Positions 1-41,580 of a stretch of DNA of 41,580 nucleotides are shown here, piece after piece. Within the stretch, counting starts at the first letter, position 1. Each line of letters begins with the position of its first letter. Both the position numbers and the translations under genes were made by a program. Origin of the DNA: a virus; IMG/VR virus record IMGVR_UViG_3300027965_000196, positions 1-41,580 of that record; one strand, written 5' to 3'. Below the pieces are notes generated by a model, which was not told the DNA's origin, searched no databases, and saw only the letters and a program-made list of their open reading frames with translations.

Positions 1-1125
1 CTATTGCTTATACTTAGGGCCGCCTTGGGGCGAGCCTTGTCGTTTGTCTCCGGAATCGTCGTGCCACAATTCGTGCCACAATTTTTCCCACTCCGCGGAC
101 TGCCGCGCGCGCTCCTGTTCGTGGAAGGCCCGCATCTTGTCGCCCACCTCGACCGCGTCGCGTTCCGCGCCGATCGCGTAACGGATGTAGACCGCCTCCG
201 TTAGGTGGCCACTGACCTGGCGCCCCATCGTGCGCGGGATGCCAGCGCGTTCCATGTTCCGGACCGCCGTACGCCGCAGATCATGAAACAGCAGCGCGGG
301 CAGGTTCACCCGCTCACGCGCATTGTCGAAGGCGGTTCGGAAGCTGCGCAGGCGCGCTCCGTCCTTCTGGAAAATGTAAGGGCACGCCGGGTTGCGGTTT
401 TCAAACGCCAGGCGCAGAAACTGCCGCATGTCCGAGTACACCGGGATAATGCGCTTTTTTTTGTTCTTGGTAATCGAGCCGGGCACCTCGATCACCCAGC
501 GGTCCCAATCCACCCAGTCCCAGAGCAGGCTCAGCAATTCGCCCTTGCGGATGCCGGTGAAGTAGCTAAACACCCAGGGTGCTTGAACGTGCTGCGGCAG
601 TTCGCGCAGCATCGTCCGGTAAACATCCTCCTCGACAAAGCCCTGGCGCGCGTTATCTTCGGGCAGGTTCGTGACCTTCGGCATCTTGAAAATGTATTCT
701 TCCTCGATGCCGATCTTAAAGGCGCGCCGGACAATGGCGAGCTCGCGGTTGACCGTCGCATTCGCGGCGCCGGCCTGCAGCCGCGCATCGACATAGGCTG
801 TGATATCGCGCCGGCTGATCGCAGTGGCATCGCGGTCGCCGAATATAGCGCGCAGGTGTTTCTCCAGGCGTTGTTGCGTAATCGCCAGCGAGTCGCGTTT
901 CATCCGACGGAGGTCAGCGAGATGCAAATCGAAGAGCTTGTTCATCGAAACCGCTGGCCCATCGCGCTCTTCACGGTCGAGTTCGTCAACGAATCTGTCG
1001 AGCTCCCGGTCGGCGGCTTTGTCGTTCTTCGCCTCGACGACTTTGGTTTTTCCGTGATAGCGGAGCTGATATTTTCCGCTCGGCAGTTGCCGGAATGAGC
1101 CAGTGCCGTATGTGCGCTTTTTCAC
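1..1125 (-). CDS. int: Tyrosine recombinase (phage integrase)
   Basis: This 374-residue protein should integrate and excise the phage by site-specific recombination. The N-terminus (about 1-55) is an arm-type DNA-binding region starting MKKRTYGTGSF. Residues about 60-150 form the SAM-like core-binding domain, and 165-345 the catalytic domain. The catalytic set is visible: R193 in FTGIRKGEL, a lysine near K220-K224, H281 and R284 in FHDLRR, H307 in SGHLTE, and nucleophile Y316 in YIRYAI. The start is GTG at 1125. The last ~30 residues form a hydrophilic tail. The stop codon is the first three bases of the window, so an adjacent attachment site would lie outside it. An excisionase-like gene lies just upstream on the same strand. 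Confidence 0.96.
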   Translation of the reverse strand: MKKRTYGTGSFRQLPSGKYQLRYHGKTKVVEAKNDKAADRELDRFVDELDREERDGPAVSMNKLFDLHLADLRRMKRDSLAITQQRLEKHLRAIFGDRDATAISRRDITAYVDARLQAGAANATVNRELAIVRRAFKIGIEEEYIFKMPKVTNLPEDNARQGFVEEDVYRTMLRELPQHVQAPWVFSYFTGIRKGELLSLLWDWVDWDRWVIEVPGSITKNKKKRIIPVYSDMRQFLRLAFENRNPACPYIFQKDGARLRSFRTAFDNARERVNLPALLFHDLRRTAVRNMERAGIPRTMGRQVSGHLTEAVYIRYAIGAERDAVEVGDKMRAFHEQERARQSAEWEKLWHELWHDDSGDKRQGSPQGGPKYKQ

Positions 1126-1164
1126 AGCGTTGATGATAGCCGACGAGCCCAGCTCCGCACAGTA

Positions 1165-1446
1165 CTAGGACCGGCGTTTGCTTTCGTGAATCAGCCGGTT
1201 CAGGTCATCGATGTCAAAACGCAGCCGGCGGTCGTAACGCACCGGCGTAAGCTTTCCGTCGGCAATGAAGTTGTGCACTTGGTTGACGCTGACACCCAGG
1301 TACTCGGCCGCTTCGTCTATGTCGAGCACCTGCTTCCGACGCAGGCTGATCTTTGCAATCTCCTCACGCACTACACGCGCAATGGCTTCGTCGACGGAAC
1401 CGCGAGTATTGTCTTCGGTCGCCCGGTTCACTGCAAACGCACTCAT
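1165..1446 (-). CDS. Excisionase-like helix-turn-helix protein
   Basis: This 93-residue protein has a MerR/excisionase-type HTH (HTH_17) in its C-terminal half: VLDIDEAAEYLGVSVNQVHN followed by FIADGKL and then PVRYDRRLRFDIDDLNRLI. The ATG at 1446 overlaps the TGA of the preceding gene (ATGA) and has a GGGGAAGGGAA Shine-Dalgarno-like stretch. This makes it the better start than the longer in-frame extension to 1620. Its position directly before the integrase suggests recombination directionality factor or control of int. It could instead be a general phage DNA-binding regulator. Confidence 0.8.
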   Translation of the reverse strand: MSAFAVNRATEDNTRGSVDEAIARVVREEIAKISLRRKQVLDIDEAAEYLGVSVNQVHNFIADGKLTPVRYDRRLRFDIDDLNRLIHESKRRS

Positions 1447-1748
1447 TTCCCTTCCCCTCTCAAACTGTTCTCTCCGACGACCACATACGCCGGCACCGCA
1501 TTCGTGAATTTCGGCACCGCGTAGGCATGATTCCTCTGCCAGCTGGAGTCGATTGGCTCGGACCGCGGCGGAGCCGGTGGCGTGGGCATTTTCGGCAGCG
1601 GTCTCGGTAGTGGCGGCCAACCATTGATGACGCCCGCGCGCAACTCCTGCGCAATCTCTTCGACCCGCTCATGGCGGCGCGTCGCAAGGCGCCAGCCCAG
1701 GGCATAGAAGAATCCCGCAACCAGGATCAGAACTGTGATTTCGAGCAT
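1443..1748 (-). CDS. Small single-pass membrane protein with Pro-rich region
   Basis: The protein has 101 residues. One N-terminal transmembrane segment (LEITVLILVAGFFYALGW) is followed by an Arg/Glu-rich amphipathic stretch, a Pro-rich segment (PPLPRPLPKMPTPPAPP) and a polar tail. The ATG at 1748 is chosen because GGAGG lies seven bases upstream; a second ATG two codons earlier is too close to it. It overlaps the excisionase-like gene by ATGA and the preceding Cys-rich gene by 22 bases. No family is recognised. Its place in the early operon suggests a host-envelope interaction role, but this is a guess. Confidence 0.7.
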   Translation of the reverse strand: MLEITVLILVAGFFYALGWRLATRRHERVEEIAQELRAGVINGWPPLPRPLPKMPTPPAPPRSEPIDSSWQRNHAYAVPKFTNAVPAYVVVGENSLRGEGK

Positions 1749-1948
1749 GCGCATTCCTCCTTTGCGATCGCGGCACCGCAGAAGCAGCAAACCACTCGAG
1801 CCGTGTGATCGGACAGATATCTCAGCGAGGAGGGCATCAGCACGACCGCTGTACCGCAACGCTCGCACCGGCGCGTGTAGTCGGCGCGCGGGTGATGCCA
1901 GTGCAAGTCCTCGAGCGGAATCGTGACCACGTATTCAGCAGCGCTCAT
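1727..1948 (-). CDS. Small Cys-rich (zinc-ribbon-like) protein
   Basis: The protein has 73 residues with two CxxC pairs, RCERCG (about 27-32) and CCFCGA (about 54-59), and a further CAC near the C-terminus. This fits a small zinc ribbon. No specific family is recognised. It starts at an ATG that overlaps the stop of the preceding 43-residue membrane protein gene, and it ends inside the following gene. It is one of several tiny Cys-rich proteins in this operon. Confidence 0.7.
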   Translation of the reverse strand: MSAAEYVVTIPLEDLHWHHPRADYTRRCERCGTAVVLMPSSLRYLSDHTARVVCCFCGAAIAKEECACSKSQF

Positions 1949-2076
1949 TCGCTGACCTCACTGCGCCGCATGTTCAGCAGCATCCGCCGGCGTTCGAATC
2001 GCGAAACGTCGCGCCAGCCGATCAGATAACCGATGACCAGAGCGGCGACAACCATGGCCAGAAAGAAAACGCTCAC
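1945..2076 (-). CDS. 43-residue single-pass membrane peptide
   Basis: This short gene begins at GTG 2076, which overlaps the stop of the upstream 122-residue gene as GTGA. It ends in a TGA that overlaps the ATG of the Cys-rich gene at 1948. The product has an N-terminal hydrophobic helix (VFFLAMVVAALVIGYLIGW) and a basic tail with several Arg residues (RFERRR, LLNMRR). The exact stop/start overlaps at both ends are the main evidence that it is real. Function is unknown. Confidence 0.65.
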   Translation of the reverse strand: MSVFFLAMVVAALVIGYLIGWRDVSRFERRRMLLNMRRSEVSE

Positions 2077-2441
2077 GGCCTCGTCTCCGAGATCTCGACG
2101 GCAATGACCTTCTTGCCCTGGAGTATCGGCTCGTGCATCGGATGTATGTGCTGCCAGGCGTAGCCTGGCTTCTCGATCTGAAACTCATCGCCAAAACGAG
2201 CACGCGCGGCGTTCAACTCCAACTGCCAGTTGTCCTCAGTGATCCTGCGGCCGTCGAGATACGCGGCGAGTTCCGGCAATTGCTTGCGCACGATCGGCTG
2301 AGCAAACCGCCCTGCGCGGTGCAGTTGGTGCGTGTAGAGATTGTCGTCGAGAAACTCGTTGTAGAGCGCGTATAGCCGGTCGACGGACACGCACAGCTTG
2401 CCGGCGATCATCGTGATGGCATCGGCGCAGTTGATCTTCAT
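2073..2441 (-). CDS. Hypothetical early protein
   Basis: A 122-residue soluble protein with no recognised domain. The N-terminal half is predicted helical (INCADAITMIAGKLCVSVDR). The C-terminal part has an IEKPGYAWQHIHPMHEPI segment rich in aromatic residues and His. The ATG at 2441 overlaps the upstream gene's TGA (ATGA), so it is translated as part of the early operon. Function is unknown. Confidence 0.65.
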   Translation of the reverse strand: MKINCADAITMIAGKLCVSVDRLYALYNEFLDDNLYTHQLHRAGRFAQPIVRKQLPELAAYLDGRRITEDNWQLELNAARARFGDEFQIEKPGYAWQHIHPMHEPILQGKKVIAVEISETRP

Positions 2442-2659
2442 GCGTTAGCCTCTGGTTCGAACACCGGCTGCACGACGCATCGCAACACCCATCGCTGCCT
2501 CCGGTCCCGATACGGAAGAAACGTCGCGCCACAGCCTGCTGGACAGCCGAATGTTTTGTAGCCTTCCGTGGTGTCGATCCCGAGCTCGCCTTCGCTTTTG
2601 CAACCCGGGCAGACGAAATCGAAGTACACCATCGTGCCCTCGTAACGTTTGGCTTTCAC
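2438..2659 (-). CDS. Small zinc-ribbon protein
   Basis: The protein has 73 residues. Two Cys clusters, VCPGCKS (about 17-20) and FGCPAGCGATF (about 38-44), are spaced as in a treble-clef or zinc-ribbon fold. A basic segment (YRDRRQRWVLR) follows. The GTG start at 2659 overlaps the preceding gene's TGA (GTGA). No specific function is known. Such proteins in phage early operons may bind nucleic acid or host proteins; that is inference. Confidence 0.7.
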   Translation of the reverse strand: MKAKRYEGTMVYFDFVCPGCKSEGELGIDTTEGYKTFGCPAGCGATFLPYRDRRQRWVLRCVVQPVFEPEANA

Positions 2660-2865
2660 GCGCTCACCTCCCGCTTGCCGCCGGTAAACTTGAGCACGAG
2701 CTCATAATTACCGACACTTGGTTCCAGCTGCTGAATGCGATCGACGCTCCCAACGAGCGCGTTCCAGCCGAGTTCGTCCAAATAGTCGCGCATGGCTTCG
2801 AGCAGCGCTTTTTCTTTTCTCGGGTCGACGAGCATCGTGCCCTGTGTCTCGATGCGCCTGCTCAC
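2656..2865 (-). CDS. Hypothetical early protein
   Basis: A 69-residue protein without a recognised family. It contains an amphipathic helix (KEKALLEAMRDYLDELGW). GTG at 2865 is chosen because it overlaps the previous gene's TGA (GTGA) and is preceded by the GGAGGTGGAGG stretch. The longer in-frame extension to 2895 runs into the previous gene without a comparable signal. Confidence 0.6.
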   Translation of the reverse strand: MSRRIETQGTMLVDPRKEKALLEAMRDYLDELGWNALVGSVDRIQQLEPSVGNYELVLKFTGGKREVSA

Positions 2866-3209
2866 GCCTCCACCTCCAAATCGGCCGGCGAACAACCGAC
2901 GCGAGCGCGAATTCTATCCGCAGCGATGTCGTGTACGTGCTGGACATGTACCGCGCCGCCTTGCGCTATGAGCTCCGTCATGGCTTCCCTGAACGTCTTG
3001 ATACACCGCTCGGCCACTACCCGCTCGCGCTTGCGATTGTCTTCCACCCAGGGCATCATCAACCCGCCCAAGGTCGCCACATCGAGCGCCACCGCCAATT
3101 CGCGGTTGGCCCGCGCGAGCCGTTCCATGTCCGTCTGCGCCGAATTGAGCGCTTCGCGCGCTTCTTCGAGCATCTGCAGTACTCGATCCATGGCACGATC
3201 AATCGTCAT
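2862..3209 (-). CDS. Hypothetical coiled-coil protein
   Basis: A 115-residue protein. Its N-terminal half is a probable coiled coil (about 5-50, Glu/Arg/Ala/Leu heptad-like, MLEEAREALNSAQTDMERLA). A second helical region follows, with conserved-looking PWVEDNRKRERVVAERC. The ATG start overlaps the upstream TGA, and a GAGGAGACG ribosome-binding site precedes it. Function is unknown. Confidence 0.65.
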   Translation of the reverse strand: MTIDRAMDRVLQMLEEAREALNSAQTDMERLARANRELAVALDVATLGGLMMPWVEDNRKRERVVAERCIKTFREAMTELIAQGGAVHVQHVHDIAADRIRARVGCSPADLEVEA

Positions 3210-3376
3210 CGTCTCCTCAGCCTTTCGAGCACATCCTGCAGCGCTTCGTCAGTGATCTCAAGCCTCACGGTTTTCTCCCTCCAGTACCGAAACCAGACCT
3301 CTAGCAACGCAAGCCGGGTGTCGTTGGTCGACGACGGCTTAAGCTTGAGCACCCACTGGCACGGCAAGTGCGTCAT
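3206..3376 (-). CDS. Hypothetical 56-residue protein
   Basis: A short basic protein beginning MTHLPCQWVLKLKPSS. It has a central WFRYWREKTVRLEI segment and ends DVLERLRRR. The ATG at 3376 shares one base with the upstream TGA (TGATG), and the stop overlaps the next gene's ATG. The much longer open frame upstream of this start is antisense-type shadow. No family is recognised. Confidence 0.55.
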   Translation of the reverse strand: MTHLPCQWVLKLKPSSTNDTRLALLEVWFRYWREKTVRLEITDEALQDVLERLRRR

Positions 3377-3699
3377 CACACCTCCTGCTGCGCCCGCAGC
3401 CGCCGTATCTCCGCGATCAACACCGGCACCGCATTCCGCGCCGCAATCAGCAGCTGCATCTCGGACGTCGGATAGCGCCCGATGGACCAGTCTCGATTCG
3501 CGATCGAGACCAGGCCCAGGCACACCGAGCTCTCGTCGTGGCCGGCGCGGTGCACGTTCCAGTGCCAGGCGTTGCCGACGCGAAAATCGCAGGACCACTG
3601 CCACGGTCCCGGCTGCGCCTTCGCCTCGAGCTCTTCCAATTCCGCCATCATCCGGTTGAGTTCCTGTTCCGGCAATCCCGCTCCATTCCTTCGCTTCAC
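3376..3699 (-). CDS. Ea22-like phage early protein
   Basis: A 107-residue protein resembling the Ea22-like family of phage early accessory proteins. It starts with a Glu-rich helix (LNRMMAELEELEAKA). A GPWQWSCDFRVGNAWHW segment follows, and the C-terminus carries the typical IAARNAVPVLIAEIRRLRAQ helix. The GTG start at 3699 overlaps the previous gene's TGA (GTGA). These proteins lie in early or recombination regions of many phages, and their function is not established. Confidence 0.65.
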   Translation of the reverse strand: MKRRNGAGLPEQELNRMMAELEELEAKAQPGPWQWSCDFRVGNAWHWNVHRAGHDESSVCLGLVSIANRDWSIGRYPTSEMQLLIAARNAVPVLIAEIRRLRAQQEV

Positions 3700-3929
3700 A
3701 ACAGATCCAGCGCTTCGCGCAACGAGAGTGAGGCCGCCTGGGGCCCGAAATCGACAACGATCTGCTGATTGAGTTTGGCCATCGACTCGAGCCGATCGAG
3801 ACGCACGCGATCGGCCCGCAGACCGCGCACCGCCTCCCGCAGCGCCTCCAGGTTCACCCGGTCGACACCGCCCAGGAACAGCTCGAGCACGTCGTTGTGC
3901 TCCTGCCGCGTGTAACGAAGCTTCGGCAT
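3696..3929 (-). CDS. Hypothetical helical protein
   Basis: A 77-residue, mostly helical protein with a likely coiled coil through the middle (ALREAVRGLRADRVRLDRLE). The basic N-terminus is MPKLRYTRQEHND. It lies between the small DUF3309-like membrane protein and the Ea22-like protein and overlaps the latter by GTGA. No strong ribosome-binding site is visible. Function is unknown. Confidence 0.6.
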   Translation of the reverse strand: MPKLRYTRQEHNDVLELFLGGVDRVNLEALREAVRGLRADRVRLDRLESMAKLNQQIVVDFGPQAASLSLREALDLL

Positions 3930-3935
3930 GCGCTG

Positions 3936-4103
3936 CTATGGCCGCCCTCCGATCAGTCCCAGCATCCACAGCACGATCACGATCAGCAGGACAACACCCA
4001 GGCCGCCGGCCGGGTAGTAACCCCAGCCGCGTGAGTACGGCCAAACAGGCGCAGCGCCGGTCAGCAGCAGCACGAGCAAAATCAGCACAATCAGCAAAAG
4101 CAT
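3936..4103 (-). CDS. DUF3309-like small membrane protein
   Basis: A 55-residue protein with two hydrophobic helices (MLLLIVLILLVLLLTG and GVVLLIVIVLWMLGLIGG). They flank the signature APVWPYSRGWGYYPAGGLG. This matches my memory of the DUF3309 family of tiny bacterial membrane proteins, which are usually chromosomal and of unknown function. A GGGGAGAACTG stretch precedes the ATG. It may be host-derived cargo in the early operon. Confidence 0.75.
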   Translation of the reverse strand: MLLLIVLILLVLLLTGAAPVWPYSRGWGYYPAGGLGVVLLIVIVLWMLGLIGGRP

Positions 4104-4105
4104 TT

Positions 4106-4753
4106 TCAGTTCTCCCCATGGGCCGCAGCTTGCGGCGGCGGCAGTGTTTCGGTTTGCGGCGGCTTCGGCGTCGTGGCGGCGCTGACCAAGCGGCGACGGC
4201 CCGGCCGGGACACCACTTTGCACGCGCAGCGGCGAACGCGAAATGGCCCGAGGTACTCCCAACCGCAGTTCGAGCAGCGAGCGCATATTCCGGGCTCGCT
4301 GACGCCGCTCGGCGCATAGCGGGGCACCTCCCACGCATCCGACTGCTTCGCGCAGTACTGTTCCCAGCCGGCCAGCACTTGCTGCGCATACTTGCGCGCG
4401 TACTCGGTCGCGCCGTCGATGGAGAGCGCGCGATGAATCGCCACATCGCGATCCGTCCAGACCGAGTACAGAAACCCGTTCACTACCAGGTCTTGGAACG
4501 TTCGGCCGAAGCCCTTCGGGCGGCTGGCTGCTTCCTCGGCCGCCATCACCGCGGCGAGCTGGTAGAGGCCAGCGGGGGTGGGCGCTTTTTCGTTCGCCTC
4601 CAGCCAGCGGTCGATCAGTATCGCGCAGTGGTCGAACCCGAGCGCGATCTTGAGCAGCGCCCGTACGAGCTCCTGCTGTCCAGCTTCGTCCGGGAAACCT
4701 GGCAGCCCGCTCAAGCGCAGCACCTGCCCGATGGCGAAATCTTCGGCGATCAA
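4106..4753 (-). CDS. Putative replication accessory protein with C-terminal zinc finger
   Basis: A 215-residue protein translated directly behind the replication initiator. Its TTG start overlaps that gene's TGA (TTGA) and has a strong GGAGGAAGCA site. The N-terminal helical domain (LSGLPGFPDEAGQQELVRAL, then LIDRWLEANEKAPTPAGLYQL) resembles the small helical domains of phage helicase loaders or gpP-like proteins. That comparison is weak. Near residues 155-180 there is a CxxC...CxC cluster (CARCSNCGWEYLG, then RRCAC), followed by a Pro-rich tail. Position and architecture suggest helicase loading or primosome assembly; this is inference. Confidence 0.6.
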   Translation of the reverse strand: MIAEDFAIGQVLRLSGLPGFPDEAGQQELVRALLKIALGFDHCAILIDRWLEANEKAPTPAGLYQLAAVMAAEEAASRPKGFGRTFQDLVVNGFLYSVWTDRDVAIHRALSIDGATEYARKYAQQVLAGWEQYCAKQSDAWEVPRYAPSGVSEPGICARCSNCGWEYLGPFRVRRCACKVVSRPGRRRLVSAATTPKPPQTETLPPPQAAAHGEN

Positions 4754-5625
4754 TGCTTCCTCCCTGCTGTTTTTCGCTCGCTCCCATTCCCGCTCGCCGC
4801 ATGTTCGGCCTCGGGCGGCGGCCGGCCCTTGAGCTCGGCCAGACGCGACTCAAGCCAGGCCGTCTTCGAGCGCTTGCCGGCAGCTGAGCCCGTGTGTACC
4901 GGCAGCGGCTGGTCGAGCCACATGCGATCGGCGAGAAAGTTTTTCAGCAAGTGCACGCGTCCCGACTGCCAGCGATAATCCTCGGCTTTCCAGCGCCGAA
5001 TGCCGGCCAGAATTTCCTCGAGCACTTCCTCCGGGGCTACGCCGCGGCTCTCGGCCTCGGCTGCGATAGCGGCCGCGACATCGCTCGGCTTGACCCGTCC
5101 GCGGCCTGGCACCGGGTACGCTTCGACGATCGCCGCGAGCGCTTGCTCGTCGAAGCCGGGGCAGGCGTGGTTCCCCCCTGCACCCCCCTCCTGCGTATTC
5201 GTATTCGTATGCGAGTGCGTATTCGTCGCGCGCGCGAGAGAAAGCAATTGCTGACAATTGCTTTCAGATGTTTGCAGCACTCTCTCTCCGGGGTTGTTTT
5301 CCACAGGTTCCGGGTACTTGGTTCGGCTCCGTATGGGCTGGCCAAACTTGTTGATCTGTAAGTACCTTTTCCGCCCGACGCGGTATATGGTCAGCAGCGG
5401 ATCAGGTCCCACAGAGCACTCGTTCAGGAACGCCTCGATGTCGCTAGTCGTGCGATCTGAACGCAGAGCGTACAATTTTCCGAGCAGAATTGCTGCGTTG
5501 GCTTCACAGCGCCCGTAGTCGTCCACGATCGACATCAACTTGCGGTAAAAGAGCTCGGCGGCCTCCGAGACGGCATTGACAGATTCGCTGTCGTTTATCC
5601 CTTCGCGCAGGATTCGGTTTGGCAA
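4750..5625 (-). CDS. Phage replication initiator (O-type)
   Basis: A 291-residue protein. The N-terminal winged-helix region opens with MPNRILREGINDSESVN, followed by AELFYRKLMSIVDDYGRCEA, a pattern typical of phage replisome-organiser proteins. A low-complexity linker (about 115-150, with NTHSHTNTNTQ) separates it from a helical C-terminal domain (about 150-255). That domain contains FDEQALAAIVEAYPVPGRGR and, further on, LKNFLADRMWLDQ. Start is TTG at 5625 with an AAAGGAGG site. The DNA encoding the linker carries iteron-like hexamers and a long palindrome that could be the replication origin, as in lambda O. Confidence 0.8.
   Translation of the reverse strand: MPNRILREGINDSESVNAVSEAAELFYRKLMSIVDDYGRCEANAAILLGKLYALRSDRTTSDIEAFLNECSVGPDPLLTIYRVGRKRYLQINKFGQPIRSRTKYPEPVENNPGERVLQTSESNCQQLLSLARATNTHSHTNTNTQEGGAGGNHACPGFDEQALAAIVEAYPVPGRGRVKPSDVAAAIAAEAESRGVAPEEVLEEILAGIRRWKAEDYRWQSGRVHLLKNFLADRMWLDQPLPVHTGSAAGKRSKTAWLESRLAELKGRPPPEAEHAASGNGSERKTAGRKH
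5195..5305. other. Candidate replication origin inside the initiator gene
   Basis: Five consecutive hexamers of GTATTC type occur at 5195-5224 (GTATTC, GTATTC, GTATGC, GAGTGC, GTATTC). A perfect 11-base inverted repeat follows at 5240-5265, with arms GAAAGCAATTG and CAATTGCTTTC around CTGA. A DnaA-box-like TTTTCCACA (one mismatch to TTATCCACA) lies at 5297-5305. All sit in the low-complexity linker segment and just beyond it, inside the O-type initiator gene. Iterons inside the initiator gene are the known arrangement in lambda. Assignment as origin is inference. Confidence 0.5.
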
Positions 5626-6083
5626 ATCGCCGGGCCTCCTTTCCCAAGGGATTGATTCAGGCGCTGCAAATCACCGGCCTGTTCAAAACTGATCTGCTGC
5701 TGGCCCTGCACCCACGTTTCTGTGTGCAGCCAACCGAACAACTCTTCGTACTGGTCGGCAAAATCAGCGATGTTGTCCGCCTTCAGAACAACGGCGCCGC
5801 GGTGCGTTTCTCGATCGCGCCAGCGCTTCTGGTCCTCGCTGAGCTTGCCATACTTGGCGCGTTTCATCTCGACCCAGCAGGCGACTGAGAGGCCGCTGAA
5901 CTCGGTCGGAAGGTAGCGGATGAACAGAAAGTCCGGAATGCCCGGCTCACCGCTCTGGAACGCGCCAGGCACGACGGTACGCTGCATGCGTATAGCGCGC
6001 CAGCCGCGGAACTCCATAAATCCGCGGATTTGCTTTGTGACCTCGGCTTCCAGCAGTTTCGCCGGCGACGGTGGGTGTTTCAC
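5595..6083 (-). CDS. VRR-NUC domain nuclease
   Basis: A 162-residue PD-(D/E)xK-superfamily nuclease of VRR-NUC type. E13 lies in the first helix (LLEAEVTKQIRGFMEFRGW). The core shows GEPGIPDFLFI with D51 and WVEMKRAKYGK with E72 and K74, then LSEDQKRWRDRE. Phage VRR-NUC proteins are Holliday-junction-resolvase-like or structure-specific nucleases used in replication and recombination. The GTG start overlaps the upstream TGA (GTGA). The C-terminal ~40 residues (Gln-rich) run 31 bases into the initiator gene. Confidence 0.87.
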   Translation of the reverse strand: MKHPPSPAKLLEAEVTKQIRGFMEFRGWRAIRMQRTVVPGAFQSGEPGIPDFLFIRYLPTEFSGLSVACWVEMKRAKYGKLSEDQKRWRDRETHRGAVVLKADNIADFADQYEELFGWLHTETWVQGQQQISFEQAGDLQRLNQSLGKGGPAICQTESCAKG

Positions 6084-6346
6084 TGCACGACTCCGAGCGA
6101 GGTAGTTTCAAGCGTGAGGTCTTGATATAAGCGCGCTGCGCGTGCGTGTTCTTCGGCCGTGAACTCCGGTATCGTTCGTTCCGCCAGCAGATGCGCGAAC
6201 CGGGCCTGCAGCACGAAGTCAGCGACGGGGTCGTGCTCGCTACAGAACGTGCAAACGTCAGCAGTGGCCCAGCCGCACGTCATACCGGTTTCCATGTCGA
6301 CGCACGCGTTGTTGTCTGTGCACCCGCAGAAGCGGCACTGGTTCAT
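6080..6346 (-). CDS. Small Cys-rich protein (CxxCGC type)
   Basis: An 88-residue protein. The N-terminal cluster CRFCGCTDNNAC, followed by MTCGWATADVCTFC, holds at least seven Cys. It resembles short Cys-rich modules common in phage and plasmid hypothetical proteins, where two zinc sites are likely. The C-terminal part is a helix (FAHLLAERTI, then TAEEHARAARLYQDL). It overlaps the nuclease gene by GTGA and shares its ATG (6346) with the preceding gene's end. Function is unknown. Confidence 0.7.
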   Translation of the reverse strand: MNQCRFCGCTDNNACVDMETGMTCGWATADVCTFCSEHDPVADFVLQARFAHLLAERTIPEFTAEEHARAARLYQDLTLETTSLGVVQ

Positions 6347-6561
6347 GGCTTCGACCTCATCCGCAGCACGCGCCGCACGTCCTCGCAGTCGCGGAAAAAG
6401 AAGCTCCGGCCCTCGCAGTTGATCTCGAGATTCGCGCGCAGGATCTGCTTGTCGGCATCGCTGAGATCGGCCGGGATCTGCGCGCGCGTGACGATGAGCG
6501 AGGAAAATCCGGTAGGTTGCAGGCAGGAGTCGGAAGGCTCAAGCCGAAGCTGACGCGGCAT
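6343..6561 (-). CDS. Hypothetical early protein
   Basis: A 72-residue protein without a recognised domain. It contains ADLSDADKQILRANLEINC followed by FFFRDCEDVRRVLR. The ATG at 6561 is preceded by a good GGAAAGGAG site, which fixes the start. It overlaps the next upstream gene by 23 bases and the downstream Cys-rich gene by four. Function is unknown. Confidence 0.6.
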   Translation of the reverse strand: MPRQLRLEPSDSCLQPTGFSSLIVTRAQIPADLSDADKQILRANLEINCEGRSFFFRDCEDVRRVLRMRSKP

Positions 6562-6760
6562 GCGGGGCTCCTTTCCGGAATCGTTCCGCTGATGGGCAGT
6601 TCACGAAGTGATTCACGCCATCGGCGGTATAGGGCGCCAGCTTGCCGTTGCAGTGGCGCACGAAAAACAGCAGCGCGCCACAGGCTTTGCACTTCCGGCT
6701 CTCCTCGGCTGTCAGCTCGAGAATCCGGCGCAAACGATCTTCGACAGGCGGCAGGTTCAT
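6539..6760 (-). CDS. Small zinc-finger-like protein
   Basis: A 73-residue protein with KCKACGALLFFVRHCNGKL in the middle (CxxC plus H/C) and a second VNHFVNCPSAERF segment. Four or more metal ligands fit a small zinc-binding fold. The ATG at 6760 overlaps the upstream stop (ATGA). Longer open frames in the same phase reach to 7201 but overlap the next gene completely and are rejected. Function is unknown. Confidence 0.65.
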   Translation of the reverse strand: MNLPPVEDRLRRILELTAEESRKCKACGALLFFVRHCNGKLAPYTADGVNHFVNCPSAERFRKGAPHAASASA

Positions 6761-7185
6761 GCTCTCGCTCCCGCCGCGGTACCATTCGCCGCCAGGTGAA
6801 CGATCAGCCGATCGTCTTTCCGCAAATGCCCCTCCGTGACGAGCTGGCCGATCTGGGCTGAAATGCTGTTGCGATTCGCTTCGGGCAGGATCTTCTGAAC
6901 GCGATCGGCCACTTCGATCGATGTGCCCGGATGCTCGGCTGCGACGGTGCGGATCGCTTCGCGAATGGTCATGCCGGTGCGTGGCCCCTTGCTTGCCGGC
7001 CTCGAAATCTGCCGCGCGACCTTTGCTTTCACCTTCTCCTTCGGCCCCGGTTTCTTCCGTTGGGGGACTGGCGCGGGCGGCTGTGCATCCGGCATTTCCA
7101 TCAGCTCTCGAATGCTCGAGATCACACCCTGCAAGCGCTGGGCACGCTCCTCGAGATCGGCCAACACTTCGGCGTAGTCGATCAT
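6757..7185 (-). CDS. Putative DNA-binding protein with winged-helix domain
   Basis: A 142-residue protein in three parts. An N-terminal coiled coil (about 1-32, YAEVLADLEERAQRLQGVIS) comes first. A basic Pro/Lys linker with an AT-hook-like KKPGPKEKVKAKV (about 43-60) follows. The C-terminal winged-helix-like domain (about 70-132) has GMTIREAIRTVAAEHPGTSI and further SISAQIGQLVTEGHLRKDDR. The ATG at 7185 has a GGAGG site. It may be a regulator or replication accessory protein; the target is unknown. Confidence 0.65.
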   Translation of the reverse strand: MIDYAEVLADLEERAQRLQGVISSIRELMEMPDAQPPAPVPQRKKPGPKEKVKAKVARQISRPASKGPRTGMTIREAIRTVAAEHPGTSIEVADRVQKILPEANRNSISAQIGQLVTEGHLRKDDRLIVHLAANGTAAGARA

Positions 7186-7427
7186 GCGGCGTCCTCCGCA
7201 ACCAGCGTTCGATTCGGTGTCCCGAGCTGCTGCCAGTACGTCACGGCTTCGATGTAAGCGGACCAGTGCAGTTCCCGCCGAAAGTAGACGCGGCCTTTGC
7301 TGTCGACGGCCTTCAGCTCGTACATCGTCGGCCGCGGCTTCAAACCCGGTGGCAGCGGTGCGCCATGCAGCCGATCGGCGCCGGCGTGCCACGCCCGCTC
7401 GAGGGCTTGTTTGGTACCGGCGATCAT
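7182..7427 (-). CDS. Hypothetical 81-residue protein
   Basis: A small protein containing YELKAVDSKGRVYFRRELHW and then SAYIEAVTYWQQLG, which looks like a short beta hairpin plus helix. The ATG at 7427 overlaps the upstream gene's TGA (ATGA) and has GGAGGTG about ten bases before. No family is recognised. Confidence 0.6.
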   Translation of the reverse strand: MIAGTKQALERAWHAGADRLHGAPLPPGLKPRPTMYELKAVDSKGRVYFRRELHWSAYIEAVTYWQQLGTPNRTLVAEDAA

Positions 7428-7636
7428 CGCAGCGCACCTCCGGCGGCCACCAGGCCGGCCAGGGCGGCAACCGACAATCCAGCGCTCACGCCGAGCACAC
7501 AGACCCAACGGCGCAGCGTTGCACAGCGCGCCTCGAGCGTGCGGTTGCTCTCGTGTATGATCCGGTTTTCAAACCGCAGCGAATCGATTCTTTCGAGCAG
7601 GTAGTGATTCCTCGAGTCGCGCAAGACCTGGTTCAT
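7424..7636 (-). CDS. Small C-terminally anchored membrane protein
   Basis: A 70-residue protein with a charged helical N-terminal half (about 10-38, probable coiled coil: YLLERIDSLRFENRIIHESN). One C-terminal transmembrane segment follows (about 45-68, VCVLGVSAGLSVAALAGLVA). The ATG at 7636 is preceded by an AAAGGACGAG stretch. The topology (soluble coiled coil plus tail anchor) recalls small phage accessory membrane proteins. The function is unknown. Confidence 0.6.
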   Translation of the reverse strand: MNQVLRDSRNHYLLERIDSLRFENRIIHESNRTLEARCATLRRWVCVLGVSAGLSVAALAGLVAAGGALR

Positions 7637-7757
7637 CACGCTCGTCCTTTCTTTCGAATTGAATTTTGCTGATCCGCACTGCACTGCAACGAGTGCAGGT
7701 TTGAATGTCGCGGCCGTCGACGCGCCGCGGCCATCCGAAACTGTGCCGGCAGAACAC
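7569..7757 (-). CDS. Small C/H zinc-binding protein (WPRR motif)
   Basis: A 62-residue frame beginning at GTG 7757, which shares a base with the preceding gene's TAG (TAGTG). The N-terminal part MFCRHSFGWPRRVDGRD followed by IQTCTRC gives a CxH...CxxC arrangement. It recalls short hypothetical proteins with a C-x-H...WPRR...QxCxxC pattern in Acidobacteriota genomes, a comparison made from memory only. The last ~20 codons overlap the next gene (68 bases), so the biologically relevant end may be the zinc module. Confidence 0.55.
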   Translation of the reverse strand: MFCRHSFGWPRRVDGRDIQTCTRCSAVRISKIQFERKDERDEPGLARLEESLPARKNRFAAV

Positions 7758-8335
7758 TACCTGGCTCCGCTCGCCTGCTTGCCGCGCCCGCGATGCGTGA
7801 TGATGCGCTGGCGCACGGCATCGGCCGACATCACCATTTGCTCCTCGGGCGGATACTCGTGGTTCTTCCTCGGGCGGGCTTCATCTTCATCGTTGTCTTC
7901 GGATAGTTCGCCCTGGAGCGGAATGATTTTCAGCTTCGATTCCGCATTTCCTACGGAGTTGATGAACGCGATCGCTGGATGCGGATCGCCGTGGTAGTTC
8001 AGGCGCAGCTTCAGCTTCAGCCGGCCCTCCTCCATTCGCTGCACGACGTATGAATCCGTTGAGTCGCCGGTCGCGATCTCGAAGGACTGCTTCAGCTCGG
8101 GGTGCTCAAAGAGGGCCCGGAACGCAGCGCAGCCGGTGTCGAGCGCCAGTGAGTGAAACCCTTCCTTAGGCGTGCCGTTCTCTGCGAAGACAAGCGACTT
8201 CACGCCCAGAACCTCGGCTGCTTCCTGCGAGAGCGACACGTGCGCGAGAATGCGGCTCTGCACTTTGCCGTCCTGCGTTTTGCAGTGGATCGAGTCAATT
8301 ACAGCGTCACGAAAAATGACCTGATCAGAAAACAT
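7757..8335 (-). CDS. Hypothetical early protein in recombination cluster
   Basis: A 192-residue soluble protein, apparently beta-rich in the first 130 residues (VIFRDAVIDSIHCKTQDGKV, then RLKLKLRLNYHGDPHPAIAF). A hydrophilic acidic C-terminal tail follows (ELSEDNDEDEARPRKNHEYP). It lies just downstream of the Gp157 and Sak4-like genes, which suggests a replication or recombination accessory role. An SSB-like function could be considered because of the beta-rich body and acidic tail, but no OB-fold motif is clear. The ATG at 8335 is preceded by AAAGGG. Confidence 0.6.
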   Translation of the reverse strand: MFSDQVIFRDAVIDSIHCKTQDGKVQSRILAHVSLSQEAAEVLGVKSLVFAENGTPKEGFHSLALDTGCAAFRALFEHPELKQSFEIATGDSTDSYVVQRMEEGRLKLKLRLNYHGDPHPAIAFINSVGNAESKLKIIPLQGELSEDNDEDEARPRKNHEYPPEEQMVMSADAVRQRIITHRGRGKQASGAR

Positions 8336-8477
8336 CTCTACCCTTTCGGCCTTCCTGAAAACTCATCCGCGCTCCCGGGAAACCGCCGGCGCGCAGCAGG
8401 CTGGCGCGGCGGAAAAGGAACCGATGGACGAACACCGGCCGGAAACGCGGGTGAGTGCTCAGGAAGGCGAGTCTCAT
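8325..8477 (-). CDS. Possible 50-residue basic protein
   Basis: A short frame starts at an ATG that overlaps the Gp157 gene's TGA (ATGA) and runs eleven bases into the next gene. The product is Arg/Phe-rich (FRPVFVHRFLFRRASLL). The coupled start and the good fit in the gap support it; the composition is unusual and no homologue is recognised. The alternative is a non-coding gap of about 140 bases. Confidence 0.35.
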   Translation of the reverse strand: MRLAFLSTHPRFRPVFVHRFLFRRASLLRAGGFPGARMSFQEGRKGRDVF

Positions 8478-9112
8478 TTGACTACCAACGTGTGTCCGCC
8501 GATCGCCAGGTCTGCACCCGGCACATCGACGCCGCTTTCGATCGCTTCCCGGATCGCAGTCTTGCTCACCGTGCAGCTGGCCGACTCGCTGGCCTTTTTC
8601 AGGTCGTGCCAAACCGGATCATCCTCGTCGTTTTCGAATTCGTCGCAGATGAGCTGCCAGGCCTCGAGCGGTAGCTTCACGACGACTGATTTGTATTCCT
8701 CGGGCACGAGCAACTCGTCGGTGATCTCGACCGATGCCGGTCTCGCGCGCAACGAGAACGTGACGGTCTTGCCTTCCAACTTCTTCGGCTTGCCTTTGGC
8801 ATCCGTGCCGAGCGACTCGATCACGCTCTGCACGTACTGGCGCATGCGCTTGTGGGCTGCTTCGAAGGTGCGCTTGCGCTCGGATAAGCGCGCGATCTCG
8901 GCGTCACAGTTCTCGGCCTGCAGTTCGCAGTGACGCAGGAAGGCGTACACACGGTCGCGCTTCTCGACGGAAGCCTCGAGCGCAGAGGCGAGTTCCCGAC
9001 GAAATTCGGCCTCCTGTTCCGGGGTGACCAGCGCTTCCGTATCGAGCAGCGACTCGAGCTCGTGCTCGAGCTCAAACAGCGATGGCGCCCGCGGTGCAAG
9101 GGCGGCGCTCAT
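8474..9112 (-). CDS. Gp157-family phage protein
   Basis: A 212-residue protein of the Siphovirus Gp157 type. A long N-terminal coiled coil (about 12-110, with LEASVEKRDRVYAFLRHCEL and ENCDAEIARLSERKRTFEAA) is followed by a compact beta region with the family-typical KTVTFSLRARPASVEITDEL. The C-terminus is a helical/beta tail. Gp157 proteins were linked to phage resistance in Streptococcus, and their genes often lie beside single-strand annealing or Sak4-type recombinases, as here. It overlaps the Sak4-like gene by four bases. Confidence 0.85.
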   Translation of the reverse strand: MSAALAPRAPSLFELEHELESLLDTEALVTPEQEAEFRRELASALEASVEKRDRVYAFLRHCELQAENCDAEIARLSERKRTFEAAHKRMRQYVQSVIESLGTDAKGKPKKLEGKTVTFSLRARPASVEITDELLVPEEYKSVVVKLPLEAWQLICDEFENDEDDPVWHDLKKASESASCTVSKTAIREAIESGVDVPGADLAIGGHTLVVK

Positions 9113-10197
9113 GCCGCACCTCGCTCAGAAACGCTCTCGGCGTACAGATCGAGCTGACTGCCTTCGCTCAGCTCGAGGGCTTTGTTGTACAGTGCCAGCA
9201 CGCAGCGGCGCGCGGCCTGCATGCCCTTGAAGTGTTGCCAGCTGTCGACGCCATGCAGTCCGAGCACCTGGTTAAATGCCTCGTTGCCGGCTTCTTCGCC
9301 GAGCAGGCGCTGAAACGTCTGCAGGAAACCGCCGAATACTCGTGCGAAGCCGGGCTTATCGCTCATTTGCTTCCAGAGATCCTGGACCAGCTCGGGTACT
9401 TCAGAGTTGGCGGCCGCTGCCGGAGCACTCGCCGGCGCAGGTTTGGCAGATGGCTGCGGGTGCTCGATCGGTGCCGCGGCTGGCGCTTGCGCGCGCTCTT
9501 CGCCTTTTAGCCACTCGGCAAACGCGTCGAAGTCCTTTTCGCTCGGCTTGGCAATGACTTTGCCGGCGTACGCCGGGCAGCGAGTTTTGTCCGTGATCAG
9601 TTCGTTGTCTTCGTTCATCAGGCCCACGAAATCGAATTCGTACTCGAGGCCTTCGCGCTGCACCGGCGCCAGGCCGATTTTCACGCGCTGCTTCTTGCCG
9701 GTCCGCTCGTTGATCTGTTCCTCATACGCAGTCTTCGTGCGCATGGTGACGATGACGTGCATCGGCGATCCGATCATGCGCTCGAGCATCTGCCGTTCAA
9801 CCGGACGAAAGTCCTTCCAACCGGCCATGTCATCGCGTGATCCCGATCGTTTGCGCGCCATATCGACGTACTCGAGCGCGCCTCCGGCACCCATCCAGAA
9901 GTGGGACATCGAATCGATCACAATCACGTCGTAGCCAGCCTGCTCGGCCGCATCGAAAGCGGCGAAGAAGTTCTCGGGCGAGTAGTTGTTCAGCTCAATG
10001 ACGTCGAACTCGAACAAGTCGGCATACTTCGAAAGCGAGCCATGCTCGGTATCGATGCAAGCGACTCGCCCGTTCGGACCAGCCAGGCGGCGGGCTGCCT
10101 TCAGTGCGGACATGCTCTTGCCGGACCCTGAAGGGCCGATCAAAGCGAGCCGTCCTTTGGCACCGTACTTGACGGCGCGTTTAAATTGCAGATTCAT
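9109..10197 (-). CDS. Sak4-like RecA-fold ATPase (recombination)
   Basis: A 362-residue ATPase of the phage Sak4/RecA-fold group. Walker A is GPSGSGKS at 21-28. CIDTEHGSLSKYA follows at about 48-60, and the Walker B-like YDVIVIDSMSHFW has D95. Sensor-like MHVIVTMRTKT lies further on. The C-terminal third is Ala/Pro-rich followed by a helical tail. Such proteins promote single-strand annealing, often together with a phage SSB. The ATG at 10197 is preceded by an AAAAGGAAAA site. It is the first large gene of the leftward recombination cluster. Confidence 0.88.
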   Translation of the reverse strand: MNLQFKRAVKYGAKGRLALIGPSGSGKSMSALKAARRLAGPNGRVACIDTEHGSLSKYADLFEFDVIELNNYSPENFFAAFDAAEQAGYDVIVIDSMSHFWMGAGGALEYVDMARKRSGSRDDMAGWKDFRPVERQMLERMIGSPMHVIVTMRTKTAYEEQINERTGKKQRVKIGLAPVQREGLEYEFDFVGLMNEDNELITDKTRCPAYAGKVIAKPSEKDFDAFAEWLKGEERAQAPAAAPIEHPQPSAKPAPASAPAAAANSEVPELVQDLWKQMSDKPGFARVFGGFLQTFQRLLGEEAGNEAFNQVLGLHGVDSWQHFKGMQAARRCVLALYNKALELSEGSQLDLYAESVSERGAA

Positions 10198-10233
10198 AGT
10201 TTTTCCTTTTTGAATGAAGTAAGTAATGCAAAC

Positions 10234-10620
10234 TCAGGCGGCCTTTCGTCCGCCCAGCAGCACCTGGTTCTTCGTCTCGGCGATCAGGTGCAGAATGCCC
10301 TTCTGGTTTCGAAGCGAGATCACGTCCCAGCCGGAGCTCAGAGCGTGAATCGCGATGTTCTGCAGGTGCAGCAGCAGCTCGCTATCGAACCGGCGTGCGA
10401 TGCAGCGGTCGCACGCATAGCGCAGCTTCGATTCGTCGTCGCCGGAGATGACGGTCGAATGCTGTTCACAGAAGATCTCGTGACAGTACTGGCATTCGAA
10501 GCCGCAGTCTTCGCACAGCCACGTGCGCCAGCAGTTCGGCGCCTGGCAGTCGCCGACGACCTCAGAGGCAAAGGTCCGGCAGCGGCAGTCGTCGCAGGGA
10601 TAGGCTTCGTCGAACGGCAT
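10234..10620 (-). CDS. Cys-rich multi-zinc-finger protein
   Basis: A 128-residue protein. Its first ~75 residues contain CDDCRCRTF, CQAPNCWRTWLCEDC, CQYCHEIFCEQH and, later, YACDRCIARRF. The spacing suggests two or three zinc sites, similar to B-box or treble-clef modules. The C-terminal part (about 78-128) is helix plus strands (LLLHLQNIAIHALSSGWDVI). The ATG shares one base with the upstream TGA (TGATG), so it is co-translated with the RHH regulator. Function is unknown, and nucleic-acid or protein binding is likely. Confidence 0.7.
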   Translation of the reverse strand: MPFDEAYPCDDCRCRTFASEVVGDCQAPNCWRTWLCEDCGFECQYCHEIFCEQHSTVISGDDESKLRYACDRCIARRFDSELLLHLQNIAIHALSSGWDVISLRNQKGILHLIAETKNQVLLGGRKAA

Positions 10621-10817
10621 CAGCGGCCGCCCTTCGACGAGCTTTTCAGTGCGCGCTCGACGGCCTCGAGGATGATCGCCTGCCGCGACGTTTCCCGCTC
10701 AAACGCCAGAGTTCGGATTCGGTTGTAGATCTCGATAGGAAACCGAACCTGCAGGTAACGGTACGGCGGGGTAGGTGCTTCCTGTGGTACATCTGGGTGG
10801 TGAACTAGTGCGCTCAT
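10620..10817 (-). CDS. Ribbon-helix-helix regulator
   Basis: A 65-residue protein whose second half is an RHH (Arc/CopG/MetJ-type) DNA-binding domain. The beta strand YRYLQVRFPIEIYNRIRTL leads into a helix, then ERETSRQAIILEAVERALK. ATG 10817 is preferred over a TTG-initiated extension to 10844 because the extension adds unrelated sequence over the repeat region. No clear ribosome-binding site is seen. It is the first gene of the leftward operon and diverges from another RHH-like gene; the gap holds tandem CTAG boxes. It is a good candidate for the early repressor or Arc-like switch. Confidence 0.78.
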   Translation of the reverse strand: MSALVHHPDVPQEAPTPPYRYLQVRFPIEIYNRIRTLAFERETSRQAIILEAVERALKSSSKGGR

Positions 10818-10871
10818 TTGTTGTATCGCTAGTGCGGTATACAACTAGTTTCTAGCAAACTAGTTCGCTAG
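10805..10871. promoter_or_regulatory. Phased CTAG boxes (candidate RHH operator)
   Basis: Six CTAG cores start at 10805, 10829, 10845, 10852, 10860 and 10868, mostly within (A/G)CTAGT. The last four are spaced 7, 8 and 8 bases apart. This resembles the 8-base spacing of tandem boxes bound cooperatively by MetJ-type RHH proteins. Five of the six lie in the 73-base gap between the divergent RHH-type genes and one lies in the first codons of the leftward gene. Binding is inference; the repeat pattern is directly visible. Confidence 0.65.
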
Positions 10872-10890
10872 TCAAGGGAATTTTACACCC

Positions 10891-11550
10891 GTGTCCAACA
10901 GATCCCCGCAACTTATTGCATTTGAAGCGAAAAAAAAAGCCAAGCCGAAGAAGGAGCAGATCTCCTTTGCGCTCACCGGGCCCGAGGAGGAGCTCAAGAA
11001 GCGCTTCATCCAGGTTCTGGATCGGCGCGGGCTGGGCATCAAAGAGGTGCTGCTCCAGTTCATAGAGCATTACGTGGAGTTCGGCGGGGATCTCGTGATG
11101 CTGGCCGGCGAGGAAGCGAAGAAACTTGCTCACTCACGTGAAAATGTTAGTGAAGTCTCTGAATCCACAGACTTTCCACAAAGCGTCAACAATTTTTTGG
11201 CTGTGTGGCCAGAGATACTCAGTACGGTACGTACTGATCCCGAGTCGCTGCGAGCCTTTTTGTCCGTGGTCTTGAATGACCCGGCCATGCGCCAGATCGT
11301 AGCGCAGAGTCTAAATACTCAAGTGGCCGTACAGGCCGATGTCGAACATCATTCAGATGCCGGCGCCCGCTCCGCTGCGAGGGAGACGCCGGTCCGATCG
11401 GGCCAAAACGCCGACCGGGGACAAACCGTACGAGAGGATAGACGAGTTATGCGAAATGCTGAAGAGGCAGCAAACGCTTTGGAGCAAGAGCTTGACAGCT
11501 GGGACCGAAATCCTAGACGAAATTCGAAGCGAAATCGAAAGACTGGGTGA
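10891..11550 (+). CDS. RHH-like regulatory protein, divergent from 10620-10817
   Basis: A 219-residue frame starting at GTG 10891. A Lys-rich N-terminus (FEAKKKAKPKKEQ) leads into a possible RHH or short helical domain (ISFALTGPEEELKKRFIQVL, GLGIKEVLLQFIEHYVEFGG). A helical region follows at about 100-150. The last ~70 residues are Arg/Ala/Glu-rich low-complexity and overlap the PAS gene in another frame, so this tail may not be an ancestral part of the protein. Probably it is a DNA-binding switch protein opposing the leftward RHH gene. An AAGGGA lies a little far upstream (about 12 bases). Confidence 0.6.
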   Translation: MSNRSPQLIAFEAKKKAKPKKEQISFALTGPEEELKKRFIQVLDRRGLGIKEVLLQFIEHYVEFGGDLVMLAGEEAKKLAHSRENVSEVSESTDFPQSVNNFLAVWPEILSTVRTDPESLRAFLSVVLNDPAMRQIVAQSLNTQVAVQADVEHHSDAGARSAARETPVRSGQNADRGQTVREDRRVMRNAEEAANALEQELDSWDRNPRRNSKRNRKTG

Positions 11551-11995
11551 GGCATGTTCCCAAGAGAAGGTAAGACGCCGACCACCTGGATTCTCCGAGA
11601 GCTCCCGAGCTGAGGACGACAACGAAATTCGATCGTTGATGCAATTCGCCGGCTACGGGATGGCCAAAGTGGCTCTCGATGGAAAAATTTTAGTGTGTAA
11701 TCCGGTCTTTTCGCGAATGCTCGGATACACGCCTACTGAGCTGGAGAAAATGACATTTGCAGATATCACGCACCCAGACGATGTGCAGCAGGATTGGGAG
11801 AACGTGCTGGAACTCATCAGCGGTGCCAGCGACTCGTACTGGATGCGGAAACGCTATCTGCACCGAAAAGGTAATATCGTGTGGGCTACCATTCAGGTCT
11901 GGGCCGTTCGGGATCGTGCTCGCCGGCTACGCTATTTCGCAGGGATTGTGCAGCCCGCTGCCGCGCATAGCAAGCCGAGGATCGTCGCGGGATGA
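11339..11995 (+). CDS. PAS-domain protein
   Basis: A 218-residue protein. The N-terminus (MSNIIQMPAPAPLRGRR) leads to an amphipathic helix (about 30-72, YERIDELCEMLKRQQTLWSK). A full PAS/PAC domain follows at about 95-207: FAGYGMAKVALDGKILVCNP, then FSRMLGYTPTELEKM, HPDDVQQDW, RYLHRKGNIVWATIQVW. No kinase, GGDEF or HTH output domain is present. PAS domains bind ligands or mediate dimerisation and are rare in phage regulatory regions. The start overlaps the previous frame by 212 bases. The stop overlaps the next gene's ATG (ATGA), so it belongs to a rightward operon with both neighbours. Confidence 0.8.
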   Translation: MSNIIQMPAPAPLRGRRRSDRAKTPTGDKPYERIDELCEMLKRQQTLWSKSLTAGTEILDEIRSEIERLGEACSQEKVRRRPPGFSESSRAEDDNEIRSLMQFAGYGMAKVALDGKILVCNPVFSRMLGYTPTELEKMTFADITHPDDVQQDWENVLELISGASDSYWMRKRYLHRKGNIVWATIQVWAVRDRARRLRYFAGIVQPAAAHSKPRIVAG

Positions 11996-12267
11996 TTGAG
12001 GAAAAAGAACTAATTACTTGCAGCCTGAAAGTTGAGGAGTGTCTGCGCAATCTGGGCAGCCTACATAAGCGCTGGGGCTCAAATCTGGAGGAAAAGGCTG
12101 CCGTACTCGGCGAGATGCGTGCGACGGGCGCCGAACTCCGTCAGGCTCTCGGCGATTTCACGACCGAGCAGTTAGCAGCCTTTCACACCGATCCGAATTT
12201 CATTAAGAAGCCGGGGCGCGCCGATGATCAGGGGTTTGTAGACGCTGCACAGGGTGGGAAGTCATAG
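11992..12267 (+). CDS. Hypothetical helical protein downstream of the PAS gene
   Basis: A 91-residue, mostly helical protein (SLKVEECLRNLGSLHKRWGS, then AVLGEMRATGAELRQALGDF). The ATG overlaps the PAS gene's TGA, so the two are translationally coupled and may act together. No family is recognised. The following 233 bases up to hicB contain no gene or clear terminator that I can support. Confidence 0.6.
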   Translation: MIEEKELITCSLKVEECLRNLGSLHKRWGSNLEEKAAVLGEMRATGAELRQALGDFTTEQLAAFHTDPNFIKKPGRADDQGFVDAAQGGKS

Positions 12268-12500
12268 CGAAGGCAGAGGTTACGTTCGGGAGTACCGGAC
12301 GTTGACGGCAGTCCGCATCGCGACTGTCAGTGCCCGATGTGCCAAGTCTTAGAGATTTCACACCTGTAAGGGCGAATCTTGTCTCGTTCGTCGGGCTTGG
12401 CAAGTTTCATGCGGCGACCGAGCGATTTCAACGCAGCCGCTTTTGATGCGTGGCAATCCTTACCTGTCTTGCAGGTTGGCATGTTGCGCTCCCTGAGATT

Positions 12501-12947
12501 TCAGGCCGAGCGGCGGAGTTTGACGACCGAGACCTGCACAGCCGCGTCCAGTGCCGCCAGGGCCCGAGTGTACTGCTCCGGTTTGCTCTGGTGATTCGGA
12601 TCCAGCATGCGGCGAACGACGACCTCGCTGATCCGTAGTTTTCTTGCGAGCTTTACGTTCGAGATCTTCTGATCGTGCATCAGCTGGTAGAGTGCCAGCT
12701 TCGGTGCCAGATCGAGCGATACCGGAATGGCGCGTTGCCCTTTGCGTACCGGCGAGGGTGCAGGAATCTCCGCTTTCTCTTCCATCCGGTACTCCAACAC
12801 GGCATTCAAGCAATCAACCGCCATGCGAAACGCGTCCTCATCGTCGTCGCCCTGACTGTTAGCTTCCGGAAAATCGGGAAATGAAATACTATAGCCCTTC
12901 TTTTCGGGGGAAAAAACGGCTGGATAGACCAATGATTTAGCTTTCAT
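12501..12947 (-). CDS. hicB: HicB-type antitoxin with HTH
   Basis: A 148-residue antitoxin. The N-terminal partially degraded RNase H-like HicB domain shows YPAVFSPEKKGYSISFPDFP followed by ANSQGDDDEDAFRMAVDCLN. The C-terminal half has an HTH (about 90-125, QKISNVKLARKLRISEVVVR), consistent with autoregulation. It follows hicA with an 11-base overlap and has its own GAGGAGAAGGA site. It should neutralise HicA and repress the operon, probably through the palindrome at 13166-13183. Confidence 0.88.
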   Translation of the reverse strand: MKAKSLVYPAVFSPEKKGYSISFPDFPEANSQGDDDEDAFRMAVDCLNAVLEYRMEEKAEIPAPSPVRKGQRAIPVSLDLAPKLALYQLMHDQKISNVKLARKLRISEVVVRRMLDPNHQSKPEQYTRALAALDAAVQVSVVKLRRSA

Positions 12948-13155
12948 ACAAATCCTTCTCCTCGATGCCGAGTTGTTTCAGAATGCCTTTGAGCGTTCCC
13001 GTTTTGAGCTCCGAGTTGGCGTGCTCAGGTATCACCGACTGCGCTTCACCGAAGTAGACCTTGCGGTGACTTCCCTTGGCTGCTGCGATCGTCAATTCAA
13101 GACCGCGCTTCTTTGCCAGCTTCTTCAGCTTGCGTAGAAGCTCGGTCGATTTCAT
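12937..13155 (-). CDS. hicA: HicA-type mRNA interferase toxin
   Basis: A 72-residue HicA-fold protein with a dsRBD-like core. It has the Lys-rich first helix KSTELLRKLKKLAKKRG, catalytic His H30 in AAKGSHRKVYF, and the C-terminal family signature KTGTLKGILKQLGI. HicA toxins cleave mRNA and are neutralised by HicB. The start ATG at 13155 is chosen over an extension to 13188 because the extension would cover the promoter. In a prophage this module can stabilise lysogeny or act in anti-phage defence; which applies here is not shown. Confidence 0.88.
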   Translation of the reverse strand: MKSTELLRKLKKLAKKRGLELTIAAAKGSHRKVYFGEAQSVIPEHANSELKTGTLKGILKQLGIEEKDLYES

Positions 13156-13161
13156 AACTCT

Positions 13162-13190
13162 ATTATCGTACACATCTGTACGAATCACAA
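13162..13190 (-). promoter_or_regulatory. hicAB promoter with internal palindrome
   Basis: On the minus strand a -35-like TTGTGA (13185-13190) and a -10-like GATAAT (13162-13167) are separated by exactly 17 bases. A perfect 7-4-7 inverted repeat, TCGTACA/TGTACGA at 13166-13183, fills the spacer. It lies seven bases before the hicA start codon. The natural reading is an operator for the HTH of HicB; this is inference from position. Confidence 0.65.
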
Positions 13191-13280
13191 ATGAAAACGA
13201 GCGCGGTTCGGGTCAGATCTTCCCGACGTAAACCGTTGCGAGTGCCGGCGATCAAGCCGAAATTCGCAGAAAGTACTAGA

Positions 13281-13298
13281 ACATTTCTGTGGAAATGT
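13281..13298. promoter_or_regulatory. Inverted repeat, possible operator
   Basis: A perfect 7-4-7 inverted repeat with arms ACATTTC and GAAATGT around TGTG. It has the same geometry as the hicAB palindrome but a different sequence. It lies between the hicAB promoter and the first rightward gene of the lysis-like cluster. The binding protein is unknown. Confidence 0.45.
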
Positions 13299-13302
13299 GT
13301 TT

Positions 13303-13320
13303 TACTGAACATGAACAGTA
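13303..13320. promoter_or_regulatory. Imperfect palindrome TACTG-N8-CAGTA
   Basis: Arms TACTG and CAGTA flank eight bases with a central CATG, so 14 of 18 positions are symmetric. It starts five bases after the preceding inverted repeat. It resembles an SOS box but the spacer is two bases shorter than in the E. coli LexA site. It could control the rightward transcript that starts near here. Confidence 0.4.
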
Positions 13321-13361
13321 GTAGCGTTCCCCGCTTCCCCAAGGGCATTGGTGGTTGAGGC

Positions 13362-13664
13362 TTGGCGCCGGCTACAGGGCGTCTCATATCCGTTTTGTCT
13401 CTAAATCAAGAAGAGTTGCGCGCCGTTCTCGCGCTGCCTGATCATCCGGACGTGCGCCTGCTGGGTGGATCGGTACGTAGAGTTACCGCACAGCAGGCGC
13501 TCGAGATGGTGCTCCGCGGCCGCTATGTGCTGATTGGCAATCGCAAGCGTGTGCGGCGCATGCGACCACTCGAACCAGAAACTATCTGGGAACCCTGCTA
13601 TCGCACCATCGAAGCTCCGGCGCTGCAGCCCTCGATTGAATGGTGTTGGAGCCTACGCTCTTAG
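13362..13664 (+). CDS. Hypothetical protein, first rightward gene of the lysis-like cluster
   Basis: A frame of 100 residues from TTG 13362; a second TTG at 13395 would give 89 residues. Neither start has a strong ribosome-binding site. The body looks like a real protein (LNQEELRAVLALPDHPDVRL, VTAQQALEMVLRGRYVLIGN). No family is recognised. The end overlaps the 28-residue membrane peptide gene by 25 bases. Confidence 0.55.
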   Translation: MAPATGRLISVLSLNQEELRAVLALPDHPDVRLLGGSVRRVTAQQALEMVLRGRYVLIGNRKRVRRMRPLEPETIWEPCYRTIEAPALQPSIEWCWSLRS

Positions 13665-13726
13665 CCGTTCTATTCGCGCTGCTGTTCGTCGTCATCGTCG
13701 GCTGGGCGCTCTACCGGATCAACTGA
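13640..13726 (+). CDS. 28-residue transmembrane peptide
   Basis: A short frame from ATG 13640 encodes one hydrophobic helix (TLLAVLFALLFVVIVGWALY) with a short charged end. It ends one base before the lysozyme-like gene. The arrangement (tiny membrane peptide directly before a peptidoglycan hydrolase) fits a pinholin-like or lysis-regulating role. The evidence is only position and hydrophobicity. Confidence 0.5.
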   Translation: MVLEPTLLAVLFALLFVVIVGWALYRIN

Positions 13727-13727
13727 C

Positions 13728-14084
13728 ATGACTCTGCTCCAGGCCATCGCGCGCATGGAGGGCTGGCTCGAACCGGACTCGCTCTGCCGGATCAACCATA
13801 ATCCCGGCAACATCGAGTACGGGCGCTTCGCGGTCGCGCATGGCGCTACGCGAGCGAACGGCCGCTTCGCCTATTTCCCGGACGACGAGACCGGCTTTCG
13901 CGCCATGTCGGCGCTGCTGCAGGCTCCGACCTACAAGGGCCTCACGGTGGCGCAAGCGATCCACAGATGGGCGCCACCGAACGAGAATGACACCGACCGT
14001 TATATCCAGCTGGTCTGTCAGTGGAGCGGCCATGCGCCGACCGACAGCCTGGCCGATGCACTCATGAACGATGTCTTCGTCTGA
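13728..14084 (+). CDS. Lysozyme-like protein (putative endolysin)
   Basis: A 118-residue protein resembling the lysozyme-like family annotated as structural protein P5 or phage muramidase. The start MTLLQAIARMEGW carries the candidate catalytic Glu (E11). RINHNPGNIEYGRFAVAHGA and GRFAYFPDDETGFRAMSALL follow, then WAPPNENDTDRYIQLVCQW. There is no signal peptide, so release would need a holin. It could be a virion-associated hydrolase instead, but its place outside the structural block favours lysis. Confidence 0.7.
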   Translation: MTLLQAIARMEGWLEPDSLCRINHNPGNIEYGRFAVAHGATRANGRFAYFPDDETGFRAMSALLQAPTYKGLTVAQAIHRWAPPNENDTDRYIQLVCQWSGHAPTDSLADALMNDVFV

Positions 14085-14517
14085 GCACATGCCGTCGCTA
14101 ATCGATGTCCTCGCGCGGCTTTCCCCCGAAATCCATCAATTCGTTAAGGAGCACAAACACCTTATGGCAGATGTTTCTCAATTGACCACCGACCTGGCCA
14201 GCCTGCAGCAGGCCGTCTCAGACGACCAGGCGGCGATCGCTTCGGTCCAGTCGTACGCGCAGGCGCAGGCTGCGCAGATCACGAACCTGGAGCAACAGCT
14301 CTCGACGCTACAGTCGCAAGGCGGAGCGAATCTGGACCTCTCGTCGCTCGAGAGCTCGATTGCGGCGCTCAAGCAGCAGAACCAGGCGCTGCAGGCGATC
14401 GTGCCGGCGAACTCGAGCGCCGGAACACAGACGGCACCTGCGACCGGCACGACGGCCGCGACAGGCACCGCACCGGCCGGAACACAGACCGCGGCCTCCA
14501 CGACCACCAACACATAA
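14071..14517 (+). CDS. Coiled-coil protein with Ala/Thr-rich tail
   Basis: A frame of 148 residues. Residues about 31-115 form a long coiled coil (VSQLTTDLASLQQAVSDDQA, then ITNLEQQLSTLQSQ), and the last ~35 residues are Ala/Thr/Gly/Pro-rich. The start may be ATG 14071, 14089 or 14164. The last (MADVSQLTTDL) has an upstream AAGGAG and resembles the usual start of similar phage proteins. Function is unknown. It is the last gene before a strong terminator. Confidence 0.6.
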   Translation: MSSSEHMPSLIDVLARLSPEIHQFVKEHKHLMADVSQLTTDLASLQQAVSDDQAAIASVQSYAQAQAAQITNLEQQLSTLQSQGGANLDLSSLESSIAALKQQNQALQAIVPANSSAGTQTAPATGTTAATGTAPAGTQTAASTTTNT

Positions 14518-14540
14518 TCGCTCCCTAGACCCTCTTCTCA

Positions 14541-14577
14541 GGGCCCGCTGATTCACTCCCGGCGGGCCCCATTTTTT
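14541..14577 (+). terminator. Rho-independent terminator
   Basis: A perfect 8-base GC stem, GGGCCCGC (14541-14548) and GCGGGCCC (14562-14569), is followed by six T residues at 14572-14577. It ends the lysis-like cluster and separates it from the terminase operon. Confidence 0.88.
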
Positions 14578-14600
14578 GAAAAAGAATCAAAGTTTTTCAA
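14576..14600. promoter_or_regulatory. AT-rich perfect palindrome before terS
   Basis: Arms TTGAAAAA (14576-14583) and TTTTTCAA (14593-14600) flank a 9-base spacer. It lies between the terminator T-run and the terminase small-subunit start. It might be an operator for the late operon or part of a packaging-recognition site. No good -10 element is visible next to it. Confidence 0.45.
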
Positions 14601-14614
14601 TTAAGTCGTTGAAA

Positions 14615-14929
14615 ATGCGTGGTGGCGCACGGCTCGGTGCCGGTCGCAAAAAGGGCGTTCCGAGTCAAAAAACAATTGAGCTGCAGAATGCAGTCGCCGA
14701 GTCCGGCATAACTCCACTGGACACCATGCTTGAGGCCATGCGCCGGCATTACATTGAAGGCCGGTTGGATGCGGCGGCGGCAATCGCCAAAGATGCGGCA
14801 CCCTATGTCCACCCCAAGCTTGCGGCAGTCGAGATGTCTGGGCCTGGCGGCACGGCCCTCATCCCTCAACCCGCACCCGTGATCAACGTGCAGTTCTTAT
14901 CACCGGATGGCGAGCGGCGTGCCAGTTAA
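14615..14929 (+). CDS. terS: Terminase small subunit
   Basis: A 104-residue protein. It starts with the Gly/Arg-rich MRGGARLGAGRKKGVPSQK motif common in phage small terminases. A helical oligomerisation segment follows (TPLDTMLEAMRRHYIEGRLD, AAAIAKDAAPYVHPKLAAVE) and then a C-terminal tail that contacts the large subunit. ATG 14615 is preferred over the in-frame TTG at 14576, because the latter would lie in the terminator. It should recognise packaging DNA and overlaps the large subunit gene by 23 bases. Confidence 0.85.
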   Translation: MRGGARLGAGRKKGVPSQKTIELQNAVAESGITPLDTMLEAMRRHYIEGRLDAAAAIAKDAAPYVHPKLAAVEMSGPGGTALIPQPAPVINVQFLSPDGERRAS

Positions 14930-16118
14930 TAACATCCAGTTTCCGGCGGCTTTCGAAGGCCTGTTCCAGCCGTCACGCTACAAGTGCTACTGGGGCGGTC
15001 GCGGCGGTGCCAAGAGCTGGGCACTCGCCCGGGCGTTGCTGCTCAAAGCCGTTGCCGGCCAGCTCCGTATCCTCTGCGCGCGCGAGCTGCAGACCAGCAT
15101 CGCCGATTCCGTGCACCGGCTGCTGAGCGACCAGATCCAGGCGATGAATCTGGATCCGTACTTCGAAGTGGCCCGGAACTCGATCAAGAGCGTCACCGGC
15201 TCGGAGTTCCTGTTCAAAGGCATCCGCCATTCGGTGCAGGAGATCAAATCGCTTGAGGGTGTCGACATCTGCTGGGTGGAAGAGGCGCAAAGCGTCAGCG
15301 CGGCTTCCTGGGAGATCCTGATCCCGACGATCCGTAAGCAAAGCAGCGAGATCTGGATCAGCTTCAACCCGGTGGAAGAGAGCGACCCCACCTATCAGCG
15401 CTTCGTCCTTCATCCGCCGCCGGACGCGATCGTGCGCAAGGTCGGCTGGGAAGACAATCCGTGGTTTCCGGCCACCCTCGACGCCGAGCGCCGCTACATG
15501 CTCGAGCTCGATCTGGAAGCGTACGAGCACATCTGGGGCGGGCACTGCCGCAAGATCAGCGAGGCGGTCATCTTCGCCAAGCGCGTTTCGATCGAGGCCT
15601 TCGATACGCCGGACGGCGCGCGATTCTTCCACGGCGCCGACTGGGGCTTCGCCAACGATCCGACCGCACTGGTGCGCTGCTTCATTCAGGACGACTGCCT
15701 GTATATCGATCAAGAGGCCTTCGGCTACGGTGTCGAGATCGACGAAACACCGCAGCTCTTCGATTCCATTCCGACGGCTCGCTACTGGCCGATCAAAGCG
15801 GACTCGTCACGTCCCGAGACGATCAGCTACATGCGCCGGCGCGGCTTCAACATCATGCCAGCCGAGAAATGGGAAGGCTCGGTCGAAGACGGCATCGCCC
15901 ATCTGAAGGGTTTCCGCCGCATTGTGATTCACCAGCGCTGCAAGCACTTGCAGGAAGAGCGCCGGCTGTATTCGTACAAGGTCGATCCGAAGACGCGCGA
16001 GGTGCTGCCGATTATTGTCGACAAGCACAATCACGGCTGGGACGCCATCCGCTATTCGCTTGACGGATACATCCAGCGCCGCGGCGGAATGGGTGTCTGG
16101 GCGCAATTGGCGAGCTGA
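14907..16118 (+). CDS. terL: Terminase large subunit (PBSX/Terminase_3 type)
   Basis: The 403-residue packaging motor. The N-terminal ATPase has Walker A GGRGGAKS (30-37) and Walker B-like VDICWVEEAQ (119-128), with NPVEESDPTYQRF later. The C-terminal RNase H-like nuclease has HGADWGFANDPTALV (D245), IKADSSRPE (D299) and HGWDAIRYSLD (D379). The size and motifs fit a headful-type packaging terminase, but the packaging mode cannot be read from sequence alone. It lies between terS and the portal gene. Confidence 0.96.
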   Translation: MASGVPVNNIQFPAAFEGLFQPSRYKCYWGGRGGAKSWALARALLLKAVAGQLRILCARELQTSIADSVHRLLSDQIQAMNLDPYFEVARNSIKSVTGSEFLFKGIRHSVQEIKSLEGVDICWVEEAQSVSAASWEILIPTIRKQSSEIWISFNPVEESDPTYQRFVLHPPPDAIVRKVGWEDNPWFPATLDAERRYMLELDLEAYEHIWGGHCRKISEAVIFAKRVSIEAFDTPDGARFFHGADWGFANDPTALVRCFIQDDCLYIDQEAFGYGVEIDETPQLFDSIPTARYWPIKADSSRPETISYMRRRGFNIMPAEKWEGSVEDGIAHLKGFRRIVIHQRCKHLQEERRLYSYKVDPKTREVLPIIVDKHNHGWDAIRYSLDGYIQRRGGMGVWAQLAS

Positions 16119-16119
16119 A

Positions 16120-18153
16120 ATGGGCAAGCATCGCAGCGTTCGCAAACCGCCGGCCCAAGCCGCTCCGGTGCCGATTGCCTCGAGCAAAGCTTTCGCGACG
16201 AACGACAGCTTCTCGAACTTTATGGCCGCGGTTGGCATCAGCCAGCCGGCATCGAACCAGAGCGCAACAGGAACCTACACCGCTGAATACATCTCGCGCT
16301 TTCGGCCGCTGCTCGACAATATCTACCGCTCGTCCTGGATCTGCGGCGTGGCGGTCGATTCGGTAGCCGAAGACATGACCAAGCGCGGCATCGAGATCGT
16401 TACCTCGGCCGATCCGGCGCAGGTGGAAGGCCTGCATGCCGCCTGGCGCGACCTGCACCTGTGGGATCAGATCTGCGACACGATCAAGTGGGGCCGGCTC
16501 TATGGCGGAGCGATCGGCGTCATGCTGATCGACGGCCAGCGCTTCGATACGCCGCTGCGTCCCGAGACGGTGGCGCCTGGCGCATTCAAGGGCGTGTATC
16601 CGCTGGACCGCTGGACGGCGCAGCCGGTGCTTTCTCTGCCGGTACGCGACTACGGCCCGGACTTCGGCAAGCCGATGTACTACGACGTGATGGCGGACAA
16701 CAACGTCCTGCCAAATGCGCGGATTCATTACTCGCGCGTGATTCGCATCGATGGCATCGACCTTCCGTACTATCAGCGGATGACCGAGAACCTGTGGGGC
16801 CAGTCGGTCATCGAGCGCCTCTGGGACCGGCTGCTAGCATTCGATTCGACCACCCAGGGAGCGGCGCAGCTCGTCTACAAAGCGCATCTGCGCACCTACG
16901 CCGTCGAGAACCTGCGCGAGATCATTGCGGCGGGTGGACCGGCCCGGCAGGGACTAATCGCGCAGATCGATTTCGCACGCATGATGCAGTCGAACGAAGG
17001 CATCACGCTTATGGATGCCAAAGACAAGTTCGAGGCGCACAGCTACACCTTCAGCGGGCTGGACACGGTTCTACTGCAGTTCGGCCAGCAGTTGTCCGGT
17101 GCGCTGCAGATCCCGCTCGTGCGGCTCTTCGGCCAATCGCCCGCGGGCCTGAACGCGACCGGGGAAAGCGACATCCGCAATTACTACGACGGCATTCAGC
17201 AGCGGCAAGAGCACCGGCTGCGGTCCCCGATCAGCAGTCTGCTGCGGGTGACCTGGCGCTCGCTCTACGGTTCCGATCTGCCCGAAGGCAGCAATTTCAG
17301 TTTCCGGCCGCTCTGGGTGATGTCCGATGAGCAGAAGGCGCAGATCGGCAACACGATTACGCAGGCGGTGACGCAGGCCGAGAGCAACGGCCTGGTGCGG
17401 CGCGCGACGGCATTGAAGGAGCTGCGGCAATCGAGCCACATCACCGGGCTCTGGTCGAACATCACCGACGAAGAAATCGAGGAAGCGGAGAATGAGCCGC
17501 CGCCGGTACCCGACGGCATGATGCTCGACGAGAACGGCGAGGCGAAGCCGGCGGCGAGCGTGATCGGCGAGGATGACGAGGACGACGGCGACTCGACGAA
17601 CGACCGCGCTTACAAACCGCGGCGGAGCTGGCGCGATCGTTTTCTGGCTCTGTTTCGCGATGAGGACTGGAAGGAGTCGGAACATCCGCGGAAAGACGAC
17701 GGAGAGTTTACAGAAAAAGGCAGCGGGACCTCAGGCAGCAGCGAGCCGGAGCCGAGCCATCCTCTGGGACCGCTTTACCGTGAGGTTTCTGGGAAGCCGC
17801 ACGAAGCCATCGCAAAATTGCTCAGTGAGAAGAAGGGCGCGGTACCGGACATCTGGGACAACCCGGAAGTGCCCACAGGAAAGATTGGACTGGCCTGGGG
17901 TGTGCCCGGCAACCCGGCGAAGAAGTGGCGGGGCGGTCACGGTCTTGCCCACATCATCGCCAAACACGTCGAAGCGCAACAAGACTTCAAGCTCGAGGAC
18001 TTGCCGGACATGGTACCGAAATTGAAGTTCCTGCGAGTGGAAGGGGAAAACCGCCTGATCATGGAAACACCTGATCATCGAGCGGTGGTTTCGCTCGATT
18101 GGTACGGCAAGCAAGAGCACTGGCTCATTTCGGCCTTCGAGCCAAGAGAGTGA
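16120..18153 (+). CDS. Portal protein (DUF1073) with C-terminal PBECR-like nuclease domain
   Basis: A 677-residue protein. Residues about 40-460 are a DUF1073-type portal (YTAEYISRFRPLLDNIYRSS, WGRLYGGAIGVMLIDGQRF, SPAGLNATGESDIRNYYDGI). An acidic hydrophilic linker follows (about 460-530), ending in HPRKDDGEFTEKGSG from residue 522. The last ~100 residues look like a PBECR/barnase-EndoU-ColicinE5/D-RelE-like nuclease. They contain KIGLAWGVPGNPAKKW (588 on), HGLAHIIAKH (607-616), RLIMETPDHRAVVSLDWYG and WLISAFE. Portals form the dodecameric DNA channel, and the extra domain may be cargo or toxin. ATG 16120 follows the terL stop directly, and the long in-frame extension to 16015 is rejected. 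Confidence 0.9.
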   Translation: MGKHRSVRKPPAQAAPVPIASSKAFATNDSFSNFMAAVGISQPASNQSATGTYTAEYISRFRPLLDNIYRSSWICGVAVDSVAEDMTKRGIEIVTSADPAQVEGLHAAWRDLHLWDQICDTIKWGRLYGGAIGVMLIDGQRFDTPLRPETVAPGAFKGVYPLDRWTAQPVLSLPVRDYGPDFGKPMYYDVMADNNVLPNARIHYSRVIRIDGIDLPYYQRMTENLWGQSVIERLWDRLLAFDSTTQGAAQLVYKAHLRTYAVENLREIIAAGGPARQGLIAQIDFARMMQSNEGITLMDAKDKFEAHSYTFSGLDTVLLQFGQQLSGALQIPLVRLFGQSPAGLNATGESDIRNYYDGIQQRQEHRLRSPISSLLRVTWRSLYGSDLPEGSNFSFRPLWVMSDEQKAQIGNTITQAVTQAESNGLVRRATALKELRQSSHITGLWSNITDEEIEEAENEPPPVPDGMMLDENGEAKPAASVIGEDDEDDGDSTNDRAYKPRRSWRDRFLALFRDEDWKESEHPRKDDGEFTEKGSGTSGSSEPEPSHPLGPLYREVSGKPHEAIAKLLSEKKGAVPDIWDNPEVPTGKIGLAWGVPGNPAKKWRGGHGLAHIIAKHVEAQQDFKLEDLPDMVPKLKFLRVEGENRLIMETPDHRAVVSLDWYGKQEHWLISAFEPRE

Positions 18154-18277
18154 GGGCCGTGCCCATCGGAGGGACCCTATTGCTACCCCGATGCTCCGTA
18201 GAGGAAGCTTTTCGACTCCGCAGCTTCGGAACGGCTCAATTACCAGCGTAGCGTGATTTCGATCGCAATGGGACCAG

Positions 18278-19009
18278 ATGCCGCGCCTGAAACGTCCGAT
18301 CGCCCGACCAGTATTTTCCGGTCCCGAGCGCCGTTATGTGATTTCGCTGCGCAAGGTGGCCGACCAGGTCCTGACGCTGGTGCGCGGGTTCGATGTGACG
18401 GATCCGGGCGTGGTGCCGCGGCTGCGCAATGTGCTCGAGAAGTACGCATTGGCATTAGAACCGTGGGCTGAAGCAACGGCGGCGCGGATGTTGGCAGAAG
18501 TGAATCAGAAGGACCGGCAGAGCTGGCAGGTACTCACCGCGCAGATGTCACGCCAGCTGAGAAATGAAATCGATCAGGCGCCGACAGGACAGACTCTGCG
18601 CTCGCTGCTGGCCGAGCAGGTGCAGCTCATCAAAAGCCTGCCACTGGAAGCCGCACAAAGGATACAGGACTTGACGGTCGAGCGGTTATCGGACAGCCGC
18701 CGGTCCAGCGAGCTGGTGGCCGAGATTATGCGAACCGGCGAAGTGACCCGCAACCGTGCGAACACGATCGCGCGCACGGAAACCTCGCGGGCGGCTTCGG
18801 TGCTGACGCAGGCGCGGGCGCAGCATATCGGCTCGGAAGGCTACATCTGGCGCACCGCTGAGGATTCCGATGTGCGGCCGTCTCATCGGCGCATGAACGG
18901 GCGCTTCGTGCGCTGGGACCAGCCACCGAAGCTCGACAATCTCACCGGCCATGCGGGGGCGCTGCCGAACTGCCGATGCTATCCGGAGCCGGTGATTCCG
19001 GAGACTTAG
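18278..19009 (+). CDS. MuF/SPP1 gp7-like head morphogenesis protein
   Basis: A 243-residue protein with a helical N-terminal two thirds. The MuF signature is near the C-terminus: RNRANTIARTETSRAASVLT, then EGYIWRTAEDSDVRPSHRRM and LPNCRCYPEPVIP. These minor head proteins bind the portal and are ejected with DNA. It starts 124 bases after the portal-nuclease fusion. That gap holds no convincing gene, only a 30-codon frame without support. Its stop overlaps the stop of the convergent membrane gene (TTAG). Confidence 0.88.
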   Translation: MPRLKRPIARPVFSGPERRYVISLRKVADQVLTLVRGFDVTDPGVVPRLRNVLEKYALALEPWAEATAARMLAEVNQKDRQSWQVLTAQMSRQLRNEIDQAPTGQTLRSLLAEQVQLIKSLPLEAAQRIQDLTVERLSDSRRSSELVAEIMRTGEVTRNRANTIARTETSRAASVLTQARAQHIGSEGYIWRTAEDSDVRPSHRRMNGRFVRWDQPPKLDNLTGHAGALPNCRCYPEPVIPET

Positions 19010-19329
19010 AAAGTTCTCAGAAATGCCACGACACCGCCGAAAACGCCAAGGCCGAGCCAAAGCGTCCATCGCGCATGTCTCGTCCAAGCTTTCGCTGATT
19101 TCTCGTTAGGCTGCCAGCCCACTAGGGCGTCAATGGCACGCCAACTTGCATACGCGGCCGTTGTCAATGAGACCAGACAAAATGCAGTGATCCACCCGCT
19201 CCACACGGTATGACGGACCGACTTGTCGTAAACCGCGGCGATTGCAACGAGAGCACCAAGGGAGATCGTTCCCAGATGCTTGAGTGAGTCAACCCGTAGC
19301 TTTCGGATTTCTATTTCTTCCTGAGTCAT
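19006..19329 (-). CDS. Reverse-strand membrane protein (moron-like)
   Basis: A 107-residue protein encoded opposite to all its structural neighbours. Three hydrophobic segments are visible: LGTISLGALVAIAAVY (about 19-34), WITAFCLVSLTTAAYASW (about 46-63) and WTLWLGLGVFGGVVAFL (about 88-104). The loops are charged. The stop overlaps the MuF stop, and the start lies two bases from the protease gene's start. There is no clear ribosome-binding site. A single opposite-strand gene between head genes is typical of a moron that alters the lysogen envelope; the exact role is unknown. Confidence 0.75.
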   Translation of the reverse strand: MTQEEIEIRKLRVDSLKHLGTISLGALVAIAAVYDKSVRHTVWSGWITAFCLVSLTTAAYASWRAIDALVGWQPNEKSAKAWTRHARWTLWLGLGVFGGVVAFLRTF

Positions 19330-19331
19330 AT

Positions 19332-20627
19332 ATGCGGTTTTATACTACCGACCAACTCGGGCCGAATCGACATCTTACGCCCGAGGGTTTTCTCGTCTGC
19401 AAGGACGTCGCGATCGGGCGGACGGGCGATATGGTCTACGCGCCGGGCGAGGTGCCGGTCGAGGCGGGCCCGGACGGCCTGATCCGCATCACGCGCGATG
19501 CCGACGCCGTTTTCCATGACGACACCATCGCCAGCTTCCAGGGCAAGCCGATCACGCTCGATCATCCGCCCGTTGACGTTACGCCGCGCAACTGGTGCTC
19601 GCTCGCCAAGGGCGTTGTGCAGCATGTGCGGCGCGGCGAAGGCACGAGCGACAGCCTGCTGCTCGCTGATCTGCTGATCACCGATCAGGCGACGATCGAC
19701 GCGGTGCGCGACGGTCTGCGCCAGGTCTCATGTGGCTACGACGCCGAATACGAACAGCTTAAGCCCGGCTATGGCCGGCAAAGAAACATCATCGGCAATC
19801 ACGTTGCCCTGGTGGAAAAAGGGCGTTGCGGGGAACGCTGCGCCATAAGAGATGGAGATAAAAGCATGTCTGCAAAAGCGAAAAAGACTCGCTGGACTGA
19901 TTTCAAATCCCGCATTACGGCAGCGTTCAAGGCCCGCGATGAGGGAGAGCTGCAAACGCTGTTGACCGAAGCGCCGGAGCCGGACGATCCGACCAAAGGC
20001 GAAGCGAGAGAAGAAGACAGCAACGGGAACAGTTCCGAGAACGGCCTGGCCGCGAAGGTCGATGCCATTGTTGCTCGCCTGGACGCGCTCGAGGCGCGCC
20101 TGGGCGCAACTGTTGACCGGAAGGCCAAAGACGAGCGTAAAGAGTCCGAGAACGAGGAAGACGAGGACGACGACGAGGACGAGAAGGACGAGAAGAAGCG
20201 AAAAAAGTCCGAAGACTCCGCTTCCACTCGCGACCAGGCACCGTCGGCCAGCGAGATTCAAGACATCTTTGCGCGTGCAGAGATCCTGGCCCCCGGCATC
20301 AAATTGCCCACCATGGACCAGGCAGCCAAGCCGGCGGCGGTGCGCGATAGCCTCTGTGCGCTTCGCCGCCTGGCGCTGACGCGTTTCGTCGAAGGCGAGC
20401 GCGGCCGCAAAGTGGTGCTGCCGTTTTTTGGCGGGAAAGATCCGGACTTCAAGACGATGACATGCGATGCCGTGCAGGGCGTCTTCGTCGCCGCATCCGA
20501 GATCGCCAAGCGCGAAAACAACTATGAAGCTGCGTTGAGCAAGGACGCGATCGCGCAGACGCGCGCCACCACCAGCGCCATCGTCGAGATCAACAAACGC
20601 AACAAGGAATTCTGGAGCCGCAGTTAA
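19332..20627 (+). CDS. Prohead protease (DUF2213) fused to scaffold
   Basis: A 431-residue protein. Residues about 1-175 form a DUF2213 serine-protease-like domain with TPEGFLVCKDVAIGRTGDMV, H78 in ITLDHPP and S133 in LRQVSCGYDAEY, then NHVALVEKGRCGERCAI. The C-terminal ~250 residues are acidic and helical, including a very charged run of Glu/Asp/Lys at about 270-298, and are likely scaffold. The product should guide capsid assembly and then process it. ATG 19332 starts two bases beside the reverse-strand membrane gene. Confidence 0.88.
   Translation: MRFYTTDQLGPNRHLTPEGFLVCKDVAIGRTGDMVYAPGEVPVEAGPDGLIRITRDADAVFHDDTIASFQGKPITLDHPPVDVTPRNWCSLAKGVVQHVRRGEGTSDSLLLADLLITDQATIDAVRDGLRQVSCGYDAEYEQLKPGYGRQRNIIGNHVALVEKGRCGERCAIRDGDKSMSAKAKKTRWTDFKSRITAAFKARDEGELQTLLTEAPEPDDPTKGEAREEDSNGNSSENGLAAKVDAIVARLDALEARLGATVDRKAKDERKESENEEDEDDDEDEKDEKKRKKSEDSASTRDQAPSASEIQDIFARAEILAPGIKLPTMDQAAKPAAVRDSLCALRRLALTRFVEGERGRKVVLPFFGGKDPDFKTMTCDAVQGVFVAASEIAKRENNYEAALSKDAIAQTRATTSAIVEINKRNKEFWSRS
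19866..20627 (+). CDS. Nested scaffold protein (internal in-frame start)
   Basis: An in-frame ATG at 19866 (residue 179 of the protease-scaffold protein, MSAKAKKTRWTDFKSRI) lies eight bases after GGAG at 19854-19857, an optimal ribosome-binding arrangement. It begins exactly where the protease domain ends. It would give a free 253-residue scaffold, like lambda Nu3 inside gene C. The signal is visible; expression is inference. Confidence 0.65.
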   Translation: MSAKAKKTRWTDFKSRITAAFKARDEGELQTLLTEAPEPDDPTKGEAREEDSNGNSSENGLAAKVDAIVARLDALEARLGATVDRKAKDERKESENEEDEDDDEDEKDEKKRKKSEDSASTRDQAPSASEIQDIFARAEILAPGIKLPTMDQAAKPAAVRDSLCALRRLALTRFVEGERGRKVVLPFFGGKDPDFKTMTCDAVQGVFVAASEIAKRENNYEAALSKDAIAQTRATTSAIVEINKRNKEFWSRS

Positions 20628-20663
20628 CCCGGCGGCAAGAACGCTGAACTCAAGGAGAACACA

Positions 20664-21164
20664 ATGCCTGCATTTACCTTCCGCATGCCTGCCGGGATCC
20701 CGGGCATGCTCAACCGAACCGAAATCGCGACTGTCGAAGCACAGATTGTGATGCCTACGAATCCACCGACCGCCTTCGGCGTGCCCGTTGCGATCGATGC
20801 CACTGCTCTGCAGGTCCGGCCGATCGGCGCCGGCGATGCGGCTGCGGCCGTGTACGGCTTTCTGATCCGGCCGTACCCGTCGACTGGGAATCAGATTAAC
20901 GAGCCCGTCGGAACCGCGACACCGCCGACCTCCGGCGTAGTCAACGTCATGCGCCGCGGCTATATGACGATCAAGCTCAACGGCACGGCCGCCGCCGTCA
21001 AAAACGCGCCGCTGTTTGTGCGCATTGCGAATCCGAGTACCGGAAAAGTGGTCGGCGGTGTGGAAGCGGCAGCCGATGGTACAAACACCATTCAGCTCTC
21101 GAACGCCTACTTCATGGGACCGGCGGACGCACAAGGCAACGTGGAGATTGCCTACAACATCTAG
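20664..21164 (+). CDS. Capsid cement/decoration-like protein
   Basis: A 166-residue protein between the scaffold and the major capsid gene. It is mostly beta by composition (AQIVMPTNPPTAFGVPVAID, VVNVMRRGYMTIKLNGTAAA, LFVRIANPSTGKVVGGVEAA) and starts with MPAFTFRMPAGIPGMLNRTE. This resembles structural cement proteins encoded just before DUF2184 capsids. AAGGAG precedes the ATG. It should stabilise the capsid surface. Confidence 0.75.
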   Translation: MPAFTFRMPAGIPGMLNRTEIATVEAQIVMPTNPPTAFGVPVAIDATALQVRPIGAGDAAAAVYGFLIRPYPSTGNQINEPVGTATPPTSGVVNVMRRGYMTIKLNGTAAAVKNAPLFVRIANPSTGKVVGGVEAAADGTNTIQLSNAYFMGPADAQGNVEIAYNI

Positions 21165-21217
21165 GCGAAGGCGCCCGGAGAAAGCAGCAGAAATTTCAGG
21201 ACTGGAGACAAAACACA

Positions 21218-22225
21218 ATGCTTACTTTCGATCGTCGTACCGTTGACTCTACCGGCGCTTTTCTGATCGGCGAACTGGAACGGCTGGATGCGACTATACA
21301 TGAACCGCTCGTTTCCGTCACGTGGGGCCGTGACATCGACCTGCGCGAGGACGTGACCATCGGCGATGAGTTCTCGTCGTTCACCAATTCGACCTTTGCT
21401 TCGCCCGGCGGCATCAACCCGACCGGCAAGGCCTGGATCGGGAAGAAAACGAATGCCATCACGGGCGTCGAGCTCGACATCGGCAAGACAGCGAACCGGC
21501 TGCACCTGTGGGGCATGGAGCTGTCTTACACCATCCCCGAGCTCGAGAGCGCGGCACGCCTCGGGCGGCCCATCGATCAGCAGAAGTTCGATGCGATCAA
21601 GCTGAAACACCAGATGGACATCGACGAGATGGTGTACGTGGGCGACAGTTCGCTCGCTGTCACCGGGCTGATCAATTCGCCACAGGTGACGGTCACGACC
21701 GCGCCTACGGCGGGAACCGCCAGCCCGACCGGCAACTCAACGTCGACCCGCTGGGCCGATAAGACGGCCGACGAGATTCTGGCCGATGTGAATGCGGCGC
21801 TGACGGGCGCCTGGGCAGCCTCCGGCTGGGCTGTTATGCCGAGCGAGCTGCGCCTGCCCCCGCAGCAGTTCGGGCAGCTGGTGGCCACCAAGGTTTCGAC
21901 TGCGGGCAATCTGAGCGTGATTGAGTACCTGAAAGTGAACTCACTTTCGAATGCGATCAATGGCCGGCCGCTGAACATCCAGCCGTTGAAGTGGCTGCAG
22001 GGTGCGGGCACGAGTGGCACGAATAACCCGACGCTGGCCACACCTGCGCCGGATCGCGCTCTCGCCTACACCAAAGATCGCAACCGGGTACGGTACCCGC
22101 TAGTACCGCTGCAGCGCACGCCGCTTGAGAACCGCTCGATTTACCAGATCACCACGTACTTCGGGCGCCTCGGCCAGGTCGAGCTAGTCTATCCGGAAAC
22201 GGTGGCCTATCTGGACGGCATTTAG
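21218..22225 (+). CDS. Major capsid protein (DUF2184)
   Basis: A 335-residue protein with DUF2184-type major capsid features and a HK97-like fold. N-terminal helix and strand elements (FLIGELERLDATIHEPLVSV) come first. ELSYTIPELESAARLGRPID and DIDEMVYVGDSSLAVTGLIN follow, and the C-terminal part has NRSIYQITTYFGRLGQVELV. Its place after protease, scaffold and cement genes agrees. It should form the capsid shell. Confidence 0.9.
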   Translation: MLTFDRRTVDSTGAFLIGELERLDATIHEPLVSVTWGRDIDLREDVTIGDEFSSFTNSTFASPGGINPTGKAWIGKKTNAITGVELDIGKTANRLHLWGMELSYTIPELESAARLGRPIDQQKFDAIKLKHQMDIDEMVYVGDSSLAVTGLINSPQVTVTTAPTAGTASPTGNSTSTRWADKTADEILADVNAALTGAWAASGWAVMPSELRLPPQQFGQLVATKVSTAGNLSVIEYLKVNSLSNAINGRPLNIQPLKWLQGAGTSGTNNPTLATPAPDRALAYTKDRNRVRYPLVPLQRTPLENRSIYQITTYFGRLGQVELVYPETVAYLDGI

Positions 22226-22252
22226 TCAAAACGATCAGAATGGAGGGAGCCT

Positions 22253-22480
22253 ATGCCCAAATCAGCAGAAGCACGCGAAACAGACGAGAAAGAGCAGCCG
22301 CTCGCCGAAAAGCAGGCGGCTCTCGCGCATCTCGAGCAGACGGCGGCACATCATCCGCATGAAGGCGACACGGCCTCGCCCGTGCATGTCGTACATGCGG
22401 TGAACACGGTAAAGCCGCATCCGTTCGAAGGCCACACCGGCTCACCGCATGTGGTTCATCCGGCGACGAAGAAAGCCTGA
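22253..22480 (+). CDS. Small His-rich hypothetical protein
   Basis: A 75-residue hydrophilic protein with an alpha-helical N-terminus and a His/Pro-rich rest (AAHHPHEGDTASPVHVVH and HTGSPHVVHP), which contains a loose repeat. ATG has a TGGAGGGAG site. The stop shares a base with the next gene's ATG (TGATG). The His residues could bind metal. It may be a minor head protein; function is unknown. Confidence 0.65.
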   Translation: MPKSAEARETDEKEQPLAEKQAALAHLEQTAAHHPHEGDTASPVHVVHAVNTVKPHPFEGHTGSPHVVHPATKKA

Positions 22481-22866
22481 TGGTCACGCCCGCGTCCTTT
22501 CGGGCGGACTTCCCGGAATTCAGTGATACCAATCTGTATTCCGATGGAACCCTCACGTTCTGGATCAACTTGTCGGCCGCCCTGGTGAACGCGGACCGGT
22601 GGACGGACCTGACCGATATGGCGGTGGAACTGGCGACCGCCCATCAGGTTCTACTGGCGAATGCGAATCAAGCAGCCGCAGCGGGCGGGCAGCAGCCAGG
22701 CGCAACAAAGGGCCTGGTCTCGTCGAAGTCAGTGGGCGATGTCAGTGTGAGCTATGACCTGAGCAGCGCCACGCTCACCGATGGCGCGTTCTGGAATCTC
22801 ACGCAGTATGGCGTGCGGTTCCTGCAGTTGGCGCGGATGTTCGGCTCGGGTCCGATTCAGCTGTAA
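22480..22866 (+). CDS. Head-tail connector, DUF4054 type
   Basis: A 128-residue protein matching DUF4054 head-completion adaptor proteins. It starts VTPASFRADFPEFSDTNLYS, then has LATAHQVLLANANQAAAAGG and the SSKSVGDVSVSYDLSSA motif, ending WNLTQYGVRFLQLARMFGSG. It should attach to the portal and begin the neck. It follows the capsid gene as in related myoviruses. Confidence 0.88.
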   Translation: MVTPASFRADFPEFSDTNLYSDGTLTFWINLSAALVNADRWTDLTDMAVELATAHQVLLANANQAAAAGGQQPGATKGLVSSKSVGDVSVSYDLSSATLTDGAFWNLTQYGVRFLQLARMFGSGPIQL

Positions 22867-22947
22867 GGGCGATAAGACCCGGATTCGACGCAGCAGCCAG
22901 GAGCGGGCACTCCATTCCAGCTACCGGACCGCAATACCGCCCTCCAC

Positions 22948-23439
22948 ATGAATGTAACAACGAAAGTCACGAAGGATAACGTGGGCGAACTGCTGCGATC
23001 CCTTCAGGAGCTGGCCAGGCGCGATGTGCTGGTCGGCGTAACCGAAGAGCGCAGCGATCGGGATGATCCGGAGGCGGGGACGCTCGGCAACGCCTCGTTG
23101 GCCTACATCCACGAGCACGGTTCGCCAGTGCAAAACATTCCGGCGCGGCCGTTCCTCGAGCCAGGCATCCAGGCCGCAAAAGAGAGAGTTGCCGGCATGT
23201 TCGAAAAGGCTGCACAGGCGGCACTCGACGGCAAAGAGGCGGCTGCGGTGCAGGCGCTGGACAAGGCCGGGCTGATAGCACAGAACACTGTGCGCGCGCG
23301 CATCACGTCCGGCCCGTTCGCGCCGCTCGCGCAGGCAACGCTCGCCGCCCGCCGGCGCCGCGGCCGAACCGGGACGAAGCCGCTGATCGATACCGGGCAG
23401 CTGCGCAACTCGATCACGTACGTCGTTCGCGAAAAATAG
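22948..23439 (+). CDS. HK97 gp10-like neck/tail completion protein
   Basis: A 163-residue protein of the HK97 gp10-like type. The family pattern is LGNASLAYIHEHGSPVQNIP, ARPFLEPGIQAA, then ARRRRGRTGTKPLIDTGQLR and NSITYVV. It should complete the neck or tail attachment. An 81-base gap before it holds no gene, and no strong ribosome-binding site is seen at ATG 22948. Confidence 0.85.
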   Translation: MNVTTKVTKDNVGELLRSLQELARRDVLVGVTEERSDRDDPEAGTLGNASLAYIHEHGSPVQNIPARPFLEPGIQAAKERVAGMFEKAAQAALDGKEAAAVQALDKAGLIAQNTVRARITSGPFAPLAQATLAARRRRGRTGTKPLIDTGQLRNSITYVVREK

Positions 23440-23904
23440 TTGCGCCTGGCGTTCAAACTCGGCGGCGATCCGCTGCTGCATCCGGTCGAGGCTGTCATAG
23501 AATGGCGCACAAACTCGCAGGTATGCCATGCCGAACTGCTGTTTGCAAACGGTGAAACGTTCAGTACCGAGCTCAGCGTGGGCGCCCGTTATACCAACGG
23601 GAGCCAGCTCCTGCCCGGGCAATGGGAGTGCGTTGAGCTCGGGCCGCTCGATGAGGACGCCATCCGTGAACGCTGCGACCTGCTGCGCGGGCGCTCCTAC
23701 GATGCGCTCGGCCTGGTTGCCTATCTGCTCGACTGCAAAGACCCGGATGCGCGCGAGCGATCGTTTTGCGCCATGCTGTGCGTGCAGATCCTGCAGCAGG
23801 CAGCGAATGTTTTCCGGTTTGCCCAGCCGTCGGTCATCTCGCCCGGCGAGCTGTATCTGATGGCGAAGGCGCGCGAAGAGGCCCTGCTGCAACGACCGGC
23901 ATGA
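23440..23904 (+). CDS. Permuted NlpC/P60 (YiiX-like) papain-fold protein
   Basis: A 154-residue protein starting at TTG, immediately after the gp10-like stop. H30 in VCHAELLF precedes the later SYDALGLVAYLLDCKD (86 on) and C110 in SFCAMLC. His before Cys is the circularly permuted order known in YiiX/YebB-type NlpC/P60 proteins. Such enzymes hydrolyse amide bonds, in peptidoglycan or lipids. A role in the virion is possible because it lies between neck genes. Confidence 0.65.
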   Translation: MRLAFKLGGDPLLHPVEAVIEWRTNSQVCHAELLFANGETFSTELSVGARYTNGSQLLPGQWECVELGPLDEDAIRERCDLLRGRSYDALGLVAYLLDCKDPDARERSFCAMLCVQILQQAANVFRFAQPSVISPGELYLMAKAREEALLQRPA

Positions 23905-24251
23905 TCGACCTGAGCGATATCGTCAGCGATCCGGAGTTTGCTCGTCCGTTCACGATCAACCGCTCAACCGGGCAGTTTGCGCTAGGTGGATACCAGGCTG
24001 CGGTTCAGCAGATACAGGCCGTCGGCGTCATCCGGCCGGCCGGCGCCCAGGATATCGAGATCGTGCCGGAAGGCGACCGCACACTCGGCATGATGACGTT
24101 CTGGTCGGCGACGGAAATGAACACGACGAGTGCCACCGGAACGAGCGACGTGCTGACGTATCAGGGCATCGATTACCGCGTGCTGCAGGTGATGCCATCG
24201 GGCGACTTCGGTTACTGGAAGGCGATCGCGGCACGCAAGAGCGGCGACTAG
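23901..24251 (+). CDS. Putative head-tail stopper protein
   Basis: A 116-residue protein, beta-rich, with PFTINRSTGQFALGGYQAAV, VIRPAGAQDIEIVPEGDRTL and LTYQGIDYRVLQVMPSGDFG. These strands and its order between gp10-like and tail terminator genes fit a neck stopper. ATG 23901 overlaps the preceding TGA (ATGA). The long in-frame extension to 23766 is shadow. Confidence 0.68.
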   Translation: MIDLSDIVSDPEFARPFTINRSTGQFALGGYQAAVQQIQAVGVIRPAGAQDIEIVPEGDRTLGMMTFWSATEMNTTSATGTSDVLTYQGIDYRVLQVMPSGDFGYWKAIAARKSGD

Positions 24252-24257
24252 CGGACC

Positions 24258-24875
24258 ATGGGAACAACTTCGACATTCCCGAACCAGCAGACGCTTGCCA
24301 GCACCGCGCTGACGCCGGACAGTCTGTTGACCGTGCTGCAGAAGCTGGTAGCACAGATACTCGGCTTCAACCCGACAAGCAATACCGATGCCGCGTACAG
24401 CTCAGTACGCGTCGAATGGCCCGAGGAAGGCCAGCCCGGCTTTACGATCGACTCCGATTACGTCTTTCTGCGCGCCACCGAGGACGACGACGATTACGCA
24501 CACCTGCGCGACACCAAGTACGCGACCAACGATCAGCAGAGCGTCCGGCTGACGATGACCTATATTCGCGTCTGGCGCGTGCACCTGACGTTCTACGGGC
24601 CGGCCAGCTTCGATCACGCCCGGCTGGTCGCGGACGCGATGTTTCTGGACTGGGTGCACGATGCGCTGGCGGCTTCGAGCCTGTTTCTGATCACCGATTT
24701 TGCGCGGCCGGTTTACGCGCCCGAACGCTTCCAGGGCCAGTGGTGGAAACGCACGGATCTCGAGCTGCGCTTCAACGAGCGTGTCGTTGACACACTGATC
24801 CTTCCGTCCATTGCGAGCTCCGAAGTACTCATCTACGATGCCGCGGCCAAGCTTGCTGATTTGACCATCACCTAA
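24258..24875 (+). CDS. Tail terminator-like protein (neck gp12/LIC_12616 type)
   Basis: A 205-residue protein. The first helix (PDSLLTVLQKLVAQILGFNP) and the strands (VRVEWPEEGQPGFTIDSDYV, RVWRVHLTFYGPASFDHARL) resemble phage neck terminator proteins. It caps the tail tube before head joining. It lies directly before the sheath gene. Confidence 0.72.
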   Translation: MGTTSTFPNQQTLASTALTPDSLLTVLQKLVAQILGFNPTSNTDAAYSSVRVEWPEEGQPGFTIDSDYVFLRATEDDDDYAHLRDTKYATNDQQSVRLTMTYIRVWRVHLTFYGPASFDHARLVADAMFLDWVHDALAASSLFLITDFARPVYAPERFQGQWWKRTDLELRFNERVVDTLILPSIASSEVLIYDAAAKLADLTIT

Positions 24876-24893
24876 GACTTCAGAGGAAAACGT

Positions 24894-26030
24894 ATGCCCA
24901 CAACTCAACCGCTTTCGGTTGTCGTCAATGTGGCGGTTACGGTCGCGCCCGTCGCAGCCGCCACGCCAACCTTCAATCAGGGTCTGATCGTCGGCCCATC
25001 GACTGTGATTCCGGCCTCGCAGCGCGTCCGGCAATACACCAGCTTGGCGGCGATGCTGTCGGACGGCTTCACCGCAACGTCGCCGGAGTATCTGGCAGCG
25101 CAGCTCTATTTCGGGCAGACACCGACGCCGCAGTACCTGTGGGTCGGCCGGCAGGATTTGACGGTGCCCGAGACGCCGCTGCAAGCGCTGCAGGCCTGCC
25201 GGGCTGCGTCACCGAACTGGTGGGCGTGCCTGGTCACCGATGCCGTCGCCGCGGATCACGAGGCCATCGCAGCCTGGATTCAGGCCGCTACGCCGCAGTC
25301 CTGCTACTTCTACACGACTTCCGATGCTAACGTGCTCTCCGGCGCTACGGGTAACGTCGCGTCCGTGCTTCAGGCGGGCGGTTACTCGCGCGTCTTCGGT
25401 GTGTACTCGACCACCCAGGGCGGCGCGGCGCCGAACAATGCCTATGCCGCAGCCGCTGCGATGGGTGTCGCGATGGGCAGCAACACGGGCCTGGCGAACT
25501 CGTATTTCACGCTGAAGTTCAAACCGCTCACCGGGGTTGTGGCGGAGCCGCTGACGAATTCCCAGATCACCGCGCTCGAGGCGCTGAACATCAACCTGTA
25601 CCTGTCCTACGCCAATACGTACACGTGGCTCGAGCAGGGCCAGGTGGCCAACGGCCAGTATCTGGACGAGATTCTGAATCTCGACATGCTGAGCTCCGAT
25701 ATTCAGTACAGCCTGGTGAACCTGCTGATCAGCCAGCCGTCGATCCCGCAGACGAACGCCGGTGAATCGCAGCTGATCGCAGCCGTGCATCAGGCGTGCG
25801 ACAACGCGGTCAGCCGCGGGTTCATCGCGCCAGGCGTGTGGGAAGGTCAAACGATTCTGAACCTGTCGGCCGGAACCGCGCTGCCGAAGGGCTACCTGGT
25901 TCAGTCCGACACGTTTGCAAATCAGTCCGCCGGGGACCGGGCCGCGCGGAAAGCGATGCCAATTTATGTGGCGCTGATCGAGGCGGGCGCAATGCACTCG
26001 ATTACGGTTGGCGTGTACGTGCAGAGGTGA
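24894..26030 (+). CDS. Tail sheath protein (DUF3383)
   Basis: A 378-residue protein of the DUF3383 tail sheath family. Typical parts are PTFNQGLIVGPSTVIPASQR, YTSLAAMLSDGFTATSPEYL, AAQLYFGQTPTPQYLWVGRQ and, near the end, GDRAARKAMPIYVALIEAGA. A sheath means a contractile tail, so the virion is myovirus-like. An AGAGGAAAA site precedes the ATG. Confidence 0.93.
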   Translation: MPTTQPLSVVVNVAVTVAPVAAATPTFNQGLIVGPSTVIPASQRVRQYTSLAAMLSDGFTATSPEYLAAQLYFGQTPTPQYLWVGRQDLTVPETPLQALQACRAASPNWWACLVTDAVAADHEAIAAWIQAATPQSCYFYTTSDANVLSGATGNVASVLQAGGYSRVFGVYSTTQGGAAPNNAYAAAAAMGVAMGSNTGLANSYFTLKFKPLTGVVAEPLTNSQITALEALNINLYLSYANTYTWLEQGQVANGQYLDEILNLDMLSSDIQYSLVNLLISQPSIPQTNAGESQLIAAVHQACDNAVSRGFIAPGVWEGQTILNLSAGTALPKGYLVQSDTFANQSAGDRAARKAMPIYVALIEAGAMHSITVGVYVQR

Positions 26031-26041
26031 GGTAAAAGCAG

Positions 26042-26485
26042 ATGACAACTTACTCTTTCAAAGACCTGACCGGCGCATTCGTTCACCCGCTCGTCGGCAG
26101 CTACATCCTCGCGGGCGGCAATGTCGGCCTGGGCCAGATCACGATCACGAACGCGACCGACCGCACCGCGCACGACACGGCGGCCGATGGGTCTGTGATG
26201 GTCTCATACATTGCAGGCGACAGCGGTGCCGCTACGATCGAAGTGCAGCAGACCAGCGATCTGCATTCCTTCCTGCTCGGCTGGTTCAACCAGCTGAAGA
26301 CCCTCGCCGACTCGGGCGACGTCAGCCTATGGGCCGCGGGCGTGCTCTCGCTGCGCAACCTCGAGGACGGCACAGTGCATACGCTGACCGGCGTTTCGCC
26401 GTCGAAAGTGCCCGATAAGGTCTATCAGGCGCAGGGCCAGCGCGTGACCTGGAACCTCATGGCTGCCGCGGTGATCAGCGAATAG
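26042..26485 (+). CDS. Tail tube protein (DUF3277)
   Basis: A 147-residue protein matching DUF3277 tube proteins. It starts TTYSFKDLTGAFVHPLVGSY, then has GLGQITITNATDRTAHDTAA, DGSVMVSYIAGDSGAATIEV and the C-terminal VTWNLMAAAVISE. It forms the inner tube within the sheath. Confidence 0.9.
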   Translation: MTTYSFKDLTGAFVHPLVGSYILAGGNVGLGQITITNATDRTAHDTAADGSVMVSYIAGDSGAATIEVQQTSDLHSFLLGWFNQLKTLADSGDVSLWAAGVLSLRNLEDGTVHTLTGVSPSKVPDKVYQAQGQRVTWNLMAAAVISE

Positions 26486-26491
26486 CGAAGC

Positions 26492-26950
26492 ATGCACGAA
26501 GCGACAAAAGACGTAGAGGTGAAGGGCGCCCGCTATCAGATTGGGCGTTTGACGGCGCGCGACGGAAGCTGGATTCTGCTGCAGCTCACGCCCAAGATTT
26601 CGAAAGCCATGCAGCAGGTCCGTGAGGACGAGCCCGACACGTTCGCGCTCGCATTCATCAGCAGCGTTATCGAGGAGATCGCCCAGACTGACGAGGACAC
26701 GTTCCGGCGCATTCAGGAGCATGCGCTCACGGTTTGCCGGCGCTACGAAAAAGACAACGTACCGATGCCCGTGTTCTTGGCGGGCCGGGGTTTTGCCATC
26801 AAGGAGCTCGAGTACGACCTCGTCGCCGTCATGGCGCTGACCTGCCACGCGCTCATTTTCAATCTCGCCCCTTTTTTTACCGAAGGCGGGTTTCAACAGA
26901 TGCTGTCGGGCCTGAGCCCGGCTTCGAACCCTGCGCCTTCGCCGAACTAG
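26492..26950 (+). CDS. Tail assembly chaperone, short form
   Basis: A 152-residue protein between tube and tape measure, the usual place of the tail assembly chaperone pair. It contains YQIGRLTARDGSWILLQLTP and ISSVIEEIAQTDEDTFRRIQ, ending near NLAPFFTEGGF. The in-frame stop at 26948 gives this short form. A -1 shift upstream can give the long form described separately. Confidence 0.82.
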   Translation: MHEATKDVEVKGARYQIGRLTARDGSWILLQLTPKISKAMQQVREDEPDTFALAFISSVIEEIAQTDEDTFRRIQEHALTVCRRYEKDNVPMPVFLAGRGFAIKELEYDLVAVMALTCHALIFNLAPFFTEGGFQQMLSGLSPASNPAPSPN

Positions 26951-27120
26951 ACGGCTTTGCCTTCCGGCCGGTGCTCGCTGGCATCTGGCGGCACCATGAG
27001 GTTTTCGACGGCACGTATACCTTTGTCGATCTTCTCGATGCGCACGAACTCCTCGATGTACAGCAGGAAAACGAACGCCGCTCGGCGGCCTGGCATCACC
27101 GGCGCCAGTCCCTCCCGTAG
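26492..27120 (+). CDS. Tail assembly chaperone, long form by -1 frameshift
   Basis: In the zero frame the codons CCT TTT TTT at 26870-26878 lie in a CCCCTTTTTTT run (26868-26878), which offers slippery C-CCT-TTT and T-TTT-TTT heptamers. A -1 shift leads into a frame open to 27120. That frame encodes a plausible second domain, AELDGFAFRPVLAGIWRHHE and VFDGTYTFVDLLDAHELLDV, with no own start signal. Programmed -1 frameshifting of tail chaperones is well known (lambda G/GT). The exact slip site is inferred. Confidence 0.72.
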
Positions 27121-27133
27121 CCTGCACGCATAA

Positions 27134-28939
27134 ATGGACCCAAACGTTCTTCGCAGCTACCTGGTCTCGCTGGGCTTCCAGGTCAACCAGCCGCAGCTTA
27201 ATCAGTTCAATACTGCGCTGAAGCAGGCGGCCTCGCTCGTCGAGGGCCATACCGGCCTCATCGCCGGGCACATGCTGAAGTGGCAGGCCGCCATAACGGG
27301 CGCGTTTGCTGCGGTCAGCACGGCTGTTCTCGGCCTGGCCGATCATGTCGCGATGGCCGATCAGGAGTATCGGCTGTTCGCCCTGCACATGTTCACGTCG
27401 CAGGACACGGCCCGCAAGCTGACAATCGCTACCGACGCGCTCGGCGTTTCGCTCGAAGAAATGATTTGGGACCCGGAGCTGCGGGCCCGCGCCGTCGAGC
27501 AGTTCGAACTGATCGACCGGCTGCAGCAGCAGCTGGGCCCGGATTTTGAGGACCGCATGCGACGCATCCGCGACTTTCGCGGCGAGCTCGGGAAGCTCGG
27601 CACCGAGATGAAGTTCCTGTCGATGCAGTTCGTTTCCGCGCTGTTTGAAAAGTTCGGCACGACCATCGACGACGTGTACGCGAGGCTGCAGCAGTTCGGC
27701 GCCTGGCTCGCCGAGCACATACCGGACATAGCCGATACGGTCGCCTCCGAGCTTGTCCCGGTGCTGAAGGATACCTGGCTCATCGTAAAATCGCTCGGCG
27801 AGATGTTCGGCATCGCCGCGCAGGCCTTCGTCAATCTAGTGGCCGAGTTTTCAGGCGATGACTCGATCCGCGGCACCGAGTTAAGCTTTCATAGCCTGGC
27901 CGGCGCGCTCGAGCACGTCGTGCATTGGGCGGCCGAGTTCGCGCAGGCGATGACGCTTGTGGAAAAGATCGTTCTGCATCTGGTAAGCGCCATAAGCTAC
28001 GCGCTGTTTGGGCATTTCTCGAAAGCGTTCGGCGAGCTGAAGGCCGGCCTGGGTGATCTGACCGGCGAGGCCGGCGCGATCCTCGGCGCCATTGGTGGCA
28101 GTACGGGCCTGGGCGTGGCGGGCGGAACGCTTGGAACGATGGCCGGCGCCGCACTCGGCACGATGCTGTTCCCGGGTGCCGGCACGGCGGCGGGCGCGGC
28201 GCTCGGCACCCTGCTCGGCGGTATCGGCACAGCCGCCGGCGTAGGTGGCGGCGCGATCCTTGGCGGCGCGGCCGGCTATGGCGCAGGACGTGCGCGCGAG
28301 GCCCTGCTGCCCGGCCTGTCAAACCCAAGTGACCTTGAGCCGATGCGCGCCACCGAGGCGATGCCGCTGCGTGAAATGGGAAATGCTGTGCGCGAGTACC
28401 GCGATGCCATCATCCGCGAAGCGCAGGCGGCCAACATCGACCCGCGCGTAGCGCTATCAGTCGGCCTGCAGGAGAGCGGTATTCGGCAGTTCGATAGAGC
28501 CGGGCGCGTGATAGCGAGCAACGCCGGCGCCCTCGGCGTCATGCAACTGGAGCCGGGCACCGCCCGCGACCTCGGCGTCGACCCGAACGACCCTTATCAG
28601 AACATCCACGGAGGCGTTCAGTACCTCGCGCAGCTATACCGGCGCTACCAGGGCAACTGGCAGGCGGCGCTCGAGGCGTACAACGCCGGCCCGGGGAACG
28701 TCGACGCGGCCCTGCGTTACCACCGGTCCCTGCGCGGCGATGTCGCCGGCTACGCAAGCAGCGTGCTTGGGCGGGCGCAGCAGATCGATGTAGGCGGAAT
28801 AACCGTGCAGATTTCGCAGCCAGGCGCAACGCCCGAGCAAATCCAGCAGGCGACCCTCGAGGGCGCTGTCCGCGGCGTGCGCCGTGCGCTGCAGCAGCAA
28901 ACGCAACTCGACCTGGCGCAACTCGCGCCGGCGCAGTGA
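27134..28939 (+). CDS. Tape measure protein with SLT lytic transglycosylase domain
   Basis: A 601-residue protein. The N-terminal ~300 residues are helical. A Gly/Ala-rich hydrophobic region (about 315-395) follows. Residues about 425-540 form an SLT transglycosylase domain with E447 in ALSVGLQESG, then ALGVMQLEPGTARDLG, NIHGGVQYLAQLYRRYQGNW and ALEAYNAGPGNV. It sets tail length (roughly 90 nm at 1.5 angstrom per residue) and can locally cut peptidoglycan during DNA entry. Confidence 0.92.
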   Translation: MDPNVLRSYLVSLGFQVNQPQLNQFNTALKQAASLVEGHTGLIAGHMLKWQAAITGAFAAVSTAVLGLADHVAMADQEYRLFALHMFTSQDTARKLTIATDALGVSLEEMIWDPELRARAVEQFELIDRLQQQLGPDFEDRMRRIRDFRGELGKLGTEMKFLSMQFVSALFEKFGTTIDDVYARLQQFGAWLAEHIPDIADTVASELVPVLKDTWLIVKSLGEMFGIAAQAFVNLVAEFSGDDSIRGTELSFHSLAGALEHVVHWAAEFAQAMTLVEKIVLHLVSAISYALFGHFSKAFGELKAGLGDLTGEAGAILGAIGGSTGLGVAGGTLGTMAGAALGTMLFPGAGTAAGAALGTLLGGIGTAAGVGGGAILGGAAGYGAGRAREALLPGLSNPSDLEPMRATEAMPLREMGNAVREYRDAIIREAQAANIDPRVALSVGLQESGIRQFDRAGRVIASNAGALGVMQLEPGTARDLGVDPNDPYQNIHGGVQYLAQLYRRYQGNWQAALEAYNAGPGNVDAALRYHRSLRGDVAGYASSVLGRAQQIDVGGITVQISQPGATPEQIQQATLEGAVRGVRRALQQQTQLDLAQLAPAQ

Positions 28940-28943
28940 CACG

Positions 28944-29789
28944 ATGGCAACGTTTTTTGCACTGAACCAACTCACGCCGCTAGTCGGGAAAGTGATGGGC
29001 TCCCTAAGCGCGCCGCAGCCCGGTAACGGGCCCTACCGGCCGGCGGCCTGGCATCAACCGGCGCAGACGGCCATTACTGTTCCTGGAACGGTCCAGCCGC
29101 CGCTTCCGGGCCCGCCGGACATGTTCGGCAATCCCACGGCGCCTACGGCGGCCTTTCAGGACCCGCCGACCGTGTATGTTTTCGACGCGATACTGCACGC
29201 CGAGCATGCGCACGAGCTGCGCCGCACGGAGCATCCGGTGCAGACCGGCGCCAACATCACCGATCATGCGTATAAATTACCGGCGCGGGTTGTGCTCGAA
29301 ATCGGAATGAGCGACGCGATGGACAGCTACCAGCCGAACGGCTGGGAGAGTGCCTCGTCGAAGTCGGTCGCGGCGTTTCAAACGCTGCTCGACCTGCAGC
29401 GGTCGCGGCAGCTCGTAACGCTTACAACCCGGCTCGCGACCTACGAGAACATGCTCGTCGAAAGCGTTTCGGCTACTGATACGAGCAAAACGCTGTACGG
29501 GCTCCGGGCCACTGTTACCTTTAGCGAGATCTTCCTAGCGACCGCGACCGCGACGAGCTCCGGGATTGTATCGGGCGACATTATCGACGGAACTGCCTCG
29601 GGCCGCCCGGCCGCGACCGTACAGTCGGCAGCCGGCACAGCGCAGGCGCAGCCCGTGCCGGGCGCCATCGAGAAGCAGAACAATGTGGCCGCGACGAGCT
29701 ATCCGAACGTGCCCTCGATGCCGGCTATTCCGGGCGCGGGCTCGTGGTCTAGCTTTCCGGTTTCGAGCCTGTCGAAGCTGTTTTCGTAA
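28944..29789 (+). CDS. Baseplate-associated protein (DUF6046-like)
   Basis: A 281-residue protein following the tape measure gene. The central part has VYVFDAILHAEHAHELRRTE and HPVQTGANITDHAYKLPARV, a pattern recalled from phage DUF6046/tail hub-associated proteins. The C-terminal part is Ala/Thr/Pro-rich. It probably joins tube and baseplate hub. ATG 28944 is taken over the extension to 28884. Confidence 0.75.
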   Translation: MATFFALNQLTPLVGKVMGSLSAPQPGNGPYRPAAWHQPAQTAITVPGTVQPPLPGPPDMFGNPTAPTAAFQDPPTVYVFDAILHAEHAHELRRTEHPVQTGANITDHAYKLPARVVLEIGMSDAMDSYQPNGWESASSKSVAAFQTLLDLQRSRQLVTLTTRLATYENMLVESVSATDTSKTLYGLRATVTFSEIFLATATATSSGIVSGDIIDGTASGRPAATVQSAAGTAQAQPVPGAIEKQNNVAATSYPNVPSMPAIPGAGSWSSFPVSSLSKLFS

Positions 29790-29792
29790 GAA

Positions 29793-30134
29793 ATGGATCA
29801 AGTCATTCCGCTCACATCGGCGCCGAACCAAACCCTCACGGTCGCGCTCTCGATCGACGGCGGAACCGTAACGCTTCGGTTGCAGTTGCGCTACAACGAG
29901 GTGGCACGCTATTGGGTGATGACGATCAGCGACCGGCTGGGAAACCTGCTCGTTGACTCCATTCCGCTCCTCACCGGCTTTTATCCGGCGGCGAACCTGC
30001 TGCAGCAGCAGCGGTATCTGGCGATCGGCAGTGCTTACGTCGTGAACGCGAGTGGGGTGGCCGCCGAGTATCCGACCTCGGCTAACCTGGGCTCAGATTT
30101 TCAACTGATTTGGAGTGACACGCCGACTGTATGA
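29793..30134 (+). CDS. Baseplate plug-like protein
   Basis: A 113-residue beta-rich protein: QTLTVALSIDGGTVTLRLQL, RYNEVARYWVMTISDRLGNL, then VDSIPLLTGFYPAANLLQQQ. This matches phage baseplate plug family proteins encoded between tape measure and hub genes. Its TGA overlaps the ATG of the hub gene. Confidence 0.8.
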   Translation: MDQVIPLTSAPNQTLTVALSIDGGTVTLRLQLRYNEVARYWVMTISDRLGNLLVDSIPLLTGFYPAANLLQQQRYLAIGSAYVVNASGVAAEYPTSANLGSDFQLIWSDTPTV

Positions 30135-31204
30135 GCGCCGCGGTGTCGGCACAGCCTGCCTTTTTCGGTCGCGCCTGGAAAGTAACGATCGATACGCAGG
30201 CGGGCGACCACATCGTTGTTTCCAACAGCGCCTGGGAGAACGAGGCGCTGCGCGTTTCGTTCTCGATCGAACGGTCACCGCTGCCGATCTACTGGTGCGC
30301 CGATATCGAGATTTACAATCTGTCGGTCGCTGCCGGCCAGGCGTTAGGCGCGGATGCTCCCACGGCGCAGACGGGCCGGGTGGTAGGCAACTTCGGGCCC
30401 ACCTTCACGACCGCTATTCAGAAAAGCGACCTGGTAACGATCAGCGCCGGCTATCAGAAGTACTTCAACCCGGATACGGACCTGATTTGGCGAGGGCGCG
30501 TGTTTCAGGTGATGTGGGAACGCAACGATGCGACCGAGCTGCGGCTGCGTCTGCGCTGCCTGCTTGGGCTGTACGAGGACGAAACGACCCAAATCAGCCA
30601 GTCCTTCGCGGCAGGCACGACGCTTGCGAGCATGGCGCAACAGATCGCGACGGCGGCCGGCATGGCAGTCGAGTACATCGACCCGTCGCTGAACTCCGTG
30701 GCCATTCCGCGCGCGCAGTCGGTTTTCAACCGCCCGTCGTATCTGCTCGCGCAAATCGCCGCGACAAAGAAACTGAACATGTGGATCAGTCCCAAGGGCC
30801 TGAACTTGCGATCGCTCGTGCCGCGGGCGACGACGCCGGATATCGTGTATGCGCCGCCGATTATCACTAATCTGCCGAACACCCAGAGCTCGACCGGCTT
30901 GACCAAGCAAACGCTCATCGGCGCACCGCAGCAAACCGAACTCGGCGCGTCGTTCCGGGTGCTGCTCGATTCACAGCTGGAGCTCGGGCAGCTGGTGAAG
31001 CTCGATATGTCCGTCGTTCGCATGATGGCTAAAATGCCGGGCCCGACGAGCGTGCCATCGCTGCTCGATCAGGACGGCCTGTTTATCGTCGCCGGCCTGC
31101 GGCACGTCGGCGATACGCGCGGAAACGATTGGCATACCGAGGTCGAGGGAATCACGCCTGAGTATGCGCGCATCTATCAGCCGTTGATGGGAGCCACCGG
31201 ATGA
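30131..31204 (+). CDS. Baseplate hub protein (gp44/gpD-like)
   Basis: A 357-residue protein with hub organisation: an N-terminal beta barrel (FGRAWKVTIDTQAGDHIVVS, RVSFSIERSPLPIYWCADIE) and a middle with FNRPSYLLAQIAATKKLNMW and ISPKGLNLRS. The C-terminal half has FRVLLDSQLELGQLVKLDMS and FIVAGLRHVGDTRGNDWHTE. It should form the central hub and hold the spike. It overlaps the neighbours by ATGA on both sides. Confidence 0.82.
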   Translation: MSAAVSAQPAFFGRAWKVTIDTQAGDHIVVSNSAWENEALRVSFSIERSPLPIYWCADIEIYNLSVAAGQALGADAPTAQTGRVVGNFGPTFTTAIQKSDLVTISAGYQKYFNPDTDLIWRGRVFQVMWERNDATELRLRLRCLLGLYEDETTQISQSFAAGTTLASMAQQIATAAGMAVEYIDPSLNSVAIPRAQSVFNRPSYLLAQIAATKKLNMWISPKGLNLRSLVPRATTPDIVYAPPIITNLPNTQSSTGLTKQTLIGAPQQTELGASFRVLLDSQLELGQLVKLDMSVVRMMAKMPGPTSVPSLLDQDGLFIVAGLRHVGDTRGNDWHTEVEGITPEYARIYQPLMGATG

Positions 31205-31929
31205 GTACGACGCAGGGCTACGGCCTGACGATCTCGGAGCGGATCGGCGCTTCGCCGTCGCGTTTTCATAAGCTCGAGGAGGCAATCAACCGCCGCCTGC
31301 GCGTGGCCATCCCGGGTATCGTGCAGTCGTTCAACGCCGCAAAGCAGACGGTTACGGTTCTGCCGGCGCTGAACGAGGAGGTCCGGATCGGCGGCGTGCC
31401 GACCAAGCGCCCGCTTCCACTGCTCGCCGATGTTCCCGTCGTGCTGCCGCGCGCCGGCGGGTTTACACTGACCCTGCCGATAGAGCCGGGCGATGAGTGC
31501 CTGGTTGTTTTCGCTGATATGTCCGTCGATTCCTGGTGGCAGCAGGGCGCGGGCTCGGCCGGCGCTTCGCAGCCGCAGGATCAGGCAACGACCAGGCGTC
31601 ATGATTTATCCGATGGCTTCGCCATTATGGGCTGCTGGAGCCAGCCGCGCGTGCTGCCGAGCTACTCGACGAGCTCGGCGCAACTGCGCAAGGACGACGG
31701 AACGGTGAAAATCGATGTCGCCGCGAATCAGGTTACAGTGACGGCGCAAACGGTCCAGGTGAATGCATCGGGCCAGGCTACCGTCAGCGGATCGACCGTG
31801 AACGTAACGGGCAGCGCCCAGGTGAATGTATCGGGCAGCGGTAATACGATCATCGAGGGCCGCAACTTTCTAACGCATACGCACTCGGGCGTGCAGTCGG
31901 GCGGATCGACGAGCGGACCGGTTGTTTAG
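31201..31929 (+). CDS. Baseplate spike protein (Gp138/gp45-like)
   Basis: A 242-residue membrane-puncturing spike. The N-terminal OB-like domain (about 30-120) has RVAIPGIVQSFNAAKQTVTV and IEPGDECLVVFADMSVDSWW. A repeat-rich beta-helix follows (about 165-220, VTVTAQTVQVNASGQATVSG). The tip carries FLTHTHSG (H226, H228), like the His-bound iron tip of phage spikes. It pierces the outer membrane, supporting a Gram-negative host. Confidence 0.9.
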   Translation: MSTTQGYGLTISERIGASPSRFHKLEEAINRRLRVAIPGIVQSFNAAKQTVTVLPALNEEVRIGGVPTKRPLPLLADVPVVLPRAGGFTLTLPIEPGDECLVVFADMSVDSWWQQGAGSAGASQPQDQATTRRHDLSDGFAIMGCWSQPRVLPSYSTSSAQLRKDDGTVKIDVAANQVTVTAQTVQVNASGQATVSGSTVNVTGSAQVNVSGSGNTIIEGRNFLTHTHSGVQSGGSTSGPVV

Positions 31930-31931
31930 TA

Positions 31932-32360
31932 CTACTGCCTCAGCCGGCGGAACTGGCACCGCAGGTATCCAACAAACCAGATGGTCGAACCCCAAACAGG
32001 CGCGCCGATGACCAGCCAGACGAAGGGAGCGGCGATTTTGCCGGCAGCGAGCGCGATGACCACAAACGGCAGAAAGCAGAACCAAAGGCACCAGCCGACA
32101 AACAGCCCGAAGCCGATCGTGAAAAGCAGGCCGGTGGCCAGGCGGGCGGCGGCTACACCTGTAGCAACGCCCACCGAGGCGCCAAAGCTGAGGCGAGCGG
32201 TTTCCATCGTGCTCATCGAGCGCAGCTCGTTCAGCAGCGAGGGCTGGCGCGCCGGCTGGGCCGGATCATAGATGTACTTCGGGAACTGCTGTGGCTGAGC
32301 GTCGCCGGGCTGGTTCCCACCCGGCGCATCCCAACCTCCGCGCGGCGTAATGAATGACAT
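31932..32360 (-). CDS. Reverse-strand membrane protein (moron-like)
   Basis: A 142-residue protein on the strand opposite to the tail genes. A polar Pro/Gln-rich N-terminus (GGNQPGDAQPQQFPKYIYD) leads to several hydrophobic segments (GASVGVATGVAAARLATGLL, FTIGFGLFVGWCLWF, FVVIALAAGKIAAPFVWLVI). It ends in a basic tail (RCQFRRLRQ). ATG 32360 is preferred, with AAGAGAG before it; ATG 32381 is possible. It lies between spike and J genes and looks like a lysogen-expressed envelope protein. Confidence 0.7.
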   Translation of the reverse strand: MSFITPRGGWDAPGGNQPGDAQPQQFPKYIYDPAQPARQPSLLNELRSMSTMETARLSFGASVGVATGVAAARLATGLLFTIGFGLFVGWCLWFCFLPFVVIALAAGKIAAPFVWLVIGAPVWGSTIWFVGYLRCQFRRLRQ

Positions 32361-32432
32361 GACGTCTCTCTTATCGCTCATAAACAGGCAGTTTTGAAAT
32401 AGGGCTTTTCCGCCTGCAGTACTAGACCATCG

Positions 32433-33611
32433 ATGGCATACATCCCTCCGTACCTCGGCTCCTCCGGCTTGTCGATTCCGGCCTATGCCGATATCCTCAA
32501 CGACCTGCTCGGCCAGTTCCAAACCATCTATGGGCAGAACGTGTACATGGGCCCGGACTCGGCGGACTACCAGTTCATCAGCGCCGTTGCGCTGAAGATC
32601 TCGGACACGATGCAGGCGCTGCAGCTGGTCTATAACGCGCGAGCTCCGCTGACCGCGATTGGCGCCGACCTGGACAGCATCGTCAAGCTGAACGGCCTCA
32701 CGCGTAAGGTCGCTTCCTACTCGACCTGCCCGGTAGTCATCACTGGAACGACCGGCACGGTGATCACAAATGGCGTCGTCCGGGACGTAAACGGATACAC
32801 GTGGAATCTGCCGCCGCAGGTCACGATTCAAACCGGCGGCACCGTGACCGTCACCGCGACGTGCTCGACCTCGGGCAACATCAACGCGGCGATTGGGCAG
32901 ATCTCCATCATCGCTACGCCCACCGCCGGCTGGACTGCGGTTACGAATACCGTACCGGCTTCGGCCGGTCAGCCGATCGAAACCGATGCACAGTTGCGCG
33001 CGCGCCAGTCGCTCTCGGTTGCCCTGCCCTCGCGTAGCATGCTCGCAGGAACGCAAGCCGGGATCGCGGCCGTGCCAGGCGTCACGCGTTACAACATCCT
33101 CGAGAACCCAACGAACGCGACCGACAGCTATGGCAACCCGCCGCACTCGATCACGTGTGTGGTGGAAAACGGCACGGATGCGGCGGTCGCGCAGGCGATC
33201 TACAACAACCGCTCGATCGGCTGCTACACGAACGGCACCGATACCGTTACTGTCACCGATCCGTACACCGGCGCGACGATGCCGATCAGCTTCTATCGCC
33301 CGACCTACGTGCCAATTTACGTCACGCTGAATGTTCACCCGCTCGCCGGATATTCGTCATCGACCGGTGCGGCGATCCAGACGGCGGTTGCCAATTATCT
33401 GAACAGCCTGCAGATCGGTGAGTCCATCACGATCTCGGCGCTGTATGGGGCCGCCCTGTCTGTCATGCCGAACCTGTCGCTGCCGATGTTTTCGATCAAA
33501 GGTCTGTTTGCCGGTACCAGCCCGAACCCGACAACCTCGCTCGATATTACGCTGCTGTTCTATCAGGTGGCGAGCGGTTCGATCGGAAACATCTCGTTGG
33601 CAATGGTCTGA
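32433..33611 (+). CDS. Baseplate J-like protein
   Basis: A 392-residue baseplate J/gp47-like wedge protein. The early part has YADILNDLLGQFQTIYGQNV and ARAPLTAIGADLDSIVKLNG. The middle has the J-typical QPIETDAQLRARQSLSVALP and GTQAGIAAVPGVTRYNILEN. The end contains YGAALSVMPNLSLPMFSIKG. It forms part of the baseplate wedge that drives contraction. Confidence 0.92.
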   Translation: MAYIPPYLGSSGLSIPAYADILNDLLGQFQTIYGQNVYMGPDSADYQFISAVALKISDTMQALQLVYNARAPLTAIGADLDSIVKLNGLTRKVASYSTCPVVITGTTGTVITNGVVRDVNGYTWNLPPQVTIQTGGTVTVTATCSTSGNINAAIGQISIIATPTAGWTAVTNTVPASAGQPIETDAQLRARQSLSVALPSRSMLAGTQAGIAAVPGVTRYNILENPTNATDSYGNPPHSITCVVENGTDAAVAQAIYNNRSIGCYTNGTDTVTVTDPYTGATMPISFYRPTYVPIYVTLNVHPLAGYSSSTGAAIQTAVANYLNSLQIGESITISALYGAALSVMPNLSLPMFSIKGLFAGTSPNPTTSLDITLLFYQVASGSIGNISLAMV

Positions 33612-33615
33612 CATC

Positions 33616-34191
33616 ATGTCGGCACCCTATCCCACGACGAGCTACTATCTCGGGCTGATCACATCCGAGTACCAGCTTTCGCCGAAGTTCCTCGCCTGGC
33701 TGGCCGCGCCGCTTTCGCTTCTGCAGGATGCCTCGATCTGCCTGGATTCGTTTACGGCCGGCTTTGATCTGGATACGGCGATCGGGCCGCAGCTTGACGT
33801 GCTCGGTCAGATCATCGGACAGTCCCGCACGGTAGCCTTCCAGCCATCGAACAACATCAGCCCGACACTCAACGACGCCTCGTATCGCATTCTGCTCAAG
33901 GCGCGCATCGCGCAGAACCAGTGGCAAGGCACGATTGACGAGCTGCAGGGCATCTGGGCGCGCCTGTTTCCGGGCGGCCAAATCAGCGTGATCGACTCGC
34001 AGAACATGAGCGCGAACGTCATTCTGACCGGCGCGTTCACGTCGATCATGATCGACCTGATCGTCAATGGCTATATCGTCCCGCGGCCCGAGGGCGTGCT
34101 TTACAACTACCTATTCCCGGTTCTGCCGGCCTTCGGCACGGACCAGAACACGGCATATATCGGCGGGCCCGATCGCGGCCACCTCATCTAG
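33616..34191 (+). CDS. Baseplate wedge protein (DUF2612)
   Basis: A 191-residue protein matching DUF2612 phage proteins encoded after the J gene. It has YYLGLITSEYQLSPKFLAWL, DTAIGPQLDVLGQIIGQSRT, LNDASYRILLKARIAQNQWQ and GTIDELQGIWARLFPGGQIS. It is probably a wedge or tail-fibre-connector protein, equivalent to gp48/tail protein I. Confidence 0.85.
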   Translation: MSAPYPTTSYYLGLITSEYQLSPKFLAWLAAPLSLLQDASICLDSFTAGFDLDTAIGPQLDVLGQIIGQSRTVAFQPSNNISPTLNDASYRILLKARIAQNQWQGTIDELQGIWARLFPGGQISVIDSQNMSANVILTGAFTSIMIDLIVNGYIVPRPEGVLYNYLFPVLPAFGTDQNTAYIGGPDRGHLI

Positions 34192-34200
34192 GGAGCTTCC

Positions 34201-35166
34201 ATGCCAGGCAGCAGTAATTTTCAACAGTGGAATCCGAATGCGAATAACCAGGAGACCGACGCCGCCTATACAGCCGATGCGCTCCGGACAAATGGCGCAG
34301 CGAACCCTTCGATTCTGCCGTCCATCACGCTCAACAAGGTGCTGTATCAGCTGTCGACGTTCGTGGCGGCTCTCGCGCAGGCGCTGTCGTCCAAGGGCTA
34401 CACCGTCACCGATGCGAATCTGAACGCACTCGCGGCCGCGCTGGCGGCCATCATGACGCAAGCCGATATGGTGCCCTATGCGCCGCTCGCGAGTCCTGCT
34501 CTCAGCGGGACACCGACTACGCCGACGCCGCCCGCGGGCGACTCGAGCGCAGCCATCGCAAACACCAGTTGGGTCGCGGCCTCCTTTGCGACACTCGCCT
34601 GGGTACTCGCGAACTTCGCACCGCTTAACAGTCCGCAATTCCAGGGCACGCCAGGCACGACGACGCCAGCCGCAGGCGACAGCAGCGGGCGCATTCCAAA
34701 CACCATCTGGGTGGCGCAAAACTTCGCGCCGCAGACAAACCCTGGCTTCAACGGCCAGGTGAACATCAACGGTACAGCCGTCATCAATGCGCCGCCCAAC
34801 GGTGATAACAGCAACCGCGTCACAAACACGCAGTGGGTCACGACGAATTTCGCGCAGCTGGCTCAGTTCCCGAATTCTCTCAGCCAGAACGGATATCAGA
34901 AGCTACCGGGCGGCCTGCTCATCCAGTGGGGCACCGTCGCGGTCCCGAACTCCGGCTCGATCACGGTGAATTTCCCGGTCCCGTTTTCCGCCAACCCGTT
35001 CTGCATCCAGGCGACCGATAACGGCACGGCCGGCAACAACAGTGACTACATCGTTTCGGCGGGCCTGGTGCCGGCCAATCCGACGACGCAGTTCACGATT
35101 TACGTGAAGAATCAGTCGGGCAGCTATATCGGGGCCTCGGTTGGCTGGCTGGCGATCGGGCATTAA
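34201..35166 (+). CDS. Tail fibre protein with gp53-like C-terminal domain
   Basis: A 321-residue fibre. After an N-terminal attachment part (FQQWNPNANNQETDAAYTAD), three ~40-residue repeats follow the pattern (Y/F)AP..SP.F.GTP...P..GDSS..I.NT.WV. The C-terminal ~100 residues start LSQNGYQKLPGGLLIQWGTV, a gp53-like receptor-binding fold, then FPVPFSANPFCIQATDNGTA and IGASVGWLAIGH. It probably recognises the host surface. Confidence 0.85.
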   Translation: MPGSSNFQQWNPNANNQETDAAYTADALRTNGAANPSILPSITLNKVLYQLSTFVAALAQALSSKGYTVTDANLNALAAALAAIMTQADMVPYAPLASPALSGTPTTPTPPAGDSSAAIANTSWVAASFATLAWVLANFAPLNSPQFQGTPGTTTPAAGDSSGRIPNTIWVAQNFAPQTNPGFNGQVNINGTAVINAPPNGDNSNRVTNTQWVTTNFAQLAQFPNSLSQNGYQKLPGGLLIQWGTVAVPNSGSITVNFPVPFSANPFCIQATDNGTAGNNSDYIVSAGLVPANPTTQFTIYVKNQSGSYIGASVGWLAIGH

Positions 35167-35169
35167 GGC

Positions 35170-35643
35170 GTGGCGACCATAACCTATCGTCAGCTCGATG
35201 CCAATGGCGACCCGATCTGGGGCCAGGGCCAAGCGAACTTTCTCAGCGATCTCGCGGCGGTTGCACAGGCGATCGGAACGCGGCTGAAACTGCTGCAGGG
35301 CGAGTGGTGGGAAAACCTGAATACCGGCACGCCGATTTTCCAGAGCATGCTCGGCGTGGGCGGCAGCGGCAAACGCCCGAACGCGATCGCGCTGCTGATT
35401 ACGCAGCGCATTCTGACGACGCCCTACGTTGAGGGTGTGTCGAATGTGGCGACGAGCTACAATCCGGCGACCCGCGCCTTCCAGTTCTCGTGCCAGGTGG
35501 AAACGCAGTTCGGCACGATCACTGTGACCAATCAGCCACCCGCTTCGCAGACCGCGCCTCTGAAACAGAGCGCGATGGGCACCGCCGCGGCTTTGGTGAG
35601 CAATTGGAATGCCGCCGTTTGGGACGACTTCCGGTGGGGTTAA
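35170..35643 (+). CDS. Baseplate wedge gp25-like protein
   Basis: A 157-residue protein starting at GTG 35170, four bases after the fibre stop. It has TRLKLLQGEWWENLNTGTPI, FQSMLGVGGSG, then AIALLITQRILTTPYVEGVS and VATSYNPATRAFQFSCQVET, typical for gp25/GPW-like wedge proteins. Its place after a fibre gene, rather than before the J gene, is unusual. Confidence 0.75.
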   Translation: MATITYRQLDANGDPIWGQGQANFLSDLAAVAQAIGTRLKLLQGEWWENLNTGTPIFQSMLGVGGSGKRPNAIALLITQRILTTPYVEGVSNVATSYNPATRAFQFSCQVETQFGTITVTNQPPASQTAPLKQSAMGTAAALVSNWNAAVWDDFRWG

Positions 35644-35648
35644 TCGAG

Positions 35649-35897
35649 ATGGCAAACCAACAAAAGACTTACGAGTTCTCGGAACGGGAACGCGCGCATT
35701 TCGAGCGCTACCGTGTTCAGCTGCAGGCGATCGCCGGCTCGCTGAATCACGACATCGAGTTTATTTGCATGCAGCAGGGCCTCGAAGGTCCCTGGCAGCT
35801 GAAGCCGGACGGCTCGGGCCTGCAGCCCTTCACGCCGCCGCAGCCGCTGCCCACGAGCGCGCAGCCGCAGCCCAACGGAGTGACCGCACATGCCTAG
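35649..35897 (+). CDS. Small hypothetical protein
   Basis: An 82-residue protein with a helical N-terminal half (YEFSERERAHFERYRVQLQA, IAGSLNHDIEFICMQQGLEG) and a Pro/Gln-rich tail. ATG 35649 is preceded by GGTTAATCGAG. The tail overlaps the next fibre gene by eight bases. It may be a fibre accessory protein; no family is recognised. Confidence 0.6.
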   Translation: MANQQKTYEFSERERAHFERYRVQLQAIAGSLNHDIEFICMQQGLEGPWQLKPDGSGLQPFTPPQPLPTSAQPQPNGVTAHA

Positions 35898-36993
35898 CTG
35901 GCCGAGCGTATCGTCGCAAACGCCTGCGCTCGCAGCGCAGTACAACGCGTTGTCGGCTGCGATTGCCTCGTGGCTGGGCCCTGTCAGCGCCGCCGGCAAT
36001 CTGCTGACCGATCTGCCATCGGCCGGTCTGCGGACGACGAACGCGAGCTGGCAGGAGTTTCAGGTCGCAGCCGTCGCGGGTGCCAACCAGGCGGCCGATA
36101 CGTTCCAGATTCAGTACAACACCCGCACGAATCCCGCCGGCTCCGATTCGTGGTCCTCGGTCCTGAGCGTAGCGGCGCAGACGGGCGCGCTGAACGTCGC
36201 CGTCGGCGTAACTTTTGGCTCAGGGGCGCTGTTCCTGGGCGCGGCGAATTTCAACAGCACGGCTTCGTTTCAGGGCCTGGCCTCCTTCGGCGCGGCTTCA
36301 TTCGCGGGATCGGCGACGTTTAACGGGCCGTGTTACTCGAACGCAAACTCGCCCGAGTACTTCACAACGGCCAATGCGTCCTGGCAGGAGTTTCAGCTCA
36401 GCACGTATAAGGGCGCGGCGGCCGCAAACGACCTGCTGCAGTTGCAGTACAACACCCGCTCGAGCTCGGGCGGGACCGATAGCTGGACCAACGTGCTGAG
36501 CATCGCGGCGCAGACCGGCGCACTGACGATTACGCCGGCGACCACCTTTCAGAGCGGCGTCAATCTCGCGAGCTTCGCGGTTTCAGGCGCGGCGGCCTTC
36601 TCCAACCCAGCCTCGATTTCCTTCGGCTCGAATTTCCAGACCTGGACACCTACGGTGACAGGCAGCGGCTCGATGACGGCCTCGAGCACGACGTTTCAGA
36701 GCGCACAGTACTGCCGCATCGGTCCGATCCTGGTCTTCAGTCTGCAGTTCTCGACGACACTTGGCGGAACGATGAGCTCCACCCTGAACGTGACGTTGCC
36801 TGTATCGACCGTCGGTCCCTACGTGTGGCTCTACGCGGGTTATATTCCGGGCGCAAGCGGTCCCTGGCAAAACGCCGTCGCATTTGCGAATAACGCGGCC
36901 ACCAACACGATTTCGATTTCCATCAGTGGCGGCGCGAATTTCACGGCGGGCACGGTAAATGTAATTCTTGCCGGCTGGGTTCGCGTTGCCTAA
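35890..36993 (+). CDS. Tail fibre-like protein with internal duplication
   Basis: A 367-residue Ser/Ala/Thr-rich beta protein. Residues about 50-102 and 158-212 are a clear duplication: TTNASWQEFQVAAVAG with LQ/IQYNTRT and LSVAAQTGALNV, against TANASWQEFQLSTYKG with LQYNTRS and LSIAAQTGALTI. The C-terminal ~120 residues start FQTWTPTVTGSGSMTASSTT and look like a common phage tip module (YCRIGPILVFSLQFSTTLGG). It may be a host-binding fibre. Confidence 0.75.
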   Translation: MPSWPSVSSQTPALAAQYNALSAAIASWLGPVSAAGNLLTDLPSAGLRTTNASWQEFQVAAVAGANQAADTFQIQYNTRTNPAGSDSWSSVLSVAAQTGALNVAVGVTFGSGALFLGAANFNSTASFQGLASFGAASFAGSATFNGPCYSNANSPEYFTTANASWQEFQLSTYKGAAAANDLLQLQYNTRSSSGGTDSWTNVLSIAAQTGALTITPATTFQSGVNLASFAVSGAAAFSNPASISFGSNFQTWTPTVTGSGSMTASSTTFQSAQYCRIGPILVFSLQFSTTLGGTMSSTLNVTLPVSTVGPYVWLYAGYIPGASGPWQNAVAFANNAATNTISISISGGANFTAGTVNVILAGWVRVA

Positions 36994-37005
36994 CGAAAGA
37001 CTTCT

Positions 37006-37506
37006 ATGAGTACAACACCTTCGTCCACGCCCATCATCACTTCCATTCAGGCGACTATTCAGCTCACGATGCAGCCGGCCAACGTCGTCGATATGAACAC
37101 GCTCTGGCTCAGGCAGGCGGGCGGTCCTGTGGCGATTCTCGCGCAGGCGGTTGCAGATCAAACCGCCACCAGTCTCGTTTTCGCCGAACCGGCTGCACAA
37201 TCGATCGTCGGACGCACGCTGCTGATCGATAACGAGCCGGTCATCGTGACGGCTCTGAGTGCGGACGGATTGACAGCTACCGTCCAGCGCTGGCGTGCGG
37301 CGTTCCCGTTCATGCAGATGCTGCCGTCCGCACCCAAGGATGCACATGCGGCGGGGGCCGGCGTCCTGCTACTGCAGTACAACACGCCCTGGGACTACAT
37401 CGCGCAACGCTATCTGCTACCCGCTTTCCAGCAGGACGTGCTGGCGCTCGGTCCGCTCGCCGCGACCTTCGGCACGCTGGCATCCGGTGCCCTGGCGGTG
37501 GCTTAG
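37006..37506 (+). CDS. Hypothetical tail-region protein
   Basis: A 166-residue protein without a recognised family. It is beta-rich in the middle (TSLVFAEPAAQSIVGRTLLI, DNEPVIVTALSADGLTATVQ) with a helical C-terminal part (YIAQRYLLPAFQQDVLALGP). It lies between fibre genes and is likely a minor tail or fibre-associated protein. Confidence 0.55.
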   Translation: MSTTPSSTPIITSIQATIQLTMQPANVVDMNTLWLRQAGGPVAILAQAVADQTATSLVFAEPAAQSIVGRTLLIDNEPVIVTALSADGLTATVQRWRAAFPFMQMLPSAPKDAHAAGAGVLLLQYNTPWDYIAQRYLLPAFQQDVLALGPLAATFGTLASGALAVA

Positions 37507-37518
37507 GAAAACGACTCC

Positions 37519-39807
37519 ATGCTCGCGAGATTCTTACGGGGCGCGGCCCTCGTCTGCCTTGGCGCGCTCGGCGCGTTTGCGCAGCTCGTTACGGTTACCG
37601 CTTCGAACATAACCGACTCGACCGGAACACCGATCAACGGCACGATCTATTTCCAGCCGAGTTCGAGCAGCGGCGGCCCTATTTCGTATCGACTCGTCGG
37701 CAAAGGTCAGGTCACGGCGCAGACGGTCAGCGCGCCAGTTGTCAACGGATCGTTCACGCTGCAGATCGCCGACACAACGCAGACGCAGCCAGCCAACGTC
37801 TGCTATCGCGTCTGGGCGACCGACAACCTGCATCGGGTCGTAATCGGTTCACCGCAGGCGTCGACGAACTCGGGCTACAACTGTGTTCAGGTATCGCCGG
37901 CATGGTGCGTGAACGGCACCTGTAGCTTCGACGCCTATCCGCCGAACCTGCCAGCGCAAGCTATTGTTCAGACCGGACCCCAGGGACCGCAAGGCCCTCC
38001 GGGTCCAACCGGTGCGACCGGTCCGGCGGGTCCTGCCGGTCCAACCGGGCCCGCAGGTCCTGCAGGTCCAGCCGGCGCGAACGGCGCAACAGGTGGGCAA
38101 GGGCCGCCTGGTCCGACCGGAGCCACCGGCGCACAGGGGCCTCCTGGCGCTACGGGCGCGATCGGTCCGCAAGGGCCAACGGGTCCGGTCGGAGCCACCG
38201 GACCGCAAGGTCCCGCCGGGCCAACCGGTGCGGCAGGAACGAACGGAAATACCGTCTGGAACGGGACCGGAGCACCCGCTTCGGCGCTCGGGCAAAACGG
38301 CGACTTCTACATCGACACGACTGCAAACAAACTCTATGGACCGAAAGCGTCGGCCACCTGGCCGACAACTGGCGTTTCGATGATCGGCCCGCAGGGCGCG
38401 ATAGGCGCAACCGGTGCACAGGGCCCAGCCGGGCCGACCGGCGCCACAGGTGCAACCGGTCCAGCCGGCGCGCAGGGACCAGCCGGCACCACCGGTGCGA
38501 CCGGGCCTGCTGGACCGACGGGACCAACCGGAGCCACCGGAGCAACCGGGCCTGCAGGGGCGAATGGCAACACGCTCTGGAACGGCCCTGGCACGCCCTC
38601 CGCCGCGCTCGGGCAAAACGGCGATTTCTACCTGAATACTTCGACCAATGTGCTGTACGGTCCTAAGGCATCCGGCGCCTGGCCAGGCACAGGTGTGTCG
38701 TTGGTTGGTCCGCAGGGAGCGACGGGAGCAACAGGTGCAACCGGCGCGACTGGTCCGCAGGGGCCGGCCGGCGTGCTGAATACGGCAAACGATACGAACG
38801 TGACGGCGACGCTCTCGAGCGGAACGCTGACCATGGGCTGGCAGAACGCGCTCGCCAAGTCGCGGCAGTATTCGAACACGGTTTACACCGACCAGGCCGA
38901 AACGTTCGGTCCTTACCTCTACGACTTTTCGACGTCTTCGCTGCGCATTCCGAACGGCTCGACGAACCCGTCGACCTGCAGCGTCGGTCAGCTGTTCTTC
39001 AATACGGGCGCCACGGCGGGGCAGAACCTGTACGAGTGCACCGCCACCAACACCTGGACGCAGGACGTCAATGCCGGCGGTGGGACCTCGATCACGTACG
39101 GCGCAATCTCGGCGATTCCATCAACCTGTACCACCGGCGCGATGTACGTCATCACCAGCGGCAACTTCGATCCGGCCATCTGCACCGCCACGAATACCTG
39201 GACGTACTACTACAACCATCGACCAGTGATTCCGATGTCGAAGCTCGGCCTGACGGCTGGCGGAACGAGCGGCCCGACGCTCACGACGACCAACGGATAC
39301 GCGGTCATCAACGCGCCGATCGGCGGCTCCGCGAATTTGTTCCTTGCCTACTGGACGGCGCCGGCCACCCCTTACACCGTCACGCTGCCGTTCTGGGTCT
39401 CGCCCATCATGGACAACGGCAATTATCGGCAGTGGTTCTTCGGCTGGAGCGACGGTTCGATCGGCTATCAGGGCCTTCAATGCGGAACCGGCAACGGGTC
39501 CTATAGCTCCGCGGTCGGCTGCCGAATCATGGGCATGACCATGACGGGCCTCTACAACGGAACGGTTGGCAACATAAACCTGACCTGGATTAATAGCCCG
39601 AATGACGTGCGGTACGTGCAGCTCAAAAATGATGGCACGACGCTCACCGTGAACCTCTGCGCTGACTACGATAACTGCGTCCTTTTCGGCAGCGTCACGG
39701 CGAGCGCGTATTTCACGAGCGGAGCTCCGACGCGGCTCGCCATCGGAGCGAACGACCAGGTGAGCAGCGGAGCGGCTCTCGCTTTAACAGTTATCGGGCA
39801 GCAATAG
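37519..39807 (+). CDS. Collagen-like fibre with signal peptide
   Basis: A 762-residue protein. The first ~21 residues look like a Sec signal ([20 protein letters not shown], with cleavage near AFA/Q). Residues about 22-150 are a beta domain containing [19 protein letters not shown]. Three collagen-like Gly-X-Y blocks follow (about 153-245, 290-352 and 397-418). Two copies of a non-collagen spacer ([20 protein letters not shown] and [20 protein letters not shown]) separate them. The C-terminal ~340 residues form an adhesive-like domain. It is probably a trimeric fibre; the signal peptide is odd for a phage tail protein. Confidence 0.82.
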
Positions 39808-39817
39808 GAAAGGACTT

Positions 39818-40366
39818 ATGGGAACGACCACAATTCTCGCGACTCAGCTGATCGATCAGGACGGAACGCCGCTCCAGGGCTCGATCTACTTCGGCTGGCA
39901 GATTAACCTTCCAATTACGAACGGAACGATAAACGGCACCGCCGAAAGCGACACCTATGATCCGGTGTCGATCAACAGCAGCACGTACGAGAATGAGCTC
40001 GTCCAGCTGCACAACATTACGCTCGAGGACGGCGGGACACTCCAGCTCGATGAACTCGTGAACGGTCAATGGGCGGCGAAGGTCGGCTCCGGGTGGATGC
40101 CGCTCTCGCAGAATGACGAAGAATACATGCTGGTCGTGCCCGGCGGGCCGGTCACGCTTCCGGCCGTGGATGAAGATGCGCGCGAGCTGAAGATCGTTAA
40201 CTCTGGTGCAGCTACGAGCCTCAGCGCGCCAGTGCCGATCGGCAATGCAGCTTCACCGGCTCCAGCGAACAGCATCGCTCTGCCGGCGCTCGCGTGTCTG
40301 TGGATCCGATACCAGCAGTCAACGAATAGCTGGCGCGTGCTGAGTCTGTCGACGTCACCGCAATAA
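39818..40366 (+). CDS. Fibre-associated hypothetical protein
   Basis: A 182-residue protein. Its N-terminal ATQLIDQDGTPLQGSIYFGW resembles the [19 protein letters not shown] segment of the preceding collagen-like protein. The rest is beta-rich (YENELVQLHNITLEDGGTLQ, EYMLVVPGGPVTLPAVDEDA) and ends LWIRYQQSTNSWRVLSLSTS. It may share an attachment module with the collagen fibre. AGGAAAGG precedes the ATG. Confidence 0.6.
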   Translation: MGTTTILATQLIDQDGTPLQGSIYFGWQINLPITNGTINGTAESDTYDPVSINSSTYENELVQLHNITLEDGGTLQLDELVNGQWAAKVGSGWMPLSQNDEEYMLVVPGGPVTLPAVDEDARELKIVNSGAATSLSAPVPIGNAASPAPANSIALPALACLWIRYQQSTNSWRVLSLSTSPQ

Positions 40367-40617
40367 TGACCACGTTCCGCTGGAAACTGGATTCGCCTGA
40401 CGGCCACATCGTCTGCACGCTGGTGGTCTTTGCCATCGGCTGTGCGCTGTACGCGTTCCACTACGATTACGGCAAGGAAGTGATGGCTGGCGCGCTCGGG
40501 AGCCTCTGGACTCTGCTGCAGCTACCGAGAAGCGGGTCCTACAACTTCCGGCCGGAAGTCGTGAATCAGGCCGAAACGATCACGGTCGCGCCCGAGAAGC
40601 AGAAAGCCGCGGATTGA
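40366..40617 (+). CDS. Small membrane protein (holin-like)
   Basis: An 83-residue protein. One clear hydrophobic segment (IVCTLVVFAIGCALYAFHY, about 15-33) and a second weaker one (VMAGALGSLWTLLQLP, about 39-54) are followed by a polar tail. It shares a base with the upstream stop (TAATG). The size and topology would allow a holin or an accessory membrane protein. No sequence family proves this. It is the last rightward gene. Confidence 0.55.
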   Translation: MTTFRWKLDSPDGHIVCTLVVFAIGCALYAFHYDYGKEVMAGALGSLWTLLQLPRSGSYNFRPEVVNQAETITVAPEKQKAAD

Positions 40618-40629
40618 GGTTTCCGCGGC
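40606..40629. terminator. Possible bidirectional terminator
   Basis: A perfect 8-base stem, GCCGCGGA (40606-40613) and TCCGCGGC (40622-40629), has an 8-base loop that includes the stop codon of the rightward gene. It lies between convergent genes. A short T-rich run follows only on the minus strand (TTTCTGCTTCT), so function as a terminator is likely but not certain. Confidence 0.6.
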
Positions 40630-40637
40630 GTCCTGAG

Positions 40638-40721
40638 TTACTTGTGATGTTGCAGAGCGAGCGCAATCGCTACTGCGACCGCGCGCGAGACGTGGACCAG
40701 AATGTCGATGACGTGGTGCAT
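40638..40721 (-). CDS. 27-residue peptide with strong ribosome-binding site
   Basis: A short minus-strand frame from ATG 40721 has a TAGGAGGAACG site, the strongest local signal. It starts 14 bases after the stop of the upstream membrane-anchored protein gene. The peptide (MHHVIDILVHVSRAVAVAIA, then LALQHHK) is hydrophobic with His-rich ends and could form one membrane helix. Function is unknown. Confidence 0.5.
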   Translation of the reverse strand: MHHVIDILVHVSRAVAVAIALALQHHK

Positions 40722-40732
40722 CGTTCCTCCTA

Positions 40733-41059
40733 TTACTTGGTTTTTTCCGCGAATTTGATGGCTGCCTCGACCTGATCGAGCTGGGCGTGCGAATCGGTGA
40801 CCGCCTTCATCTTCACGATCTCGTCGTGGTCGGCGGCTATCTTTGCCTCGAGTTCCTTACGCAATTCGGTGCGCTCCTCGGCCGCGGTTTTCTGGTACGC
40901 GATGATCGTATCCATGCGAGCGCTCATGTTCGCCATCTTGGTATCGGCTTCGGCGATTTTCCCGCCGCCGCCCCAGGAGACTTGAGCGACTAGCCACACG
41001 AGCCCGAGGGCGCTCACCGCGCCAATGCTCATTTTTGAAAGATCCTGCGGCATACTCAT
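40733..41059 (-). CDS. Membrane-anchored coiled-coil protein
   Basis: A 108-residue protein. One N-terminal membrane segment (IGAVSALGLVWLVAQVSW, about 12-29) is followed by a Gly-rich turn and a long coiled coil (about 35-105, MDTIIAYQKTAAEERTELRK). This topology recalls i-spanin or other phage envelope proteins. The opposite-strand position would also fit a lysogen-expressed protein. Start is ATG 41059, and a second ATG two codons later is possible. Confidence 0.62.
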   Translation of the reverse strand: MSMPQDLSKMSIGAVSALGLVWLVAQVSWGGGGKIAEADTKMANMSARMDTIIAYQKTAAEERTELRKELEAKIAADHDEIVKMKAVTDSHAQLDQVEAAIKFAEKTK

Positions 41060-41166
41060 GCGACTTTCCCATGAGAAGAGTGGCGCGAGAGTCGATCAAA
41101 TCCCGACGAGTATTTTCTGACCAGCTGATTCCGCTTCGGGACCCGTATTGGGAGTGAGTGTTAGGC

Positions 41167-41580
41167 CTAGGCAGCCGGGGCGCTTGCATTCACCGAGCGC
41201 TTCGACTTCGAAATGCTGTAGGCGAGTTCGATCGCGAGGTTTAGCAGGCTCGAGGCCACGCCCTTCGGCGCGACTGCCTGCAGCGCGAACTGCGCGACAT
41301 TCCGCCACAGATCCGCAGCCGGTAACGCGGCGAACGAAGACGCTGCCGTTTTCACGCGCGCCAGGTCCGACTCGTACTTCGTCAAGAAATTCTCAACCGC
41401 CGCGACCGTTCCCGACGGGTTCGCGGCCGCGGCCGGCTTCAGGTCCGTATCGATTTCCGTCACGATCGGCTCGGCCAGCTGGACGAAGCTCGAGGCGTCG
41501 TGCAGGACCTTTTGTGCGATATCGCTGTCCTTACCGAACACGGACTTGAAAAAATGATCGATCGCCGACCAGAGGCTCAT
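41167..41580 (-). CDS. Hypothetical protein at the window end
   Basis: A 137-residue, mainly helical protein starting MSLWSAIDHFFKSVFGKDSD, with AAVENFLTKYESDLARVKTA and LAIELAYSISKSKRS later. No family is recognised. The start codon occupies the last three bases, so upstream signals are not visible. It is probably co-oriented with the membrane-anchored gene after a 107-base gap in which I see no gene or clear terminator. Confidence 0.6.
   Translation of the reverse strand: MSLWSAIDHFFKSVFGKDSDIAQKVLHDASSFVQLAEPIVTEIDTDLKPAAAANPSGTVAAVENFLTKYESDLARVKTAASSFAALPAADLWRNVAQFALQAVAPKGVASSLLNLAIELAYSISKSKRSVNASAPAA

Follow-up and report, generated by a model that had tools for sequence, protein, structure and literature searches.

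A phased CTAG array between divergent prophage genes as a probable operator for a ribbon-helix-helix regulator

In the temperate phage P22, the immI region contains two divergent ribbon-helix-helix (RHH) genes, arc and mnt, arranged around one operator region. Arc and Mnt are close paralogues, the Arc subsites carry TAGA, and Arc acts as an RHH autorepressor of its own operon. Tandem CTAG at 8 bp is a property of TrpR operators, and adjacent perfect met boxes (consensus AGACGTCT) likewise create CTAG at 8-bp steps. RHH dimers of E. coli MetJ form multimers on adjacent 8-bp boxes (PMC2775130). Among RHH partition proteins, omega binds 7-bp repeats (PMC9499535) and ParG binds tetramer boxes (PMC7308502). 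Here we describe an array of CTAG boxes lying between two divergent transcription units of a prophage. From sequence comparisons, we assign a probability of roughly 70% to the reading that this array is the operator for an RHH regulator of the prophage.

The window (the whole stretch of DNA that was analysed, 41,580 nucleotides) is situated on contig C39 (43,859 bp) of a 5.03-Mb genome with ~96% completeness. It was identified as a prophage because it carries an integrase gene together with recombination and replication genes, the latter oriented leftward, and terminase, portal-like and tail genes oriented rightward. Both ends of C39 carry a 17-bp direct repeat (L390:1-17 and the last 17 bases of L391), and a tRNA-like T-arm was found near one end, where ARAGORN recognised no whole tRNA. 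The repeats are probable attachment sites, which suggests that the contig was cut at these sites and is nearly complete. Relatives of the phage were found only at a distance, via its ATPase, and PADLOC returned no defence hit. Near the tail genes, positions 37519-39807 encode a long protein with collagen-like Gly-X-Y repeats. The array and its neighbouring genes are as follows.

8474..9112, minus strand: Siphovirus Gp157 / Gam-like protein, leftward early operon (Pfam, PHROGs)
9109..10197, minus strand: AAA_24 / Sak4-like recombination ATPase, leftward early operon (Pfam, PHROGs)
10234..10620, minus strand: Cys-rich protein of 128 aa, next after RHH1 in the leftward operon (no Pfam or PHROG family match)
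10620..10817, minus strand: RHH1, 65-aa ribbon-helix-helix protein, first gene of the leftward early operon (profile, homologs); alternatively 74 aa from TTG 10844, same strand
10803..10842, no strand: outer part of the array, with CTAG at 10805 and 10829 in the 8-bp register of the core (24 and 16 bp)
10837..10842, no strand: GTATAC palindrome within the array (sequence)
10843..10873, no strand: putative core operator with four CTAG boxes at steps of 7, 8 and 8; units AACTAGTT / TTCTAGCA / AACTAGTT / CGCTAGTC
10891..11550, plus strand: RHH2, 219 aa, residues ~20-64 forming a probable RHH domain (coding character, profile)
11339..11995, plus strand: PAS-domain protein encoded by the second rightward gene, whose first 212 bp overlap the end of RHH2

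The PAS-domain gene overlapping RHH2 is unusual in a phage and may provide a signal input. Convergent to the RHH2-PAS unit lies a HicAB toxin-antitoxin pair (12501-13188), with a single CTAG (13276) 88 bp upstream of hicA.

A count of positions confirmed what an earlier note on this DNA had described, namely six CTAG cores within 67 bp (10805-10871), four of them spaced 7-8-8; the cores begin at 10805, 10829, 10845, 10852, 10860 and 10868. CTAG is otherwise rare, the whole window containing 29 against ~70 expected from dinucleotide shuffles. Counting CTAG across the window had been named beforehand as a check on the claim, and the result did not refute it: outside the array there are 23 in 41.5 kb, or 0.55 per kb. 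At this background rate, the Poisson probability of six CTAG in a 67-bp window, multiplied by the 29 anchors, is ~1e-8. Markov sequences with the composition of the window reached a maximum of three CTAG per 67 bp. With the composition of the array itself, a harsh control because the array sets that composition, six were reached once in 50 runs of 41.6 kb.

The phasing proved tighter than had been noted. Successive spacings are 24, 16, 7, 8 and 8, the two long gaps corresponding to three and two 8-bp units, and all six cores occupy one 8-bp register, interrupted by just one shift of a base, from 10845 to 10852. For six CTAG placed randomly in the same span, the probability of multiples of 8 in four of five spacings is 0.001, and that of two adjacent residues holding all six at period 8 is 0.003; of the periods between 5 and 12, only 8 accommodates the six in this way. 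The triplet CTAG-N4-CTAG-N4-CTAG (CTAGNNNNCTAGNNNNCTAG) occurs once in the 5.03-Mb genome, in the array, and CTAGNNNNCTAG is found at only three places elsewhere in it. Box 10852 is TCTAGC and the remaining five are RCTAGT, giving the consensus RRCTAGTK. In order, the 8-bp units are AACTAGTG, CGCTCATT, TGTTGTAT, CGCTAGTG, CGGTATAC and AACTAGTT, followed by TTCTAGCA, AACTAGTT and CGCTAGTC. In the outer array, the register positions 10811, 10819 and 10835 are degenerate; the first of these units overlaps the RHH1 start codon and the last overlaps the GTATAC palindrome, which could be a -10-like element on both strands. A sigma-70 promoter scan recognised no full promoter and nothing above chance.

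The array had been placed in the gap between divergent genes. The divergence was confirmed, but part of the array lies within RHH1: if the gene starts at ATG 10817, box 10805 falls within codons 4-5, and if it starts at the upstream TTG (10844) it contains two boxes. The gap between ATG 10817 and GTG 10891 measures 73 bp, and the four adjacent boxes sit 20-46 bp upstream of RHH2.

We then consider the two flanking proteins. By profile comparison RHH1 is a clear RHH protein, as had been proposed for the leftward gene, aligning with an RHH profile over 47 columns (hhalign probability 97.6%, E 3e-12) and weakly matching the PHROG 'Arc-like repressor' (E 0.0015). Homologs of RHH1 are present in two other genera. 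A single-sequence AlphaFold model of RHH1, built with no alignment, contained no strand and was uninformative, and a model of RHH2 built in the same manner was of low confidence and equally uninformative. The same proposal for the rightward gene holds in part. The first 80 codons of RHH2 have clear coding character, and a profile made from RHH2 and its one good relative aligned with RHH proteins over the whole motif (pair E 0.00027), but the hhalign probability was only 41.6% and RHH2 matched neither Pfam nor any other family. We therefore regard RHH2 as a probable RHH protein. RHH1 and RHH2 do not align as paralogues; neither has a relative among solved structures, nor a sequence relative among the viral contigs and the phage collection.

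The one good relative of RHH2 came from a search of 16 other genomes of the same genus (L365; 43% identical, 91 aa). It lies in a prophage-like locus, divergent to an ATPase 58% identical to that of the prophage, and the locus has no RHH1 gene. Two GCTAGC boxes are located 15 and 27 bp before the start codon of the RHH2 homolog, 12 bp apart and not 8. Since boxes and an RHH2 homolog occur together here without RHH1, this locus ties CTAG to RHH2 rather than to RHH1, moderate evidence given the different spacing. Upstream of AAA-ATPase relatives from other genera (L373-L375), neither a CTAG array nor an RHH gene was seen. Of the two proteins, RHH2 is more likely to be the principal binder; RHH1 would compete with it or modulate it.

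The idea that 8-bp-phased CTAG serves as an RHH operator gained support from independent RHH genes. A scan of 297 genomes of the phylum for the CTAG-array pattern gave few arrays other than plain tandem repeats; two, in two Acidobacteriota species of one genus, stand directly before a CopG-type RHH gene that is followed by a VOC gene. A further pattern built from those two arrays retrieved 135 loci (1.0 Mb), in which the RHH profile recognised only three ORFs, all starting <=54 bp from the array, in Terriglobus (L280), Dictyobacter (RHH fused to VOC) and Arthrobacter (RHH then VOC). The Terriglobus match is circular, the pattern having been drawn to fit its relatives, and the three ORFs represent one protein family; Terriglobus belongs to the class of the prophage's own genome, since another member of that class (L184) has an RHH-VOC protein identical to the one in Terriglobus albidus. 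In order to avoid this bias of the DNA pattern, plasmids were searched with the Arthrobacter RHH protein, and the nine hits were read upstream. All nine plasmids, whose genes belong to a CopG-type 'QFNVYLP' RHH-VOC family, carry 2-5 CTAG at exact 8-bp steps upstream, in arrays that end ~5-20 bp before the RHH gene, with 30 CTAG in 657 bp upstream versus 1 in 7,788 bp around. The plasmids are from Streptomyces, Embleya, Streptantibioticus and Burkholderia, four genera of two phyla, several of the Streptomyces being close kin. Three more distant RHH-VOC relatives (L378-L380) showed no array. Single loci with phased CTAG before an RHH gene agree in Acidobacteriota, Chloroflexota and Actinomycetota. 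As a cassette, RHH-VOC (glyoxalase-like) is conserved in Acidobacteriota, Chloroflexota, Actinomycetota and Pseudomonadota (L381-L389, L185, L256, L274, L280).

Two viral contigs provide looser cases than these plasmids. L144 (2297-3460) encodes parA and an overlapping RHH-like gene, a likely RHH partition locus, with CTAG at steps of 8, 24, 8, 8 and 8 just upstream. In L121 (742-1510), a phage protein joins an N-terminal RHH domain to an O-like replication domain, and seven CTAG at 8 bp lie 21 bp upstream of its gene. RHH genes in general, in the prophage's own genome and class, have no CTAG arrays upstream, which is expected if the specificity belongs to particular subfamilies. Because nine RHH genes retrieved by protein and further independent loci carry phased CTAG, this word at 8-bp steps very probably constitutes a genuine operator code for RHH proteins. 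RHH1 and RHH2 do not share the beta-strand residues of the RHH-VOC family, which counts against the operator reading, as binding specificity is not transferable from that family. Among openly licensed papers none links ribbon-helix-helix with CTAG; the one co-occurrence concerned sequencing ladders.

The earlier note had implied that CTAG arrays go with RHH proteins only, and this was wrong. GntR-family genes adjoin CTAG arrays of 8-bp step (CTAG-8) at L230, L260, L276, L283, L297 and L269, and a TrpR-family gene does so at L347; different DNA-binding folds so appear, from these neighbourhoods, to converge on one phased word. Since GntR and TrpR genes share the signature, an array alone does not name its reader. 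The RHH assignment in the prophage rests on adjacency and comparison, the flanking genes being RHH or probable RHH; TrpR was rejected as the binder, the genome having no TrpR-family gene. Across the collections, numerous CTAG-8 arrays consist of nothing more than a tandem repeat, for example of CTAGNNNN, which recurs in many contigs. In viral contigs the four-box pattern returned mostly simple octamer tandem repeats and is of little use alone, and the exact 14-mer ACTAGTTCGCTAGT gave 54 matches there, none of them a comparable array. Bacteroidales and Dialister contigs contain many CTAG-8 arrays at an otherwise low CTAG density (L236, L240, L242, L245, L251, L262-L266, L277 and others).

Taken together, a density and phase beyond chance and uniqueness in the genome count for the operator reading, while RHH2's missing family match, its 41.6% probability, the 12-bp spacing in its relative, the GntR and TrpR arrays, the array-less L378-L380 and the absence of a recognised sigma-70 promoter count against it. 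From this evidence we infer cooperativity, repression, the identity of the binding protein and a part in lysis-lysogeny, as follows. Each CTAG would mark one 8-bp unit bound by one RHH dimer, whose beta-ribbon would enter the major groove. Steps of 8 bp would let neighbouring dimers touch through their helices, resulting in MetJ-like cooperative binding. The dense block at 10843-10873 would cover the DNA immediately before RHH2, and through the two outer boxes occupancy would extend over the RHH1 start. A filled array would repress both divergent units, that is, the leftward early DNA-metabolism operon and, by autoregulation, the RHH2-PAS unit; with the array only partly filled, or with RHH1 and RHH2 in competition, one side could gain over the other.

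An extension of the operator reading, rather than an exclusive alternative to it, holds that the array is the operator of a lysis-lysogeny switch, in which RHH2 would play the part of CI and RHH1 that of Cro, both competing for the boxes, with the PAS protein feeding in the inducing signal. We hold this tentatively, at somewhat below even odds. The RHH1-recombination-replication operon, the early lytic unit, runs one way and the short RHH2-PAS unit the other way from a shared operator, as an immunity region would be laid out, and the integrase and the 17-bp direct repeats at the contig ends are as in an integrated temperate phage. The earlier statement that no CI-type repressor was found also holds for the ~20 early-region ORFs scanned with Pfam and PHROGs. 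The sole HTH candidates in the early ORFs scanned were an excisionase-like HTH_17 protein and the HicB antitoxin; the weak Cro/CI-like stretch of the latter speaks against the switch, as does L365, which lacks RHH1 and shows that a two-protein switch is not conserved. A lysis-lysogeny role is plausible: it agrees with how the genes are ordered and with the finding of no CI-type repressor in the early genes scanned. The broadest claim, that an acidobacterial temperate phage chooses between lysis and lysogeny via two unrelated RHH proteins on one CTAG array without an HTH repressor, and that phased CTAG is a widespread unrecognised RHH code extending from phages to chromosomes in several phyla, we consider doubtful.

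Alternatively, RHH1 alone might bind the array as autoregulator of the early operon, RHH2 not being a DNA-binding protein. RHH1 is the secure RHH protein of the two, Arc-like according to PHROGs, and P22 Arc provides a precedent as an autorepressor. However, the dense boxes are nearer to RHH2, RHH1 itself contains box 10805, and at L365 boxes accompany an RHH2 homolog although RHH1 is missing, all of which makes this arrangement rather unlikely. It is improbable that the reader is a host regulator of another fold, of the GntR/YtrA, GntR/FadR or TrpR type. The GntR and TrpR genes beside CTAG-8 arrays at the seven loci named above would suit such a regulator, but this genome offers no TrpR, the prophage regions scanned contain no GntR gene, and the uniqueness of the CTAG triplet in the host genome means that a host protein would lack comparable sites in the chromosome it serves. 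About as improbable is an RHH-bound partition centromere or a set of replication iterons in place of a promoter operator. RHH partition proteins do bind phased short repeats (PMC9499535, PMC7308502), and L144 combines a parA-RHH pair with a CTAG-8 array; against this, the early genes include no parA-like gene, the ATPase is an AAA_24/Sak4 recombination protein, and the element has an integrase. A chance cluster or a simple octamer microsatellite like the tandem CTAGNNNN is very improbable, for although many CTAG-8 arrays amount to such repeats, here the four-base spacers are not alike, CTAG is a rare word in this genome, and chance would give this density with a probability of ~1e-8 and this phase with one of 0.003.

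If the operator reading is correct, there would be a readable DNA signature for RHH regulators, a group whose binding sites generally resist prediction, and CTAG at steps of 8 before small RHH genes would become a search rule. For phages, it would open to experiment the possibility that immunity depends on RHH proteins and nothing else, which P22 Arc and Mnt had brought up only with respect to a secondary immunity region.

Compared with described systems, the locus differs from a CI/Cro-type immunity region in that Pfam and PHROGs found no HTH repressor divergent to the early operon among the early ORFs scanned. ParG and omega resemble it in using short phased boxes, which in their case serve as both operator and centromere (PMC7308502, PMC9499535), but their boxes are degenerate tetramers or 7-bp WATCACW and they need a ParA partner; no ParA ATPase stands beside an RHH gene in the early ORFs scanned, as a type Ib ParABS system would have. 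TrpR, unlike the candidate RHH binder, is an HTH protein. The RHH-VOC cassettes of Streptomyces, Embleya, Burkholderia and Terriglobus share CTAG at exact 8-bp steps right upstream of the RHH gene, in 2 to 5 boxes, whereas theirs is a chromosomal or plasmid gene with a VOC/glyoxalase domain next to it or fused, a QFNVYLP strand and no divergent RHH pair. With the met boxes the array has in common the geometry of adjacent 8-bp boxes; MetJ differs in its box (AGACGTCT, against RRCTAGTK in the prophage), its SAM co-repressor and its chromosomal methionine regulon, and neither RHH1 nor RHH2 gave a Pfam MetJ match. P22 immI is comparable in that divergent genes flank an array in the prophage too, although of these RHH1 is a secure RHH protein and RHH2 only a probable one. 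Here the two are of different RHH types in place of Arc/Mnt-type paralogues, and recombination genes would be controlled instead of ant, with the Cys-rich, AAA_24 and Gp157 genes downstream of RHH1. Differences in box sequence, co-repressor, paralogy and downstream genes place the array outside both systems, though its layout resembles that of P22 immI and its geometry that of the MetJ boxes.
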